Shown piece after piece: positions 1 to 64,000 of a stretch of 64,000 nt of DNA. The stretch covers positions 806,001 through 870,000 of the forward strand of contig NZ_JAHCLT010000001.1 of the NCBI RefSeq assembly GCF_020005165.1, in the 5' to 3' direction. Source of the DNA: Kangiella taiwanensis (GTDB lineage: Bacteria; Pseudomonadota; Gammaproteobacteria; Enterobacterales; Kangiellaceae). The notes under the pieces were generated by a model, which saw only the letters and a program-made list of their open reading frames with translations, was not told the DNA's origin and did not search any database. Each line of letters starts with the position of its first letter. The first letter of the stretch is position 1. Made by a program: the position numbers and the translations under genes.

Positions 1-33
1 CGTTGTGACAATGATGGGTAAACAAATAAAGCA

Positions 34-669
34 ATGACAACAATTAAAGACCGCCAATTTAAACCTGAAAAACTATTCCAGCCGCGTGACTTCGTTCAAC
101 CCATATTGTCGGATTCTCAATATCTTGAGATTGGCGCGGGCAAGGGTATGCATGCGATGCAGTTTGCCGAGCAAAACCCGAGCAAGCACCTAATTGCCAT
201 TGAACGAACTCGAGGTAAGTATGATGTGTTCGCAGAGCGCTCCAAAACGTTGGGTTTACGCAATTTAACGGCGATACACGCTGATGCCATACCTTGGGTC
301 GTGCATGCCTTACCGCCGCAATCGCTGGACGGTATTTTCTTGCTGTACCCTAATCCAGAGCCGAAAAATTCGAGCCAACGATGGTTAAATATGCCGTTCT
401 TCGAGTTTCTGCTGTCTCGAATGAAGCCTGAGGCTACGATTATTTTGGCGACCAATATTAAAGACTATGCGGATGAAGCTGAGCAACTGGCCAAAGAACA
501 GTGGCAACTTCCTGTTAAACGACTACAAGTTGCAACCGACAGCGCTCGAACTCACTTTGAAGTCAAATATTTAGCCCGTGGTGAAGTGTGTCATCAATTG
601 GAGCTAACTAAGCCCAAGGGCTATCAAACGGCATTTGATCGTTGGCAACAAGGCAATGCGCAAGCCTAG
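34..669 (+). CDS. TrmB-like SAM-dependent methyltransferase
   Basis: This 211-residue protein belongs to the TrmB (tRNA guanine-N7 methyltransferase) superfamily. The SAM-binding motif LEIGAGKG is at residues 31-38, with an acidic residue at the end of the next strand (AIER). The usual TrmB PDPWPK motif is replaced by YPNPEPK at about 105-111, so the catalytic Asp is not conserved. A remnant of the C-terminal TKFExRG motif is seen as THFEVKYLARGE. It is shorter than E. coli TrmB (239 aa). It may be a diverged TrmB paralogue or act on another substrate. The ATG at 34 is the first start in frame; the upstream neighbour lies outside the window. Confidence 0.8.
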   Translation: MTTIKDRQFKPEKLFQPRDFVQPILSDSQYLEIGAGKGMHAMQFAEQNPSKHLIAIERTRGKYDVFAERSKTLGLRNLTAIHADAIPWVVHALPPQSLDGIFLLYPNPEPKNSSQRWLNMPFFEFLLSRMKPEATIILATNIKDYADEAEQLAKEQWQLPVKRLQVATDSARTHFEVKYLARGEVCHQLELTKPKGYQTAFDRWQQGNAQA

Positions 670-918
670 GGGTAAATCATCAACAAGATCCCAGTCGTTG
701 TGCAAAGCATGGATATTAACAGCAAGGCAATCGCCAGCTTTAATAGCACAAGCAAATCTTTCTTATTCATCAGTTGATCCAGATCCAGCAAACGACCTGA
801 GTAACGCTTTGTGCGCCGGAATCTAAATTTTTTTATTTGATAAAAAATACGGGATAGATAGTAAGTTTATTTGTTATTAATCTAAACCAATGGTTTATAT
901 TTTGCAATAAAAAATAAA
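670..918. other. AT-rich intergenic stretch with a palindrome
   Basis: There is no convincing gene here. The stretch becomes very AT-rich after about position 825. It contains the palindrome at 883-897 described separately. A short frame at 635-826 overlaps the end of the methyltransferase gene but has no family resemblance. Confidence 0.5.
883..897. promoter_or_regulatory. Operator-like palindrome, copy 1
   Basis: TAAACC-AAT-GGTTTA is a perfect 6-bp inverted repeat with a 3-nt centre. It lies 22 bp past the stop of the XRE regulator. The same arms recur at 1431-1445 just upstream of that gene. A shared binding site for the regulator is inferred. Confidence 0.5.
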
Positions 919-1395
919 CTAGTCGTTATTGAGTTCAAGCAATGAGTCGATGATGTCATCATCTTTTAGGGCTTTATAGTATTCTGCAGTAATGTAGTCA
1001 GCTAGTAGCTCGTAGTCAGATGCGCTAAGTTGGCTGAGCTTGGTCCGAGTAAGAACTTTTTCAATGGAGTGAGATAGTCGCTTTTTGTCAATCGAGTAAT
1101 CTGAGGTTGAAGTATCAGTTAGGTGGCTCGGTTTGTAGTTACCACCAGTGTTTTCTGGGGATATACCTGAGTAAAGCCACATAAAATCAACTGCCGTTGC
1201 TTCAGCCAATAGGATCAGGGAGCGTTTACTGATTTTGCCACGACGTAACCAATTGTTGACTGCTTGCGCGGTAACGCCACACTCCTGAGCAACCTGAGCC
1301 TTACTCTTACTTAAAGACTTTTTTGCATGACCTAACGCTTGCCCGATACGTTGGGCAAGTTCTTCTTGTTCTGATGTAACTCTTTGTTTTGGCAT
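919..1395 (-). CDS. XRE-family (Cro/C1-type) transcriptional regulator
   Basis: A 158-residue protein with an N-terminal lambda-repressor-like helix-turn-helix (about residues 13-75; the recognition-helix region reads AQECGVTAQAVNNWLRRG). The C-terminal part has no recognised peptidase or ligand domain. It resembles phage or host XRE repressors that act as DNA-binding dimers. The ATG at 1395 is the only plausible start and has a weak Shine-Dalgarno. Matching 15-bp palindromes lie on both sides of the gene, which points to autoregulation. No phage genes are nearby, so it looks like a stand-alone regulator whose targets cannot be told from this window. Confidence 0.8.
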   Translation of the reverse strand: MPKQRVTSEQEELAQRIGQALGHAKKSLSKSKAQVAQECGVTAQAVNNWLRRGKISKRSLILLAEATAVDFMWLYSGISPENTGGNYKPSHLTDTSTSDYSIDKKRLSHSIEKVLTRTKLSQLSASDYELLADYITAEYYKALKDDDIIDSLLELNND

Positions 1396-1430
1396 GAGAA
1401 AATTGTCCCACAGCCAATAAACAAATGGAA

Positions 1431-1445
1431 TAAACCGTTGGTTTA
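1431..1445. promoter_or_regulatory. Operator-like palindrome, copy 2
   Basis: TAAACC-GTT-GGTTTA has arms identical to those at 883-897. It lies 36 nt upstream of the XRE regulator start, where it could overlap that gene's promoter. Autorepression is inferred. Confidence 0.55.
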
Positions 1446-1470
1446 GCTGTTGGAGGAGAAATGAGCGGCG

Positions 1471-1845
1471 CTATTCTGGTTCTTGAGAGTTGCGTTCCCA
1501 CAAAGCCTGTGACTCCCGATGAATTGTCTCAGGGTCGTTATTGTGAAGCGTTAACATCGAGCGTAATTGCAACATGCTATCAATGTCTATTTCTAAACAT
1601 TCAACACCGTAATTTTCGCCGTTGCAGTAAACCACTTTGGCGAACATTTTTATTGGGGGGGATAACTCGTCGAAAATGATACTTAGGCTGAGGGTGGAGT
1701 CTTGTTTAAGCGAAGCACTGGACTTCAGGTGGGCGCCATTTAGAGAAACGTCTACCACAGAGGCGGTGTGTTTCTCGCCATCTTGTTCTATCAGTGCCTT
1801 TGCATTGATGGGCACGCGGGTGAATTGTCGACGTTCGGTGTTTAT
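1471..1845 (-). CDS. PilZ domain protein, probable ATA start
   Basis: PilZ domains bind cyclic di-GMP through an RxxxR motif and a downstream D/NxSxxG motif. The second motif is clear (DVSLNG). The first (RRQFTR) lies upstream of the first conventional start, a GTG at 1815. In frame upstream of that GTG there is no ATG, GTG or TTG before a stop. There is an AAAGGA Shine-Dalgarno at 1859-1854, placed 8 nt before an ATA at 1845-1843. Starting there gives 124 residues beginning with the usual N-terminal ERR-type motif. The alternative is translation from 1815, giving 114 residues without the RxxxR motif and a weakened c-di-GMP site. A diguanylate cyclase is encoded at 37446-39131. Confidence 0.75.
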   Translation of the reverse strand: MNTERRQFTRVPINAKALIEQDGEKHTASVVDVSLNGAHLKSSASLKQDSTLSLSIIFDELSPPIKMFAKVVYCNGENYGVECLEIDIDSMLQLRSMLTLHNNDPETIHRESQALWERNSQEPE

Positions 1846-1920
1846 GACACAAGTCCTTTGTGGCTTAATGACTTGCTTTTAGACTAGCAAACCCTTTGCG
1901 GCTTGTCGATGTAAATTATT

Positions 1921-1960
1921 GATTTTAAAGACTGGTCCACGCAAGGAAGGTGAACCAGTC
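1921..1960 (-). terminator. Probable terminator of ettA
   Basis: An 11-bp stem (1930-1940 with 1950-1960, one G-U pair) is followed on the minus strand by TTTAAAAT. It lies just past the ettA stop. Confidence 0.55.
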
Positions 1961-1975
1961 AGTTTTGAAGAGCGT

Positions 1976-3646
1976 TTACGACTTAGTAATTTTGCGGTAC
2001 TTAATACGATGCGGTTGATCAGCATCAGCACCAAGGCGACGCTTACGATCCGCTTCGTATTCTTGGTAGTTACCTTCAAACCAGACCGTTTCACTATCAC
2101 CTTCAAACGCGAGAATGTGCGTCGCGATACGGTCAAGGAACCAGCGATCGTGCGAGATAACCACGGCACAACCCGGAAAGGCGAGAAGGGCATCCTCAAG
2201 AGCTCGTAAAGTCTCGACGTCCAAGTCGTTGGTAGGCTCATCCAGTAGTAAGACGTTGCCACCGCTTTTTAGCAGTTTCGCTAAGTGAACGCGGTTACGT
2301 TCACCGCCCGATAGGTCGCCGATACGCTTTTGTTGATCCGAGCCTTTGAAGTTAAAGCGACCGACATAAGCACGCGATGGCGTTTCATAAGTGCCGACTG
2401 TAATGACATCTAAACCATCAGAAATTTCTTCCCATACCGTTTTGTTGTCGTCAAGCGAATCACGGCTTTGGTCGACGTACGCAAGATCAACTGTTTCACC
2501 AATCTGCAACTCACCTGAATCAGGCTGTTCTTGTCCCGTCATCATTTTGAACATGGTCGATTTACCCGCACCATTGGGGCCGATGACACCAACGATACCA
2601 CCTTGCGGTAGGTTGAAGTTCAAATCGTTGTACAACAACTTATCGCCAAAGGTTTTAGTTAAACCCTTCGCGGTAATGACTTGAGTACCTAAACGTGGGC
2701 CTGGTGGGATATACAACTCACGGGTTTCGTTACGTTGTTGGAACTCTTTGCTCGATAGTTCTTCGAAGCGTGACATACGAGCTTTAGATTTGGCCTGACG
2801 ACCTTTTGAATTCGAGCGTACCCACTCCAACTCTTCTTTCATCGTCTTTTGGCGCGAAGCTTCCTGCTTCTCTTCAATCTCAAGACGTTTTGATTTTTGC
2901 TCCAGCCAAGAAGAGTAGTTACCTTCCCATGGAATACCTTCGCCGCGATCCAGTTCCAGAATCCAGCCAGCCGCGTTATCAAGGAAGTAACGGTCGTGGG
3001 TAATGGCCACAACTGTACCGTTGTAGTCGACTAAGAAGCGCTCTAGCCAAGCTACCGACTCAGCGTCTAAGTGGTTAGTCGGCTCGTCAAGAAGTAGCAT
3101 ATCCGGGTGCTCAAGCAGCAAACGGCAAATAGCGACACGGCGACGTTCACCACCGGATAAGTGTTCAACTTTTGCATCCCACGCTGGTAGACGCAAAGCA
3201 TCCGCAGCACGCTCAAGCGTATTCTCGAGATTATGACCGTCTGCAGCCTGAATAATCGCTTCGAGCTCACCCTGACGCTTTGCGAGAGCATCGAAATCTG
3301 CATTTTCATCCGCATAAGCAGCATAAACCTGATCAAGCTCGGCCAAAGCGTCTTTAACGTGAGTCACTGATTCTTCAACGATTTCTCTAACCGTTTTACT
3401 TTCATCGAGTTGCGGCTCTTGAGGCAAATAACCGATTTTGGTACCAGGCTGTGGACGCGCTTCGCCATCATGATCCTGATCAACGCCTGCCATGATGCGT
3501 AATAGTGTCGATTTACCCGCGCCGTTAAGACCCAAGACACCGATCTTTGCGCCTGGGAAGAAAGATAGCGATATATCCTTTAAGATAGTTTTGTTCGGGG
3601 GAACGATTTTGCTCACCCGGTTCATGGTATAAATATATTGAGCCAT
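1976..3646 (-). CDS. ettA: Energy-dependent translational throttle protein EttA (ABC-F)
   Basis: A 556-residue ABC-F ATPase, the same length as E. coli EttA (555). It has two nucleotide-binding domains without membrane segments: Walker [10 protein letters not shown] near residue 40 and GPNGAGKST near residue 355, each with an LSGGER signature and an [10 protein letters not shown] or [10 protein letters not shown] Walker B. The region between them carries the charged linker and arm typical of the family. EttA binds the ribosomal E site and gates the first elongation step according to the ATP/ADP ratio. The ATG at 3646 has an AAGG about 10 nt upstream. It is transcribed divergently from the HEAT-cyclophilin gene and looks monocistronic. 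Confidence 0.96.
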
Positions 3647-3752
3647 TAAATAATAACCTTCATTTAGGGTCGGTTGACCTTAGTATTGGCGGCATTTTAC
3701 CGTGCCTGCTAGGCTTAGGCTACACCTAGTCGAAGGATATCGAGGAGAAGTG

Positions 3753-5390
3753 ATGAAACATTGGGGTTTGGTGCTTTTAGGAGCGGTTACTATAGGTTTT
3801 TCAGCACAAGCTATGGCGTGTGTTCATGTTAACGATATTTATTACTGGGCGGATAAGCGTGATGCGGAACACCATGTCTTTCAAGAGGTATTAAACTGTG
3901 AAGAATTACCCGAGGAGACCCTAGAAACAGCATTGATTTCATTAGGAAGGGTTGGTGGTGAAGCAGCTGTAGCAAAGGTCATACCCTATTTGCAGCATGA
4001 AAACCCAAATATTCGCTATGCTGCCGCGTTTGCGGTGGGTATTGGCAAGAGCCCAAGTGCTGGCTCTGCGCTAGTGAAAGCGCTAAAAAATGAAAAAGCC
4101 CCCGAGGTTCAGTATCGCTTGGCTTTGTCGCTAGGGAATATGGCATACAGCGGTTCGCAATTCACTTTGACTCAAATCATCAATCAGGATGATTCCGTGC
4201 AGAAAGTTCGCGGTGCGCTCCATGGTTTGATGATCTTAGCAACGTTTTACAGAGACAAAACTTCGGACTTCGACAATATCGATAAGAAACGGGTGTTGGA
4301 GAGACTAAAAAGTCCTGAAACACAGCTTGAAGCCAGTTATTTGTTGGCCAGAGTGCCGTTAGTTGATACTGAGAATACTAATGACTTTTTGCAGGCCATG
4401 CCTACTCTAGCGCCAGCAGCTAAAGCTAACCTTATTCGTGCTCTAGCAAAAACCAAGCAACGCCAAGTGTTGCCGACATTGCTGACTCACTTGGATAGCG
4501 AACATATTGCCGTGCGAGTCAATGCGATTCGTAGCCTCGCGAACTACCCTGATAACCCCGCTGCACTTGCAGGTGTGGTGCAGGCTTTATCGTTTGATGA
4601 CGTCATTAGCCAAGTGACTGCATTGACAACTATTCGGGCCAACTGGCTACAAAACGAAGAGTTATTAGACAGGGCGCAAAAAAAACTAAAGGATAATAAT
4701 AGCTGGGTTCAATCAGAGGCCCTACTGGCCCTGAACCGCAGCGAGCAAGAAAATAAAAAAATAGCTCAACTGTGGTTACAAAGCGATGACCCAAATCATC
4801 AGCGAGCTGCGATTGATTTCTTTATTAAAAAGAATGATACGTCAAAGCTTGAAAATCTAGCCAAAAGCGATAAACCAATTATTGCCAGTGGAGCCAAAAA
4901 AGCGTTAAATCCTGAAACACCGAAGCCTGAGGAGCCCAGCCAAACGGGCGACGCGCTTCCGGAGTTACCAGTGTTGGTCAAACTGGAAACTACAAAAGGC
5001 GATATCACCATAAAACTGTTCGCTGATACCCCATATACATCACTGAACTTCATCGAACTGGTAGAATCAGGGTTTTATAACAACACCTATTTCCACCGCG
5101 TAATTCCAAATTTCGTCGCCCAGGGAGGTAGTCAGCATGGGGATGGTTCTGGCAATGTCGACTACAGCATCCGTGAAGAACTCTCCTATCGTTCGCACTT
5201 ACCCGGAACCGTCGGCATGGCTACGATAGGCAAAGATACCGGCGGTGCACAATTCTTCATCAACACAGCACCCAATCTACACCTCGACAGCAACTACACC
5301 ATCTTCGGCGAAGTCGTTGAAGGTATGGGGGTAGCTATTAAGTTAGAGCAAAGCGATAGAATTGTTTCAGCTGATTTATTAAAGAATTGA
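3753..5390 (+). CDS. Exported HEAT-repeat protein fused to cyclophilin-type peptidyl-prolyl isomerase
   Basis: The start chosen is ATG 3753, preceded by GAGGAG, rather than an in-frame start 51 nt earlier. This gives 545 residues with a signal peptide ending near AQAMA. Residues about 40-390 are helical HEAT or PBS-lyase-like repeats (for example NIRYAAAFAVG, AVRVNAIRSLANY). A proline-rich linker follows, then a cyclophilin domain at about 409-545 with FHRVIPNFVAQGG, GTVGMA and AQFFIN, including the catalytic Arg. It probably isomerises prolyl bonds in periplasmic clients, with the HEAT part as a docking surface. Most bacterial cyclophilins are single-domain, so the architecture is unusual. 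Confidence 0.88.
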   Translation: MKHWGLVLLGAVTIGFSAQAMACVHVNDIYYWADKRDAEHHVFQEVLNCEELPEETLETALISLGRVGGEAAVAKVIPYLQHENPNIRYAAAFAVGIGKSPSAGSALVKALKNEKAPEVQYRLALSLGNMAYSGSQFTLTQIINQDDSVQKVRGALHGLMILATFYRDKTSDFDNIDKKRVLERLKSPETQLEASYLLARVPLVDTENTNDFLQAMPTLAPAAKANLIRALAKTKQRQVLPTLLTHLDSEHIAVRVNAIRSLANYPDNPAALAGVVQALSFDDVISQVTALTTIRANWLQNEELLDRAQKKLKDNNSWVQSEALLALNRSEQENKKIAQLWLQSDDPNHQRAAIDFFIKKNDTSKLENLAKSDKPIIASGAKKALNPETPKPEEPSQTGDALPELPVLVKLETTKGDITIKLFADTPYTSLNFIELVESGFYNNTYFHRVIPNFVAQGGSQHGDGSGNVDYSIREELSYRSHLPGTVGMATIGKDTGGAQFFINTAPNLHLDSNYTIFGEVVEGMGVAIKLEQSDRIVSADLLKN

Positions 5391-5462
5391 TTTATATTAT
5401 CAATGGGATATTTGCACCAATACCCCGTAAACATTAGCCGAAACGATTGAAAATTATAGTGC

Positions 5463-5487
5463 AAATTGGGCAGGGATAGCCCAATTT
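5463..5487. repeat. Hairpin 1 of a three-hairpin intergenic element
   Basis: AAATTGGGC and GCCCAATTT form a perfect 9-bp inverted repeat around a 7-nt loop. It follows the HEAT-cyclophilin gene and has no T-tract on either side. Confidence 0.6.
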
Positions 5488-5492
5488 AATCA

Positions 5493-5515
5493 AAACGAAA
5501 CAGGATGTTTCGTTT
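5493..5515. repeat. Hairpin 2 of the same element
   Basis: AAACGAAAC and GTTTCGTTT form a perfect 9-bp inverted repeat with a 5-nt loop, only 5 nt after hairpin 1. Confidence 0.6.
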
Positions 5516-5581
5516 GATGGCACGTCATAATTTTTGATCGTGAGGGAAGCCGAAGGTCTAATGTTTGGGGCGATTTTTTTG

Positions 5582-5611
5582 GTTCGTTTTTTGCTCGTGC
5601 AAAAAATGAAC
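5582..5611. repeat. Hairpin 3 of the same element
   Basis: GTTCGTTTTTTGC and GCAAAAAATGAAC form a 13-bp stem with one mismatch or wobble and a TCGT loop. It lies between convergent genes and could help terminate transcription, but the three-hairpin arrangement looks more like a dispersed intergenic repeat. Confidence 0.55.
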
Positions 5612-5631
5612 GTTGGGAAAGTAGGCGTAAC

Positions 5632-6111
5632 CTACAAAAACATCTCCATCACAATGTCACACCGATGATAATCCACTCGTGATTCGTGATTATTAAACTC
5701 TTTAAACCCGAGCTTTTCATAGAGTTTCATGGCTGGCTTGAGTTTGCGGTTGGATTCTAGAAACAAGCGTTTACAACCGCGCTTTTTGGCTTCTTCAATA
5801 ACGGCTAGAGCGAGCAGCTTGCCGACGCCAGTGCCCTGATTGCCTTCTAAGACCCCCATCTTTGATAATTCATACTCGTCATCTGCCCACTTTTTTAAGG
5901 CACAGGCTGCAATAATTTGCCCACTTTCAGTGTTTCTTGCGAAGAGTATTTGCCCACCGGTATCGATGAGGTATTTCTTAGGATCGTTGAGGACGCGTTG
6001 ATCCTCGGCTTCGACTTCGAAGTACTTTTCAATCCACGCTTGATTGATGACTTTGAAGTCTTCGGCTAACTCTGGCGTGAAAGGTATGATGTCGACAGTG
6101 GCTTGGGTCAT
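5632..6111 (-). CDS. GNAT-family N-acetyltransferase
   Basis: A 159-residue single-domain GNAT. The acetyl-CoA-binding stretch is GNQGTGVGKLLALAVIEEAKKRGC (given only as position: about residues 89-112), matching the Q/RxxGxG/A motif, followed by a typical strand (LFLESN) and a helix ending MKLYEKLGFKEF. Its substrate cannot be read from sequence; relatives acetylate small molecules or protein N-termini. The ATG at 6111 is the natural start. It is convergent with the HEAT-cyclophilin gene and divergent from the terC-like gene. Confidence 0.88.
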   Translation of the reverse strand: MTQATVDIIPFTPELAEDFKVINQAWIEKYFEVEAEDQRVLNDPKKYLIDTGGQILFARNTESGQIIAACALKKWADDEYELSKMGVLEGNQGTGVGKLLALAVIEEAKKRGCKRLFLESNRKLKPAMKLYEKLGFKEFNNHESRVDYHRCDIVMEMFL

Positions 6112-6184
6112 AGTGATGGATCTCGAAATATCAAACGGCTATGCTAAGATGCAATCAGTAAATCATAATTAAAGAGAACAAAGA

Positions 6185-7000
6185 ATGGAACTATTTACTA
6201 TCGAAAACCTATTTACTTTAGGTATGTTGATCGTGTTGCAGGCCGTATTAGGTTTTGACAACTTGCTCTATATCTCCCTTGAGTCGAAACGTGCACCTCT
6301 GGAACAGCAAAAGAAAGTTCGTTGGTTCGGTATTGGGTTGGCTGTTGTTTTGCGAATCATTTTGCTTTTCTTATTGGTCAAATTGATTGATCTTGTCAAA
6401 GACACCTTATTTACCATCAATTGGGAAGGTGTGGTGACGGGGACCTTTAATCTCGAAAGTATTATCGTGCTATTTGGTGGTATTTTTATTATGTACACCG
6501 CGGTAAAAGAAATTTGGCACATGATGGCGTTAGAGGTTAGTGACGGCAAAGAGCGGAAACCTCAGTCAGCGGGTAAAGTAATTTTTCTGATTGTACTGAT
6601 GAACTTGGTGTTCTCGTTTGACTCGATTCTAAGTGCTATGGCCTTAACCGATAACTTCTGGATCATGGCGATTGCAATTATCTTAAGTGGTATCGCTATG
6701 ATTTGGTTAGCGGATACGGTATCAGCTTTCTTGCAAAAGAACCGCATGTTTGAAGTGTTGGGTTTATTTATTTTATTAGTCGTGGGCATTATGTTGCTGG
6801 CTGATGGTGGTCATAAATCTGAATTACACTTCTTTGGCTACCCGATTGAGCCAATGAACAAAGCGACTTTCTACTTTGTGATTGCTGTGATGGTACTGAG
6901 TGATATTGTGCAGTCGAAATATCAAAAGATCCTGATGAAGAAAAAAGAAGCCGCTGCAAAGGCTAAAGCTGAGCAAGAGGCGCAAGAAGAAATACTGTAA
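6185..7000 (+). CDS. TerC-family integral membrane protein
   Basis: A 271-residue protein with about seven hydrophobic helices and the family's acidic intramembrane motifs: GFDNLLYISLES near residue 23 and FSFDSILSAMALT near residue 143. TerC/Alx proteins handle metal ions, notably Mn2+ export, and are associated with tellurite resistance; this short branch lacks CBS or CorC domains. The C-terminus is a lysine/glutamate-rich cytoplasmic tail. ATG 6185 follows AAAGAGAAC. The next gene begins 12 nt downstream on the same strand, so the two may be co-transcribed. Confidence 0.88.
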   Translation: MELFTIENLFTLGMLIVLQAVLGFDNLLYISLESKRAPLEQQKKVRWFGIGLAVVLRIILLFLLVKLIDLVKDTLFTINWEGVVTGTFNLESIIVLFGGIFIMYTAVKEIWHMMALEVSDGKERKPQSAGKVIFLIVLMNLVFSFDSILSAMALTDNFWIMAIAIILSGIAMIWLADTVSAFLQKNRMFEVLGLFILLVVGIMLLADGGHKSELHFFGYPIEPMNKATFYFVIAVMVLSDIVQSKYQKILMKKKEAAAKAKAEQEAQEEIL

Positions 7001-7012
7001 GGCAATTTAGGG

Positions 7013-7582
7013 TTGTTTATCATGTTGGTGATTGCTTTCTTAATAATGTTATCTGATGGTTGGGTGAACTCACTCGTCCCAGAAAAAATATTATTAGAAG
7101 AGTTCGGCTATAGTTGCAAGGATCTGACTCTTACAACTATAGTAAATAAGTCGGACGAAGTGTACTTTGTTCAAGTCTTAGGTGAGTACACGCCTATTCC
7201 TATAAATAAGGGTAGGATGTCATATGGAGAATTAGAAAGTCAGGGTTACTCTTTAAATGAGGCTGCCTACATTCGTTGGAATGAATATATAAGGCAGTTT
7301 TCTAAGGTTTATGAGTTTAGAGTTGTTGAGCAATTAAAAGGTAATCAACAGGGTAAGGTTTTATACAAAGTAAACGATCCTATTTACCTAAGTAAAGGTA
7401 GGCTTAGGGAAAGAAATATAGAAAACAATAAGCTGTATAATTGCGTAATGCCTATAGAGTTTGAAGTCGGTAGTTACTATGTTGTTTTTCCTGAAAGCTT
7501 GAATCATCCTGAGAATATGATCAAGGTTGACTTAGAAAGTAAAGCAAGGTTGGAAAGAGTCAAAAAGATATTAAGCAAATAG
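7013..7582 (+). CDS. Exported protein of unknown function, NTR/TIMP-like
   Basis: A 189-residue protein with a hydrophobic N-terminus (LVIAFLIML), likely a signal peptide or anchor. The start may be TTG 7013 or ATG 7022; neither has a strong Shine-Dalgarno. The body has a YSCKDL cysteine followed by VNKSDEVYFVQVLGEY and later YEFRVVEQLKG and SYYVVFPE. This strand order recalls the beta-barrel netrin (NTR/TIMP-like) domain found in uncharacterised bacterial exported proteins, which is an inference from pattern only. The gene is visibly AT-richer than its neighbours. Confidence 0.65.
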   Translation: MFIMLVIAFLIMLSDGWVNSLVPEKILLEEFGYSCKDLTLTTIVNKSDEVYFVQVLGEYTPIPINKGRMSYGELESQGYSLNEAAYIRWNEYIRQFSKVYEFRVVEQLKGNQQGKVLYKVNDPIYLSKGRLRERNIENNKLYNCVMPIEFEVGSYYVVFPESLNHPENMIKVDLESKARLERVKKILSK

Positions 7583-7740
7583 GCAATGTTACAGTCATAT
7601 GAACAAATAATGAGTATTTATAAATATTTGCATAACTTCTCAAAGCAAGAGTTAGTAACTTTTTTGTCATCAAATTGATGTTGGCCTGAAATATTAATTA
7701 CCAATAATCCCCTTTTTATAACAGAAAGACGGAAGGGGTT

Positions 7741-10362
7741 ATGTCAAACTTTAATCATTTAAAGCGTTTACCTAGCTTAATTGCACTGAGTTTAGGAACG
7801 CTAGTCGCAACTCAGGCTCAGGCCGATATCATTATTTCAGAGTACATCGAAGGCAGCAGTTATAATAAAGCCATTGAGCTTTACAATAATTCAAGCAACG
7901 CGATTTCTTTAGACGATTACCAACTTAAATTTTACTTCAACGGAAATACCTCAGCCTCGACAACAATGAGTTTGTCGGGGACTATTGCCAGTCAGCAGAC
8001 ATTTGTCATTGCCAACAATCGTGCTGATGCAGCGATTTTAAATGTGGCTGATTTAACCAATGGTTCGAGTTGGTTTAATGGCGATGATGCCATTGAGTTA
8101 GTGAATAGTTCAGGTCTAGTCGATAGTATTGGTCAAGTAGGAACTGACCCCGGAAGTTACTGGGGAGATAGCACTGCTAAGACGCAAAACATGACCTTAT
8201 TGCGTAAACCAAGCTCAAGTGCAGACACCAACAGTGGCGATGCTTATGATGTGGCTGGGCAATGGGATACGTTGGCGCAAGACGACTTTTCAGACTTGGG
8301 TCAATATGCTGGTGGAAGTGATCCTGTTGGCGAAATCGGTGCTTGTGGCGACAGCAAAACCTTTATTCATGAAATCCAAGGTAGTGGTTTAGTCAGTCCA
8401 CTCGATGGCCAGAGTGTGGTAATCGAAGCGGTTGTAACGGCGGATTTTTCAGCATCAGGACAGCTGAACAGCTACTTCGTACAAGAAACAGCGGCAGAAC
8501 AAGATACTGACTCTGCAACTTCTGAAGGCTTAATGGTATGGCTGGGTTCAAACACTTATAACTTATCGGTTGGCGATCGCGTCCGTATCGCGGGTACCGT
8601 TGATGAGTATTACGACAAAACCCAGCTGACGAACATTACGGACTTAATTAATTGTGGCACGTCACCAGTTCCTGCTCCGACGGTAATTCAGTTGCCTTTA
8701 ACATCAGAAAACGATTTGGAATCTCAAGAAGGTATGCTCGTTGAGTTTCAGCAATCGTTAAAAGTCACGGAGAATTATAATCTGGGACGTTATGGTGAAT
8801 TAGTATTAGCGACTGATCGCTTGTTCCAGCCAACTCAATTACATCGTCCGGGCAATGATGCCCAACAGTTGGCGGATGCTAATGCGCTTAGTACCATAGT
8901 GCTTGATGATTACAGTATGGCGCAGAATCCTGAAACCGTTATTTATCCGACTGGCGACTTATCGTTTTATAATACGGTTCGTACAGGCGATACGGTCAGC
9001 AACTTAGTCGGGGTCATTGATTACGGCTTTGGTGTCTATCGACTGCAACCAACGCAACAGCCAAGTTTTAGTTCAACTAATACAAGAACAACGGCTCCAC
9101 AGCTCGCTGGCACTGGCAACCTTCGTGTCGCGAGTTTCAACGTTTTAAATTATTTTAACGGTGATGGTCAAGGAGGTGGCTTCCCAACTGCTCGCGGTGC
9201 CGATACCTTTACGGAATTCCAGCGTCAGCGCGATAAAATCATCAACGCTATCCTCGCCATGGATGCGGATATCATCGGTATCATGGAAGTCGAAAATGAT
9301 GGCTTTGGTAGCGATAGCGCGATTCAAGACTTGGTTAATGGGTTGAATTCGCTAGCTCCAGCGAATGAGCAGTACGCTTTCTCGCAACCTGCCTCATCGC
9401 AAGTGGGTACTGACGCCATCGCTGTAGGTATTATTTATCGCTCAAGTTCAGTAACAGAAGAAGGCACTGCGGTTACCACGAATGCTTATCCATTCGATGC
9501 CAAGAATCGCCAACCACTGGTACAAACCTTTAAGCATAGTGAGTCGGGCGAGTTAATCACGGTTGCGGTTAACCACTTTAAATCAAAGGGGAGCTGCCCA
9601 AGCGATGGTAGTGCTAATGACGATCAGGGTGATTTCCAAGGCTGTTGGAACGAGCGTCGCACCGAAGCGTCGACTTATTTAGCGAGCTGGTTAGCGACTA
9701 ACCCGACAGGTGTCTCGACTTCAAATATCATGATCTTGGGTGATTTGAATGCTTATGCTAAAGAAGATCCTGTACATGAGATAGAGCAAAATGGTTATGT
9801 TAATTTAACGCAACCAACGGACTACAGTTACGTATTCAAAGGTTGGTCAGGCAGCTTAGATCATGCATTAGCAACAGGTGACTTAGCCAACAAGCTGGTA
9901 GATGTGACTGAGTGGCATATCAATGCTGACGAACCACGTATTTTGGACTATAACGTCGAGTACAAAACACCGGAACAGATTCAAAACTACTACTCAACGG
10001 ATGCTTACCGCTCCTCGGATCATGATCCAATTATTGCAGAATTTAACTTCGCAGCTGCGCAGTCACACTCTGAGGTTATGGCTTTAGATGGATTGTGGGG
10101 CTTACCATTCTTCCCTCGCGTTTATTCTGTCGAACTACCTGATGATGTTAACAACTTGGAGGTTAAATTGAATGGTGGTTGGGGCAACGCTGATCTATTT
10201 TTATATAACAGCAATACCAATAAACCATTGTGCCGCTCAAAAAAACACGGTAACCAAGAACAATGCGTGATGACCAATCCACAGTCTGGCACTTGGTACA
10301 TTGTCATTAAACCAAGCTGGTTTTATGCAGGTGTGAGCCTTAATGCCAACATCGCAAAGTAA
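7741..10362 (+). CDS. ExeM/NucH-family extracellular endonuclease
   Basis: An 873-residue secreted nuclease. A signal peptide ends at about residue 28 (ATQAQA). A lamin-tail domain follows (about 29-130: IIISEYIEGSSYNKAIELYN), then an OB-fold-like region (about 205-315) and a DNase I-like endonuclease/exonuclease/phosphatase domain (about 460-775: ASFNVLNYF, IMEVEN, VNHFKSKG, GDLNAYAKEDP, SDHDPI). The last 85 residues form a PPC-type pre-peptidase domain. ExeM relatives degrade extracellular DNA for nutrients and biofilm turnover. AAGGGG precedes ATG 7741. Confidence 0.94.
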   Translation: MSNFNHLKRLPSLIALSLGTLVATQAQADIIISEYIEGSSYNKAIELYNNSSNAISLDDYQLKFYFNGNTSASTTMSLSGTIASQQTFVIANNRADAAILNVADLTNGSSWFNGDDAIELVNSSGLVDSIGQVGTDPGSYWGDSTAKTQNMTLLRKPSSSADTNSGDAYDVAGQWDTLAQDDFSDLGQYAGGSDPVGEIGACGDSKTFIHEIQGSGLVSPLDGQSVVIEAVVTADFSASGQLNSYFVQETAAEQDTDSATSEGLMVWLGSNTYNLSVGDRVRIAGTVDEYYDKTQLTNITDLINCGTSPVPAPTVIQLPLTSENDLESQEGMLVEFQQSLKVTENYNLGRYGELVLATDRLFQPTQLHRPGNDAQQLADANALSTIVLDDYSMAQNPETVIYPTGDLSFYNTVRTGDTVSNLVGVIDYGFGVYRLQPTQQPSFSSTNTRTTAPQLAGTGNLRVASFNVLNYFNGDGQGGGFPTARGADTFTEFQRQRDKIINAILAMDADIIGIMEVENDGFGSDSAIQDLVNGLNSLAPANEQYAFSQPASSQVGTDAIAVGIIYRSSSVTEEGTAVTTNAYPFDAKNRQPLVQTFKHSESGELITVAVNHFKSKGSCPSDGSANDDQGDFQGCWNERRTEASTYLASWLATNPTGVSTSNIMILGDLNAYAKEDPVHEIEQNGYVNLTQPTDYSYVFKGWSGSLDHALATGDLANKLVDVTEWHINADEPRILDYNVEYKTPEQIQNYYSTDAYRSSDHDPIIAEFNFAAAQSHSEVMALDGLWGLPFFPRVYSVELPDDVNNLEVKLNGGWGNADLFLYNSNTNKPLCRSKKHGNQEQCVMTNPQSGTWYIVIKPSWFYAGVSLNANIAK

Positions 10363-10379
10363 TTTGTTTGGTTAGAATA

Positions 10380-10410
10380 AAAAGCCCGCTTATTTAGCGG
10401 GCTTTTTTTT
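10380..10410. terminator. Bidirectional intrinsic terminator
   Basis: AAAGCCCGCT and AGCGGGCTTT form a stem with a 5-nt loop and T-tracts on both strands. It separates the convergent nuclease and DUF3592 genes. Confidence 0.9.
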
Positions 10411-10413
10411 CTT

Positions 10414-11583
10414 TTAAGTGAAGTTATTAGGAATTTGATATTTGATAAGTTCTTGTTTATGAGAAAAATTAAACACAGGTATTTCATACCTGTGTTTAAA
10501 GTCTAGACCAGGTACATCGGCATGTACTTCTAATATCCTCTGAATACAATCATCAGAGAGGTTATTTCCTGAATCTGGCAACGCAGCAGGTATATCAAAG
10601 CAAAAGTCTAGCAGCGATAATGAGTTTTGACGAGAAACGCTTACTTTAGCTTCTTTACTCCACAAGCTTCTTATTTTAACGGTGGCTCTCCCGATTGAGT
10701 GTTCTAGCTGATAATGGCGACAAGCGAGCTTTACCGTGAGCTGCTTTGACTCTACTTTTGTATTTTTTACTGAGAGCTGTCCATGATTCTTCTGACCGGT
10801 AAAGTAAGGGAGTGGCTTTAGATGAAGTTCAGAGTAACCATATTTTCGTTTTCTTAGATGAAGTAAGACAATAATAGGGAGTAATATTAGTCCAATAAGA
10901 ACACAGAAAAGTACTTCAGGATACACATAAAACCTCTTTCCTAAAAAGCCCATGCATCCTGAAAAGAGCGTCATTATCAGTATAGAGCCTACAAGGAGAT
11001 GTTTGAGGTCACTTGAATTCCGAGGTGTGATAGAACCTTTCATCCATTCTTTTCGCCATAGCCAAGGCTCGTGTGGAAATTTTACTTGTAGAATTTCTCT
11101 TTGCCTACTCTCTAAGTAATGACTTAACCAGTGTAAAATCATTAAAATAGATAGAAGAAATAAGCCAAACAAAAACAGTATTAGTCCCAGTGCTTGTGGA
11201 TAACTAAAGTAATCATCCACCATTGATTCGCTAGGTTGTTCGGGATTAACAAAAACGGTAATAGGGTTGTTAGATTGATACGATTCTTTTAATTGTCTCT
11301 GTATTTTGTCCCAACGACCTGAGAATTTTTTATAGTTATGAAAATAGCTTATTTTTGTATTGGTATAGTTGTTTCCTTTAAAAATATAATGATAACGGAA
11401 GTTATATTTTGATGAGGCACTTTCGTTCTTTGTTACCTTGGCTTCTGCTTTAACCCAGCTTAGACTTTGCCAAGATTTGTTGAAGTCATTTACTATGGAG
11501 AGTGACAAAAAGGCTGCTATAATTAGAAGGCCAATGCCTCCAATTAACATATAACGATTACTTCTGCTCTTCCTATAAATCAC
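10414..11583 (-). CDS. DUF3592-type membrane protein
   Basis: A 389-residue protein starting with GTG 11583, supported by AAGGA 8 nt upstream. A transmembrane segment at about 12-33 is followed by an extracytoplasmic beta-rich region ending in a VFVNPEQPSES motif typical of DUF3592, then further hydrophobic segments at about 130-155 and 195-240. The C-terminal third is a soluble beta-rich domain. DUF3592 has no established function. The gene is AT-rich and sits alone between a terminator and a perfect 12-bp inverted repeat. Confidence 0.75.
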   Translation of the reverse strand: MIYRKSRSNRYMLIGGIGLLIIAAFLSLSIVNDFNKSWQSLSWVKAEAKVTKNESASSKYNFRYHYIFKGNNYTNTKISYFHNYKKFSGRWDKIQRQLKESYQSNNPITVFVNPEQPSESMVDDYFSYPQALGLILFLFGLFLLSILMILHWLSHYLESRQREILQVKFPHEPWLWRKEWMKGSITPRNSSDLKHLLVGSILIMTLFSGCMGFLGKRFYVYPEVLFCVLIGLILLPIIVLLHLRKRKYGYSELHLKPLPYFTGQKNHGQLSVKNTKVESKQLTVKLACRHYQLEHSIGRATVKIRSLWSKEAKVSVSRQNSLSLLDFCFDIPAALPDSGNNLSDDCIQRILEVHADVPGLDFKHRYEIPVFNFSHKQELIKYQIPNNFT

Positions 11584-11606
11584 TCGCGGATTCCTTTTGG
11601 TGCAGT

Positions 11607-11637
11607 TTAGCTAGAGTATTCTGTGTACTCTAGCTAA
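11607..11637. repeat. Perfect 12-bp inverted repeat
   Basis: TTAGCTAGAGTA and TACTCTAGCTAA surround a 7-nt loop, just past the uvrA stop. There is no T-tract on the minus strand, so it is not a standard terminator. Confidence 0.6.
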
Positions 11638-11654
11638 CTTGACTTTTACTATCT

Positions 11655-14477
11655 TTATAGCATCGGCTTTAGATATTTCCCAGTGTAACTGCCTTTTTCT
11701 TTGGCGACGTCTTCAGGAGTTCCGGTGGCGATGATTTGACCACCTTTGCTTCCACCTTCGGGGCCGAGGTCGACAATCCAGTCGGCTGTTTTGATGACGT
11801 CGAGGTTGTGTTCAATTACGACGACGGTATTGCCATGATCGCGTAGGCGATGAAGGACTTTTAGTAGCTGATTGACGTCGTGGAAGTGCAGGCCTGTAGT
11901 TGGTTCATCAAGGATGTATAGTGTTTGGCCTGTGTCGCGTTTCGATAATTCACGAGAAAGCTTCACACGTTGCGCTTCACCACCGGAGAGTGTGGTCGCT
12001 GCTTGTCCAAGTTTGATATACGACAGACCAACGTCCATTAGGGTTTGCAATTTGCGCGCTACGGCTGGGATTGCGTCAAAGAACTCACGTGCATCTTCAA
12101 CCGTCAGCTCTAACACTTCATGAATGTTTTTGCCCTTGTATAAGACTTCAAGTGTTTCGCGGTTGTAGCGTTTGCCTTTACAGACATCACAGGCCACATA
12201 CACATCCGGCAAGAAGTGCATTTCGACTTTGATCACGCCATCGCCTTGGCAGGCTTCGCAGCGTCCACCTTTGACGTTGAAACTAAAGCGGCCAGGTTTG
12301 TAACCACGAGCGCGTGACTCTTGTGTACCAGAGAATAGTTCACGGATTGGGGTGAAAATACCAGTATAAGTCGCTGGGTTAGAGCGTGGTGTACGGCCAA
12401 TTGGGCTTTGGTCAATGTCGACCACTTTATCGATATTGTCTAAGCCGTCAATCGAGTCGTAAGCTTTGGGTTGCAAGCTTGATTTGTTGATTTTACGAGC
12501 GACGATAGGGTAGAGCGTATCGTTAATCAACGTTGATTTACCTGAGCCAGAAACACCTGTGATACAGGTTAAAAGACCGACTGGTAAGTCGAGGCTGACC
12601 TGGTTTAAGTTGTTACCAGTGGCGCCTTTGAGTGAGATAAATTTTTTGCTATCGGCTTTGGTGCGTTCTTTGGGCACTTCAATTTTTAGCTCACCGGTTA
12701 GGTATTTCGCTGTCAGTGAGTCTTTTTTCTTGATGATGTCTTTGAGCTGACCTGCGGCGACTACTTCTCCGCCGTGCACACCTGCTCCAGGGCCGATATC
12801 GACTACATAATCGGCGGCACGAATGGCGTCTTCGTCATGCTCGACTACGATGACGGTGTTACCTAGATCGCGTAGGTGAACCAGTGTTTTTAGTAGTCGA
12901 TCATTATCCCGCTGATGTAAGCCAATCGACGGCTCATCCAGAATGTACATCACGCCCACTAGACCCGCACCAATTTGGCTGGCGAGGCGGATACGTTGGG
13001 CTTCACCGCCTGAAAGCGTGTCCGCGCTACGCTCTAGCGTTAGGTAATCGAGGCCGACATTGACCAAGAAACCCAGTCTATCGCAAATTTCTTTTAAGAC
13101 TTTTGCTGCAATTTCACCACGCTGCCCCGGAAGGTCGAGCGTATTAAAGTAATTATGACTGTCTTCAATCGACCAGCGAGTAATCTCTGGAAGCGCGGTG
13201 CCTTCAATAAAGACATTGCGCGAGTTTTCGTTTAAGCGAGTGCCGTCACAGCTTGAGCAGCTTTGCGTAGTCATGTATTTTTGCAACTCTTCACGCACTG
13301 CGCTGGATTCTGTTTCATGGTAGCGACGCTGCATGTTGGGGATGATGCCCTCGAAGCGATGCTTACGCTGGTAGTTGTCACCGCGATCATTGGTGTACTC
13401 GAAATTAATTTGTGTCGTACCGCTACCATGCAAAATCACTTTTTGGGTTTTCTTATCAAGGCTGCTCCATGGCGCCTCGATATCAAACTTATAGTGCTTA
13501 GCCAGCGATTTGAGCATGTGGAAGTAGTAAACATTGCGACGATCCCAACCACGAATCGCGCCGCCAGCCAGAGAAATATCTTCGTTGGTGATGATTTTGT
13601 CTGGGTCAAAGAATTGATCGACGCCTAAACCGTCACATGTCGGGCAAGCGCCTGCTGGGTTGTTGAACGAGAAAATACGTGGCTCAAGTTCTTGGATTGA
13701 GTGACCACATGTCGGGCAGGCGTACTTTGCTGAAAAGACCATTTCCTCAGCATCCGGGTTATCCATCTCGGCAACACGGGCGATACCATCTGCTAATTCA
13801 AGCGCCGTCTCAAAAGATTCTGCTAGACGTTGCTGCAAGTCGGGTTTGACCTTAAAGCGGTCAACGATGACTTCAATCGTGTGTTTTTTGCGCAACTCTA
13901 ACTCTGGTGGGTTGGCCAACTCATGCACTTCGCCATCGATGCGTGCGCGTACAAAGCCTTTAGCTTGTAACTCTTGCATCAACTGAATATGTTCACCCTT
14001 GCGGTTTTGCACCACGGGAGCCAACAACATGAGCTTCGAGCCGGCTTCACGCTCCAGTACCGCATCAACCATCTGGCTGATGGTCTGTGCCTCTAACGGT
14101 AATTGGTGCTCTGGGCAGTGCGGTGTGCCCACTCGTGCAAACAGCAGGCGCAGGTAATCGTAGATTTCTGTAATGGTGCCGACTGTAGAACGAGGGTTAT
14201 GCGACGTCGATTTTTGCTCAATAGAGATTGCGGGTGATAGGCCTTCAATATGCTCGACGTCTGGCTTTTCCATCAACGATAGGAATTGGCGAGCATAAGC
14301 CGATAAGGATTCCACATAACGTCGCTGGCCTTCGGCATACAAAGTGTCGAAGGCTAGTGAGGACTTACCTGAGCCTGATAAGCCGGTAATCACAATCAGC
14401 TTGTCGCGTGGCAGGACTAAGTCAATATTTTTAAGGTTGTGGGTTTTTGCACCGCGGATGTCTATCGTATCCATCAA
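11655..14477 (-). CDS. uvrA: Excinuclease ABC subunit UvrA
   Basis: A 940-residue UvrA, the usual length (E. coli 940). It has two ABC ATPase modules: Walker [10 protein letters not shown] near residue 31 and GVSGSGKST near residue 640, each with LSGGEAQR. The zinc-binding clusters are CPTCGH...CPTCDG and CEACQGDG...CDVCKGKRY. UvrA2 recognises bulky DNA lesions and loads UvrB in nucleotide excision repair. The first codon is TTG 14477; the next codon, ATG 14474, is better placed after AGGA. I saw no LexA box (CTGT-N8-ACAG) upstream. It is divergent from yajR-ssb, an arrangement common in gammaproteobacteria. Confidence 0.98.
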
Positions 14478-14710
14478 GTTCCTACTGCTTTATTCGGTTG
14501 AAATCGCATGGCGTGGTAAGCCATTATTTGTTGAGCACATTATCAATGATTGAATGTGAAACAAAAGTCAGCGTTTGCTGACATTGGACTATGCGTCGAG
14601 AAAATAAATTTGGTCTTTACGCCATAAAATGCGAGAATCACAAACCGTTAACTATAGCGTGAAATGAGGCCTTGCGAAAAGCCTTTTAGAGATTATTAAC
14701 TGAATCATTT
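14478..14710. promoter_or_regulatory. Divergent uvrA/yajR control region
   Basis: This 233-bp gap holds the promoters of both genes. The only clear structure is GTCAGC-GTTT-GCTGAC at 14567-14582, a 6-bp inverted repeat of unknown role. Confidence 0.4.
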
Positions 14711-16081
14711 ATGAAGTCCTCACCACTAACCTCATTAGAACGTCGATCAGCGGTTTCCCTAGCCAGTATCTTTGCCCTACGCATGTTAGGGTTATTCATG
14801 TTGTTGCCTGTGATTCGTATTCTGGGCGAGGATCTAGAAGGCGCGACGCTACCACTTTTGGGGCTAGCGCTGGGTATTTATGGGTTATCGCAAGCAGTTT
14901 TACAGCTTCCGCTAGGTCTTTTGTCCGACAAGATTGGCCGCAAGCCTGTGATTTATGGTGGCTTAGTGGTGTTTATCGCAGGTAGCTTAGTCGCAGGATT
15001 TTCAGAGTCCATCTGGGGCTTAATTATTGGCCGTGCATTACAAGGCGCTGGCGCTATAGCCAGTGCTGTCATGGCGCTAGCGGCGGATTTAAGCCGCCCT
15101 GAACAGCGCTCGAAAATGATGGCGATGATCGGTGGCAGTATTGGCTTAGCTTTCGCTATTTCATTGATTTTAGGACCAATTTTAAGCGAGTGGTTGTCGC
15201 TTCAAGGATTATTCTTCGTTATTGCTGCATTGGCTTTTATTGCATTGATTGTGGCAATGACGGTGGTGCCGCGCGGCGATCAGGCCAGTAAAGTCCATTT
15301 AAATCTGACCTTTGCAGAGCGTTGGAAGCACGTCACTGCGAAAGGGCGAATTTTTGTTCTTGCGCTTGCTGTGTTCGTGATTCACTGGTCACTAGTGGCC
15401 GTTTTCATGATTGTGCCGGATAAGTTAGAGCAAAGCGGTTTTGCGCTGGCACAACATTCGTGGATCTATTTAACCGTACTAATTTTATCGATTGCGTTGA
15501 TGGTCCCTATGATGCTCGGCGCGGAGCGCAAGAAAATGCACCGCCAAATCATGCAGTTAGCCTTTTTCGTGATTGTTGTGGCGTTAGTTAGTTTATTCAC
15601 TGGGTTTACCCACATAGCGTTCTGGCTGGTTGTTTTAACGTTATTCTTTGCAGGGTTTAATCTGCTGGAAGCCAAGCTGCCGTCTACGGTTTCTAACTTA
15701 TTTGGCTCACAATATCGAGGCACAGCGCTGGGTATTTTTAGTACCAGTCAATTTTTAGGCGCTTTCCTTGGCGGTAGCTTAACGGGCTATTTATTACCAA
15801 AACTTGGGCTTGAAGGCATTTTGTACATGAATATCGCTTTAGCCGCTTTGGCTGGACTCGCCTTAACCTTCTTGGGTAAGCTTCCGGAAATACAGAAAAT
15901 TGTGATACAACTGGACGATACGGATAAAGAATCAGGGCAAAAGGCGCAAATTTCGGCATTAAAGATGCCGGGAGTGCTCGAGGCCATTGCTAATGATGGT
16001 GAGGGCAAGGTATATTTACAGGTTGATAAATCACGTATTAATCAAAAGGACTTGATGGCTCTAGGCCAAATTGAAGGCTAG
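14711..16081 (+). CDS. yajR: MFS transporter of the YajR type
   Basis: A 456-residue major facilitator protein with 12 hydrophobic segments and the signature GLLSDKIGRKP (about residues 75-85) between TM2 and TM3. After TM12 comes a soluble domain of about 55 residues containing MPGVLEAIAN...VYLQVDK, which matches the C-terminal ferredoxin-like YAM domain of E. coli YajR (454 aa). The natural substrate of YajR is unknown. No strong Shine-Dalgarno precedes ATG 14711. ssb follows 34 nt downstream on the same strand. Confidence 0.85.
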   Translation: MKSSPLTSLERRSAVSLASIFALRMLGLFMLLPVIRILGEDLEGATLPLLGLALGIYGLSQAVLQLPLGLLSDKIGRKPVIYGGLVVFIAGSLVAGFSESIWGLIIGRALQGAGAIASAVMALAADLSRPEQRSKMMAMIGGSIGLAFAISLILGPILSEWLSLQGLFFVIAALAFIALIVAMTVVPRGDQASKVHLNLTFAERWKHVTAKGRIFVLALAVFVIHWSLVAVFMIVPDKLEQSGFALAQHSWIYLTVLILSIALMVPMMLGAERKKMHRQIMQLAFFVIVVALVSLFTGFTHIAFWLVVLTLFFAGFNLLEAKLPSTVSNLFGSQYRGTALGIFSTSQFLGAFLGGSLTGYLLPKLGLEGILYMNIALAALAGLALTFLGKLPEIQKIVIQLDDTDKESGQKAQISALKMPGVLEAIANDGEGKVYLQVDKSRINQKDLMALGQIEG

Positions 16082-16115
16082 ACACAAGACAGAATAGACA
16101 AAATAGGAGTACTAC

Positions 16116-16580
16116 ATGGCCAGTCGTGGCATTAATAAAGTTATTTTAGTTGGTAATCTCGGTAAAGATCCTGAAATTCGCTATACCGCCGATGGGCGCG
16201 CGATTGCTAACATTACGTTAGCAACTTCTGAAACATGGAAAGATAAGAATTCAGGTCAGCAACAAGAGAAAACTGAGTGGCACCGCATTGTGATTTTTGG
16301 CAAGTTAGCTGAAATCGCAGGTGAGTATTTGCGCAAAGGCTCGCAAGTTTACTTCGAAGGTAAGCTTCAAACACGTAAGTGGCAAGATCAATCAGGTCAA
16401 GACAAATACACTACAGAGGTGGTGGTCGACATTAATGGTCAAATGCAGATGTTAGGTGGCCGTAGTGGCGGCGGTGGTGATACCTCTTTCGGTAACAATT
16501 CTCGCCCACAGCAGCAAAACCAGCAGCCTCAGCCTGCGCCAGCGATGGATGATGACTTTGACGACGACATTCCGTTCTAA
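16116..16580 (+). CDS. ssb: Single-stranded DNA-binding protein
   Basis: A 154-residue SSB with an N-terminal OB fold (about 1-110: [32 protein letters not shown]), a glycine- and glutamine-rich linker, and the conserved acidic tip DDDIPF that binds RecQ, PriA, Exo I and other partners. It coats single-stranded DNA during replication, recombination and repair. AGGAG precedes ATG 16116. Together with divergent uvrA it keeps the common uvrA-MFS-ssb neighbourhood. Confidence 0.98.
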
Positions 16581-16653
16581 TGACCGGCCAAGTGTCACAT
16601 TGAACAGTTACTCTATTAAATAATAACGATGGGCTTGAATTAAGGAGAACATA

Positions 16654-17364
16654 ATGAGCTATCAAGATATTCAACAACAAGAATCAGCGGTCAGCCGAGC
16701 AGGGTTAGGCGATCGTGCTAAATTTATTACGAAGACCTATAACCATTTGTTGGCTGCGATCTTTTTATTCGTTTTGGCAAGCGTATGGTTATTCCAGTCT
16801 GGTACGTCACTTAAAATTGCTACGTTCTTTGGCTCGATGGGTATGGGCGGTAACTTACTTATGTTTGCCTTATTCATTGGTATTGGTTGGTTCGCAAGTC
16901 GTTTCGCCCATACTGCAGAATCAAAAGCAGTCCAGTATATGAACTTGGCGATATTCACATTGCTTTATGCGGTGTTCTTCTCGCCAATCCTGCTGGTCGC
17001 TGCGATGAAAGCTCCTGGAGTGATTCAAAGTGCCGCGACTATCACGTTAATTGGTGCAGGCATCCTAACTGCAATTGCTTTTATTACGCGCAAAGACTTT
17101 TCTTTCTTACGTGGTATTGTCATGTGGGGCTTTGGTCTGGCTGCATTAGCAATCGTAGGCGGTATGATATTTGGCTTCCAGCTAGGTACCTGGTTTAGCG
17201 TTGCTATGATTGGCATTTCTGGTGCTGCGATTTTGTACGATACGTCAAACATTATTCACCATTACCCAGAAGATAAGTATGTTGGTGCATCGATTGAGTT
17301 GTTTGCCAGTATCGCAATGCTTTTCTTGTATATCCTACGTTTATTTATGGCAAGTGACGAATAA
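16654..17364 (+). CDS. Bax inhibitor-1/YccA family membrane protein
   Basis: A 236-residue BI-1 family protein with seven hydrophobic helices after a cytoplasmic N-terminus. The family's C-terminal motif is seen as LYDTSNIIHHYPEDKYVGAS (about residues 195-214), with the DT acidic pair and the second acidic position that form the proton/calcium-sensing latch in BsYetJ. In bacteria YccA/YbhL relatives bind FtsH or act as pH-gated calcium leak channels. AAGGAGAAC precedes ATG 16654, and a strong terminator follows. Confidence 0.9.
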   Translation: MSYQDIQQQESAVSRAGLGDRAKFITKTYNHLLAAIFLFVLASVWLFQSGTSLKIATFFGSMGMGGNLLMFALFIGIGWFASRFAHTAESKAVQYMNLAIFTLLYAVFFSPILLVAAMKAPGVIQSAATITLIGAGILTAIAFITRKDFSFLRGIVMWGFGLAALAIVGGMIFGFQLGTWFSVAMIGISGAAILYDTSNIIHHYPEDKYVGASIELFASIAMLFLYILRLFMASDE

Positions 17365-17385
17365 CAAGAACTTCTAATTCTCGAT

Positions 17386-17419
17386 AATAAAAAAGCGGCT
17401 TTTTAGCCGCTTTTTTATT
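17386..17419. terminator. Bidirectional intrinsic terminator
   Basis: A 15-bp perfect inverted repeat (17386-17400 with 17405-17419) has GCGGCT at its core and A/T tracts on both sides. It separates the convergent BI-1 and MscS-type genes. Confidence 0.92.
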
Positions 17420-17436
17420 ATCGGTTGTCAGAACGT

Positions 17437-18528
17437 TTACTCCTGAGGCTTGTCCGAGGAGCCTTCTTTACCTTCACGGCTGATTTCCTCTGACTTACTT
17501 TCGAGGAACTCTGACATCTGTTTCTCTCGGGTCTTAAGCTTCTCATAGCTTTCTTTGAGTTCTTGCTCGACCTCTTTATTTTCAGCATTTTTTATGGCTT
17601 CTTTGGCTTGTTCCATGCGCTCCAACAAATCCTCGTGTTGTTGGGTCATCTCATCAAGCTTACTGGCTTTGTCCGCTTTATCGAAGATCACGTCTTCAGG
17701 ACTGTCGCTTTCTTTTTTCGCTTGCTGTTTGCGTTGTTTCGGAATAAACACTTGCTCGTTGACTTGGCGCTGATTCATGAAGGTAGGAGACACTATTTCG
17801 ATGTCGGCCTTGTGTAAAGCATCGAGGACACACTTGTTGAGTGTGGAGCGAGCTGAGAGAGTGGTTTTGAGATCTTTCGCTAAGCCATGCACCTTGTAGA
17901 CGATGGAGTAATCGCCAAGACTGTCAATATAGACAAACGGTTTATCCAGTTCGGCTGCTTCAGCAGCTTTGAGCAGGAGCGGTTCTATCACGGTATGATC
18001 AACGTCATAACCCAAGGAGAGCTGTGTCGAAATAATGGTGCCATCACTGTGCATCACGGTCACAGGGTTTGTCGCTAGAAAGAGATTGGGCAAAGTAATC
18101 AAGTCACGATCAATGCTTTGTAACTCGGTGTGAAGTAAGCCGCGACCTGAAACTCGTCCAAACATATCTTTGACTTCGATAAAGTCTCCCATGCGGAAGT
18201 TACGCACCGAGCGTAACCAGATCCCCGCCATGATATTGCCCAAGAACGTTGCCGAACTCAGAGCGATAGAAGCTGATAGCACGATCCCGATCAACGAGAT
18301 AATCTGGTTTTTTATGCTGTCTTTTATCGGCAGGGCGATAACAAAGATAATGATCAGCAATAGGATAAAGACGATGTTGGTGATCTGCTTTTGCAGCATC
18401 AGGCTACTTTTTTTCTTATTGCTTAAGTCGAATGCTTTTTGTAGCGCTTGATAGAGAAAAAAACCTATCGCAAGAACGGCGACGGGCCACAATACATCAG
18501 CTAAGTTGAAGTCGAAAGAATCTAACAT
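17437..18528 (-). CDS. MscS-family mechanosensitive ion channel
   Basis: A 363-residue channel. Four hydrophobic segments occur in the first 130 residues; the pore-lining region contains SASIALSSATFLGNIMAGIWLRSVRNFRMGD-like sequence (about 84-112). A beta domain with IEVKDMFGRV and a cytoplasmic alpha/beta domain follow. Residues about 255-363 are a highly charged predicted coiled coil rich in Glu, Lys and Gln, absent from E. coli MscS. It should open on membrane tension during hypo-osmotic shock. AAGGA lies 7 nt before ATG 18528. Confidence 0.88.
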   Translation of the reverse strand: MLDSFDFNLADVLWPVAVLAIGFFLYQALQKAFDLSNKKKSSLMLQKQITNIVFILLLIIIFVIALPIKDSIKNQIISLIGIVLSASIALSSATFLGNIMAGIWLRSVRNFRMGDFIEVKDMFGRVSGRGLLHTELQSIDRDLITLPNLFLATNPVTVMHSDGTIISTQLSLGYDVDHTVIEPLLLKAAEAAELDKPFVYIDSLGDYSIVYKVHGLAKDLKTTLSARSTLNKCVLDALHKADIEIVSPTFMNQRQVNEQVFIPKQRKQQAKKESDSPEDVIFDKADKASKLDEMTQQHEDLLERMEQAKEAIKNAENKEVEQELKESYEKLKTREKQMSEFLESKSEEISREGKEGSSDKPQE

Positions 18529-18730
18529 ATTGAATTCCTTAGTAGAGATTCCTTAATGATAGAGAATTATGGTGATCTTGCAAGTAACGGGTTTATTGGG
18601 TTCAACCCGATTGGGCTTCCTTCGTAACTGAGGACTAGTACCTTATACGTTCTGATTTTAAACTCAGGCTTTCCGCAAGAAAATGTTTTTGAGTCACATT
18701 GTATGGTCCCATGATTTTAGAGTAGGCAAT
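18529..18730. other. Intergenic region upstream of the MscS-type gene
   Basis: About 200 bp without a plausible ORF. It contains a small GGGTTCAACCC palindrome near 18598 and presumably the promoter of the channel gene. Nothing else is recognised. Confidence 0.4.
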
Positions 18731-18757
18731 AAAAAAGGGCGCTTGAAAGCGCCCTTT
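18731..18757 (-). terminator. Intrinsic terminator of the phosphate porin gene
   Basis: A 9-bp stem (18734-18742 with 18749-18757) is followed on the minus strand by six T residues, 23 nt past the porin stop. Confidence 0.9.
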
Positions 18758-18779
18758 GATATCTAAGAACTAAAGAATT

Positions 18780-19907
18780 TTAGAATACGTATTGGAAACG
18801 TACTGCGATAGCGTTGCCGTCTTTATTAACGCCACCTTCAGTCATGTCACCCATCACGTAGTTAACGCCAACACGTACAGCTTTGCTTGCGTAGTAGTTT
18901 AAGCCTAGTGTCACAGCGTCAGCTTCGTCTGAACCTGGCTCGTATTGGCTGAAACGACCAAACATTTCCCAAGCACCGTTTTCGCCTTTAGGTGATACGC
19001 GCTTGAATTTACCTTTGCTGTATGGACGAGACTCACCAGTTAATACGTAACCGAATTGTGCGTAGTAACCTGAGATGTCAGTATCAGCGTTGAAACCGCC
19101 GTCTACTTCTGCGTCGAAGAATTCAGCTTGTGCGTGGAAAGGACCAGCAGCATAAGCAACTTCGAAGTTGTAAGCTGTAATGCTTTCACCAACGATACTA
19201 CTTGAACCTACTTTTTCGTCAGCAGTGTGGATTTCTAGACGCTGGTCAGCATCACCATATTCGTTACCTGCTAAACGGCTTTGGCGGAAACCTGCACCGA
19301 AGTGTAATACTTGGTTTTTTGTCACTACTGGAGCGAACGTCATACGGCCTGTAACGCCAGTAGCAATGTTGCCACCTTCGTCACCGTGGTCATACAAGCC
19401 AACCATCCAAGTGAACTCATCGCTGAATGAACCTAACGACGCACCGTAGTTTTTGCCTGGAGCCAATGCGTTAGTGATCATTGTGCGCTCGATAGCAGTG
19501 ATGTCTTTAGAAGACGTTTGCTCTTCAAGGCCAAAAGGCTCTTTGTGCTTACCAAGAACTAGCTCAAGGTCATCCCAACCGTTGTATTGGATGTAAGCGT
19601 CGCTTAAAGCTGTGTCGCCATCATCTTTAAAGTCGCCCTGTACTTTTGCTTCCCAGTTGCCGAACTCACCGCTCACGTAGATACGCGCACGACGTAGTTC
19701 TGAGTCAGAGCCAGAACCTGTGTTGCCTGTAAATGCTTCATCATCGAACCAGTCGATGTCATACATTAAACGACCGCCAACTTTAATGCTTACGTCGTCA
19801 GTCTTGAATTTTGCGCCGCCGCCAGCTTTAGCCTTTACTTCGCTTTCTGCGAAAGCTGGAGTAGAGATTACAGCTGCTACTGCTACTGCTAATAATTTTA
19901 ATTTCAT
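18780..19907 (-). CDS. Phosphate-selective porin (OprO/OprP family)
   Basis: A 375-residue outer-membrane porin from ATG 19907; GGAG lies 6 nt upstream, so the earlier TTG and ATG in frame are less likely. The signal peptide ends AFA. Conserved OprO/P features include VGGRLMYDIDWFDD and SELRRARIYVSGEFGNWEAK near residues 45-90, and the protein ends in a C-terminal Phe as outer-membrane barrels do. It should form a trimeric anion or phosphate channel. A near-perfect Pho box lies 60 nt upstream, and the divergent genes encode the Pst system. Confidence 0.9.
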   Translation of the reverse strand: MKLKLLAVAVAAVISTPAFAESEVKAKAGGGAKFKTDDVSIKVGGRLMYDIDWFDDEAFTGNTGSGSDSELRRARIYVSGEFGNWEAKVQGDFKDDGDTALSDAYIQYNGWDDLELVLGKHKEPFGLEEQTSSKDITAIERTMITNALAPGKNYGASLGSFSDEFTWMVGLYDHGDEGGNIATGVTGRMTFAPVVTKNQVLHFGAGFRQSRLAGNEYGDADQRLEIHTADEKVGSSSIVGESITAYNFEVAYAAGPFHAQAEFFDAEVDGGFNADTDISGYYAQFGYVLTGESRPYSKGKFKRVSPKGENGAWEMFGRFSQYEPGSDEADAVTLGLNYYASKAVRVGVNYVMGDMTEGGVNKDGNAIAVRFQYVF

Positions 19908-19950
19908 TGTCATCTCCAAAAAAAGAGGGTTTTATTAAAAGACGGTGTGA

Positions 19951-19984
19951 ATTCTACGGTTAATTTATGACAGTTACATGACAG
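19951..19984 (-). promoter_or_regulatory. Pho box and -10 of the porin gene
   Basis: On the minus strand CTGTCAT-GTAA-CTGTCAT (19984-19967) gives two exact 7-nt PhoB half-sites with a 4-nt spacer. A TAGAAT -10 (19956-19951) follows after 10 nt, the normal PHO promoter geometry. Confidence 0.88.
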
Positions 19985-20064
19985 AAACGCTAAGGGTTTG
20001 TGAAACAGGTAATATTACAGAAACTTTATCCTATATTATGAATCATCAATAGCTTATAGCATGG

Positions 20065-20128
20065 CTGTCATAATTCTAGGCTAATATTACTAAGGTTTAA
20101 CAATAGTGTCACATTCCTTTCTTATAAT
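20065..20128 (+). promoter_or_regulatory. Probable Pho-regulated promoter of the pst operon
   Basis: GTTTAAC-AATA-GTGTCAC at 20095-20112 has one good and one degenerate half-site. It is followed 10 nt later by a consensus TATAAT (20123-20128). A further exact half-site, CTGTCAT, is at 20065-20071. Confidence 0.65.
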
Positions 20129-20156
20129 CTGCGCATGATTCTAGAATTGGTTTGCC

Positions 20157-22400
20157 ATGAGTACCTCGATAAAAGACACCACGCGTAAGCTGTTAGACCA
20201 GCAAACGCAAAGTGGTAAGCATAAAAGGCGCAAGATAAACGACCTGCTGGCTCGTTATGGTATCGCTTTTGGCGGTATGTCAGTGATTGTTGCCGTTGTT
20301 CTTATCTGTTTTTACCTATTATGGGTGGTTTTGCCGATATTTAAGCCTGCTTCTGTGGAGTTAGAGAAGGATTACTCTTGGTCACAGCAGCAATTATTAC
20401 ACTTGGAAGTCGAAGAATATGGTGAAATTGCTTTTGGAGTAGGGCCCAGTGGAGAATTGCGGTTTACGGATATCGACAATAACGATGAAATTGCCGCTTT
20501 TGAGTTACCCCAGCAGCAAAATACTACCGCAATCGCACAACTTGATCTGAAAGGCATGATGGCGGTCGCCTACGCGGATGGCAGTATTCAGTTGTTTCAA
20601 CATGATTATGCCATTAGCTACCCTAACAACAAGCGTAAGTTAACACCTCAAGTGTTATACCCGTTTGGTGAAGATGCCCTGTCTTTTGCTCAGTCTGAAG
20701 TAACGCTTCTAAACGGTAAGCTATGGGAAGATGGCTTATTGTTGGCGGGGCTGACAGAAAATAATCAAGTTATTACTAAGCAGTATTATGTTGAGCAGTC
20801 ATTCCTTGGCGAAGGTTTAGAGCTTGATGAAGCGAATAGCGGAATGATTCAACTTGGCTTTGAGCCAAAGTATCTCTTGGCGACTCAAGGTCCCGACTGG
20901 TTGTATGCCATTGGCAAACAAGGCCAAATGAGCGCTTACCGTTTCGAAAGCGGCGAGTGGGCTTTACAAGAAACCAAGCAACTAACAGAAAGCGGTGTTG
21001 AGGTAACTCAGGCGAACTTTCTATTAGGACAAGTATCGTTAATGATCGGAGACTCCAGCGGTGTCGTCAGCCAATGGTTTCAGGTGCAACAAGACGGTGA
21101 CGAAAGTACGCTGACTAAAATCCGTGACTTTAAGTTGGCCGATAGCGACATTACACACATTGTTCCAGAAGTTCGTCGCAAAGGTTTTATCGCCAGTGAT
21201 AGCAAAGGCCAGGTCGGTGTGTTCTACACAACGTCAGAGCGCCTTCTAGAGGATTTTAGTTTTGGCCAGCCAGTACAAGCGCTAGCGATTAACTCTAGAA
21301 GTAATAAGCTACTGGTTGTAGGTGAGAACAATCAAGCGAGCACTTTCTTTGTTGAAAATGAGCACCCTGAGATTTCATGGTCATCGCTGTGGAATGAAGT
21401 CTTCTATGAAGGGTATAAGGAACCAACCTTCACTTGGCAATCGTCAGCGTCAACCAATGACTATGAGCCTAAGTTCTCTCTTGTGCCATTAAGTTTTGGT
21501 ACCTTAAAGGCAGCTTTCTACGCTATGTTATTCGCGGTACCGCTGGCTATTTTCGGTGCTATCTTCACCGCCTATTTTATGGCACCTAAGATGCGTTCCA
21601 TGGTCAAGCCTACGGTTGAGATTATGGAAGCCCTGCCAACGGTTATTTTGGGTTTCTTAGCTGGTTTATGGTTAGCTCCTATTATCGAGGAAACGTTAGT
21701 CGGGTTCTTACTTACCATTATTTTGTTACCTGTCTTTACGGTACTTTTTGGTTTAGCTTGGAATAAAGCTCCTGATGTTATAAAGCATAAGGTCCCTGAT
21801 GGCTGGCAAGCGGCGCTATTATTGCCAGTGATAGTTCTTGGCACTGTTTTTGCGTTCTGGGTTGGTGAGCCAGTAGAAGCTTGGTTATTTAACGGTGACA
21901 TGCCGCGTTGGTTAGATGACCATGGCATGAACTATGACCAACGTAACTCTCTGGTTGTGGGCTTAGCGATGGGCTTTGCTGTGATTCCAACGATTTTCTC
22001 TATCACTGAAGACGCTATCTTTAGTGTGCCGAAGCACTTAACAAACGGTTCGTTAGCGTTAGGGGCAAGTCAGTGGCAAACATTAACGCGCGTCGTATTG
22101 CCAACAGCGAGCCCAGGTATTTTCTCGGCGCTGATGATTGGTCTAGGTCGTGCAGTGGGTGAAACCATGATCGTACTGATGGCGACAGGTAATACGCCAG
22201 TGATGGATATGAACATCTTCGAAGGTATGCGTACGCTGTCCGCTAACATTGCAGTTGAGATGCCTGAGTCTGAGGTGGGAAGTTCACACTATCGCGTGCT
22301 GTTCTTAGCAGCATTTGTATTGTTCTTATTCACCTTCGCATTCAACACGATTGCGGAAGTGGTTCGCCAACGTTTACGTAATAAATACGGTTCACTGTAG
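20157..22400 (+). CDS. pstC: Phosphate ABC transporter permease PstC (large form)
   Basis: A 747-residue permease, much longer than E. coli PstC (319). A first TM at about 40-62 is followed by a periplasmic domain of about 370 residues with beta-propeller-like strands, then the permease core from about 440 (LSFGTLKAAFYAMLFAVPLAI) with the EAA-type loop GASQWQTLTRVVLPTASPGI. The enlarged periplasmic insert is seen in marine gammaproteobacterial Pst systems. It forms the inner-membrane channel with PstA for high-affinity phosphate uptake. pstA starts 12 nt downstream. Confidence 0.93.
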   Translation: MSTSIKDTTRKLLDQQTQSGKHKRRKINDLLARYGIAFGGMSVIVAVVLICFYLLWVVLPIFKPASVELEKDYSWSQQQLLHLEVEEYGEIAFGVGPSGELRFTDIDNNDEIAAFELPQQQNTTAIAQLDLKGMMAVAYADGSIQLFQHDYAISYPNNKRKLTPQVLYPFGEDALSFAQSEVTLLNGKLWEDGLLLAGLTENNQVITKQYYVEQSFLGEGLELDEANSGMIQLGFEPKYLLATQGPDWLYAIGKQGQMSAYRFESGEWALQETKQLTESGVEVTQANFLLGQVSLMIGDSSGVVSQWFQVQQDGDESTLTKIRDFKLADSDITHIVPEVRRKGFIASDSKGQVGVFYTTSERLLEDFSFGQPVQALAINSRSNKLLVVGENNQASTFFVENEHPEISWSSLWNEVFYEGYKEPTFTWQSSASTNDYEPKFSLVPLSFGTLKAAFYAMLFAVPLAIFGAIFTAYFMAPKMRSMVKPTVEIMEALPTVILGFLAGLWLAPIIEETLVGFLLTIILLPVFTVLFGLAWNKAPDVIKHKVPDGWQAALLLPVIVLGTVFAFWVGEPVEAWLFNGDMPRWLDDHGMNYDQRNSLVVGLAMGFAVIPTIFSITEDAIFSVPKHLTNGSLALGASQWQTLTRVVLPTASPGIFSALMIGLGRAVGETMIVLMATGNTPVMDMNIFEGMRTLSANIAVEMPESEVGSSHYRVLFLAAFVLFLFTFAFNTIAEVVRQRLRNKYGSL

Positions 22401-22412
22401 GAGGAATGGACG

Positions 22413-24020
22413 ATGAGTAAAAAATTCTTTAACAGTGGACAACACTGGGTTTGGTTAAACGCTGGAGCCATCAGTATCTCTATCATCATGGTAGTGGGCT
22501 TGTTGCTATTAATCGCTGTTCGTGGCTTGAGTCACTTCTGGCCAGCTGAGGTAAAAACCTTTGATGTTGTACAAGGTGAGGAAGTCATCCAAGTGATGGG
22601 TGAAATCCATAACACCGAAGATGACATTCAAAATGGTGTTGAGCGACAACAGTACCTGATTAAGACGGGTAATCGTGATGTTTATGGCCTAGACTTTAAG
22701 TGGCTAGATGTTAAAAACATCGAAGATACCAAGGTTAATGACGATGTGATTGTTGTTGAGCGTCGTGAATGGGGCAATCTGTATGGTTTCTTATCGTCAG
22801 TGACAAAAGACGGCACTATTTATAGAGAAGACCCTCAGGCTTTGCAGGATATTATTGAGCGAGCTTTAGACATTCATGGCGAAATTCGTGATATTGAAAC
22901 AGGTGATATCGGTGCCATTAACTATGCGATGGAGCAGCTTCGCTTAGAACAGCGTGTATTGGAGTTAGATGGTGAGCTGACGGACGAAGCCCAAGCAGAA
23001 CTTGATAAACGTAGGGCTGAGTTGCAAGAGGAATTTCTGAGTTATCAAGAGCAGCTGCAAATTCTGTATACCGACATTAAGCGAGACACTGCTGAGTTTA
23101 CGTTGATCGGTGGTGAAAAAATCACTTTAACCGCGGGTAATATTGTTCGAGCGTTCCAACCAAACCAAATGGGTTTTTGGTCAAAGCTCGGTCACTACTT
23201 CTCTAAAATTGGCGAGTTTATTTTTGATGAGCCACGAGAAGCCAATACCGAGGGTGGTGTTTTTCCGGCGATTTTCGGTACGGTATTGATGGTACTGTTG
23301 ATGTCGGTTGTGGTGACTCCGCTAGGTGTTGTAGCTGCAGTTTATATGCGTGAATACGCGAAGCAAGGACCTTTAACGCGCACTATTCGTATCGCGGTCA
23401 ATAACTTGGCGGGTGTGCCGTCGATTGTATACGGTGTGTTTGGTTTAGGTTTCTTCGTTTACTTCTTAGGCGGGTCGATTGATGAGCTGTTCTACCCAGA
23501 AGTTAGTCCTTCCCCCATGTTTGGTACACCAGGATTGATTTGGGCATCTTTGACGCTGGCGCTATTAACCCTACCAGTTGTTATCGTGTCAACCGAAGAA
23601 GGTTTAGCTCGAATTCCTAAGTCGATTCGCGAAGGGAGTTTAGCGTTAGGTGCGACCAAGTTTGAAACTTTGCGTAAAACGGTATTGCCTATGGCTAGCC
23701 CAGCGATGATGACGGGTTTGATTCTTGCGGTAGCACGAGCTGCGGGTGAGGTCGCTCCGTTGATGCTGGTGGGCGTGGTCAAACTGGCGCCGACATTGCC
23801 GCTGGATGGTAATGCACCATTCTTGCACCTAGAGCGTAAGTTTATGCACCTTGGCTTCCACATTTATGATGTAGGCTTCCAGAGCCCGAACGTTGAAGCG
23901 GCACGCCCGTTGGTTTATGCCACAGCATTATTGTTGGTATTGATCATTATCCTATTGAATATTGCGGCAATCAAAATCCGTAATAACCTGCGCGAAAAAT
24001 ATAAGTCGCTTGAGCAGTAA
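22413..24020 (+). CDS. pstA: Phosphate ABC transporter permease PstA (large form)
   Basis: A 535-residue PstA, compared with 296 in E. coli. After an N-terminal TM (about 18-38) there is a periplasmic insert of about 220 residues, highly charged and partly coiled coil (the segment around [20 protein letters not shown]). The permease core from about 283 ends in the EAA loop [20 protein letters not shown]. It pairs with PstC. AGGAGGAA-type Shine-Dalgarno sequence precedes ATG 22413. Confidence 0.94.
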
Positions 24021-24043
24021 AGAATTCCATCGAGGTAATTGAA

Positions 24044-24847
24044 ATGACACAAGTATTGGAAGAAAAGACAATCGAACAGCACCTAGCAGATGAAAAGATT
24101 GCTATAGAGGTTGAAAAACTCAATTTGTTCTATGGTCAGAAGCAAGCGCTTTATGATATTGACATGAAAATACCTGAGAAAAAGGTGACTGCATTTATCG
24201 GTCCTTCAGGTTGTGGTAAGTCAACATTATTGCGTTGTTTTAACCGAATGAATGATTTAGTGGATATTGCTAGAGTCGCTGGTGATATCAATATTCATGG
24301 CAATAATATTAATCGTCCTGGGGTGGATGTTGCAGAATTACGCCGTAATGTGGGTATGGTTTTCCAAAAACCAAACCCATTCCCAAAGTCGATTTATGAG
24401 AACATTGCTTACGGTTTGCGTTTGCAAGGAATTAATAAGCGCCGCGTGTTAGATGAAGTGGTTGAGTGGGCGCTAAAAGGTGCGGCATTGTGGGACGAGG
24501 TGAAAGACCGTTTACACGAAAATGCATTGGGTATGTCGGGTGGTCAGCAGCAGCGTTTATGTATTGCTCGTGCTATCGCGGTACAACCAGAAGTTTTGTT
24601 ACTGGATGAGCCAGCGTCGGCACTTGATCCAATCTCAACATTGAAGATTGAAGAGTTAATTCATGAATTAAAAAATGATTATACGATCGTCATCGTAACG
24701 CATAACATGCAACAAGCGGCACGTGTTTCTGATTACACAGCATTCATGTACATGGGTGATATGGTAGAGTTTGATCAAACGGATACGATTTTTACTAACC
24801 CATCGCAGAAGAAAACCGAAGACTATATTACTGGTCGATACGGTTAA
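24044..24847 (+). CDS. pstB: Phosphate ABC transporter ATPase PstB
   Basis: A 267-residue ATPase with Walker [10 protein letters not shown] (about residues 49-57), the PstB-specific NRMNDLV region, signature MSGGQQQRL, Walker [14 protein letters not shown] and the H-loop [13 protein letters not shown]. It energises phosphate import through PstCA and, with PhoU, conveys transport status to PhoR. Spacing to pstA (23 nt) and phoU (23 nt) indicates one operon. Confidence 0.97.
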
Positions 24848-24870
24848 TCTATTTAAACTTGAGGTAACGA

Positions 24871-25605
24871 ATGATGGATACTGAAAACTTAGGGCAACAT
24901 ATTTCTAAGCAGTTTAACCAAGACTTGGAAAATATTCGTGAAGAAGTTTTGGCGATGGGTGGCTTGGTTGAAGAGCAACTGACTAAAGCATTAGAAGCTT
25001 TAAATCAACATGACGTTGATTTAGCCAATGAAGTGATCGATAACGATGACAAAGTTAATGACTTTGAAATTAATATTGATGAAGCCTGCGTAAAAATTTT
25101 AGCGAAACGCCAACCAGCGGCTAGCGATTTGCGCTTGGTTTCGACCGTTCTAAAAACGATTACGGATTTAGAGCGCATTGGTGATGAAGCAGAAAAAATT
25201 GCACGCATGGCGGTTGATATTGCAGAGACTAAAGAAAAATCACCGCTTAATGGTAAGTTACATTATGGTGCCTTGCAGCATTTAGGTAGCCTAGTTAAAA
25301 CTATGCTACACGAAGCGCTGGATTCATTCGCTCGAATGGATACAGAGTCAGCTGTAAAGGTCGCTAAAAAAGATAAAAAAGCGGACGATGAGTATGATGC
25401 CATTTCGCGTCAGCTCATGACTTATATGATGGAAGAACCACGTAGCATTTCACAGGTTTTAGATTTCTTGTGGGCGGCACGTGCATTGGAGCGTATTGGT
25501 GATCATGCTCACAATATATGTGAGTACATTGTGTATTTGGTTCAAGGTCAAGATGTTAGGCATTTGACTTGGGATGAAATACATAGGCTGGTAAAAAAAC
25601 GGTAG
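24871..25605 (+). CDS. phoU: Phosphate signalling protein PhoU
   Basis: A 244-residue all-helical protein built of two PhoU repeats. The metal-binding motif of each repeat is visible (for example VIDNDDKVNDFEINID and later KADDEYDAISRQL, with ERIGDEAEKIA and ERIGDHAHNI). PhoU represses PhoR kinase activity when phosphate is plentiful and restrains Pst transport. GAGGTAACG precedes the start. It sits directly between pstB and phoB. Confidence 0.96.
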   Translation: MMDTENLGQHISKQFNQDLENIREEVLAMGGLVEEQLTKALEALNQHDVDLANEVIDNDDKVNDFEINIDEACVKILAKRQPAASDLRLVSTVLKTITDLERIGDEAEKIARMAVDIAETKEKSPLNGKLHYGALQHLGSLVKTMLHEALDSFARMDTESAVKVAKKDKKADDEYDAISRQLMTYMMEEPRSISQVLDFLWAARALERIGDHAHNICEYIVYLVQGQDVRHLTWDEIHRLVKKR

Positions 25606-25665
25606 TCGCTGGTAATGGCGAGGAACTAAAGCTATTATCCGTGTAAAAAGGAGTCTATTAAATTA

Positions 25666-26358
25666 ATGAGTGCCAATATTCTCATCTTAGAAGATGAACG
25701 CGATATTCGCGAAATGCTAGCGTTTTGTATGTCGCAAGCGGGTTATGAGGTTGAGCAGGCTGCGACAGCTGAGCGCGTATTTGGGTTGATTAAAGAAGGG
25801 TATAAACCTGATTTGTTTCTCGTTGACTGGATGTTGCCAGGAGCGTCTGGTATTGAGTTGACGAAGAAGTTGAAAAAAGATCCAGATATGCAGTCGGTTC
25901 CTGTCATTATGCTAACCGCTCGTGGCGAAGAAGATGATAGAGTTCAAGGGCTAGAAGTTGGAGCAGATGATTACGTCGTTAAGCCGTTTTCGCCACGTGA
26001 ACTCCTTGCTCGTGTACAAGCAGTATTACGTCGTAGTGGTCTAGCTACACAGGCAAGTGAGCAGCTGTCTCATGGCTCAATTCAAATTGATACCGCAAGT
26101 CATCGCGTACTGATCAATGGTTCAGAGGTTCATCTGGGACCAACAGAGTATAAAATACTGCATTTCTTTATGAGTAACCCAGAGCGCGTATTTTCACGTG
26201 GCCAGTTGCTAGATTCCGTTTGGGGACAGCAAGTGGTGGTAGAAGAGAGAACAGTGGATGTTCATATTCGACGTTTGCGTAAGGCGCTAGCTGAATACCA
26301 AGTCGAAAACTATGTCCAAACAGTTCGAGGTTCTGGTTACCGATTTTCAAGTAAATAA
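25666..26358 (+). CDS. phoB: Phosphate regulon response regulator PhoB
   Basis: A 230-residue OmpR-class regulator. The receiver domain (1-120) has the acidic pocket ED/DE at 9-11, phospho-acceptor Asp54 in LVDWMLPG and Lys near 107 (VVKPFSPREL). The winged-helix domain (about 128-228) ends in VQTVRGSGYRF. PhoB-P binds Pho boxes such as those found upstream of the porin, pstC and pstS genes here. AAAAAGGAG precedes ATG 25666. Confidence 0.97.
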   Translation: MSANILILEDERDIREMLAFCMSQAGYEVEQAATAERVFGLIKEGYKPDLFLVDWMLPGASGIELTKKLKKDPDMQSVPVIMLTARGEEDDRVQGLEVGADDYVVKPFSPRELLARVQAVLRRSGLATQASEQLSHGSIQIDTASHRVLINGSEVHLGPTEYKILHFFMSNPERVFSRGQLLDSVWGQQVVVEERTVDVHIRRLRKALAEYQVENYVQTVRGSGYRFSSK

Positions 26359-26369
26359 GGCATTTGCCC

Positions 26370-27665
26370 ATGTGGACTAACCGTTTTTGGCAGGCAGAAT
26401 TTTGGACACTAGCCTTTATTATCGTGGTTATGGGCTTGATTGGATCATTATTCGATCGAGCCGCTGCATGTATCGCGGTGATTATTTTTGCCTATTTGGT
26501 TTGGAATTTAGTTCAGCTTTCAAGGTTGTACAAATGGTTAGTCAAGTCTCGCTCTTTATATCCACCGTCTGCTCCAGGGATTTGGGGCGAGATTTTCAAT
26601 CACCTTTATGTGCTGCAGCGAAAAAATCGCAAAGAACTAAAAAAGCTCAAAGGCATTATTTCTGAGTTTAGAGCGTCCACTTCTGCACTTCGTGAAGGAG
26701 CTTTGATTATTAGTAATCAAGGTGAGATCCGCTGGTTCAACAAAGCTTCAGAAAAACTCCTAGGCCTAAAAGCCAGTACCGATATTGGTCAGCGTTTGTT
26801 TAACCTGTTACGTCATCCCAGTTTTATTGAATATGAGCAAGCGCGTGATTATGAAAAGCCACTTACAATACATTCACCCGCAGATGAAAGTTTAATTCTG
26901 AATATTCATATCACGCCTTACAACAATGATCAGCGTTTGGTGATGATTCGTGATGTGACCGAGCGTTATCGTCTAGAGCGAGTGCGGCAAGATTTCGTCG
27001 CTAACGTCTCGCATGAACTTCGTACGCCATTGACCGTAATCAATGGTTACTTAGAAATGCTGGACCCAGACATGTACCCTGAGCTGTCAAAGGTTGAGAA
27101 GCCGTTACAGATGATGCGTCAACAAGCCTTAAATATGGGACACTTGGTCGATGACCTGTTGTTATTGTCTAGGCTTGATGCTAAAGAACCTTCGATAGGC
27201 GGTAAGCCACAACTGATTGATATCAATATCATGTTAGACAGTATTTGTGCTGAGGCGAGGGTGCTGAGTGGTGAGAAAGAACAAACCATTTTGTTCCACT
27301 CTCACAGCAATGCGACTCTTACCGGTTCTGAAAAGCAGTTACGCAGTGCTTTTTCTAACTTGGTGTTTAATGCTGTTCGATATACGCAAAAAGAGGGGCG
27401 TATTGATATTTTCTGGAAGGAAACCGATGAGCATCTTGTGATGACTGTAAAAGATAACGGTCCAGGCATCGAGCAGGAACATATTCCGCGACTGACGGAG
27501 CGCTTCTATCGGGTTGATTCTGGTCGTAACCGTTCGCAAGGTGGTACGGGGTTAGGCCTCGCTATCGTCAAGCATGTACTAGAAATGCATGACGGCTATC
27601 TGGATGTTGATAGCACGGTAGGGAAAGGTAGTGAGTTCAGTTGTTGCTTCCCCAAATCGTCATAA
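26370..27665 (+). CDS. phoR: Phosphate regulon sensor kinase PhoR
   Basis: The start chosen is ATG 26370, 9 nt after AAGG, rather than TTG 26364; this gives 431 residues, the E. coli length. Two N-terminal TM helices are followed by a short charged linker, a PAS domain (about 95-200, REGALIISNQGEIRWFN), the H-box FVANVSHELRTPLTVING and the ATPase motifs N (NLVFNAVRYT), G1 (DNGPGI) and G2 (GTGLGLAI). It phosphorylates PhoB when phosphate is low. It is 11 nt downstream of phoB. Confidence 0.96.
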   Translation: MWTNRFWQAEFWTLAFIIVVMGLIGSLFDRAAACIAVIIFAYLVWNLVQLSRLYKWLVKSRSLYPPSAPGIWGEIFNHLYVLQRKNRKELKKLKGIISEFRASTSALREGALIISNQGEIRWFNKASEKLLGLKASTDIGQRLFNLLRHPSFIEYEQARDYEKPLTIHSPADESLILNIHITPYNNDQRLVMIRDVTERYRLERVRQDFVANVSHELRTPLTVINGYLEMLDPDMYPELSKVEKPLQMMRQQALNMGHLVDDLLLLSRLDAKEPSIGGKPQLIDINIMLDSICAEARVLSGEKEQTILFHSHSNATLTGSEKQLRSAFSNLVFNAVRYTQKEGRIDIFWKETDEHLVMTVKDNGPGIEQEHIPRLTERFYRVDSGRNRSQGGTGLGLAIVKHVLEMHDGYLDVDSTVGKGSEFSCCFPKSS

Positions 27666-27847
27666 TTTGCTTGATTACAACTTGAGCTTGCTAAGTAGCT
27701 TGGCCTGTCATAGACGTTGTTTCTTGTCTTTTATGACACTGTAGAACATTCTGGGTAGACATAACCTCAAGAATTTAAGTGTTTGATATTTATACCTTTA
27801 ATTCGATACTTAAATCATTTCAGCTATTCTCTTAAAGCAAAAACGAC

Positions 27848-27892
27848 TTGTCATAAAAGCGTCATATTGCAGTCACAAGGCTTTAACATTCT
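27848..27892 (+). promoter_or_regulatory. Three-half-site Pho box of pstS
   Basis: TTGTCAT-AAAA-GCGTCAT-ATTG-CAGTCAC (27848-27876) has three direct repeats at 11-bp spacing. A weak -10, CATTCT (27887-27892), follows after 10 nt. The weak -10 fits PhoB-dependent activation. Confidence 0.85.
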
Positions 27893-27941
27893 AGCACCAT
27901 AATGACAGCGTCTGTTAATCATACTCACTTGGAGAATTCTA

Positions 27942-28904
27942 ATGAATTTGTTCAAAAAAGTTGCCCTAGCGGCAGCAGTTTCAACATTCTCGCTAGGCGC
28001 GTTCGCTGAAGCGAAAGTTGATCAAAACTTACCAACTTATAAAAAAACAAGCGGTATTTCTGGTAATCTTTCTAGCGTAGGTTCCGATACTCTAGCTAAC
28101 CTGATGACGCTTTGGGCTGAAGAATTTAAACGCCAATACCCAAACGTTAACATTCAAATCCAAGCTGCGGGTTCTTCTACTGCGCCACCAGCATTAACTG
28201 AAGGTACTTCAAACTTCGGTCCAATGAGCCGCATGATGAAGGATAAAGAGCTTGAAGCATTCGAAAAGAAACACGGTTACAAGCCAACGCCAATCGCTGT
28301 TGCTATCGACGCTTTAGCAGTATACGTGCACAAAGATAACCCTATCGAGGGTTTGACGATTTCACAAGTTGACTCAATTTTCTCATCGACTCGTAAATGT
28401 GGCGGCGACAGCGATATTTCTGACTGGAGCGACATGGGTGTTGATGGTTTAGGTGATGTTCAGTTGTATGGTCGTAACTCAGTATCTGGTACTTACGGTT
28501 ACTTCAAGAAGAAAGCATTGTGTAAAGGTGACTTCAAAAACTCTGTAAACGAGCAACCAGGTTCTGCTTCTGTTGTTCAGTCAGTGAGCTTGTCTAAAAA
28601 TGGTATCGGCTACTCAGGTATCGGTTACAAAACGTCAGGCGTTCGTGCTGTACCATTAACAAAGAAAAACGACACTAACTATGTTGAAGCGACTCCTGAG
28701 AATGCTATCTCTGGTGACTACCCACTAGGTCGTCAATTGTTTGTTTACGTTAACAAGCACCCTAACAAGCCTCTATCTCCAATCGAGCTTGAGTTCTTGA
28801 AAATGGTTCTATCTAAAGTGGGTCAAGAAGTTGTTGTAAAAGACGGCTACATTCCACTACCAGCTAAAGTTGCAGAGATGCAATTGAACAAGCTTTCTAA
28901 ATAA
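27942..28904 (+). CDS. pstS: Phosphate-binding protein PstS
   Basis: A 320-residue periplasmic binding protein. The signal peptide ends AFA (about residue 22). Phosphate-ligand segments are visible: [11 protein letters not shown] near residue 46, a TSNFGPMSR segment near 88 and [17 protein letters not shown] near 180. It captures phosphate for PstCAB. It is unusual in lying last in the locus, about 280 bp after phoR, with its own strong Pho box, which would allow higher expression than the transporter genes. GGAG precedes ATG 27942. Confidence 0.96.
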
Positions 28905-28935
28905 GTCTAAATTTCTACCTCTTAGAAGCATTTTG

Positions 28936-28967
28936 CCGGCTACCTGAAAAGGTTAGCCGGTTTTTTT
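28936..28967 (+). terminator. Intrinsic terminator after pstS
   Basis: CCGGCTA and TAGCCGG form a stem extended by CCT/AGG with one bulged base, followed by seven T residues. Confidence 0.88.
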
Positions 28968-29020
28968 ATATTTGAACCAGCCTCAGCTACAATACGTGTA
29001 TTCTTAGTCAAGAGAAGCCA

Positions 29021-29896
29021 ATGATTGAGCTGAATCACTCGCCCACTCAAGTCGTCAAGTGGTCGCTAGCCGAACAAGAGTCTATCCGCGTTGATATTAA
29101 GCGTGACGATTTACTGCACCCTGTAATCTCGGGAAACAAATGGCGTAAGTTGAAATATTTGCTTGAGGACGCAGAGCAAAAGCAGTGTCAGAGCGTGATT
29201 TCCATGGGTGGTAATTGGTCGAATCATCTACATGCACTTGCTTACGCTGGCCATCAGCTTGCGATACCCACTCAGGGCTTTGTACGAGCACATTCGGATC
29301 AACCGTTAACCCCAACCCTAATAGATTGCAAGCGTTGGGGAATGACGCTGAGTTTTGTCACTCGTAAAGAATACGCAGAGCTGCGCGAACACCGAGATTG
29401 GACTGCTTTCCAGCAAAGATTTCCCAAAAGCTACTGGATAGGCGAAGGTGGATTTAGTCAGTTGGCGATGCGCGGCGTCGAAGAGATCGGACAGGAAGTG
29501 GATGAGTCTTATGATTATGTGTTCGTGGGCTGCGGGTCTGGTGCGACGCTTTGTGGTTTAGCTAAAGCATTTCCGAAGAGTCAGGTTGTTGGGGTGGCAG
29601 CATTCTCGGGCGCGGAATATTTACAAGAGCAGCTACAAGCATCTTTGACACAGAAAGTCGATAACTGGACTATTGATACAGAGCATCATTGTGGTGGCTT
29701 TGCAAAGTCGACAGCAGAGTTAAACCATTTGATTGAATCTATTGAGCATGAAAACGCCTTTGAGTTAGATGCAGTCTACAACGGTAAGGTTTTTCTAGCG
29801 GTAGAACATTGGCTACAACAGGGCAAGCTACCTCGCGACAGTAGGGTCCTGGTTATACACACCGGTGGGTTGCAAGGGAAGCGCGAGGTTAATTAA
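29021..29896 (+). CDS. PLP-dependent ACC deaminase/D-cysteine desulfhydrase family protein
   Basis: A 291-residue fold-type II PLP enzyme. The Schiff-base Lys is in SGNKWRKLKYLL (about residues 37-48), followed by SMGGNWSNHLHALAYAG, a family motif. A glycine-rich phosphate-binding loop GCGSGATLCGLA lies near 172. It is shorter than E. coli DcyD (328). Members degrade D-cysteine, L-cysteate or 1-aminocyclopropane-1-carboxylate; the exact substrate cannot be told here. It overlaps the next, convergent gene by 8 nt. Confidence 0.85.
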   Translation: MIELNHSPTQVVKWSLAEQESIRVDIKRDDLLHPVISGNKWRKLKYLLEDAEQKQCQSVISMGGNWSNHLHALAYAGHQLAIPTQGFVRAHSDQPLTPTLIDCKRWGMTLSFVTRKEYAELREHRDWTAFQQRFPKSYWIGEGGFSQLAMRGVEEIGQEVDESYDYVFVGCGSGATLCGLAKAFPKSQVVGVAAFSGAEYLQEQLQASLTQKVDNWTIDTEHHCGGFAKSTAELNHLIESIEHENAFELDAVYNGKVFLAVEHWLQQGKLPRDSRVLVIHTGGLQGKREVN

Positions 29897-30323
29897 TGAT
29901 TTGATGGATGGAATACCCGATAATCGCCAACCCAAACAACCCCTGTAGTGCGAATAATGCCCTGAAAATAAAGGTATAACGCAGGTATCGGCTAAGATTA
30001 GCTTCGTCTAGCGCAAAGAGCCTTGAGGTTTCCGAAAACTTCTCCTCACACTGAATCAGCCCTGGGACTGTTAATCGCAGCAAGGCTTGGCTACGCATAT
30101 CCAGTACCGCGAAGCAGAGCGCCAGAATACAGATTAGCCCACCGATTAGGAGTAGAACGAGTGGATGGACATTTTTTTCAAAAGCGGCGAAGGCACCGCC
30201 ATTAGCAAACATGGATAGGGTGACAAAGAAGTTAAAAGCCTTAAGGCGTTGCTCTGCATTGAACTTAAAGTGTTCCCAGAGATAGTTTTTCTCTTCGAGA
30301 AGCTGTTGTTCTGAGTTAGTCAT
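29889..30323 (-). CDS. Small membrane protein of unknown function (SLATT-like topology)
   Basis: A 144-residue protein. An amphipathic N-terminal helix with YLWEHFKFNAEQRLKAFNFF is followed by two hydrophobic helices (about 33-75), a soluble stretch rich in acidic residues and a C-terminal hydrophobic helix (about 120-142). The layout recalls SLATT or RipA-like membrane proteins. That is a resemblance of topology, not a proven family. It lies upstream of mscL on the opposite side of a terminator and overlaps the PLP gene tail to tail. Confidence 0.65.
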   Translation of the reverse strand: MTNSEQQLLEEKNYLWEHFKFNAEQRLKAFNFFVTLSMFANGGAFAAFEKNVHPLVLLLIGGLICILALCFAVLDMRSQALLRLTVPGLIQCEEKFSETSRLFALDEANLSRYLRYTFIFRALFALQGLFGLAIIGYSIHQIIN

Positions 30324-30344
30324 GGGTTAATATTCGTAAGGTTA

Positions 30345-30370
30345 ATAAAAAGCCCGCGCTAGGCGGGCTT
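30345..30370 (-). terminator. Intrinsic terminator upstream-side of the SLATT-like gene, serving mscL
   Basis: AAGCCCGC and GCGGGCTT (30350-30357 with 30363-30370) form a stem with a T-rich tail on the minus strand, 19 nt past the mscL stop. Confidence 0.88.
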
Positions 30371-30388
30371 GTCAGTGTATATCGACTG

Positions 30389-30790
30389 TTAGTCTTTTTT
30401 CAATAAATCGCGAATTTCGGCTAATAACACCTCTTCATTGGATGGCTTTGGAGGCTCTGCTGGCTTTTCTTCTTCTTTCTTTTTAAGACGGTTCATACCT
30501 TTAACAACCATGAATATGGCAAACGCAATGATAATAAAGTCGAGCGCTGTTTGTATGAAGCTACCATAATTGATGGTTACCGCAGCTTCTTCGCCAACAG
30601 CTTCTTTTAGAGTCACAGCCAAATCGGAAAAGTCTACGCCACCAATTAACATACCGATAGGCGGCATTAAAACGTCATTGACGAAGGAGCTGACGATTTT
30701 ACCGAAGGCCGCACCGATGACGATACCGACGGCCATATCGACCACATTGCCCTTCATTGCAAACTTTTTAAACTCACTCATCATACCCAT
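30389..30790 (-). CDS. mscL: Large-conductance mechanosensitive channel MscL
   Basis: A 133-residue MscL (E. coli 136). The N-terminal amphipathic helix [22 protein letters not shown] leads into the pore-forming TM1 with its glycine-rich [17 protein letters not shown]2 is at about 80-100 ([21 protein letters not shown]), and the C-terminal helix ends [11 protein letters not shown]. It relieves extreme turgor after osmotic downshock by opening a wide unselective pore. GGGGA lies 7 nt before ATG 30790. Confidence 0.97.
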
Positions 30791-30910
30791 AAATCGATCC
30801 CCTGTATTAGTTTCAATAATTATTGTGTTTGTGCCGATAGGGCAAAACTATTTATTAATACCACAGCTACTGGGAAGAGGGGAGTGTAAAGCTTTTGATT
30901 TAGCACTAAT

Positions 30911-30939
30911 TTTACATTCTTATATGATATGATTATTTT
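30911..30939 (+). promoter_or_regulatory. Sigma-70-like promoter of the DUF962 gene
   Basis: TTTACA (30911-30916), a 17-nt spacer and TATTTT (30934-30939) lie 22 nt before the start codon at 30961. Confidence 0.5.
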
Positions 30940-30960
30940 CTTTTGAATCATGAGGGTGCC

Positions 30961-31428
30961 ATGAAAAGCGGTCAGGAGTGGATTGCGGAGTATAGCGAAA
31001 GCCACAGGAATCCTAAGAATAAACGACTTCATTGGATTTGCGTGCCAGCCATTATGTGGACGGTGATTGCTTTTTTGTGGTCGATACCTGTGCCTGAAGC
31101 GCTTCAGGTTCACCCTTGGGTAAACTGGGCAACACTTTTTGTTGTGGTCGCTCAGCTGTTCTATATCATCTTTGGTGTTGCGATTTTCGCGACTATGCTG
31201 CTAGTCAGTGTGGGGATGTTATTCTTCACCGCTTGGTTAGAACAGGTTGCGCCTTTCGCTTTATGGCAGATTGCGCTGGTAGTCTTTATCATCGCGTGGA
31301 TTGGTCAGTTTATTGGCCATCACATCGAAGGTAAAAAGCCGTCATTTTTCAAAGATTTATTGTTTTTATTGGTAGGACCCGCGTGGGAAGTGAATTATTT
31401 CTTGCGTAAAATCCACCTAATTTCATAA
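30961..31428 (+). CDS. DUF962/Mpo1-like membrane protein
   Basis: The start is ATG 30961, preceded by AGGG, rather than a TTG 18 nt upstream; this gives 155 residues. The family signature H-x-x-P-x-N-x-x-x-H is seen as HRNPKNKRLHWICVP near residues 15-29, and a second His pair as GQFIGHHIEGKKPS near 120. Four hydrophobic helices lie between. Yeast Mpo1 is an iron-dependent dioxygenase that alpha-oxidises 2-hydroxy fatty acids; the conserved His residues suggest a similar metal centre. The bacterial role is unknown. Confidence 0.85.
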   Translation: MKSGQEWIAEYSESHRNPKNKRLHWICVPAIMWTVIAFLWSIPVPEALQVHPWVNWATLFVVVAQLFYIIFGVAIFATMLLVSVGMLFFTAWLEQVAPFALWQIALVVFIIAWIGQFIGHHIEGKKPSFFKDLLFLLVGPAWEVNYFLRKIHLIS

Positions 31429-31471
31429 GATTAACCACTTTAATTAGCTTGCAACTTTTGGGGATTGACTC

Positions 31472-32728
31472 ATGGCAGTATCCGAAACTACTGAGAAAGT
31501 AGCACTGATTCAGTCTGATGCCGTCGCCTTTGGCGTCATTATGGCGGTATTGGGACTGATATTTTATACATCAAGCCGTCAGCACGGCTTTTGGCACAAA
31601 TTCTATAAACACATTCCAGCGCTATTGTTATGTTACTTTGTTCCTGGAGCGTTGAACTCTTTAGGTTTTTTCACTGCTGATGCTGGTGACAACATCTATC
31701 ATATCGCGTCACGCTATTTACTTCCTGCGAGTTTGTTCTTGTTAACCTTAAGCATTGATCTTAAAAAGATTTTTGGTTTAGGTTGGCGTGCTTTGGCGAT
31801 GTTCTTTACGGCGACCGTCGGTATCATCATCGGTGGCCCCTTAGCGATCTGGTTATTCCACGTGATCAGCCCTGAGTGGGTAGCGGGCGACGTTTGGAAA
31901 GGCATGTCCACGGTCGCTGGTAGCTGGATTGGCGGTGGTGCAAATCAGGCCGCGATGAAAGAGCTGTACAACGTCGAAGAGAGTTTATTTGGCACCATGA
32001 TCGCTGTAGACGTTCTGGTCGCTGAGATCTGGATGATCGGCCTACTTATCATGGCGAAAAAGTCTGACGGCATGGACAAAATGCTCGGCGCGGACAACTC
32101 AAAAATTGAAGATCTTAAGCGTACGGTTGAAAAATACACTCGTGAAAACGAGCGTGTCTCTTATCTAAATGACTACATGATTATTCTCGGCATAGCTTTC
32201 GCTGTGGTCGGCCTTGGTCACTTAATGGGCAGCTGGTTAGGACCTTTCTTTGGCCAGTTTGATTGGGCAAAAGAATACAGCCTTGATAGCCACTTCTTGT
32301 GGTTGATTTTGACGGCGACTTTCGCAGGAATTGGTTTGTCATTTACCCGTACACGCGAATATGAGCATGCCGGTGCTTCGAAGATTGGTTCTGTCTTTAT
32401 CTATGTCTTGGTGGCTAGCATCGGTATGAAGATGAACCTTGGCGAAATTTATCATAACTGGCAGTTATTCTTCGTCGGTGCGGTATGGATGATGATTCAC
32501 ATTATTCTACTATTCATTGTGGCTAAGGCGATTAAAGCCCCAGCGTTCTTCATCGCTGTTGGTAGTAAGGCTAACGTTGGTGGTGCAGCGTCAGCGCCTG
32601 TTGTCGCGGCAGCATTCCACCCGTCTTTAGCACCAGTTGGCGTATTGCTAGCGATTCTAGGTTACGCAGTTGGTACTTTCGGTGCTTACTTAACTGCAGA
32701 AATGATGCGTATGGTCGTTGCCGGTTAG
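31472..32728 (+). CDS. DUF819-family membrane protein
   Basis: A 418-residue protein with about ten hydrophobic helices matching DUF819 (YjcL-like). Conserved stretches include GGGANQAAMKELY (about residues 155-167) and the mirrored SKANVGGAASAPVVAAAFHP (about 367-386), the two inverted-repeat halves of a sodium-transporter-like fold. Between them is a cytoplasmic loop with charged residues (about 205-230). The substrate is unknown; keto-acid or ion transport has been proposed for relatives. It is followed by a strong terminator. Confidence 0.85.
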   Translation: MAVSETTEKVALIQSDAVAFGVIMAVLGLIFYTSSRQHGFWHKFYKHIPALLLCYFVPGALNSLGFFTADAGDNIYHIASRYLLPASLFLLTLSIDLKKIFGLGWRALAMFFTATVGIIIGGPLAIWLFHVISPEWVAGDVWKGMSTVAGSWIGGGANQAAMKELYNVEESLFGTMIAVDVLVAEIWMIGLLIMAKKSDGMDKMLGADNSKIEDLKRTVEKYTRENERVSYLNDYMIILGIAFAVVGLGHLMGSWLGPFFGQFDWAKEYSLDSHFLWLILTATFAGIGLSFTRTREYEHAGASKIGSVFIYVLVASIGMKMNLGEIYHNWQLFFVGAVWMMIHIILLFIVAKAIKAPAFFIAVGSKANVGGAASAPVVAAAFHPSLAPVGVLLAILGYAVGTFGAYLTAEMMRMVVAG

Positions 32729-32747
32729 CACGAGATAACCATCATAC

Positions 32748-32776
32748 AAAAAAAGCGGCTCTTGGGCCGCTTTTTT
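32748..32776. terminator. Bidirectional intrinsic terminator
   Basis: AGCGGC and GCCGCT (32754-32759 with 32766-32771) are flanked by A7 and T6 tracts. It separates the convergent DUF819 and ctlX-type genes. Confidence 0.9.
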
Positions 32777-32790
32777 GTACTTGAAGGAAA

Positions 32791-33717
32791 TTATTGCTTG
32801 GGTAAGAAGTTTTCTGCAATCATGCAACGAGCGCTGCCGCCTCCAATGGTTTCTATGGTGTGGATGTCGCAAGGAACCAGCTTGCCGTGTGCCTCCAGCT
32901 TCTGCCTCTGTTCTTTGCTAAAGCCATGGTAGGCGGACTCTGAAAGTACAATGAGAGGCTCATTCTTTAAGTTCCTGAGCTGAATTAAGTTGGCGCAGAA
33001 ATGTTTCTCAGCCTGCTCTAAGCTAATCTCGATGATGTGTTTTTGATCTTGTTTAAGGCTAGTTTCGACAGCTGCCCTTTGTTGTTGGTCTTTTATTGAC
33101 TCAAGGCATATCACGGCGAACTGCTCACCAACGCTCATCATGACATTGGTATGGTAAAAAGCCTTGTCCTGGGTGCTTGAACTGTTAAAGCTGACGGTGT
33201 CGTAACCTCGTTGTTTGTTATATTCGGCGAGCAAATGAGAGTCACAGCGCTCTGATAATGCTGCATAAGCCTTTGTATGTCTGTGATCAAAAATCATAGC
33301 GCCAGTACCTTCCAAAAATGCTCCCTTACTATCTCGGTAATCATTGACGTCAGTAATCTGATACCCGTTATGGCTTAAAAGCTTTTTCAGCGCCTCTGGA
33401 CGCACTTCGGCACGCCTATTGGATGTTTTCATGGGGAAGAGATCAATGTTGCCGTTATGGCGGGTACAGAACCAATTATTGGGGAAAACGGCGTCAGGCA
33501 TATCAGGATCGCCATGATGCTTATTCAGTAGGAGTACTTCCACGTGATGGTCGCGAAGCTGGTTCACCATTAGGGTAAATTCTTCCAGAGCACTTTCTTT
33601 AATGAGGTAGTGTGGAGCTTCTGTTTTTTGTTGAAATTCATTATCTTGAGCTGTTTCAGGGTTAAAACCGAAGTCGTTCGGTGGCACCATAATGATTGAG
33701 CTAGTGGTATGAGACAT
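32791..33717 (-). CDS. CtlX-type citrulline utilisation hydrolase (amidinotransferase/ADI superfamily)
   Basis: A 308-residue guanidino-group hydrolase. The superfamily's catalytic elements are visible: FPNNWF near residue 75, FLEGTGAMIFD with the acidic residue near 130, FYHTNVMMSVG with the His near 190, and the C-terminal catalytic Cys in GGGSARCMIAENF. CtlX is named for a role in citrulline utilisation; relatives include dimethylarginase and arginine deiminase. The ATG at 33717 has no Shine-Dalgarno, and TACAAT 13 nt upstream could be a -10 giving a very short leader. A strong terminator lies 35 nt upstream on the same strand. Confidence 0.85.
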   Translation of the reverse strand: MSHTTSSIIMVPPNDFGFNPETAQDNEFQQKTEAPHYLIKESALEEFTLMVNQLRDHHVEVLLLNKHHGDPDMPDAVFPNNWFCTRHNGNIDLFPMKTSNRRAEVRPEALKKLLSHNGYQITDVNDYRDSKGAFLEGTGAMIFDHRHTKAYAALSERCDSHLLAEYNKQRGYDTVSFNSSSTQDKAFYHTNVMMSVGEQFAVICLESIKDQQQRAAVETSLKQDQKHIIEISLEQAEKHFCANLIQLRNLKNEPLIVLSESAYHGFSKEQRQKLEAHGKLVPCDIHTIETIGGGSARCMIAENFLPKQ

Positions 33718-33751
33718 AGGACGCGGAAATTGTATAACGTGGCGCTAAGAT

Positions 33752-33778
33752 AAAAAAAAGGCTTGCAATGTGCAAGCC
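33752..33778 (-). terminator. Strong intrinsic terminator upstream of the ctlX-type gene
   Basis: GGCTTGC and GCAAGCC (7 bp, 5-nt loop) are followed on the minus strand by eight T residues. No annotated minus-strand gene lies before it, so it must end a leader or a small RNA. Confidence 0.85.
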
Positions 33779-33824
33779 GTATATTAGCAATCTGCGGGTC
33801 ATTAGGACCAAATGGGGGTAGGTA

Positions 33825-33830
33825 TATAAA
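33825..33830 (+). promoter_or_regulatory. Possible -10 of the 16-codon ORF
   Basis: TATAAA is preceded at 17-nt spacing by TTAGGA (33802-33807). This is a weak but usable sigma-70-like arrangement, 34 nt before the small ORF. Confidence 0.35.
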
Positions 33831-33864
33831 TTATGTCCCGCTCGCTAACTAAAGGAGTCAGTCT

Positions 33865-33915
33865 ATGAAACTAAAAATTACCAACTTACCAGAAGTCTCC
33901 TTCTGGCTAGAATAA
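33865..33915 (+). CDS. 16-residue peptide ORF (candidate leader peptide)
   Basis: AAAGGAG lies 7 nt before an ATG that opens the 16-codon frame MKLKITNLPEVSFWLE, ended by TAA. Two hairpins follow its course: CCAGAAG-TCTC-CTTCTGG (33889-33906, inside the frame) and GAATAAGC-GAG-GCTTATTC (33910-33928, across the stop). The Shine-Dalgarno core could also pair with CTCC inside the frame. I do not recognise the peptide. Its position 250 nt before a LysR gene and opposite a structured transcript suggests a regulatory peptide or a translated part of a structured RNA. Confidence 0.4.
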   Translation: MKLKITNLPEVSFWLE

Positions 33916-34001
33916 GCGAGGCTTATTCCTTAAAACCAACTGAGTTAATTTCTTTAATCATTAAAAAAATTAACAAAGTGTTTGCCTTTTGATAAGGGGT
34001 T

Positions 34002-34030
34002 TTGACAAAATAGAGGCATCTGGCAAATAT
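34002..34030 (+). promoter_or_regulatory. Promoter of the LysR gene
   Basis: Consensus TTGACA (34002-34007), a 17-nt spacer and AAATAT (34025-34030) lie about 140 nt before the LysR start. Confidence 0.55.
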
Positions 34031-34089
34031 TTGTCTAGACCAAGCGAACCTTAAAAGTTAGTTTGGCGTTGCCCCTCAAGGCAGGTCAA

Positions 34090-34118
34090 ATAATATACAG
34101 TAGTATGACCAGATTCAA
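34090..34118 (-). promoter_or_regulatory. Minus-strand promoter divergent from the LysR gene
   Basis: On the minus strand TTGAAT (34118-34113), 17 nt and TATTAT (34095-34090) form a good sigma-70-like promoter. It would fire toward the ctlX-type gene. Confidence 0.5.
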
Positions 34119-34168
34119 ACGATATATTTTCATGGTTCAAATTAAAAAAACTAATGTAAGGAGCGGTG

Positions 34169-35074
34169 ATGCCTAGACGGTTGCCCCCATTGAATAGCCT
34201 AAGAGCTTTTGAGGCTGCTGCGCGCCATTTAAGTTTTACAAAAGCGGCTGAAGAGTTATTCGTGACTCAAGCTGCAATTAGCCACCAAATCAAGGCTTTA
34301 GAAGATTATCTTGGCGTAGAACTATTTATCCGAAGGAATCGGAAACTTTTGTTGACCGACGAAGGCCAGCTTTATTGGCCGAAGATTCGTGATATTTTTG
34401 AGAAATTGGTCAATGCGACAGAGCAGGTGAAAGCGCAAGGTGCCACAGGTTCGTTGACGGTGAGTGTCATACCAACGTTCGCAACCTTATGGCTGGTCCC
34501 GCGCTTAGCTGAGTTCAGTCAACTCTATCCAGAGATTGATGTTCGTATTAAAGCCTCGGATAGTGACGTTGATTTTGTGCGAGAAGATGTTGATATTGCA
34601 GTATATTATGGAAAGGGTGAGTACCCTGGACTGCACTGTGAACAGCTGTTCCAAGAGCACTTGACGCCAGTATGCTCTCCAGCGCTCGCTGAATCGGGCA
34701 GTTTAAATACTCCTCAAGATCTTGCTAATCATACTTTATTGCATGATGCGACGACTGAAGAATGGCGTACTTGGATTAAACATGCTGATGTAAAAGGTGT
34801 TAATCCTGATCAAGGCCCTGTGTTCAGTCACTCTGGAATGGTGTTGCAGGCAGCGCGTCATGGTCAAGGCGTAGCGATGGGCCACAGCGTCCTTTCACAA
34901 ATGGACTTAGACACAGCACGATTGGTCGCTCCGTTTGACATCGTGGTCGACAGTGGACACTCGTACGACCTAGTGTGCCCTGAAAACTCACATGACCGTC
35001 CAAAGATCGTTGCGTTTAGAGAGTGGCTTCTTTCGAAAGTGAACGAAGACGTCGATGACGAAGTGTTATATTAG
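34169..35074 (+). CDS. LysR-family regulator, GcvA-like
   Basis: The start is ATG 34169 behind AAGGAG, one codon after a possible GTG; this gives 301 residues. The N-terminal winged HTH is strongly GcvA-like (PPLNSLRAFEAAARHLSFT, then KAAEELFVTQAAISHQIKAL). A periplasmic-binding-like effector domain follows from about residue 90 (GSLTVSVIPTFATLWLVPRL). GcvA regulates glycine cleavage in E. coli, but this subfamily is large and no gcv genes are here. By position it may control the divergent transcript toward the ctlX-type gene. Confidence 0.9.
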   Translation: MPRRLPPLNSLRAFEAAARHLSFTKAAEELFVTQAAISHQIKALEDYLGVELFIRRNRKLLLTDEGQLYWPKIRDIFEKLVNATEQVKAQGATGSLTVSVIPTFATLWLVPRLAEFSQLYPEIDVRIKASDSDVDFVREDVDIAVYYGKGEYPGLHCEQLFQEHLTPVCSPALAESGSLNTPQDLANHTLLHDATTEEWRTWIKHADVKGVNPDQGPVFSHSGMVLQAARHGQGVAMGHSVLSQMDLDTARLVAPFDIVVDSGHSYDLVCPENSHDRPKIVAFREWLLSKVNEDVDDEVLY

Positions 35075-35110
35075 TTCTCGACACGCACTCAGTACGTATC
35101 GCGAGTAATA

Positions 35111-35140
35111 AAAAAAGGCGCTATTCTTAGCGCCTTTTTT
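35111..35140. terminator. Bidirectional intrinsic terminator
   Basis: AGGCGCT and AGCGCCT surround a 6-nt loop, with A6 and T6 flanks. It separates the convergent LysR and glutamate dehydrogenase genes. Confidence 0.92.
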
Positions 35141-35159
35141 GTTGGTCGAAAACTTAGGT

Positions 35160-36452
35160 CTATGCGTCACTAGAGTTAAAATAGTCTCTGGTTCCGTGTG
35201 CGCTGACAGCCTCACCAATACGACGGAAGGCTAGCGTATAAGCCGCGTTGCGCATACTTCGGTTTTCTGACTGGGCTAGCTCCCATACTTCGTTAAAGCT
35301 TTTCGACATGATATCGCCTAATCGCTGATGAACTGTTGGTAGGTCCCAAGCATAACCTGAACGGTTTTGTACCCACTCGAAGTAAGAAACGGTGACGCCA
35401 CCTGCATTTGCTAGAACATCGGGCACGACATGAATGTTACGCTGGTGAAGAATCGCATCAACGTCGCTAAGTACAGGACCGTTTGCAACCTCAACAATGT
35501 AGTTTGCTTTGATGTTGTCGACGTTGTGTTTTCCGATAACCCCATCCAATGCTGCGGGAATCAAAATATCAACATCAAGCTCAAGCAGTTCTTCATTAGT
35601 AATGGTTGTGTGCTCGACTTGTTCGCAAACCGACTGTGAGCAATACACCGCCTTAACTTGACGCGAACGTTGCTTTTCTTCATAAACGCTTGGGACATCG
35701 AAACCTGTGTCTGAGTGGATACCGCCGCGGGAATCACTAATAGCAACAATTTTGTAGCCACGTTCATGCAGTAAGCGGGCAGCATGGTAACCACCATTAC
35801 CAAAGCCTTGAACGGCCACTTTAATGTCTGACGGGTTCCAGCCATGTTGTTTCTCAAGTTCTAAAATACACAGATAGGCACCGCGTCCGGTTGCATCGTC
35901 GCGTCCTAAACTGCCACCAAGGCTGATCGGCTTACCAGTAATGACACCTGGAGATTTTTGACGTGTAATGTGTTCGTACTCATCCATCATCCAGCCCATG
36001 ATGCGTTCGTTAGTGTAAACATCTGGTGCTGGGATGTCTCGGTCTGGACTGATGATGTCAGCCATTTGACGCACATAGGAGCGTGAAAGACGCTCAAGCT
36101 CCATGCGAGAGAGCTTCTTAGGATCAACGGTAACACCGCCTTTGCCGCCACCATAGGGTAAGCCAACAACTGCGCACTTAATGGTCATCCACAGTGCTAG
36201 AGCCTGTACTTCAGGCTGGTTGACCTCAGGGTGGAAACGAATACCGCCCTTGGTTGGGCCAAGTGCGTTATTGTAACGGCAACGGTAAGCGGTAAAGTAT
36301 TCTGTCGAGCCATCATCCATACGCACCGGTAGTGATGCAATCATGGTTCGCATCGGGTGCATTAAGCTTTCAATCACTTCGGCATTAACACCAGCACTTT
36401 CACCAACTTCTCGGACTCGAGCCAATGCGTCGTCATAAATTTGTTCGGACAT
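35160..36452 (-). CDS. Glu/Leu/Phe/Val-family dehydrogenase, probable glutamate dehydrogenase
   Basis: A 430-residue hexameric-type glutamate dehydrogenase. The substrate-binding and catalytic region reads GPTKGGIRFHPEV (about 67-79) and KCAVVGLPYGGGKGG (about 92-106), with the second conserved Lys in GGGKGG and PAPDVYTNERIMGWM further on. The Rossmann motif is VQGFGNGG near residue 213, with SDSRGG after the second strand. Its length and motifs are those of catabolic NAD-linked enzymes such as RocG or GudB. It deaminates glutamate to 2-oxoglutarate, which suits growth on peptides. Confidence 0.93.
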   Translation of the reverse strand: MSEQIYDDALARVREVGESAGVNAEVIESLMHPMRTMIASLPVRMDDGSTEYFTAYRCRYNNALGPTKGGIRFHPEVNQPEVQALALWMTIKCAVVGLPYGGGKGGVTVDPKKLSRMELERLSRSYVRQMADIISPDRDIPAPDVYTNERIMGWMMDEYEHITRQKSPGVITGKPISLGGSLGRDDATGRGAYLCILELEKQHGWNPSDIKVAVQGFGNGGYHAARLLHERGYKIVAISDSRGGIHSDTGFDVPSVYEEKQRSRQVKAVYCSQSVCEQVEHTTITNEELLELDVDILIPAALDGVIGKHNVDNIKANYIVEVANGPVLSDVDAILHQRNIHVVPDVLANAGGVTVSYFEWVQNRSGYAWDLPTVHQRLGDIMSKSFNEVWELAQSENRSMRNAAYTLAFRRIGEAVSAHGTRDYFNSSDA

Positions 36453-36601
36453 GAGATAATCCTTGAACTAAGTCTTTGTAAATAATGCCCATGGTTATAA
36501 CACGTGCTGGATTGAATATAAAATAACAGAAATGTAAATACCCCTAGTCGGAGCCACTGATATTCGTTATAACAAGGTAATCTTCACCAATAATCTTTTG
36601 T

Positions 36602-37396
36602 ATGAGTTTTTTTAAAAATAAAACTGTTTGGATCACGGGCGCATCATCAGGAATCGGCGAGGCTTTAGCTTACGAGTGCGCCAATGAAGGTGCAATACTC
36701 GTGCTTTCTGCTCGGAGAAAAGAGGAGTTGGAGCGGGTACGTGCGCAGTGCCGCAACTCTGAGCAGCATAAAATCGTTGAGCTGGATTTGTCGGATAGTG
36801 CTAATTATGACGTTATCGTGGAGCAGGTTTGGCATGACATGTCGGGTGTTGATTTATTAATTAATAATGCGGGGCTGAGTCAACGATCGTTGGTAATGGA
36901 AACTTCGATGGAAGTGCATCGCCGTATCATGGAAGTAAACTATTTTGGGACTGTTGCTCTGACTCAAGCTTTATTACCGCATCTTTTGTTGCAAGGGAAG
37001 GGCGGTGTTATTACTGTCAGCTCGCTGGTTGGAAAGTTTACAACACCGCTTCGGTCGGCTTATTCGGCCTCAAAGCATGCTATCACGGCTTATATGGATA
37101 GCCTGCGCGCGGAACTGCATGGAAAAGGTATTCAGTTCACAACAATTTACCCAGGCTTTATACGAACAAACTTAACCTATAAAGCATTGCTTGGTGATGG
37201 TACTGAGCAAAACACCATGGATCAGGCTCAAGAAAAGGGCATGTCTGCGGAGGTTTGTGCTAAAAGGATTCTTAAAGCTTATTCAAAAGGAAACGCGGAA
37301 GCTTATATTGGTGGTCGTGAAACAAAGGCGGTTCTATTGAAGCGGTTGTTACCTAAAGTGTTTGCTAGAGTTGTCCGAAAAGCTAAAGTAACCTAG
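36602..37396 (+). CDS. Short-chain dehydrogenase/reductase
   Basis: A 264-residue classical SDR. The cofactor motif is TGASSGIG (about 12-19), with NNAG near 91, catalytic Ser in TVSSLVGKF near 142 and YSASK near 156. An Arg-rich segment after the second strand (SARRKEE) favours NADP(H). It resembles the DHRS7-like or YdfG-neighbouring branch of uncharacterised SDRs; the substrate is not evident. The ATG at 36602 lacks a clear Shine-Dalgarno, but the cofactor motif fits this start. Confidence 0.88.
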   Translation: MSFFKNKTVWITGASSGIGEALAYECANEGAILVLSARRKEELERVRAQCRNSEQHKIVELDLSDSANYDVIVEQVWHDMSGVDLLINNAGLSQRSLVMETSMEVHRRIMEVNYFGTVALTQALLPHLLLQGKGGVITVSSLVGKFTTPLRSAYSASKHAITAYMDSLRAELHGKGIQFTTIYPGFIRTNLTYKALLGDGTEQNTMDQAQEKGMSAEVCAKRILKAYSKGNAEAYIGGRETKAVLLKRLLPKVFARVVRKAKVT

Positions 37397-37445
37397 TTCG
37401 CTAGAATATAAAGTAGCTAACAATAAAGTGCGTGTTGCGAAGAAG

Positions 37446-39131
37446 TTAAATATGAACACGCCCTTTTTGTTTAATTTTTCCTTTAACTAAAATATCATCT
37501 GCTTTCTCAATAAGTTCTTCTGCGGAACTAGGAGTCTTTGGATCGGTTGTCACTCCACCAATAGTAACGGTAACGTAGAGTGGCTTTTTATCACCATTCA
37601 TAACGGGCTTTTCAGTAATGCTGATATGTATCCTTTTGAGGAGTTGAGAGGCATCCTGCTCGTTGGATACTTGTGCTGCAATAATAAACTCATCACCGCC
37701 ATAACGACCCAACAAGTCAAAATCACGTAACGCATCGCTGGTTCGTGTCGCCACGGCACGCAAAATATTATCACCAACAATATGATTATACTGATCGTTG
37801 ATTTGTTTAAAGTGATCTAAATCGAGTAGCGCTAAAACCAAGGTGTTTTCACTTCTATGGATTCGATGTAACTCCTCGTCCAATCGTTCTATAAAAGCAG
37901 AACGACGAAGGCAGTTCGTCAGGTAATCATATGTGGCGTTACGATAATATAACCAGTGTTTATGAATTAATATTAAGGTTAGAACAATAAATATGGCAAC
38001 GAGGAATACAGGCGATATTAATCCCTCTAGTTCGTTTATGAATGTAGGTAGAATTTGTAAATCAACCAAAATATCAAAGAATACAGCGATGATAAAAGCA
38101 GCCAAAGTTGAAGCCATAAGTTTGGCGTAGGGGAGCTTATCGCGGATCGCGTTATAGAATAGATATAAATAAAATGGAATTAACACAAAAACACTAAGCG
38201 CTTGCAGTAAGTGTACTAAGTGATAAATCAAGTCAATGTCAATAAAAATTGAAGCGACACAGTATGCTAGCAAAAAGCTTAGTAACGGTATTTTGAACCA
38301 GTTTGATGTTCGGCGCTTAAAAAACGAGGTCATGAACATAAAAAAGAGCATGGTTAATAAACCAAATAAAACAATGTTAGCTCTAAAAATGATGTTGAGG
38401 TTCAGGCCTGAAGCAAATGCAAAGTGTGAGTAGGTGAGTATGTATATTGCTTCGGCAACACAGAACAATCCGAAATATAAATGATCGCGGCTTTGCGGCT
38501 GGGCTGCAAAGTAAAACCCTTGAACCGCAGCGATAATTAGCATCACACCAACGTACAGCATGAGTAAGCCTTCCGATGCGACCTGCTGATCCGTGATGGT
38601 TTGAGAGCTTTGAATAATAGGCGCACCGCTACTGAGACCACCTTGGCGAGCATGATTGTAAACTCGAATGACTAACTCGTTATAGGTGTCGCTGCCAAAG
38701 TGTAGTCTAGAATTTGGTAATGGGTAGCTTCTTGAATAAAGCGTGGCTTTTTCAAAGTTTGGTGGAAACTGTCCGCTTTGGCCAATCAGGTAACCGTTTA
38801 GAAACACTTCATCCGCATCTCGTAAGTGTGGAATATAAAGGGTAAGCGGAATGTTTTGATATGACTTATCGACTGTAAAGTCAGTCCGGTAAATAGCGAT
38901 ACCGTCGAAATCTTCAAAGCTTTGTTCGATAGCGCCAACAGACTCTTGAGTTTTACATTCAACATTCCGCGCCTCGGTATGTTGGATGCACAAAGTCCAG
39001 TACTCTTTGAGTTCTATCGTTTGGGTGGTTGATAATGGGTTAGCAGAGAGCGTATCAGCACAGAGAAGGCTGAATATATAAAGAAATAGAGTAAACAGTA
39101 TGTGGTTAATAACACGCCCTCCTAATGGCAT
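37446..39131 (-). CDS. 7TMR-DISM diguanylate cyclase
   Basis: A 561-residue membrane sensor. A signal-peptide-like N-terminus is followed by an extracellular beta-rich 7TMR-DISM domain (about 35-175), seven hydrophobic helices (about 185-385) and a GGDEF domain (about 400-560) with active-site RYGGDEF. No RxxD inhibitory site is seen at the expected place. It should make cyclic di-GMP in response to an extracytoplasmic ligand. The in-frame ATG 39131 has only a distant Shine-Dalgarno, whereas AGGAGGG (39123-39117) is 6 nt before an ATT at 39110, so a shorter protein is possible. Confidence 0.92.
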   Translation of the reverse strand: MPLGGRVINHILFTLFLYIFSLLCADTLSANPLSTTQTIELKEYWTLCIQHTEARNVECKTQESVGAIEQSFEDFDGIAIYRTDFTVDKSYQNIPLTLYIPHLRDADEVFLNGYLIGQSGQFPPNFEKATLYSRSYPLPNSRLHFGSDTYNELVIRVYNHARQGGLSSGAPIIQSSQTITDQQVASEGLLMLYVGVMLIIAAVQGFYFAAQPQSRDHLYFGLFCVAEAIYILTYSHFAFASGLNLNIIFRANIVLFGLLTMLFFMFMTSFFKRRTSNWFKIPLLSFLLAYCVASIFIDIDLIYHLVHLLQALSVFVLIPFYLYLFYNAIRDKLPYAKLMASTLAAFIIAVFFDILVDLQILPTFINELEGLISPVFLVAIFIVLTLILIHKHWLYYRNATYDYLTNCLRRSAFIERLDEELHRIHRSENTLVLALLDLDHFKQINDQYNHIVGDNILRAVATRTSDALRDFDLLGRYGGDEFIIAAQVSNEQDASQLLKRIHISITEKPVMNGDKKPLYVTVTIGGVTTDPKTPSSAEELIEKADDILVKGKIKQKGRVHI

Positions 39132-39220
39132 ACTATGTCAATCCCTGAGTCTTTGCAAAGCCTTTGCCACTTGATTACGTCATAGGCTTATCATGGCTTG
39201 ATATTCATGTTTCTAAAACT

Positions 39221-39255
39221 TTAAAACTAGAGGGAGGGTTTTGACGCCTCCCTCT
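39221..39255 (-). terminator. Intrinsic terminator of the M28 peptidase gene
   Basis: A perfect 9-bp stem, AGAGGGAGG with CCTCCCTCT (39229-39237 and 39247-39255), is followed on the minus strand by AGTTTTAAAG. Confidence 0.75.
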
Positions 39256-39279
39256 GTTATGTCGTTCAGTGAAGTGGAT

Positions 39280-41016
39280 CTATTTTTGCTTCATGCTCTC
39301 GTCACGAATACTTCTGAACTCAGTACCTTCATACCAATTTGGGAAGTCTTCTGAGTTGCTTAACAAGTAGCCTGCTTCGAAGAAGATTTTGATATCGTCA
39401 AGTGCTGCTTGCCATACCCAATCTTCGTGGTATTCGTCGCATAGCGAGTGATAACACTCTCCACGCATCTTAGTCCATTTGTCAGCAGCGTCTTTATCGG
39501 CATCATCACGGAACTCAGTACCGCCGCCGCCATACACTGCCGGAACACCAAACTTGGCTAAGCTAAAGTGATCTGAGCGATAATAACCACCGCGCTCTGG
39601 CGCACTTTCAGGGCGTAATTCACGACCTTGACGCTTGGCTGCTTGTTCGACGTAGCTTTCAACTTCTGACTTAGGGTAACCTACAACCGTGAAATCCTTC
39701 ATGCGACCACTGACGTTCATACTATCAATATTGAATGCGCCAACGATTTGAGTCAAAGGTACAGTTGGATTCGCCGCGAAGTATTTAGAGCCCAGCAGGC
39801 CTTGCTCTTCCGCAGTGACTGCTACAAAAGTTACGCTGCGATCAGGTGCTTCTGGTAGCTGTTTGAATGCTTGAGCAATGCTAATAATACCGGCAGTACC
39901 AGTAGCATTATCAATCGCGCCGTTATAAATATGGTCGCCTTCCATTCCATCGCGAGAACCTAAGTGATCCCAATGAGCCATATATATTACATGCTCGTCA
40001 GGACGTTTCTTACCTGGAATGGTCGCGATAACGTTCGCTGACTGCGATTCTTGGATAGTGTTTTTAATATCGACTGAGGCTTTACTATCTAGTGGAACTG
40101 GCTTGAAATCTTTACTCAGCGCATCTTTTTGGAGCTGCGCTAGGTCGAGACCTGATTGTTTAAATAAACTGTGAGCTTGGTCTAGCGTAATCCACATTTC
40201 GGCGTCCAGCTTTGGCGTGTCGCCAGTGCTTGGCAGGTGGTATTGGGGACCTGACCAGCTACTTGAAACTACGTTCCAGCCGTAAGATGCTGGGGCTGTG
40301 TCATGGATGATGATAGCGCCTGCTGCACCTTGGCGTGCGGCTTCTTCGTACTTATAAGTCCAACGACCGTAGTAGGTCATGGCCTTGCCTTGGAAAATGC
40401 CGGCATCCGGCTGTGCAAAACCTGGATCATTAATTAGGATGACCGCTGTTTTACCTTCCATATCAACGCCTTCATAGTCATTCCAATCGTATTCAGGAGC
40501 GACTACGCCATAGCCAACATAGACTAAGTCCGAGTCTTTAAGGCTGATCGACTCAACAGTTTGTGAGGTGCCTGCAACGAAATCTTTACTGTATTCAAGT
40601 GTCGCATCACCAAGCTGTAACTGCATGTCTGCGTCTGCTTCAATGCTAATGAGTGGCACTTGCTGGAAATAGCTATCGCCATTACCCGGCTCGGCACCTA
40701 CGGCTTTGAATTGCTCTTTCAAGTATTCAGAAGTCTTACGACCACCTTCTGTAGCTGGGCTACGGCCTTCGAATTCATCACTAGACAGTGTTTTTACGCG
40801 ATCTTTGTAAATGTCCAAGTCAATATTGTCGTAAGCTGTTAAGAAGTTGTTCTGATGTTTATTTTCAGTTTTATCAGAGGCTTTTTCAGACTGCTCTACC
40901 TTTACTGGAGCTTTTTCAGCGGTTTGTGATGCGTCAGCTTTTTTCGCTGAGTCGTTATCACCACATGCCGTCAATAAAAGCGCAGCAATGGATAAACTCA
41001 AGGTTGTTTTTTTCAT
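39280..41016 (-). CDS. M28-family zinc aminopeptidase lipoprotein
   Basis: A 578-residue lipoprotein: lipobox LLTAC at about residues 14-18, then a low-complexity linker rich in Lys, Glu and Ala. A PA domain insertion lies at about 150-300. The M28 zinc ligands are visible: MAHWDHLG (His), GAIDNATGT (bridging Asp), TAEEQGLLG (catalytic and binding Glu), FNIDSMN (Asp) and YRSDHFSLAKFGVPA (His). It likely trims N-terminal residues from peptides at the outer membrane. AAGG precedes ATG 41016. It is divergent from an S9 peptidase gene, which suits peptide feeding. Confidence 0.93.
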   Translation of the reverse strand: MKKTTLSLSIAALLLTACGDNDSAKKADASQTAEKAPVKVEQSEKASDKTENKHQNNFLTAYDNIDLDIYKDRVKTLSSDEFEGRSPATEGGRKTSEYLKEQFKAVGAEPGNGDSYFQQVPLISIEADADMQLQLGDATLEYSKDFVAGTSQTVESISLKDSDLVYVGYGVVAPEYDWNDYEGVDMEGKTAVILINDPGFAQPDAGIFQGKAMTYYGRWTYKYEEAARQGAAGAIIIHDTAPASYGWNVVSSSWSGPQYHLPSTGDTPKLDAEMWITLDQAHSLFKQSGLDLAQLQKDALSKDFKPVPLDSKASVDIKNTIQESQSANVIATIPGKKRPDEHVIYMAHWDHLGSRDGMEGDHIYNGAIDNATGTAGIISIAQAFKQLPEAPDRSVTFVAVTAEEQGLLGSKYFAANPTVPLTQIVGAFNIDSMNVSGRMKDFTVVGYPKSEVESYVEQAAKRQGRELRPESAPERGGYYRSDHFSLAKFGVPAVYGGGGTEFRDDADKDAADKWTKMRGECYHSLCDEYHEDWVWQAALDDIKIFFEAGYLLSNSEDFPNWYEGTEFRSIRDESMKQK

Positions 41017-41206
41017 GATGCTACCTTTTTGTGATTTAGTGGGCTCATATTACCCATGGCGTGGCCGAATCTCAATGGTTTGCTGGTGAAAGCTGTTTCT
41101 ACATAAGCATGCTCTAATGTATCTGTGACGTCACCAGCCTTTTGACTTGACTGGAAGCATTAGGCGCGTAAGCTTAGTAAAAATTTGTTATGTGTGGAGT
41201 AGTTAA
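41017..41206. promoter_or_regulatory. Divergent M28/S9 control region
   Basis: About 190 bp between two exported peptidase genes. The clearest feature is the perfect 10-bp palindrome GTGACGTCAC at 41125-41134, a possible regulator site. Confidence 0.35.
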
Positions 41207-43633
41207 GTGGTCATAAAACAATCAATCAAAAACTGGGTTGTGGCGACGGGTGTTGCAGCGGCGGTTTCGTTTGCGGCGAGCCTAGAGGCTAAAGACACGG
41301 TTAAAACTCAGTTAACCCTAGAACAAGTGATGGCCGATCCTGACTGGATTGGTAATGCGCCTGAGTCGCCTTACTGGGCTGATGATGGTCAATCGATTTA
41401 CTATCACCAAAAGGTCAAAGGGCATAATGAGCGTAAGCTCTGGCATTTGAATTTAGCCAACAATGATTTACAAGCCGTTACCGACGAAGAGTTATTCGAA
41501 GTCGACAGCCGTGGCGGTGATATTAGCCCAAATAAGAAGCTTAAAGTCTATAACCTTCGTGGTGACTTATACGTTAAGTACTTAGATTCTGGCGATGTCC
41601 GTCAGCTCACTAAAACTCATGCCAATGAGGGTAACCCACAATTTATTGGTAACGATACAGTTGCTTACCGTGATAATAACTCTTTTTACACGATTGACTT
41701 GTCTTCTGGGTTAGTCTCGCAATTGCTTGATATTCGCTTAAAAGACGACCCGAATAAAGACAAAGAAGACGGTTACTTAGAAAGGCAGCAAACGCGTTAC
41801 TTTGACTATATCCGCAAGCAGCAAGAAGAGCGCGATTATAATAAGCAGCGTCAGAAGGATATCGCTGGAAGCAGTCCTCGGGCTGTAAGTGACCCTTGGT
41901 ATCTAGGAAAGAAAGAAATTCATACGTTAAGTTTATCGCCTAATGGTAAGTTTGTCGTAGTCGGCACTTACGATAAGTCTGATAAAAAAGGCAAAAATGA
42001 CAACATGCCACATTTTGTAACTGAAGATGGTTATGTCAGAAATGAGGAAGTTCGTCCTTTAGTGGGAACTTACACGCCGCGTCATGAAACTTTGTATTTG
42101 CTGGATTTAACCACCGGCGAAAAAACGGAGCTAAAGTACGATGACTTACCTGAGCTGGATGATGACCCTTTAGCAGACATTAAGCGTGCGACAGCGAAGC
42201 GTAATGGTGAAAAATACAAACCAAGCAAAGAGCCTCGTGGTGTTGCTGTGTTCGATTGGATTGCTAACCGTGGCATTGAGTGGAACGACAATGGCGACAC
42301 TGCGTTAGTAATGCTCTACTCAGATGACAATAAAGATCGTTGGTTAGTGAGTGTCGATACGGATGATAAAGAGCTGGATACTGAGCATCATTTACGTGAC
42401 ATGGCGTGGGTCAATGACTGGAACTTTAATGATTTTGGCTGGGTTGATAACGAAACCATTTACTTCACTGCCGAAGACACAGGGTATAGCCACTTATACG
42501 TTAAGGAGCTTGGTGACCGCCCTGATGCATTAACCAAAGGCCGTTACGTGGTCGATAGTGTAAGCAAAGATCCAAACAGCGATTATTTGTATTACCGTGC
42601 AAACAAGAAACACCCTGGTATTTATGAAGTGTATCGCGTTAAGGCATCCGGTGGTGACTCTGAAGCAGTTACTGATTTGGGTGGTAAAAACGACTATGTG
42701 CTATCTCCAAATGGACAACAGCTAATCATTAGTCACTCTGAAGCGTTGAGCCCGCCTGAGTTGTTTGTAACGTCGGTGTCAGGCAATGCCGCTAAGCAGG
42801 TGACCTTTACGACGTCTGAAAAATTTAAGTTAATGCCATGGTCAAAGCCCGAGTACGTTGAAATTCCATCGCGTGAAGTGGATCAGCCGATTTATGCGCG
42901 CTTGTATAAGCCTGCTGGATATGACGCGAATCTCGAAGAAAAGTATCCTGCGGTGATCTTTATTCACGGTGCGGGCTATTTACAGAATGCGCACCAAGGT
43001 TGGTCTCTTTACTTTCGTGAGTTCATGTTCCATACCTTCTTGAACCAGCAAGGCTATGTTGTCCTTGATATCGACTACCGTGGTTCAGCCGGTTATGGTC
43101 GTGACTGGAGAACAGCAATCTATCGTAAAATGGGCACGCCTGAGGTAGTGGATTTAGTTGATGGTGCAAATTGGATGGAGGCTAACGCTAACATCGATCG
43201 CCAAAACGTCGGTATCTATGGCGGCTCTTACGGTGGCTTCTTAACCTTTATGGGCTTGTTTACAGCGCCAGACGAGTTTGCCGCGGGTGCGTCGTTACGC
43301 CCTGTGACGGACTGGGTACACTACAATCACCCTTATACTTCGAACATCCTAAACACACCAGAAGTTGACCCTGTGGCATTCGAGCGTAGCTCTCCGATTG
43401 AGTTCGCAGAGGGTTTGAATAAGCCATTGCTGATCGCGCATGGCATGGTCGATGACAATGTATTCTTCAAAGACACGGTACGTTTAGTACAGCGTTTAAT
43501 TGAGCTGGAAAAAACGGAGTACTTTGAAACTGCAATCTATCCGATCGAACCTCATGGCTTTAAAGAGCCATCGAGCTGGTTGGATGAATACAAGCGTATT
43601 TATTATTTGTTTGAAGAGCACTTGAAAGACTAA
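41207..43633 (+). CDS. Exported S9-family prolyl oligopeptidase/dipeptidyl peptidase
   Basis: An 808-residue serine peptidase starting at GTG 41207 (GGAG 7 nt upstream) with a signal peptide ending near SLEA. Residues about 50-560 form a WD40-like beta-propeller (repeated YADDG and LSPNGK-type strands). The C-terminal alpha/beta-hydrolase domain carries the triad: Ser in GGSYGGF near 671, Asp in VDDNV and His in EPHGF. It resembles DPP IV-like S9B/S9C enzymes, cleaving short peptides in the periplasm. A UUCG-loop terminator follows. Confidence 0.92.
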   Translation: MVIKQSIKNWVVATGVAAAVSFAASLEAKDTVKTQLTLEQVMADPDWIGNAPESPYWADDGQSIYYHQKVKGHNERKLWHLNLANNDLQAVTDEELFEVDSRGGDISPNKKLKVYNLRGDLYVKYLDSGDVRQLTKTHANEGNPQFIGNDTVAYRDNNSFYTIDLSSGLVSQLLDIRLKDDPNKDKEDGYLERQQTRYFDYIRKQQEERDYNKQRQKDIAGSSPRAVSDPWYLGKKEIHTLSLSPNGKFVVVGTYDKSDKKGKNDNMPHFVTEDGYVRNEEVRPLVGTYTPRHETLYLLDLTTGEKTELKYDDLPELDDDPLADIKRATAKRNGEKYKPSKEPRGVAVFDWIANRGIEWNDNGDTALVMLYSDDNKDRWLVSVDTDDKELDTEHHLRDMAWVNDWNFNDFGWVDNETIYFTAEDTGYSHLYVKELGDRPDALTKGRYVVDSVSKDPNSDYLYYRANKKHPGIYEVYRVKASGGDSEAVTDLGGKNDYVLSPNGQQLIISHSEALSPPELFVTSVSGNAAKQVTFTTSEKFKLMPWSKPEYVEIPSREVDQPIYARLYKPAGYDANLEEKYPAVIFIHGAGYLQNAHQGWSLYFREFMFHTFLNQQGYVVLDIDYRGSAGYGRDWRTAIYRKMGTPEVVDLVDGANWMEANANIDRQNVGIYGGSYGGFLTFMGLFTAPDEFAAGASLRPVTDWVHYNHPYTSNILNTPEVDPVAFERSSPIEFAEGLNKPLLIAHGMVDDNVFFKDTVRLVQRLIELEKTEYFETAIYPIEPHGFKEPSSWLDEYKRIYYLFEEHLKD

Positions 43634-43655
43634 CCGTCTGATTCAAGTTCGTAAT

Positions 43656-43685
43656 AAAAAAGAGGAGCTTCGGCTCCTCTTTTTT
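43656..43685. terminator. Bidirectional intrinsic terminator with UUCG loop
   Basis: A 13-bp stem (43656-43668 with 43673-43685) has a TTCG tetraloop and A/T flanks, between convergent genes. Confidence 0.94.
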
Positions 43686-43713
43686 ATGTGTTTGTATAAA
43701 GCTATTTTATAAC

Positions 43714-44586
43714 TTACAAACTGTTCTCTGATTTAGTAATGTCGCCCAAGAAGATCTCGCGATAAGCGATATAGGTCACGCCAATAAAGACTGGGACGGC
43801 TAACGCATTGATCACTACATTAATTAATACCTGTATGTAAGGGTTTGCTATTAGCGCAGCAAACATCGACAGTATGAGTGATGTGATGAGGACAATCACA
43901 ACTAAACAAACGATGAGAACAACGACAAAAACCAACACAGCAAAGAAGTTCTTGAGGCCACCAACAAAACTATTCCCAATAGCAGGTAGTGCTTTTTGGT
44001 TACTAAACAGTATTAAACTGACGGCAAACCAAGTAGCTAATGAAATTAGAATGGCCAGTAATGCTGCCCAAGGGATCGCTGGCGCGACTTTTTTGAGAAC
44101 AGACATACCGTATTGCTCATCACCTGCCTCAATACGAGCCATGTCGATACCATTAATCACTTCAAGACCAATGTAAGACATTAATATCATGGTCGCGATA
44201 AACACCATCAGAATTGCCGCGATGGTATATAACACGAGTTGACCGATGTTTTTATGCTTGAATGCTTCAAACATTTGCAATGGTTTCACACTGCCTTGCT
44301 TCTTGTACACAGCGTCGGCACCGAGTAATAACCCAGCAATTAATAACGGGTTTACTATAGCCATGATAAACGATGATGCTGGTAGCAACGCCGGAATAAA
44401 ATTAGTCAGCAGTGAGTAAATCAAAGCAGCAACAAACCAGCCTTTGAAGTTTGGTGCATAAATATCACTCAAACTCCGCTCTAACCAGAAAAAACCACGG
44501 ATGGGCGAGATCGTCTGGCTTTGCGCTGGCTCAAAGTCGCTCGGCTTTTGCTCGTCCTCGTGAATAAACTCGTTGTTATTGTCCAT
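43714..44586 (-). CDS. BPSS1780-like polytopic membrane protein
   Basis: A 290-residue protein. A polar N-terminus with SQTISPIRGFFWLERSL is followed by about six hydrophobic helices. The pattern (helical bundle starting with a short W-L-x-x-G/S motif and a long Val/Ile-rich stretch at about 210-250) fits the uncharacterised BPSS1780 family. It starts 11 nt after the nitroreductase gene on the same strand and behind AGAGGG, so the two are probably co-transcribed. No function is established. Confidence 0.7.
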   Translation of the reverse strand: MDNNNEFIHEDEQKPSDFEPAQSQTISPIRGFFWLERSLSDIYAPNFKGWFVAALIYSLLTNFIPALLPASSFIMAIVNPLLIAGLLLGADAVYKKQGSVKPLQMFEAFKHKNIGQLVLYTIAAILMVFIATMILMSYIGLEVINGIDMARIEAGDEQYGMSVLKKVAPAIPWAALLAILISLATWFAVSLILFSNQKALPAIGNSFVGGLKNFFAVLVFVVVLIVCLVVIVLITSLILSMFAALIANPYIQVLINVVINALAVPVFIGVTYIAYREIFLGDITKSENSL

Positions 44587-44597
44587 TAGGTTACCCT

Positions 44598-45209
44598 CTA
44601 TACGATAGAGTTAGCTTCATCAAAGTCAAAGCGTGGGCTGCGAGGGAATAAGTCTTTTTTCGTTCCATAGCCCAAGTTGCACAGGAAGTTCACTTTAGTG
44701 CTAGTACCATCGAAAAAGGCTTCATTGATTTTTTTGGGGCTGAAACCAGACATAGGACCACAATCAAGACCAAGCGCGCGCGCTGCCATAATGAAGTAGC
44801 CGCCTTGAAGCGAGCTGTTGCGGAAGGCGGTAGACTCAATGAATTTGTCATTGCCCACAAACCAACTTTTAGCGTCAGTGTGCGGGAAGAGCTTCGGTAA
44901 GTGCTCATAGAACTCCATATCCATGCCAATGATTGCACAAACTGGTGCGCTCATTGTTTTATCAACGTTACCTTCCATCAAGCAAGGCTTTAACTTTTCT
45001 TTGGCTTCGTCACTTTTCACGAAAACCACGCGCATTGGAAGACAGTTAGCTGAAGTCGGGCCCATAACCACTAAGTCATGCAGCTTATGTAGAAGCTCGT
45101 CAGAGACTTCGGTATCTTCAAAGTCGTTATAGGTACGAGCGTCGTTAAAGAGTGTATCAAGTGCGTCTTGGCTTAATGGTTGAGCATGCTTTTTACTGTG
45201 TTCAGACAT
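44598..45209 (-). CDS. Nitroreductase-family protein, RutE/malonic semialdehyde reductase-like
   Basis: A 203-residue FMN-dependent nitroreductase-fold protein. Family features include [17 protein letters not shown] at the N-terminus, [15 protein letters not shown] near 52-66 (FMN contact), [12 protein letters not shown] near 147 and a C-terminal [16 protein letters not shown]. These match the RutE/YdfG-linked branch that reduces malonic semialdehyde to 3-hydroxypropionate, but no rut genes are present. GAGG precedes ATG 45209. It heads a two-gene unit with the BPSS1780-like gene. Confidence 0.85.
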
Positions 45210-45301
45210 GTTTTCCTCTATATTTTCTTAATTTATGGTGCATTTTACCGATTGTTTTACCATAATAAAGGTATCTATAGCGTGAATTTTAGTAAATCCC
45301 G

Positions 45302-46120
45302 ATGATTTTTAGTCTTAAAAACCTATCTGCCCTCAAGGTCGCAGCCGTAGCGCCTTTGTGCCTACTGTTGTTGGTGGCGTGTGGTGAGGCTAAAAAACAT
45401 TCCCGTCTTTGCGAAACGCACTTTAATACTGATAGCTTTAAAATTGCGCAAAAGCATTGTCAAAAAGCAGCCGATGATGGTGATAGTGCTTCGCAATATT
45501 TCTTGGGCATGATTTATCTTCGACAAGGCCAAAGGCAAGAAGGGCGTGAGTTGATTGAGAGGTCAGCCGAGGCAGGCTTTCAAAAAGCCATTTTTCATAG
45601 CACTGTCTGGACTTTTTTATCAAAAGACGTGGATGATGCGACTGCAACAAAAGCAATACAGCAGATGCAAGAATACGCTGAAGCTGGAGATGATGTCGCT
45701 CAGTTCTGGATGGGGAATGTATTTTTGTTCGGTTATATGGAACAGAAGCGAAGTCCAAACGAGGCGACTTATTGGTATCAGCTTTCTGTAGAGCAGGGCA
45801 ACCACCGCTCAATGAATAATTTGGCATGGATTAAGGCTCTAGCGCGTGATAGCGATTTGTTTGATCCTAACGGCGCAATTGCTTTGGCCAAAAAAGCCGT
45901 CAAGAAACACCCTAAAAGTCATGGCTACCTAGATACTTTAGCTGCGGCCTATGCGGCTAATAATGATTTTAATGCCGCTATCACCACTCAGGAACAAGCG
46001 TTGTCTTTGGCTCAATCTGACGACTGTGAGCATTGTTCTGAACATCTCATTAAGTACTATCAAGAACATTTAGACCGTTACCGTCAACAAAAACCGCTTG
46101 AAGATGATTTGTTTAAGTAA
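45302..46120 (+). CDS. Sel1-repeat lipoprotein
   Basis: A 272-residue lipoprotein with lipobox LLVAC near residue 27. Sel1-like/TPR repeats follow: AQKHCQKAADDGDSASQYFLG, a REGRELIERSAEAGF repeat, and NEATYWYQLSVEQGNHRSMNNLAW, then a TPR-like C-terminus (LDTLAAAYAANNDFNAAI). Such proteins scaffold envelope complexes. The downstream SPOR lipoprotein starts about 50 nt later on the same strand. Its partner is not identifiable. Confidence 0.85.
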   Translation: MIFSLKNLSALKVAAVAPLCLLLLVACGEAKKHSRLCETHFNTDSFKIAQKHCQKAADDGDSASQYFLGMIYLRQGQRQEGRELIERSAEAGFQKAIFHSTVWTFLSKDVDDATATKAIQQMQEYAEAGDDVAQFWMGNVFLFGYMEQKRSPNEATYWYQLSVEQGNHRSMNNLAWIKALARDSDLFDPNGAIALAKKAVKKHPKSHGYLDTLAAAYAANNDFNAAITTQEQALSLAQSDDCEHCSEHLIKYYQEHLDRYRQQKPLEDDLFK

Positions 46121-46173
46121 TATTGTTAAATAAATCAACAAGTTGTTTGTTGGGCTTAATTAACGGAAAATTT

Positions 46174-46851
46174 ATGACAGTGACTCGTTCATTCGCAGTA
46201 ATCGTTTTCATGATAAGTCTTGCCTTGTTAGGACTGACTGGCTGTGCCAGCAAACCTGATGTATTTAAAATTAAGGCGCAAGACGAGCAGTGGTTTTGCA
46301 CGCCTGAAAGTGAAGAAGAGTGGCGCTGCCAAGAATCAAGCGCTGAGTTTAAACGTATAGCTAAACAACGTTTAGCGGAACGAGAGCGTCTTGAAGACAA
46401 AGAGTCGAGTACCACAGAGAAGCTCGAACTTAATGAGTCGCCTGTAGTGGTCAATGAAACGAGTTCCTCTGAAAGCGTGGATATTGAGAACAGTTTTGTT
46501 GAGCCTGAACTCCCTAGCCCTGACGCTGAGAAGCCGGAGGAGTTGCAAGCTGTTGAGTCGGACGAAACTATCGTTCCGGTTACTGACGAGGAAAGTGCGC
46601 TTTCATGGTGGGTTGTTCAGCTTGGAGCTTACAGTCAAGAATCTTCGGCATTAGCTCTAATGGCTCGGCTTAATACAGGCGAGTTGTTCCAAACGGAAGT
46701 AAAGGGGAACCGCTACTTTACAGTGGTGGCAGTCGGCTTTGAGACGCAGCTTGAAGCGCAGCAGTTTGCCGCGGGCATACAAAGTCGACACCCTGATGTT
46801 TCTCCTTGGGTGCGTAGCGGTGCTTCTTTGAAGCGTGTGTTAGTGCCTTAA
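46174..46851 (+). CDS. SPOR-domain lipoprotein
   Basis: The start chosen is ATG 46174; an earlier in-frame start 51 nt upstream would add a non-signal stretch. The result is 225 residues with a lipobox LTGC near residue 24. A long acidic Ser/Glu-rich linker (about 60-145) leads to a C-terminal SPOR domain (about 148-225: WWVVQLGAYSQESSALALM). SPOR domains bind denuded septal peptidoglycan, so a cell-division or envelope role is likely. It follows the Sel1 lipoprotein closely. Confidence 0.85.
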   Translation: MTVTRSFAVIVFMISLALLGLTGCASKPDVFKIKAQDEQWFCTPESEEEWRCQESSAEFKRIAKQRLAERERLEDKESSTTEKLELNESPVVVNETSSSESVDIENSFVEPELPSPDAEKPEELQAVESDETIVPVTDEESALSWWVVQLGAYSQESSALALMARLNTGELFQTEVKGNRYFTVVAVGFETQLEAQQFAAGIQSRHPDVSPWVRSGASLKRVLVP

Positions 46852-46867
46852 CTCAGAGCGTTACCTA

Positions 46868-47383
46868 TTACTCTTGGCGTAAAATATTCAGTAGCTCTAG
46901 TTCTATAGGCTCAGAAGTCGTTTCTACAATCCTCCCGAGCTCTTCTTGATTTTGGTACACGATTATCGTTGGCGTGTACTCGACGTCAGCTTTTTCGGCA
47001 AGTCCTTGATTGTCAGTTTTTTGTCTATCCAGTGCGATCAGTTGCAGTTGAATATTTGGGTTGTTCAATGCTTTTTTGAGTTTGAGAAGGTTTGGAATCT
47101 CACGTTGGCTGTCATGACACCAAGTACCAAAGAATGCAATGATTTGGGTTGGTGTTGTGATTTGATTGAGGGCATACACAGCATCAGTATTTAATTCGTG
47201 TTGTCGCTTGACGGCAAATATCGGGTACTCACTTTGCAATTCATTTATGGTGATAGGGCCTTGAGCGTCCATGTGCTGGCTAAAGCGGCTATGCTGTGAG
47301 TGATCACTAGAAGGTGTCTCAGTAGTCTTGCAACCCGTTAAGATCATTAATGATAATATGAAAAGGAGCGTAAGTTTCATCAT
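46868..47383 (-). CDS. Thioredoxin-like lipoprotein with a single active-site Cys
   Basis: A 171-residue lipoprotein: lipobox ILTGC near residue 18, then a short His/Ser-rich stretch and a thioredoxin fold. The active site is WCHDS instead of WCxxC, so only one redox Cys remains; the cis-Pro is in YTPTIIVY. It may act as a monothiol redox protein or bind a cofactor. Its ATG overlaps the stop of the PanE-MsrB gene (ATGA), which implies translational coupling and a shared pathway. AGGA lies 6 nt upstream. Confidence 0.85.
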   Translation of the reverse strand: MMKLTLLFILSLMILTGCKTTETPSSDHSQHSRFSQHMDAQGPITINELQSEYPIFAVKRQHELNTDAVYALNQITTPTQIIAFFGTWCHDSQREIPNLLKLKKALNNPNIQLQLIALDRQKTDNQGLAEKADVEYTPTIIVYQNQEELGRIVETTSEPIELELLNILRQE

Positions 47384-48651
47384 GAGGTTTCCTGTTGGAA
47401 TTGTAAACTAACTGAATTAACACAAAAGCGCTGACCGGTGTCGGTGGGGCCATCTTCAAAGACATGACCTAAGTGAGAGCCACATTGCGAACAGAGAATT
47501 TCGGTACGTGTCATGCCGTGGCTAGTGTCGAGCTTGTAAGCAATGGCTTTGTTATCTTGGGCACGATCAAAACTTGGCCAACCACAACCTGCATCAAATT
47601 TTGAAGTGTCTTTAAATAGCGGCGAGTTACAGCAAACGCAGTGGTACGTGCCTTGTTCGTGATGTAGGTTATAACTCCCTGAAAATGGCGGTTCAGTCCC
47701 ATGTTGTTGCGTAACCTGGTAACTTAGGGCATCCAGCGACTCAGCCTTTTCTTGGGCCAGAGACTTCAATGGCGGGTAGGCGATATGGAAGTCACTCCAT
47801 AGTCTCCAGTGATGCGGTACGGCAACTCCCAATGATGATGCTTGATCCAGTAAATAGCCATTAATCGCATTAATTTCAGTCGTTTGTTGGTTCAGAACAT
47901 CTTGCAGCATTGACGACTGGTTCTTGGCAGTAGACTTTATCACCTGCAACGTTACTTCTTTGAGGTTATCGGCAATATCAAGCTTCAATGCTTTTGCAAC
48001 CTGTCGGTTTTCGTTAATCAGTGCGAGAACACGAGATTGTTTATCCGCGTCAAGCAATTCGCCATTTTTACATTGATATAGCGCTGTAAGTGGATTGACG
48101 ACTGCATTGATGAATAGCTTTTGCCATAAAACGCTACGGATATCATCATGCCAAGTGGCATCCAGAGCTTTGAGTAGCTTATCAGTTAGCCATTCAGGCT
48201 GTGATCCTTGTGCTAGGCGACCGAAGGTGACGGAGCCTTCGCCGGCATAGGTCACTGTTTGTGTGCTTGAACGGAATGCGCCGTGGGTATTGCTGGCGAA
48301 ATAAATCTGCTCGGAGCTGACATATTGCAAAGCAACGTTGTCATTACCCATGCCGTTTTGAAACAGTACTATTTGCGTGCTCGAGGATATCGAGTCTTTT
48401 ACAGAATCAAGCGCCGATTCAAGCTGTGAGGTTTTGACGCAGAGCCATAGATGCCTCAATTCCCCACAATTAGAAGCAGTTTTTACGGGAATTTCGTGGT
48501 AAGTTTGATGGTCTTGGCGAACCAACGCCCACTGCTTGGAATGATACTGGTTATCGCCTCTGACAATTAACTGGCAATCAATAGACGCTTCAGTTAGTTT
48601 ATGGGCAAGCAGTTGGCCGATAGCGCCAGCACCAAGAATTGAAATCATAAG
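47380..48651 (-). CDS. Ketopantoate-reductase-like/MsrB fusion protein
   Basis: A single 423-residue frame from ATG 48651. Residues about 1-295 are a PanE/ApbA-type 6-phosphogluconate-dehydrogenase-like enzyme: GAGAIGQ cofactor motif, FQNGMGND, LWQKLFINAVVNPLTAL with the catalytic Lys. Residues about 300-423 are a complete methionine-R-sulfoxide reductase B: PFSGSYN, zinc pairs CVCC and CSQC, GCGWPSF, SHGMTRTE, GHVFEDGP and catalytic Cys in RFCVNSVSLQF. No internal start with a Shine-Dalgarno is seen at the junction, so it is a true fusion. Confidence 0.88.
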   Translation of the reverse strand, partial: LMISILGAGAIGQLLAHKLTEASIDCQLIVRGDNQYHSKQWALVRQDHQTYHEIPVKTASNCGELRHLWLCVKTSQLESALDSVKDSISSSTQIVLFQNGMGNDNVALQYVSSEQIYFASNTHGAFRSSTQTVTYAGEGSVTFGRLAQGSQPEWLTDKLLKALDATWHDDIRSVLWQKLFINAVVNPLTALYQCKNGELLDADKQSRVLALINENRQVAKALKLDIADNLKEVTLQVIKSTAKNQSSMLQDVLNQQTTEINAINGYLLDQASSLGVAVPHHWRLWSDFHIAYPPLKSLAQEKAESLDALSYQVTQQHGTEPPFSGSYNLHHEQGTYHCVCCNSPLFKDTSKFDAGCGWPSFDRAQDNKAIAYKLDTSHGMTRTEILCSQCGSHLGHVFEDGPTDTGQRFCVNSVSLQFQQETS

Positions 48652-48685
48652 CAACACTGTTTAATACAATGAGAATTATCTTATA

Positions 48686-50065
48686 GTGATTTTAACAAGA
48701 ATAAAACTCCCTAAAAGCGTTAAAAACTTCGTCTACTTTCAGCCTGAAGTGTTCAGAATGTTATTCCTTGGCTTCTCCGCGGGGCTACCACTGTTGTTGG
48801 TTTTGGGGACTTTGTCACTACTGTTGAAAGACGCTGGTATTTCACGAAGCGAAATAGGTTTTGCATCGTGGATAGGCCTTGCTTACTCGATCAAGGTTAT
48901 TTGGTCACCTGTTGTCGATAACTTTAAGCTCCCTATTCTCAGTAGATTATTGGGTAAACGTAAGAGCTGGCTTCTATTTGCACAAATTGGTATTGCTCTT
49001 GGGCTATACATGATTTCTAAAACTGATGCCGGAACAGATACTCAGCGACTAGTTATCTTTGCGTTGATCACAGCATTTTTATCGGCGACCCAAGACATTG
49101 TCATTGATGCGTTTCGAGTTGAATCGAACGATGATAAAAAGCAAGGTGCAGCCGCAGCGACTTATATTATGGGTTATCGAATCGGCATGATTGTTGCTGG
49201 TGCGGGCGCATTAAAAATAGCTGCCAGTTACGACTGGGAAGTGAGCTATCAGATTATGGCGATTTGTATGGGGGTGGGTATCTTGGGTGGTTTACTATCG
49301 CCTGAGCCGCCACATAAAAAACAAGTGCTTGGTGAAACTGAGTTAGAAAAAGATATTTCTGAAAAGTTACTCCAGCCACTGGCTCAAAATAAAGAAACGC
49401 TCAAAGGCAAAATACAGAACCATCCAGCCTTCATGTATTTCGTTAAGGCGATATTATCACCATTCGTAGATTTCTTCCGCCGCTACAAGTGGTGGGGGCT
49501 TGTGATTATCGCCTTTATTCTTTCTTTCCGCGTCAGCGATATCGTGCTGGGCGTGATGACCAATGTGTTCTATGACGATATGGGCTTTACTAAAGATGAA
49601 ATCGCTGATTACTCGAAGATATACGGTGTCATCATGACCATTCTAGGCGCCTTCATTGGTGGTTACGTCGTCAATAAGGTTAAAATTTTGTGGTGTTTGT
49701 TATGGGGTATTATCCTCGTCATTTTAACAAACTTACTGTTTGCTTATATGGCAAGCCAGCCCAAAGATGTTGGCTTTCTTATTGCTGTGATCAGTGCTGA
49801 TAACATGGCTGGTGGCTTTTCCATGGGAGTGTTGATGGCTTATTTCGCGACCTTAATTAACCAAGAGTTCACTGCAACACAGTTTGCACTCTATACCTCA
49901 CTGATGACATTGACAGGAAAAATTCTAGGGGGCTTTAGTGGGGTTAATATTGATAATTGGGGCTACCCGATGTTTTTTACTTATGCGGCTTCGTTAGGGA
50001 TTCCTGCTTTATTATTGATTTTGGCATTGTTATATCGGGAAAAGACCCTAAGTAAAAAAGAATGA
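48686..50065 (+). CDS. ampG: AmpG-family muropeptide permease
   Basis: A 459-residue MFS protein starting with GTG 48686. The AmpG signature GFSAGLPLLLVLGTLSLLL occurs near residue 32, followed by GISRSEIGFASWIGLAYSIKVIWSP and 12 to 14 hydrophobic helices, with an insertion at about 210-245. AmpG imports GlcNAc-anhydroMurNAc peptides for cell-wall recycling. No other recycling gene is adjacent. It is convergent with the TIGR04219 gene across a shared terminator. Confidence 0.9.
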   Translation: MILTRIKLPKSVKNFVYFQPEVFRMLFLGFSAGLPLLLVLGTLSLLLKDAGISRSEIGFASWIGLAYSIKVIWSPVVDNFKLPILSRLLGKRKSWLLFAQIGIALGLYMISKTDAGTDTQRLVIFALITAFLSATQDIVIDAFRVESNDDKKQGAAAATYIMGYRIGMIVAGAGALKIAASYDWEVSYQIMAICMGVGILGGLLSPEPPHKKQVLGETELEKDISEKLLQPLAQNKETLKGKIQNHPAFMYFVKAILSPFVDFFRRYKWWGLVIIAFILSFRVSDIVLGVMTNVFYDDMGFTKDEIADYSKIYGVIMTILGAFIGGYVVNKVKILWCLLWGIILVILTNLLFAYMASQPKDVGFLIAVISADNMAGGFSMGVLMAYFATLINQEFTATQFALYTSLMTLTGKILGGFSGVNIDNWGYPMFFTYAASLGIPALLLILALLYREKTLSKKE

Positions 50066-50088
50066 AAAAAGGCGCTTTTCAGCGCCTT
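50065..50088. terminator. Intrinsic terminator between ampG and the outer-membrane protein gene
   Basis: AAGGCGCT and AGCGCCTT (50069-50076 with 50081-50088) surround a TTTC loop. The T-tract is better on the minus strand. Confidence 0.85.
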
Positions 50089-50105
50089 CGTATTTTGACT
50101 CGCGG

Positions 50106-50861
50106 TTACAGGTGCAAAGTGAAACCCGCATAAAAACCGTCAAAAGTAATATCGCTTGCAAGTGAATCAAAGTCATCAAACTCAACATCAAACGTTCGGT
50201 AACCAAGTTCAACGCCAAAACCACTTTCGCCTTCATACGCCAAGTAAGCTTTGATATCAGAAAGTTTGTCACCAGATTTTTCGCCAATATTAACGATAGC
50301 GCCAGTTTTCAGCCCCGTAAACGGTAGGTCAAACTGAGCTTTACCATAGATTGTTGGAACCGTGCCCTTTAAGTCAACACGAGAGCCAACAACGCCTGTC
50401 GTGGCCGTGTAGTTCACTTCAGCAAAGCCATCGAAGTCTTTACCTGTAAGGCCTAGATCTAAGTTTACCCAGTTGTCTAGCAGCTCGTAATAAAGCGTAT
50501 AGTCGATATGAGTTAAGTCATAGCTGGATGTGAGTTCGCTACCTTCAGCGAAGGTTACACCATCAAACGTGAAGGTTTGCGAGGCTGTGCCGACGGCGCT
50601 ACCTTCTAAGTTATTTTGCTGAACCTTAACGTTTGGAAGGAACGGAACCGGGTGTTCAAAGGCAAGGTAGTAGACGTTGTCATCGTCATCGCTAAAGCCA
50701 AGGTCGTTATTCAAGTCGACGTTTTCGCCACCTGAGCGAATAAACCCTTCGGTATCGTAATTCCAGCGATCAGCACCGGCGTAAACACCTAGAAAGTCAG
50801 CGCTTGCTGCGCTTGAAGCTGTGATAAGCGCTGTAGCTGTAATTAATGTTCGTAATGTCAT
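50106..50861 (-). CDS. TIGR04219-type outer-membrane beta-barrel protein
   Basis: A 251-residue outer-membrane protein with signal peptide ending ASA (about residue 21). The body is a run of amphipathic beta strands with alternating aromatic residues (FLGVYAGADRWNYD, DYTLYYELLDNWVNLDLGL, GVELGYRTFDVEF) and ends GFYAGFTLHL. This matches the TIGR04219 family, typical of marine gammaproteobacteria and without a known function. It stands alone between ampG and tcdA. Confidence 0.85.
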   Translation of the reverse strand: MTLRTLITATALITASSAASADFLGVYAGADRWNYDTEGFIRSGGENVDLNNDLGFSDDDDNVYYLAFEHPVPFLPNVKVQQNNLEGSAVGTASQTFTFDGVTFAEGSELTSSYDLTHIDYTLYYELLDNWVNLDLGLTGKDFDGFAEVNYTATTGVVGSRVDLKGTVPTIYGKAQFDLPFTGLKTGAIVNIGEKSGDKLSDIKAYLAYEGESGFGVELGYRTFDVEFDDFDSLASDITFDGFYAGFTLHL

Positions 50862-50996
50862 AAGGACTCCTCTCTATATTGATGATGCTATTTTAAAGGT
50901 TTTTAACACTAAAAAATACCTAACCCGTTATCTCTCCTGACTTTATGACGATTCAATTGTTATAATTGTGACTTCTTAATAGATAAGCGTATTATT

Positions 50997-51770
50997 TTGG
51001 ATAATCGATTTGGCGGCATAGCAAGGCTGTACGGCCAGGCTGGGTTAGAAAAGTTTAAACAATCTCACGTGTGTGTGATTGGTGTTGGCGGCGTAGGTTC
51101 TTGGGTTGTTGAAGCCTTGGCCCGCTCAGGTATCGGCAAGATTACTATGATTGACCCTGATGAGGTCAGCGAGAGTAATATCAATCGTCAGCTGGTGGCA
51201 TTAGAGAGCACTGTAGGGAAGGGGAAGTGCGATGTGCTGGTTGAGCGAGTCGCTGATATCAATCCAGCGTGTGAGATCAATGTTATCGAAGACTTATTGA
51301 AGCCGGAAAATACGCGTGAATTGATCGGCACTAAGTTTGACTATGTGGTAGATGCAATTGATAGCGCTAGGAGCAAAGCGGCATTAATTCGTCACTGTAA
51401 GCGTAATAAAATTCATATCGTTTGTATCGGCGGTGCTGGTGGTCAAATCGACCCACAACAAATTACAGTGGCTGATATCACGCGAACTCATAATGATCCG
51501 TTGTTAGCAAAAACTCGCTCAATTTTGCGTTATGACTATGGCTTTTCAAGCAACTTGAAGCGTAAATATCAAGTTCCCTGTGTGTATTCCACTGAGCAAC
51601 TCTCTTACCCGCTGCCCGATGGGGGAATAACGCAACAGAAGCCAGATTCTGACCGCGCCCTGCGCATGGCATGCGACGTTGGTATGGGCTCTGCGACACA
51701 TATTACAGCAACTTTTGGTTACTTCGCTGTGGGGCTATTGCTTAAGAAGCTTGTTACAAAAAAACACTAA
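50997..51770 (+). CDS. tcdA: tRNA threonylcarbamoyladenosine dehydratase TcdA
   Basis: A 257-residue E1-like enzyme (ThiF/MoeB fold). The ATP-binding motif is GVGGVGSWVVEALARSG (about 28-44), with RFGGIARLYGQAGLE at the N-terminus and NINRQLVAL near 61. TcdA (CsdL/YgdL) dehydrates t6A37 in tRNA to cyclic t6A. The start is TTG 50997; family N-termini begin at this position and no ATG or GTG is available. No partner CsdA/CsdE genes are adjacent. Confidence 0.93.
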   Translation: MDNRFGGIARLYGQAGLEKFKQSHVCVIGVGGVGSWVVEALARSGIGKITMIDPDEVSESNINRQLVALESTVGKGKCDVLVERVADINPACEINVIEDLLKPENTRELIGTKFDYVVDAIDSARSKAALIRHCKRNKIHIVCIGGAGGQIDPQQITVADITRTHNDPLLAKTRSILRYDYGFSSNLKRKYQVPCVYSTEQLSYPLPDGGITQQKPDSDRALRMACDVGMGSATHITATFGYFAVGLLLKKLVTKKH

Positions 51771-51838
51771 AAGATGGCTGCATAGTCAAGTAGAATAATT
51801 TGGCGTTAAATTTATTAATTAAATAACAAGGACTTACA

Positions 51839-53797
51839 ATGAGAAGTGCGATAGCTTTCCTTTTAGGCTTGATGACATTGGGGTTGGCCCAAGCTAAAAA
51901 TATTCCAATAGAGGACTTTGCGAAAAAGTCCCAATTCAAATCCGCAAAAATATCACCAGATGGCGAACATGTTGCTTTTACCTACGAGGACGGTAGTCAG
52001 GTTAACTTGGCTGTTATGAATCTAAAAAGCAAAGAAATAACAATTTCTTTTGAAGCTGGAGAAGAGCGAGAAGTTATCATGTTCTTTTGGGCTAATAACG
52101 AACGTGTTGTGATGCTACAAGAAAATATTACAGGTTGGCTAGATGGTGCTCCAAAAGAGTCTGAGTTAGTAGCTGGAAACATCGATGGAACAAGGCGTTC
52201 TCTTTTGTGGGACTTCCAGCGTTCAAATATCGAAACAGTTTCTGTTCTTGACAGCGATCCTGAAAAAATTTTGGTGGGAAAGTATCACTGGTCAGAGCGT
52301 GATGTAAAGTTGCATCGCTTCGACGTTTATAAAGGAGAGTTATATTACAGTACTGACTCTCCAAGACCTGTGGGAGGTGAGGATGCTTCAATTAGAACAA
52401 TTGATGTTGATTTGAACGATGTACCTCGTGTCGCTTTGGAGTACGACCCAAGAGATGCTGATGATATTAATGACGATATTTCTAGACTCCATATTAAAAA
52501 TAAGTTTGGTGATTGGCAGACATTAAAGCTCCCAAAAAATAGAGAAAAGCCGCCGGTGGTTCTTGGGGTTGGCTTTAATAAAGATAATACTAAGTTTTAC
52601 TTTAGATCTAATTACGACTTAGACTATGAGGGTCCGTTAGGGTTGTTCGTATTAGATACAGAAGATCAATCTATAGAGAAACTATTTAGACATCCAGATG
52701 CTAGTGTTTTAGCACCTATTCGAGGCTCAGAAGGCGAGGTTATTGGAGCTTATTATGAGCCTGGGTACCCAAGCTACTATTATCTTGAGGATAAGGAAGT
52801 AGCTGCTGAAGTGCAGTTTCATAAATCTCTTCGGGCAAGCTTTAAGGGAGCAAGAGTCTTCACAACAAATTATAGCGATGATGGTAGGTTAACTATTGCA
52901 AGCGTATCGAGCGATAGAAGCGCTGGCGATTTTTATCTTTTTAACCGTGAAACTAATAAAGCAAAGTACATTGCGAGTTCTATGCCGCACATTAAGCCAA
53001 GACAAATGTCTATCGTCGAGCCATTTGTAATGCAGGCACGTGATGGTCTAAAAATGTATGGTCAAATAACCATTCCAAAAGGTAAAGAGTTGAAAGATTT
53101 GCCTATGGTTGTATACCCACACGGTGGGCCATATGGAGTAACTGATTACTGGGGCTTTGACTGGAGAGCTCAGCTCTTAGCCAATAGGGGGTATTTAGTC
53201 CTTCAGCTTAACTATAGAGGCTCTGGTAACTACGGTACTGAATTTAGAAATGCAGGCTATGGGGAGTGGGGCGCAAAAATGCAAGATGACTTAGCCGATG
53301 CTACCCTTTGGGCTATTAAGCAAGGCTATGCAGATAAAGATCGTGTTTGTATGCACGGCATCAGTTATGGCGGCTATGCCTCAATGCATGCCGCGGTTAG
53401 GCATCCAGATTTATATCAATGTGTCATTCCTGAGGCTGGTATATATGATATAAGGCTTCAATGGGATAAAGCTGATTCTTTCCGAAATGCAAGCGAAGCA
53501 GTAAAAAACGCATATCTCAAAAGATATTATAGCTCATCAGAAGATGAGGTTTTAAAAGAGCGATCTCCAGCATTCAATGCGGATAAAGTAAAAGTTCCAG
53601 TTTTTTTAATTCATGGTGAGGATGACATTCGTGTACCTATCGAGAATGCTTACGTGATGGAGGAGGCATTAAAGAAGGCAGGAAAAGAGGTTAAGACGTA
53701 TTATAGAGAAGATGGTCATGGGTTCGAAAATGTTGACTATCGCATTGAGTCTTTTGAGAAGATTTTTGATTTCCTTGAAGAGCATATCGGTAAGTAA
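51839..53797 (+). CDS. Exported S9-family acylaminoacyl-type peptidase
   Basis: A 652-residue serine peptidase with a signal peptide ending AQA (about residue 19). A beta-propeller of about 390 residues is followed by the alpha/beta-hydrolase domain: HGGPYG oxyanion region near 424, catalytic Ser in GISYGGYAS near 508, Asp in GEDDIRVP near 598 and His in DGHGFEN near 630. It belongs to the S9C-like group that releases short or N-blocked peptides. The gene is AT-richer than the S9 gene at 41207, hinting at a different history. A terminator follows directly. Confidence 0.92.
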   Translation: MRSAIAFLLGLMTLGLAQAKNIPIEDFAKKSQFKSAKISPDGEHVAFTYEDGSQVNLAVMNLKSKEITISFEAGEEREVIMFFWANNERVVMLQENITGWLDGAPKESELVAGNIDGTRRSLLWDFQRSNIETVSVLDSDPEKILVGKYHWSERDVKLHRFDVYKGELYYSTDSPRPVGGEDASIRTIDVDLNDVPRVALEYDPRDADDINDDISRLHIKNKFGDWQTLKLPKNREKPPVVLGVGFNKDNTKFYFRSNYDLDYEGPLGLFVLDTEDQSIEKLFRHPDASVLAPIRGSEGEVIGAYYEPGYPSYYYLEDKEVAAEVQFHKSLRASFKGARVFTTNYSDDGRLTIASVSSDRSAGDFYLFNRETNKAKYIASSMPHIKPRQMSIVEPFVMQARDGLKMYGQITIPKGKELKDLPMVVYPHGGPYGVTDYWGFDWRAQLLANRGYLVLQLNYRGSGNYGTEFRNAGYGEWGAKMQDDLADATLWAIKQGYADKDRVCMHGISYGGYASMHAAVRHPDLYQCVIPEAGIYDIRLQWDKADSFRNASEAVKNAYLKRYYSSSEDEVLKERSPAFNADKVKVPVFLIHGEDDIRVPIENAYVMEEALKKAGKEVKTYYREDGHGFENVDYRIESFEKIFDFLEEHIGK

Positions 53798-53812
53798 ATC
53801 TAACTGCTTATT

Positions 53813-53838
53813 AAAGCCACCTGAGGGTGGCTTTTTTT
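53813..53838 (+). terminator. Intrinsic terminator after the S9 peptidase gene
   Basis: GCCACC and GGTGGC (53816-53821 with 53826-53831) surround a TGAG loop and are followed by seven T residues. Confidence 0.9.
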
Positions 53839-53856
53839 ATGTTTGCAAAAAAATCA

Positions 53857-53884
53857 CTTGAAAAAAAATAATTCGTTCCTATAT
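53857..53884 (+). promoter_or_regulatory. Heat-shock (sigma-32-like) promoter of the Hsp20 gene
   Basis: CTTGAAA (53857-53863) matches the sigma-32 -35 consensus, and TCCTATAT (53877-53884) follows after 13 nt. Confidence 0.6.
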
Positions 53885-53893
53885 CTATTTTGA

Positions 53894-53957
53894 GCGTTAA
53901 GTCTCTGAGAGATTAACGCCATTAACTTTAAACAATATTGCTTCTTTTGGAGGATAT
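53894..53957 (+). promoter_or_regulatory. ROSE-like RNA thermometer in the Hsp20 leader
   Basis: A first hairpin is closed by GCGTTAA/TTAACGC (53894-53919). The second (53935-53957) pairs ATATTGCTTCT with GGAGGATAT, hiding the Shine-Dalgarno GGAGGA (53949-53954) opposite a TTGCT motif with bulged residues, as in ROSE elements. Confidence 0.6.
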
Positions 53958-53962
53958 GAATT

Positions 53963-54436
53963 ATGAACAGAATCGATCTATCACCATTATACCGTAGTAG
54001 TGTAGGTTTTGACCGCTTAGCGTCATTACTCGACAGCACATTACGTGGCGAACAAACAAGTGGTGGTTACCCACCTTATGACATTGAAATTCTTGATGAA
54101 AACCAGTATGCAATTACCATTGCGGTGGCTGGTTTTGAGCAAGATGAATTAGATATTCAGACTGAAAAAGGCGTTCTAACCGTTCGTGGTCGTAAAGCTG
54201 ATGCTGATAAAGAACGTAACTTTTTACATCAAGGAATTGCTTACCGTGCCTTCGAGCGTAAGTTTAATTTAGCGGACTACGTTGAGGTCACAGAAGCAAA
54301 CATGAATAACGGTTTGCTGACCATTAACTTGGTTAAAGAGATCCCTGAGGCTATGAAGCCTAAGAAAATTTCTATCGGTAAATCCGATGCAAAAACCATT
54401 GAGCATCAGTCTGATAAAAGCGAACAAGCTGCTTAG
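53963..54436 (+). CDS. Small heat-shock protein, Hsp20/IbpA family
   Basis: A 157-residue IbpA-like chaperone. The N-terminus RIDLSPLYRSSVGFDRLASLLD matches the IbpA type; the alpha-crystallin domain spans about 38-125 (YDIEILDENQYAITIAVAGF, GVLTVRGRK). The C-terminal I-x-I-like anchor is KISIGKS. It holds unfolded proteins in oligomers for DnaK/ClpB. Expression is probably controlled twice: by a sigma-32-like promoter and by the thermometer in its leader. Confidence 0.94.
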   Translation: MNRIDLSPLYRSSVGFDRLASLLDSTLRGEQTSGGYPPYDIEILDENQYAITIAVAGFEQDELDIQTEKGVLTVRGRKADADKERNFLHQGIAYRAFERKFNLADYVEVTEANMNNGLLTINLVKEIPEAMKPKKISIGKSDAKTIEHQSDKSEQAA

Positions 54437-54472
54437 CATCAACTGATCCATTCATCTAAATCTTGCTTATAG

Positions 54473-54502
54473 AAAAAAGGGGCCCGGTGGCCCCTTTTAT
54501 TT
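54473..54502. terminator. Bidirectional intrinsic terminator
   Basis: GGGGCC and GGCCCC (54479-54484 with 54489-54494) have A6 and TTTTATTTT flanks, between the convergent Hsp20 and hydrolase genes. Confidence 0.9.
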
Positions 54503-54506
54503 TGAT

Positions 54507-55742
54507 TTAATCTTTGGCAAGACGGAGGAGTGTGTTGAGTAGGACTTGTGTGCCTTTTTCCACATCATCCCAGTGCGACCACTCATCTGGTGCGTGACTG
54601 ACGCCACCAACACTAGGGATAAATATCAAACCTGTTGGTGTTAAATCGGTAAAGAACTGTATATCGTGACCTGCTCCGCTTGGCATCTTCATGTAAGAGT
54701 AATCCAATGCCTTAACTTCTTCCTCGATCAGGTCAACCACTTCAGGGCTAAAGTATTTTGGTTCAAGCCAACTCATTTGTTCATACTCAAAATAAAGCTT
54801 ATGCTTGCGAGCAATGGAGGAAAGAACTTTGCGACAACTGTTAGCCAGTTGGTGCATGATATCTTCCTGCATATCACGACCAACAATGGTGAAGTGTGCT
54901 TCGCCAGGAATGGTGTGAGCATAGCCAGGCTTTAAGTCAACTCGTCCAATCGTTAGACGGCTTTTATCGGTACCTTCTTCATCAATAATACGGCTGATCT
55001 CATGAGCAAAGTCTGCCAGTCCCATAAAAGCATCGCTGCGCATATCCATAGGTGCTGTACCTGCATGATCCGCTTTACCTTTAAGCTTAACTAACCACTT
55101 AAAGACACCAGAAATACCATCAACCACACCGATGCATTTTTGTGAATTTTCTAAGACTGGACCTTGCTCAATATGAAGTTCTAAAAATGCCTTCATGCTG
55201 GAAGGGTCGCGTCGGGCACGAAGAGTATCGTGAATATCTAGCCCACATTTTTTCAGGGCATCTTTTAAATATTCTCCTTTAGGGTCGCGAGCAGACTCCA
55301 GCCAGTCTAGAGTTAAATGACCACTTAAAGCTTGTGCGCCGAGCATGCCGCCAAAACGGCCTTCTTCTTCGCTGGTGCCGATAATTTCGATTGGGCAATT
55401 AACCTCGATATTGTTTTCTTGAATAACTCGAATGCATTCTAGGCCCGCGATTACGCCCAGAGTACCATCAAACATCCCCCCTGCAGGGACTGAGTCAAGG
55501 TGGGAGCCGATAAGAACGGCTGGTTGGTCAGGGTCGCCTAAGCGTCCACATACATTGCCTGCACCGTCCATGTGAGTTGTCAGACCGCAGCTTTTAAATT
55601 TCTCCATTATCCACCGCCGCGCCTGCATATCAATATCGGTTAATCCCTGCCGATAAATGCCTTTGTCTTTTTCGTTGAAACCAAACTTTGATAACTCGTA
55701 TAAATCATTTTCTATTCGTTCAATATTGATTGGATTGATAAT
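54507..55742 (-). CDS. N-carbamoyl-amino-acid hydrolase/allantoate amidohydrolase (M20 family), probable ATT/ATC start
   Basis: The M20 metal-ligand motifs are intact: GSHLDSVPAGGMFDG, GTSEEEGRFGG, ELHIEQGPVLE, GAGHDIQFF and VGGVSHAPDE, as in HyuC, AmaB and AllC. The first conventional start (ATG 55628) would give 373 residues and cut off the family's N-terminal helix. The frame stays open upstream and encodes a typical N-terminus (ERIENDLYELSKFGF, then YRQGLTDID). AAGG at 55751-55748 precedes ATT 55742 by 5 nt and ATC 55739 by 8 nt. Starting there gives about 411 residues, the family length. It would remove a carbamoyl group, releasing ammonia and CO2. It faces the carbamoyltransferase cluster. 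Confidence 0.82.
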   Translation of the reverse strand: MINPINIERIENDLYELSKFGFNEKDKGIYRQGLTDIDMQARRWIMEKFKSCGLTTHMDGAGNVCGRLGDPDQPAVLIGSHLDSVPAGGMFDGTLGVIAGLECIRVIQENNIEVNCPIEIIGTSEEEGRFGGMLGAQALSGHLTLDWLESARDPKGEYLKDALKKCGLDIHDTLRARRDPSSMKAFLELHIEQGPVLENSQKCIGVVDGISGVFKWLVKLKGKADHAGTAPMDMRSDAFMGLADFAHEISRIIDEEGTDKSRLTIGRVDLKPGYAHTIPGEAHFTIVGRDMQEDIMHQLANSCRKVLSSIARKHKLYFEYEQMSWLEPKYFSPEVVDLIEEEVKALDYSYMKMPSGAGHDIQFFTDLTPTGLIFIPSVGGVSHAPDEWSHWDDVEKGTQVLLNTLLRLAKD

Positions 55743-55746
55743 GATT

Positions 55747-55872
55747 ACCTTAATTAGTGTGAGTCATGTCTAAAATATATACCTTAATTAGAACCTTAGA
55801 TCTACCCGTTTGATTTGATTTCAAAGCTTTGCTAAGGTGGGTTGTCTTTCGCAGAGACATCAACCTTAGGTT
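55747..55872. promoter_or_regulatory. Divergent control region with repeated ACCTTA motif
   Basis: ACCTTA occurs at 55747, 55781, 55793 and 55863, and inverted at 55838-55833. The first two lie in an 11-bp direct repeat ACCTTAATTAG spaced 34 bp apart, and the last in AACCT-T-AGGTT. These may be operator sites for both directions. Confidence 0.45.
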
Positions 55873-56454
55873 ATGACCAAATACATGGTATCGGTCTTCC
55901 TGTTCCTGCTGATGATGAGTAGCGGGGCAATAAGTAGTGAGTGTGGTGAGCGACAATGCGCATTAGACTTACAACTCAAAGAAGGCAAGGATGAGGCAAT
56001 TACATCAGGCCACTTTAATTTAGTTTGGCCCATCGAAAAGCAGTCGACCACTTCAGAGTCGCAAGAGTCTGAGGGTGACAGGGAAGATGAATCTTCTGTA
56101 GCTAAAAATTCTAAAAAAAACACTTCTAATATAAAAGGTGCTTTAATCGATTACGAACAGCACCCAGCAAAACAACTTAAAATTTCTTCGGAACAATCTC
56201 TCACGACAATTAGTCACTCCATTGATATTCACTCAACGCAGCGTGCAATAAGTCTGACCGGATTCTCCGATGGTATTTATTACGCACAGTTATTTGATAA
56301 CAACGATCAACCGGTGAGTAATCAAGTGAAAGTTACTGTCGAGCATCATTCTATGACCAAAGTTTGGATTATTTTTACTTCTGGAGCCGTATTATTCTTA
56401 ATTCTGATTGGCTATATGGTGACTAAAGTTTTCCGTCATAAAGAAGAAGCGTAA
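55873..56454 (+). CDS. Exported single-span membrane protein of unknown function
   Basis: A 193-residue protein: signal peptide (about 1-21), a periplasmic part with an acidic low-complexity stretch (about 60-90) and a beta-rich Ig-like segment (SLTGFSDGIYYAQLFDNNDQ), then a C-terminal TM helix (about 160-183) and a basic tail. The symporter gene starts 2 nt after its stop, so it is probably an accessory or sensor subunit of that transporter. I do not recognise the family. The start may be ATG 55873 or ATG 55885; neither has good spacing. Confidence 0.75.
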   Translation: MTKYMVSVFLFLLMMSSGAISSECGERQCALDLQLKEGKDEAITSGHFNLVWPIEKQSTTSESQESEGDREDESSVAKNSKKNTSNIKGALIDYEQHPAKQLKISSEQSLTTISHSIDIHSTQRAISLTGFSDGIYYAQLFDNNDQPVSNQVKVTVEHHSMTKVWIIFTSGAVLFLILIGYMVTKVFRHKEEA

Positions 56455-56456
56455 TT

Positions 56457-57884
56457 ATGGACTATAACCCGATTTCGATTACAACGGCGTTAGTGTTATT
56501 GGTTCTTTTTGGAGTCGTATGGATTTTCTTTGGCTGGTGGTTAGGCCGAAAGAATAAATCCTTAGATGACTTTATGCTCGCGGGGCGTAACGTCGGGTTA
56601 GCATTTGCTGGCGCAACAGCAATGGCAACTTGGATTACCAGTAATACGACGCTTGTGGCACCACAACTTACTTACCAGTATGGTATTTGGGGCATGGTAG
56701 GTTACTCGCTAGCTGCGTTAGGTTTAATATTTTTTGCTCCTATGGCAAAGCGAATCAAAGAGTTGATGCCAAAAGGTTATACCTGCGGAGACTTTATTCG
56801 CGTTCGTTATGGTAAAGCTGCTTGGGTTGCATTTTTAGTAGTTTCTTTTTGTTATGCCATGGGATGGTTAGTCAGTCTCGGCATGGCCGGTGGAGTTTTA
56901 CTGAGTACTTTAAGTGGCTTGAGTTACCACGTTGGGATGACGGTGATTTTAGCGATCTGTGTTGGTTATACTCTATTGGGTGGTCTTAAAGCAGTAATTG
57001 CAACAGATTATGTGCAAACTATCATCATTATTGTCGGCATATTAATCATCGGTTTTGTTTGTTATCAGACGGTTGGCTTAGAGACCGTATATGAATACAA
57101 CAAACAGTATCATCCAAAATTACTAGATTTATTATTCCCAGCATCATTATTGTTTCTGTTTAACAATATCTTTTTTGGACTTGGTGAGATTTTTCACTCC
57201 AATGTGTGGTGGTCACGAGCGTTAGCATTTAGATCTGGAATTGGAAAAAAAGCATATCTTATGTCTGGCTTGTTGTGGCTCCCCATACCAATTGTAACAG
57301 GGTTCATCGCACTAGCGGCGCCATCACTTGGTTTGTATCCTGAATCTAGTGATATGGTAGGCCCCATGGTGGCTGCGAATTTACTGGGTGATATTGGTGC
57401 TATTTTTGTCTTTATTGTAGTCTTTTCGGCACTAGCATCGAGCTTGGATTCTTTGTTAGCAGCGACCAGTGACTTAGTCACACGAGATATTTATAACGGC
57501 CTAGTTGATAAAAAAGCCAGCAAAGAAAAGTTACACCGTATCAGTAAGTTAGTGATTCTTGGACTTGGGTTTGTAACTTGGTTAATTTGTCTACCGAGAC
57601 TGTCAACATTAGGTGGTGTTTTACTGCTAACTGCAGGATTTGTGGCTAGCACTATATGGCCTATAACGTTAGGTCTATACCAAAAGAGATTGTCTGGAGA
57701 GTTTGCTACAGGTGCCTTTGTTTTAGGAAGTGTGGCAGGACTTATTGGTTACTATACTGTCGGTGACTACGTTGCAGCGCTCTTTAGTTGTATCGTGTCA
57801 TTTGTGATTTGCATGATTGGCTTGTTGGTTAAAAACGATAACTTTGATTGGCAACGTCTGAAGAATATGGAGAAACCACAGTGA
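56457..57884 (+). CDS. Sodium:solute symporter (SSS family)
   Basis: A 475-residue SSS transporter with about 13 hydrophobic helices. Family motifs include WWLGRKNKSLDDFMLAGRNVG (TM1-TM2), ATAMATWITSNTTLVAPQLTY and the TM8 region with SSLDSLLAATSDLVTRDIYNG, holding the Na2-site Ser/Thr residues. It resembles proline/pantothenate/urea-type symporters but cannot be assigned to one substrate. It is flanked by an exported partner (2 nt upstream) and a 40-residue membrane protein (overlapping GTGA), in an operon with a carbamoyltransferase. Confidence 0.92.
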   Translation: MDYNPISITTALVLLVLFGVVWIFFGWWLGRKNKSLDDFMLAGRNVGLAFAGATAMATWITSNTTLVAPQLTYQYGIWGMVGYSLAALGLIFFAPMAKRIKELMPKGYTCGDFIRVRYGKAAWVAFLVVSFCYAMGWLVSLGMAGGVLLSTLSGLSYHVGMTVILAICVGYTLLGGLKAVIATDYVQTIIIIVGILIIGFVCYQTVGLETVYEYNKQYHPKLLDLLFPASLLFLFNNIFFGLGEIFHSNVWWSRALAFRSGIGKKAYLMSGLLWLPIPIVTGFIALAAPSLGLYPESSDMVGPMVAANLLGDIGAIFVFIVVFSALASSLDSLLAATSDLVTRDIYNGLVDKKASKEKLHRISKLVILGLGFVTWLICLPRLSTLGGVLLLTAGFVASTIWPITLGLYQKRLSGEFATGAFVLGSVAGLIGYYTVGDYVAALFSCIVSFVICMIGLLVKNDNFDWQRLKNMEKPQ

Positions 57885-58003
57885 TTATTTCTCTAGAAGC
57901 ATTAGAAACATTAGTGCTGGTGGCGATGGGCGTAACCTGCTTGTCACCAGTAATATTAATTATCTTGATGATCAAGGATTGGTTGAAGGAAGAATTATGG
58001 TGA
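57881..58003 (+). CDS. Small 40-residue membrane protein, symporter-linked
   Basis: GTG 57881 overlaps the symporter stop (GTGA), and the frame runs 40 codons to TGA 58001. The product has a polar start (IISLEALE), one strong hydrophobic helix (about residues 9-31) and a charged end (KDWLKEELW). The downstream carbamoyltransferase starts inside its last codons, so the three genes are overlapped in series. Both overlaps and the clean transmembrane design support a real gene too small for routine calling. It may be a symporter subunit, like small partners of other transporters. Confidence 0.7.
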   Translation: MIISLEALETLVLVAMGVTCLSPVILIILMIKDWLKEELW

Positions 58004-59067
58004 ACCCAATGGTTGATGAAAGTATGAAGTTCTCGCGTGTGAAACCTGATGTGTTTGGAGACGCGCACCCAAAAGCTTTATTAAAGCGAATACAAGAAGA
58101 TGGCGACAAGCTACAGGTACTTGCTAATCAGCATATTGTTTCAGCAGAGCAGTTTGATGCGGACACAATATTGCAGTTGTTTAGGTTAGCCAGTAAGTAT
58201 GAAAGCAACCCTTTGCGTTTTAGTGACCCCCTTAAAGGCAAAATCCTGATCAGTGCATTCTATGAGCCCAGTACCCGAACACGTTTGTCTTTTGAAAGTG
58301 CGTGGCATCGTTTAGGCGGCGATATTATGTCGATCACTGATCGTGCAACAACCGGCATTGCGAAAGGTGAGTCTTTAGCTGACGTCGGTGAAATGTTTAA
58401 CAACTATGGTGATTGCGTTGTTCTGCGTGAATCAAACGAAGAGTCAGTGACGGAGATGACCTCGACACTTCGGATTCCTATCATTAATGCGGGTAACGGT
58501 ACGCGTGAGCATCCGACACAGGCAATGGCCGATCTCTATACGATTTTCAAATGGAAGCCAGAGCTACTTGAAAATAATGGCACCAAAATAAAAATTGGTG
58601 TGATTGGTGTGCCTAGCTTTATGCGAACGGTGAGAAGTTTATTAAAATTATTTGCGCTGTTCCCTGATATTTTTTCAGAAGTTGTTTTAATTCATGACAG
58701 TGGTGAAGATGAAATCTTTACTCCAGGCCAGCGTGAAAAATTAGAAAAGAAGGGCTTGAACTTAACCTTAAGCAGAAGTTTAGATGATGTCTTACCCACA
58801 TTAGACGTAGTCTATATAAACGCCATTGCTTGGGTTGGTGATTCATATGAAGAGCATGGGACCAAGTTTAAGCTTGATAAGAACTCTCCATTGAAAGAAG
58901 ACGCTATTATTTTACATCCTTTAGCGCGTGGAGATGAATTGTCTACAGACTTAGATGAAACGTCACATAACTGGTATTTCTCACAAGCACGCGGTGCTGT
59001 ATTTCTGCGTATGGCGTTGTTGACTTGTATGGTTGAAAGAACGGAGCGAGTACTCGACGTCGTTTAA
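57997..59067 (+). CDS. Aspartate/ornithine carbamoyltransferase superfamily enzyme of uncertain substrate
   Basis: The start is ATG 57997, 6 nt after AAGGA, rather than TTG 57979; this gives 356 residues. The carbamoyl-phosphate site is preserved: EPSTRTRLSFESA, KGESLAD (the ATCase Lys84 loop), VVLRES (Arg105 equivalent), REHPTQAMADLY and FMRTVRSL (Arg167). Two deviations stand out. The ATCase HPLPR motif reads HPLAR, and the aspartate-binding TRVQKER loop (Arg229, Gln231) is replaced by NAIAWVGD. pyrB normally sits near other pyrimidine genes, which are absent here. The acceptor is probably not aspartate. Confidence 0.85.
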   Translation: MVNPMVDESMKFSRVKPDVFGDAHPKALLKRIQEDGDKLQVLANQHIVSAEQFDADTILQLFRLASKYESNPLRFSDPLKGKILISAFYEPSTRTRLSFESAWHRLGGDIMSITDRATTGIAKGESLADVGEMFNNYGDCVVLRESNEESVTEMTSTLRIPIINAGNGTREHPTQAMADLYTIFKWKPELLENNGTKIKIGVIGVPSFMRTVRSLLKLFALFPDIFSEVVLIHDSGEDEIFTPGQREKLEKKGLNLTLSRSLDDVLPTLDVVYINAIAWVGDSYEEHGTKFKLDKNSPLKEDAIILHPLARGDELSTDLDETSHNWYFSQARGAVFLRMALLTCMVERTERVLDVV

Positions 59068-59123
59068 TATTTCCTATCAATACGACTTTATTATTTTAAC
59101 TTAAATCCGAGGAGATTTAGTGT

Positions 59124-61136
59124 ATGTGTGGAATCGCGGGTGTGATTCACAGTGATAAAAGTAGAACCATTGATTCTCAAACGTTAGTTAATATGGCAGC
59201 GATTCAATATCATCGTGGGCCTGACAACTTTGGTTATCATAACCCTCAAGGCGCCGGTGTTGGTTTAAGCCATGCACGCTTAACCATCATTGACTTGGAT
59301 GAAGAAAGAGGGCGCCAACCGCATGTCAGCGATGATGGTCGTTACATGATGGTGCACAATGGCGAGTTTTATGACTTCCAGCGAATTCGTGCGTCAATGA
59401 CAGCACAAGGAGCTCGCTTTCAGAGTAAAAGTGATTCTGAACTCGTGTTACAAATGTACCCACACTATGGTATCGAAAAGACAGTAGAAAACCTGCGTGG
59501 CGAGTTTGCTTTCTCGATTTATGATCGAGAAGAAGAAACCATGTATTTAGTGCGCGATCGCTTTGGCATTAAGCCGCTTTACTGGACTGAGACAGAACAT
59601 GGTGTGGTTTTCGGTTCTGAGTTAAAGGTACTGTTTGCACACCCTGACGTTAAGCGCGAAATTGACTCGGAGGGTTTGTATCACCAACTGATTCAAGTCA
59701 TGGTACCGGGCTCGACCGCTTTTAAAGGTGTAAATCAAGTACCGCCAGGGCATTGGATTAAGATTCAGCGCAAAGATGGCAAGCTAAAGATTGAGCAGCA
59801 CAAATACTGGGATATTGATTTCCCGCAAGCGGAAGAGCATTTAAAAGTAAAAGAAGAGCAAGAATATATTGAGGGTGTTCGCGAAAATCTACTTGAAGCA
59901 GTACACCTACGTTTAAATGCTGATGTTCCGGTTGGAGCTTATTTGTCAGGAGGAATCGACTCTTGTTCGATTCTTGGTTTGTCGGCAGCAGTTCGCCAAG
60001 ATCCAGTAAAAGCCTTCACTATTGGTTTTGATGATGCTGATTATGATGAAACGCCTATCGCCACAGAAATGGCGGAAATGACCGATGCAGAACAAATCGT
60101 TCTACCTTTATCGGCTGAACACTTATACGATCATTTTGAACGCACTATTTGGCATACTGAACGAACCATTTATAACACGCTTGGCGTAGCTAAGTTATTG
60201 ATGAGTCAAAAGGTTCGTGAGCAAGGTTACAAAGTCGTGCTAACCGGTGAGGGGAGCGATGAACTATTCGCGGGCTACCCTGCATTCCGAAAAGATATGT
60301 TCTTATATGGATTGTCTGATTTGCCAGACAATCTACGAAGTGATTTGCAGTCAACATTGGCTGAATCCAATGAGTTGTTCAAAGGCGCCATGTTGCCACG
60401 TGAAGAGTTTCACTCAGAAGCCATTGATAAAAAGGTAGGATTTACGCCAACCTGTATCCAGAGTTGGATGGGTTGCGATAACTTTGCGCGGGACTTAATG
60501 ACGAAGGACCACCAAGCCAATATTAAGGATTATGATCCGGGAACAGCAATGGCAGAGCAGTTTGACGAGACGCAACTTGAAGGTCGTCATCCTCTGGATA
60601 AAGCGCAATATGTGTGGATTAAAACCATGCTCGAAGGGCAGATCTTAACCTGGGGTGGTGACCGCGTTGATATGGCTAACTCGATGGAAGCCCGCCCACC
60701 ATTTTTAGATCACCATTTGGCCGCTTATGCGGTAAATATTCCACCACAAATGCGCATTAAAGGTCCTGTTGAAAAGTATGTGCTTAAGGAAGCGATGAAA
60801 GGTTTGCTACCTGAAACACTCTATAAGCGCCAAAAATTTGCCTTTATGGCGCCACCAGCTCATACGGATGAGAAAAAGTGGAATGCTCTGATGGAGCTTA
60901 TGGAGGAATTTGCCAACGAAGAGAAGATCAAGGAAGCTGGTTTGATTGATTATGGTGCGTTACAAGCGATGCTCAGAAGCCATGATGACCCAACAGTGTC
61001 GCGTGACTCGAAAGTTCAGATGGATGCAATCTTGAATCATGTTCTTGGCGTTCAGCTTCTGCATCATCACTTTGTTAAACAAGATATTCCAAAGAAAGCT
61101 GCAGCAAAAGCGCATGAGCTTGGTTGGGCTGCTTAA
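59124..61136 (+). CDS. Asparagine synthase (glutamine-hydrolysing) family amidotransferase
   Basis: A 670-residue AsnB-type enzyme. Cys2 of the N-terminal MCGIAG is the Ntn glutaminase nucleophile, with HRGPD, HARLTIID and VHNGEFYD around it (1-210). The synthetase domain has the PP-motif YLSGGIDSCSI near 275, GEGSDELFAGYP near 375 and DRVDMANSMEARPPFLDH near 515. It is longer than E. coli AsnB (554 aa), with an insert at about 400-490. Such enzymes amidate a carboxylate after adenylation; relatives make asparagine or N-acetylglutaminylglutamine amide. GAGGAG lies 9 nt upstream. It ends the cluster. Confidence 0.9.
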   Translation: MCGIAGVIHSDKSRTIDSQTLVNMAAIQYHRGPDNFGYHNPQGAGVGLSHARLTIIDLDEERGRQPHVSDDGRYMMVHNGEFYDFQRIRASMTAQGARFQSKSDSELVLQMYPHYGIEKTVENLRGEFAFSIYDREEETMYLVRDRFGIKPLYWTETEHGVVFGSELKVLFAHPDVKREIDSEGLYHQLIQVMVPGSTAFKGVNQVPPGHWIKIQRKDGKLKIEQHKYWDIDFPQAEEHLKVKEEQEYIEGVRENLLEAVHLRLNADVPVGAYLSGGIDSCSILGLSAAVRQDPVKAFTIGFDDADYDETPIATEMAEMTDAEQIVLPLSAEHLYDHFERTIWHTERTIYNTLGVAKLLMSQKVREQGYKVVLTGEGSDELFAGYPAFRKDMFLYGLSDLPDNLRSDLQSTLAESNELFKGAMLPREEFHSEAIDKKVGFTPTCIQSWMGCDNFARDLMTKDHQANIKDYDPGTAMAEQFDETQLEGRHPLDKAQYVWIKTMLEGQILTWGGDRVDMANSMEARPPFLDHHLAAYAVNIPPQMRIKGPVEKYVLKEAMKGLLPETLYKRQKFAFMAPPAHTDEKKWNALMELMEEFANEEKIKEAGLIDYGALQAMLRSHDDPTVSRDSKVQMDAILNHVLGVQLLHHHFVKQDIPKKAAAKAHELGWAA

Positions 61137-61144
61137 TATCTTCC

Positions 61145-61170
61145 GGCAGTGCGTTTTCCGACGCACTGCC
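61145..61170 (+). terminator. Hairpin after the amidotransferase gene
   Basis: GGCAGTGCGT and ACGCACTGCC form a perfect 10-bp stem with a 6-nt loop, 8 nt past the stop. The T-tract is missing, so termination is likely but not certain. Confidence 0.6.
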
Positions 61171-61358
61171 AGCTTATAAAGTACAATCTGCATTTCATAA
61201 GTCGTAAGTGACTTGTACCTGTTCACGTTAATGTAAAATTTATGACAATTGCGCTTCAAGCATTCAGGTATTAATGTATACTGAAATGAAGCTGTAAACC
61301 TATATTCTAATATAATAGTGTTTATTTATAAGGTCTTAGCTAAACTCAGGGAACTACC
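61171..61358. promoter_or_regulatory. Control region of the NsrR-like gene
   Basis: An AT-rich 188-bp stretch. A consensus TATAAT (61311-61316) lies 43 nt before the regulator start; no good -35 is paired with it. No other element is recognised. Confidence 0.4.
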
Positions 61359-61838
61359 ATGCATATAACTCGATACACGGATTACTCGCTTCGGGTATTA
61401 ATTTATCTTTCGTTGAATACTGACAAGCGTTCAACCATTAAAGATATTGCTGACAGTTATGGCATTTCTAAAAATCACTTAATGAAGGTTGTACACAACT
61501 TAAATAAGTGTGGTTATATTGAAACCTTAAGAGGCAAAAAAGGTGGTATGCGCCTCAGTAAAAATCCTGAAAATATTAATATCGGAAAACTCGTTTTAGA
61601 GCTAGAACCAGACTTTAATCTCGTTGAATGTTTTTCTCATAACGGCAACTGTGTGATCACTCCTGTTTGTGAACTGAAGTCTATTCTTGGTAATGCTTTA
61701 AGTTCTTTTATCAAGAAGCTGAGTGAGTATACTCTTGCTGACGTTATCGTTAAAGGTGATGAGAAAAAGGCCGCAGAAATTCTGGGCCTTGATTCGCTTA
61801 ATGATAATAATGTGATTCCTATCAGCAACGTTAGCTAA
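61359..61838 (+). CDS. nsrR: Rrf2-family regulator, NsrR-like
   Basis: A 159-residue Rrf2 protein. The winged HTH (MHITRYTDYSLRVLIYLSLN, SYGISKNHLMKVVHNLNKCGYI) and the C-x6-C-x5-C iron-sulfur motif (ECFSHNGNCVITPVCELK) closely resemble NsrR, in which a [4Fe-4S] cluster senses nitric oxide and derepresses detoxification genes. The first Cys spacing is two residues longer than in E. coli NsrR. Neighbouring genes do not include hmp or other NO-stress genes. AGGGA precedes ATG 61359. Confidence 0.82.
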   Translation: MHITRYTDYSLRVLIYLSLNTDKRSTIKDIADSYGISKNHLMKVVHNLNKCGYIETLRGKKGGMRLSKNPENINIGKLVLELEPDFNLVECFSHNGNCVITPVCELKSILGNALSSFIKKLSEYTLADVIVKGDEKKAAEILGLDSLNDNNVIPISNVS

Positions 61839-61853
61839 TAGATTTAAGTCGCT

Positions 61854-62942
61854 TTAGACTCTTTGCCATACCCAAAGGATTCCCAGTAAGAATATCGCTA
61901 TTGAGACGAAAGGTACTAGAACCTTCCTCACTTTTTCATGCTTGTTCAGTAACAAAAGCAAAGGTATTGCCACTAGAATGATAGCGATTTGTCCTATTTC
62001 CACACCTAGGTTAAAACCTATGATACTAGTGAGCTGGTGACTTTTACTAAGACCCAGCTCGCTCAGCGCGCCAGCAAAACCCAATCCATGCAGTAAACCA
62101 AACGCTACCGTCATAAGCATCAGACGTTTAATCCAATGGGTGACAACGTTTAAAGCGGAGTAAGCCACGGATATCGCAATCCCGACCTCTGCCCACTTTG
62201 AAGAAACCGAGATCCAATCAAGAGCGGTTAAGGTTAAGGTGATGGAGTGAGCAATCGTAAAGCCAGTGACTAACCAAATCATGGATTTAAGATTAATCGT
62301 ATTCCTGCTCGGGGTGCTGGTTGTCTGGCGGGGTTTGTTTACATAATGCAGAAGCAATGTGAGAACAAACAATACATGATCCAATCCAATCCAAATGTGG
62401 ATCATTCCCTGGTAAAGATAAAAGAGAAACGTATCCCATGCAGATTGAGACGATGTTTCTACTTCCCAATGCTGAGCAGGTTTATCAATAATGGTTTGAG
62501 TTTGCCCTTCTTCGAACGACCAGTTAATGAGTAGCTTGTGATCTGATGTTGAGTCAAACAAAGCCGTATAATGTACCGTTAAAGGCAAGGTGCAATTAAA
62601 GTTAAGTGGCTGTTTTAGTAACGTTTCGCCATAACTATCTAATAAGCTGATATCAGAGCCAAAAGTAATAGGGCAGCTGCTATTTGGAGTATTGAACTGT
62701 AAGTGCTTCCTTAGATACTCAGTAATGATTGAATGACTCTGAGACAGTTCAGCCCAAGTGAGGTTACCATCTTTATTGGGATCTAGACCTAAAGTATGAT
62801 GAAGGTCGCTCACTGATAGTGCAATATATCCTTGGTGATGGCCTTCTGATGATTGCTCAAGTGTTAAGTTTGCTGTACTAAACTCGTGTGCTTTTAATGA
62901 TGTTGCAACGAGTAATAGCGCTATCATGATTAAGTTGCGCAT
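61854..62942 (-). CDS. HupE/UreJ_2-family membrane protein with EF-hand
   Basis: A 362-residue protein. A signal peptide ends KAHEF (about residue 19). The exported N-terminal half contains a canonical EF-hand loop DPNKDGNLTWAE (about 54-65). The C-terminal half has about seven helices with HupE/UreJ_2 motifs: the HIWIGLDHVLFVLTLLL and TIAHSITLTLTAL His motifs and GLLHGLGFAG. HupE proteins are linked to nickel or other metal import, but this long group is uncharacterised. It starts 7 nt after the TPR gene on the same strand, so they are probably co-transcribed. Confidence 0.85.
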   Translation of the reverse strand: MRNLIMIALLLVATSLKAHEFSTANLTLEQSSEGHHQGYIALSVSDLHHTLGLDPNKDGNLTWAELSQSHSIITEYLRKHLQFNTPNSSCPITFGSDISLLDSYGETLLKQPLNFNCTLPLTVHYTALFDSTSDHKLLINWSFEEGQTQTIIDKPAQHWEVETSSQSAWDTFLFYLYQGMIHIWIGLDHVLFVLTLLLHYVNKPRQTTSTPSRNTINLKSMIWLVTGFTIAHSITLTLTALDWISVSSKWAEVGIAISVAYSALNVVTHWIKRLMLMTVAFGLLHGLGFAGALSELGLSKSHQLTSIIGFNLGVEIGQIAIILVAIPLLLLLNKHEKVRKVLVPFVSIAIFLLGILWVWQRV

Positions 62943-62949
62943 AAATCCC

Positions 62950-64000
62950 TCAGTGATCTAATGATTGTGCCTGTAGCAATAGCTCTTTGTCTGCAGGTTC
63001 TTTTACATGCTCCCAGTTTTTCTGTGCCCACTGTGACGCTAATTCTGAATCTGGAGAGACGTAGGTATAGTAATAGGCTATGTCAGCGGCATGCAGATCG
63101 TCTTTCCTTAACTGTCTGAGCTGGACTCTATCTTTGGCTAAGCTCTGATATTTATTACCTGAATTGGTAGCTTGTTCGGCTCTTGCCAGACGGATCAATA
63201 AACCGTCTTCAATAGAAGAGTGGTTTTGCTCTAATTCATGGATTGCTTGATAGACTTTTTTGGTATCGCTGTTTTGAAACGCCATATCTGCCCATCTATA
63301 CCACTGGCTAACTGGTGCTTGTGCAAGATTGTTTGCAAAGCTTGCTTGAGCGCGTTGGTAGTCCTTCTCAATTCGGTACAGCGTACCGCTAATCTGATGA
63401 AAGTATTGAGAGAGTGGAGAGCTTTGTTCTTGGTAGCGTTTAGCAAGGCGCTGGATTGACTGTTTGGCTGTACTTAGTTCTCCCTGGTGTACCTTTACCT
63501 CAATTAAACATAGCTCGCTTGCGGGTAAGTTGTAACTTATCAGCCGACGACATTGCTGTTCAGCAGCATCCAGCTGGTTTTGAATAATATAAACCCTTGC
63601 AGCCACCAGAAGGCTTTGTGGGAAATAAAGACTACTTTGTCCAATATTGTTGAGCAGGGTCAATGATTGTTCAAAATCATGCTGACTCTGCGCAATGTTA
63701 GCTTGAGCTAAGTAGTAACGATCTTTTTGCTGACTACTGAGACCTTGAGAATCAATTTTTGCTAGCCACTGTTTTGCAGTCATTAGATTCTGACTGTTAC
63801 CTGGCAGCTTCGCTGACTTAATTAATTGTTCAACTTTGCTCAGTGTACTCTGTGCGTCTATCGGCCCTTGAGACTCATCTTGGGCGGAAACGAAGTCTTT
63901 GTCGTAAGTAAGAATAATGTCTGTGGGGTTTTCCGGAGTCCATTCTTTGCTGAATATTTCCGAACTATGAAAAAACATCAGCAGCGGTAAGGCTGCTGAT
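62950..64000 (-). CDS. TPR-repeat exported protein, partial at the window edge
   Basis: The frame runs off the window. An ATG at 63978 exists, but the frame continues upstream with a hydrophobic stretch (AALPLLMFF) that reads like the core of a signal peptide, so the real start lies beyond 64000. At least 349 residues are present. Helical repeats include YYLAQANIAQSQHDFEQSLTLL, SLLVAARVYIIQNQLDAAEQQ and GTLYRIEKDYQRAQASFA, which are TPR-like. It is upstream of the HupE-family gene and may act with it in the envelope. The function is unknown. Confidence 0.75.
   Translation of the reverse strand, partial: SAALPLLMFFHSSEIFSKEWTPENPTDIILTYDKDFVSAQDESQGPIDAQSTLSKVEQLIKSAKLPGNSQNLMTAKQWLAKIDSQGLSSQQKDRYYLAQANIAQSQHDFEQSLTLLNNIGQSSLYFPQSLLVAARVYIIQNQLDAAEQQCRRLISYNLPASELCLIEVKVHQGELSTAKQSIQRLAKRYQEQSSPLSQYFHQISGTLYRIEKDYQRAQASFANNLAQAPVSQWYRWADMAFQNSDTKKVYQAIHELEQNHSSIEDGLLIRLARAEQATNSGNKYQSLAKDRVQLRQLRKDDLHAADIAYYYTYVSPDSELASQWAQKNWEHVKEPADKELLLQAQSLDH

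Follow-up and report, generated by a model that had tools for sequence, protein, structure and literature searches.

A six-gene cluster of Kangiella taiwanensis with candidate genes for the synthesis of N-carbamoyl-L-glutamine 1-amide

The window considered here is the whole stretch of 64,000 nucleotides of Kangiella taiwanensis DNA that was analysed (contig NZ_JAHCLT010000001.1, positions 806,001 to 870,000). It contains, at positions 54507–61136, a cluster of six genes, the features of which are collected in Table 1. The original prediction, made without database searches, had listed a carbamoyltransferase, a glutamine-hydrolysing amidotransferase, a sodium symporter with two small membrane partners and a divergent N-carbamoyl-amino-acid hydrolase. 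Every one of these parts was confirmed at the coordinates predicted, the two membrane partners being the products of peri and of the 40-residue reading frame named small. The GTG start of the latter overlaps the stop codon of sss, and its stop overlaps the start of ct. For ct, the ATG at 57997 is probably to be preferred to the TTG at 57979. The reading frame of hyd continues upstream of the ATG at 55628. From the preceding stop codon to the point where N-terminal conservation sets in there is no ATG, GTG or TTG, and the true start is likely to be the ATT at 55742 or the ATC at 55739.

Table 1. Features of the Kangiella cluster (positions are those of the window)
Feature	Coordinates	Strand	Description
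hyd	54507..55742	(-)	M20-family N-carbamoyl-amino-acid hydrolase, TIGR01879 over cut-off
hyd/peri divergent control region	55743..55872		ACCTTAATTAG twice, at 55747-55757 and 55781-55791; no data on function
peri	55873..56454	(+)	193 residues, candidate symporter partner
sss	56457..57884	(+)	Sodium:solute symporter, PF00474 over cut-off
small	57881..58003	(+)	40-residue hydrophobic membrane peptide, start GTG
ct	57997..59067	(+)	ATCase-like carbamoyltransferase (CT) of a new clade; PF02729/PF00185; proposed L-glutamine N-carbamoyltransferase
asn	59124..61136	(+)	Glutamine-dependent AsnB-type amidotransferase; PF13537/PF00733; proposed alpha-carboxylate amidation

The linkage of ct to asn was a constant trait of the named loci. 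In these loci, which are the best 80 of 246, asn followed ct by 388 bases or less in every case (80/80). In a class sample, asn followed ct by about 560 bases or less in 20 of 21 loci, and the remaining locus stops at the contig edge. The two genes are not always immediate neighbours, since locus L086 has a 130-residue reading frame between them. The controls were 13 PyrB or AOTCase loci, taken with flanks of about 1.5 kb, and three loci of diverged CT paralogues, and asn was present in none of these 16. The idea that such linkage is a general property of carbamoyltransferases was thus rejected, and the contrast between 80/80 named loci and 0/16 controls places the gene set beyond chance. The linkage was seen in gamma-, alpha- and betaproteobacterial and in cyanobacterial records, so that a lack of co-occurrence in relatives, which would have refuted the prediction, is not the case; the gene set extends far outside the genus. 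Concerning the other genes, a symporter lies near ct in 77/80 named loci, peri is kept beside the symporter in other loci, and small was found at the same place in 18/18 loci of the Kangiellaceae group and detected in 40/80 named loci.

CT belongs to the ATCase/OTCase family, and its scores against the PyrB equivalogs were below the cut-offs of both TIGR00670 (204.6 bits, cut-off 236.95) and PRK00856 (194.4 bits, cut-off 263). The Kangiella genome contains two further genes with OTCace domains, PyrB and a probable arginine-pathway enzyme, both away from the cluster. The possibility that CT is the only aspartate carbamoyltransferase of the organism, named beforehand as a second ground for refutation, was therefore rejected. 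In an active-site comparison of 27 rows, all of them retained S52, T53, R54 and T55 (the STRT motif), K84, R105, H134, Q137 and R167. CT meets in this way the carbamoyl-phosphate site of ATCase/OTCase enzymes (STRT, Lys84, Arg105, His134, Gln137), with the exception of Ser80, which we take to be a carbamoyl-phosphate contact and which is replaced by Gly in 27/27 rows. Arg229 and Gln231, the residues that attend the aspartate side chain, are missing from all 27 rows (position 229 is A in 25 and S in 2; position 231 is A in 22, S in 4 and V in 1), while the PyrB of Kangiella itself retains both. This loss is a shown result. Since the active site lacks Arg229 and Gln231, CT probably uses as acceptor an alpha-amino acid other than aspartate, bound without aspartate side-chain contacts, an interpretation that rests on sequence alone, as does the carbamoyl transfer activity itself. 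The structure model of CT had a pLDDT of 84.2. To our knowledge, no enzyme with L-glutamine N-carbamoyltransferase specificity has been described.

The amidotransferase is composed of GATase_7 and Asn_synthase domains (PF13537, PF00733). It met the broad asparagine-synthase model TIGR01536 (441 bits, cut-off 267), and it did not meet the AsnB equivalog PRK09431 (278 bits, cut-off 499), the XrtA equivalog, or TIGR03104, the model for AsnO, the amidotransferase of N-acetylglutaminylglutamine amide (NAGGN) synthesis (327 bits, cut-off 570); the amidotransferases of five relatives scored 301–325 bits with the latter, also under the cut-off. The residues of human ASNS named in PMC6748925, considered by eye and without alignment, fall in motifs common to the superfamily. 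Twelve genomes of the genus carry the cluster, and AsnA was over cut-off in 10 of them, the genome of the window included; one (G002) showed only AsnA fragments, and in another (G009) no AsnA was found. With AsnA in its own genome, Kangiella taiwanensis need not rely on asn for asparagine, a role that is thus made unlikely, G009 being the exception.

The symporter is a member of the SSS family (PF00474 over cut-off) that scored under the cut-offs of TIGR00813, PutP and PanF. Its neighbour peri encodes a periplasmic protein that has a hydrophobic N-terminus, a domain of beta-strands and a helix at the C-terminus. No family was matched by this protein in Pfam or NCBIfam, and its structure model was of low confidence (pLDDT 57.5), only the beta-strand domain and the C-terminal helix being readable.

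The hydrolase passed the cut-off of TIGR01879, the hydantoinase/carbamoylase-type M20 amidases (326.4 bits, cut-off 204), so the predicted identity as an N-carbamoyl-amino-acid hydrolase held at subfamily level. The highest-scoring subfamily was that of allantoate amidohydrolase (PRK09290.1-5, 494 over 399), and the equivalog for the N-carbamyl-L-glutamate amidohydrolase ErtE was not met (353 bits, cut-off 520). In other genomes the loci encode an amidase of the isochorismatase superfamily, here called X, which was not found in a search of the Kangiella genome. Near the cluster, a carbamoylase occurs in 41/80 and amidase X in 4/80 of the named loci, yet in 20/21 of the fetched class-sample loci.

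A known solute provides the link to a product. Ectothiorhodospira marismortui accumulates N-carbamoyl-L-glutamine 1-amide (CGA) (PMC1224877), a compound described in 1991 and noted in 2013 as a minor solute of one organism only (PMC3857566). DSM 4180 is listed as the type strain of E. marismortui (PMC7824335), and the ct/asn pair is present in Ectothiorhodospira mobilis DSM 4180 (locus L168), the known CGA producer by this strain listing, which strengthens the connection to E. marismortui drawn in the original prediction. In DSM 4180 and DSM 237 the gene order is hyd-X-ct-asn, and the symporter is absent from both loci. CT occurs in 41/47 genomes of the Ectothiorhodospira family group and in 38/38 of the near-complete ones; therefore, the coincidence of genes and CGA in E. 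marismortui is soft evidence. The Thioalkalivibrio papers name betaine and, in one strain, sucrose, and do not name CGA. No published genes for CGA were found in the open-licence literature searched.

Some loci also offer a link to osmotic stress. The cluster has MarR proteins nearby that are 45–56% identical to the MarR beside a NAGGN asnO gene, a comparison that rests on L197 alone, the sole match among 12 fetched NAGGN loci. For P. aeruginosa, a MarR of this type has been shown to repress the operon for NAGGN synthesis (PMC8070244). No close MarR of the NAGGN type was found in the strain of the window. The gene of an MscS channel begins 10 bases after asn in one locus (L075) and 1.56 kb after it in another (L074). 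The ectoine operon is missing from Kangiella (PMC6000758).

Taken together, it is likely that the cluster makes CGA. CT would transfer the carbamoyl group of carbamoyl phosphate to the alpha-amino group of L-glutamine; asn would then use ATP to activate the alpha-carboxylate and glutamine-derived ammonia to amidate it, yielding CGA. The symporter, with peri and the 40-residue peptide, may recover or import the solute. In breakdown, amidase X, where it is encoded, would strip the amide and the M20 hydrolase the carbamoyl group, giving back glutamine. The genes, their linkage and distribution are shown; the acceptor, the product, the direction of the reactions, the transport and the control by salt are all inferred, as there are no product, activity, transport or salt-response data. 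Of what had been predicted, synthesis of a ureido-amide by transferase plus amidotransferase is supported and strengthened, its chemistry remaining an inference; recycling held only in part, given the counts for carbamoylase and amidase and the lack of the latter in Kangiella; import and the role as osmolyte or nitrogen store are inferences still. Several observations count against CGA: the spread of CT through the Ectothiorhodospira family group when CGA is reported from one organism, the silence of the Thioalkalivibrio papers on CGA, the rarity of X in the named loci and its absence from Kangiella, the presence of hyd near only 41/80 clusters and its best match to allantoate amidohydrolases, the Ser80 replacement, the Ectothiorhodospira loci without symporter, the window strain without the MarR, and G009 without AsnA.

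Four other explanations were considered. The one that survives best, although unlikely, is that the cluster makes the amide of a different N-carbamoyl amino acid, such as N-carbamoyl-asparagine, or that its product serves as a nitrogen store instead of an osmolyte. In its favour, the data point only to a probable alpha-amino-acid acceptor without aspartate side-chain contacts, the product would be nitrogen-rich, and many loci carry breakdown genes. Against it, CGA is the one such compound actually reported, from the bacterium listed as DSM 4180, which has the genes, and the NAGGN-type MarR and an MscS gene lie near some loci. There is very little to recommend the second, in which asn does no more than make asparagine, like any asparagine synthetase, and CT converts this to N-carbamoyl-asparagine. 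It can be said that asn meets the broad asparagine-synthase model and that no other AsnB-type gene is over cut-off in any of the 12 carriers of the genus, one of them without AsnA; but AsnA is present in 10/12, asn is under the AsnB equivalog (278 vs 499), and 6/8 genus genomes without CT also lack an AsnB over cut-off. The third is salvage, also raised in the original prediction, with the symporter importing an environmental ureido compound, the hydrolase opening it and a reversed CT recovering carbamoyl phosphate. Symporter (77/80) and hyd (41/80) are frequent near ct, and other carbamoyltransferases are known to act catabolically. Nevertheless, the gene that always accompanies ct (80/80) encodes an amidotransferase that consumes ATP, and the Ectothiorhodospira loci have no symporter, so salvage is strongly disfavoured. 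Lastly, that a PyrB duplicate and an AsnB are neighbours by chance, which the generic family matches alone would allow, is practically ruled out by the linkage across such distant records against 0/16 controls and by the fact that R229 and Q231 are lost throughout the clade.

Returning to CGA synthesis, the cluster offers candidate genes for an osmolyte known since 1991, so that the origin of CGA can now be examined in vitro with two enzymes. A bolder reading, for which the chances seem evenly balanced, is that CGA is an osmolyte of wide occurrence. Its synthesis would depend on a ct-asn module of two enzymes, in many cases with a three-part sodium transporter of its own, that has spread among Idiomarina, Thioalkalivibrio, Kangiella, relatives of Alteromonas, Kordiimonas, Nitrosomonas halophila and some Synechococcus and Cyanobium, with CT as an L-glutamine N-carbamoyltransferase. 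If true, there would be a new carbamoyltransferase specificity, a route for making CGA, and a gene marker by which a solute rich in nitrogen could be traced in many marine and halophilic bacteria and some cyanobacteria.

Concerning known systems, hyd belongs to the same M20 subfamily as N-carbamoyl-L-amino-acid hydrolase and allantoate amidohydrolase and differs from ErtE in being under its equivalog cut-off, its substrate being inferred. Amidase X shares the isochorismatase superfamily with biuret hydrolase, RutB and N-carbamoylsarcosine amidohydrolase, but it is far under the equivalog cut-offs (87 bits vs 370 for biuret hydrolase). CT has the fold family of PyrB, with the STRT motif, K84, R105, H134, Q137 and R167, and differs from it in the missing Arg229 and Gln231, in Gly at Ser80 (27/27 rows) and in its scores under the equivalog cut-offs. 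The Kangiella cluster differs from the NAGGN operon (asnO-ngg, with the MarR regulator PA3458) in that the N-blocking step would be carried out by a carbamoyltransferase, there being no ngg in the cluster, and in that asn is well under the AsnO cut-off (327 vs 570). The likeness proposed is to the logic of that operon, which is repressed by a MarR protein and yields a neutral osmolyte when an enzyme of AsnB type converts the alpha-carboxylate of a glutamine derivative with a blocked N-terminus into an amide (PMC8070244).

The layout of the six genes in the 2.56-Mb genome containing the window is shown in the table. The sss stop overlaps the start of small, and the small stop overlaps the ATG region of ct, which suggests translational coupling at both junctions. 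The original prediction had noticed a carbamoyltransferase, an amidotransferase, a symporter with two small partners and a divergent hydrolase, and it was correct in its parts. Between the upstream stop and the conserved N-terminus of hyd there is no ATG, GTG or TTG, a feature shared with the loci L034, L035 and L036 of other genomes, i.e., with four of seven rows compared, window included. The start is likely an ATT or ATC after an AAGG-type site, which might hold hyd expression low. The divergent control region contains ACCTTAATTAG twice, 34 bases apart. On the 3′ side of asn there are an Rrf2-family regulator, closest to NsrR but under the NsrR cut-off, and a gene that by eye is HupE/UreJ-like; both adjoin the cluster in several Kangiella loci.

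Coordinates of the features considered (L, loci fetched from other genomes; G, genomes; C, contigs)
Feature	Sequence	Positions	Strand
Window in its genome	G000:C1	806001-870000	
hyd, M20-family hydrolase	window		minus, divergent from the other five genes
hyd, region of the start	window	55739-55754	minus
peri, 193-residue protein	window		opposite to hyd
sss, SSS symporter	window		opposite to hyd
small, 40-residue membrane peptide	window		opposite to hyd
ct, carbamoyltransferase (CT)	window		opposite to hyd
asn, AsnB-type amidotransferase	window		opposite to hyd
Repeat, first copy	window	55747-55757	
Repeat, second copy	window	55781-55791	
Rrf2-family regulator and HupE/UreJ-like gene	window	61359-62942	
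KamA-type radical SAM protein	L047 (oriented with ct on plus)	10972-12315	
Incomplete CT match	G434:C1	1194650-1195402	
Urease-type genes, Synechococcus or Kordiimonas	L173	15042-16751	
Urease-type genes, Synechococcus or Kordiimonas	L152	20-619	

Concerning the identity of CT, the window genome has three OTCace-domain genes: PyrB, CT and a gene at 665 kb of contig C2, which is likely an N-acetylornithine carbamoyltransferase, an enzyme listed in a figure legend of a Kangiella paper (PMC6000758). CT is thus encoded separately from both and is a distinct enzyme. It scored under the ATCase equivalog cut-offs, and its nearest sequences come from Kangiella (96% identity for that of an uncultured member); in searches of relatives with CT, orthologues gave 561–779 bits and PyrB copies 157 bits at most.

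The active site was compared by placing 27 CT rows in one alignment with the ATCase of E. coli. Residues E50, S52, T53, R54, T55, K84, R105, H134, Q137, R167, T168, P266, L267 and R269 were kept in every row. The R229 position is A in 25 rows and S in two, the Q231 position A in 22, S in four and V in one, the T228 position N in all 27, and the R234 position G in 25; the PyrB of the window genome retains S80, R229 and Q231. Arg229 and Arg167 sit in the ATCase active site (PMC6056424). Each is known to bind a particular carboxylate of the substrate. From the alignment it can be inferred that CT still binds carbamoyl phosphate and an alpha-amino acid with a side chain other than that of aspartate. 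The S80 position, G in 27/27 rows, counts against the plain reading of a kept carbamoyl-phosphate site; in ATCase, Ser80 contacts carbamoyl phosphate from the neighbouring chain. Separately, CT paralogues of about 40% identity in three loci (L092, L093 and L094) are altered in the STRT and HPTQ motifs, have no neighbouring asn, and are possibly inactive or of different function. The match in G434, a genome from the Ectothiorhodospira family group, covers only CT residues 112–361, so that copy may be broken or shortened.

To study the linkage of the genes, the gammaproteobacteria were sampled evenly (the class sample: 369 genomes, namely that of the window and 368 others), with a CT threshold of 1e-55. 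Matches were found in 24 others, 22 with orthologues (60–66% identity) and two with only diverged paralogues of about 40%. Of the orthologue loci, 21 were fetched (G370, on a short contig, was excluded). In 20/21, asn lies 3′ of ct, 22–556 bases past the aligned end, the exception (L095) being a contig end; in L086 a 130-residue ORF intervenes. Both hyd and X, an amidase of the isochorismatase superfamily (PF00857), occur in 20/21, the exception being a 3.4-kb contig (L057), and a symporter in 17/21.

In the Kangiellaceae group (18 fetched loci, 11 of the genus and seven of other genera) the order sss-small-ct-asn is kept in 18/18, with L044 and L049 partly cut by contig ends, and peri is present in all except L044, which starts inside sss. 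The gene hyd was found in 15, divergent in ten of the genus and downstream on the same strand in five others, and not in L047 (4.5-kb flank) or in the contig-cut L044 and L049. X is absent from the 18 loci and from the window genome. In L047 a KamA-type radical SAM protein immediately follows asn; it resembles lysine 2,3-aminomutase, under that family's cut-off.

A single scan of named genomes with the C-terminal domain of CT gave 246 relatives, of which the best 80, the most window-like, were kept. All 80 have asn 3–388 bases 3′ of ct (median 30), accompanied by the symporter in 77, peri in 58, hyd in 41, small in 40, a MarR protein of at least 45% identity in 34, and X in four. The counts of small and peri are probably too low, given how short or fast-changing the two proteins are, and contig ends truncate some of the loci. 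Six Idiomarinaceae genomes have no hyd nearby; five of them have it elsewhere (62–65% identity), and the sixth, that of Idiomarina loihiensis, gave no hyd match. Among the carriers are Idiomarina and its relatives, Thioalkalivibrio, Alteromonas halophila, Nitrosomonas halophila, Kordiimonas, Synechococcus and Cyanobium; the names of many of them point to halophiles, without any salinity statistic. In the CT tree, the nine cyanobacterial copies form one supported group with a contig labelled as a gammaproteobacterial MAG (L171), itself inside the Synechococcus group and likely mis-binned. The grouping fits transfer, without proving it. In a Synechococcus and a Kordiimonas, the surroundings of the cluster include genes that by eye are of urease type, UreC-like and UreG-like.

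As to asn, it passed only the broad TIGR01536 model and failed the AsnB, N-acetylglutaminylglutamine amide (NAGGN) and XrtA equivalogs, a pattern repeated in 5/5 relatives tested. It need not supply asparagine, because the window genome has AsnA over cut-off; AsnRS is also present. CT occurs in 12/20 genomes of the genus, and in each of these 12 the CT place also holds an AsnB gene that passes the cut-off; among the eight lacking CT, six (one of them 55% complete) have no AsnB over cut-off and two have another AsnB. AsnA is over cut-off in ten of the 12 carriers, with fragments in G002 and none in G009, which leaves asn as a possible source of asparagine in the latter.

The original prediction also proposed that the cluster synthesises, imports and recycles a ureido-amide. 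The feature is real and this interpretation is supported; product, acceptor, uptake and breakdown are inferred, without product data. CT would convert glutamine and carbamoyl phosphate into N-carbamoylglutamine, which asn, with ATP and a second glutamine, would convert into N-carbamoyl-L-glutamine 1-amide (CGA); sss, with peri and small, would serve uptake, and in breakdown X would take the amide and hyd the carbamoyl. The biosynthetic direction is assumed from the constant pairing of CT with an amidotransferase that uses ATP. Acceptors other than glutamine remain possible for CT. Against the proposed role of hyd, its best score is as a member of an allantoate amidohydrolase subfamily, and since Kangiella lacks X the breakdown route is incomplete there. 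Against the CGA reading, the Thioalkalivibrio papers report betaine, plus sucrose in strain ALJ 15, and neither contains the word "carbamoyl", the presence of clusters in their strains not being established.

Concerning the osmotic context, the ectoine operon is absent in Kangiella (PMC6000758). A MscS-type channel gene begins 10 bases past asn in L075 and 1.56 kb past it in L074, and was not found at 1e-10 in the other class-sample loci. Six cluster-adjacent MarR proteins show 45–56% identity over 141–153 residues to the MarR beside the NAGGN asnO in L197, the sole match among 12 NAGGN loci compared; the window genome has no close copy (best match, 30% over 107 residues). In P. aeruginosa the NAGGN operon is repressed by a divergently encoded MarR, PA3458 (PMC8070244); the likeness given above was measured to the L197 protein and not to PA3458 itself.

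CGA accumulates in Ectothiorhodospira marismortui (PMC1224877) and is described as a minor solute found in one organism only (PMC3857566). DSM 4180 is listed as the type strain of E. marismortui (PMC7824335), a name that resolves to E. mobilis at NCBI. In E. mobilis DSM 4180 (L168) and in DSM 237 (L167) the order is hyd-X-ct-asn, without symporter, i.e., by inference, two would-be builders and two would-be dismantlers of CGA. DSM 4180 as such played no part in the choice of the query, but the class sample had already yielded its twin, G380 (L076), as a match. The coincidence is a real test but a soft one, because CT is near-universal in the Ectothiorhodospira family group (41/47 genomes and 38/38 near-complete ones, versus 24/368 in the class sample). 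No CGA biosynthesis genes were named in the open-access literature searched, and the valuable part is the proposed assignment of genes to this compound.
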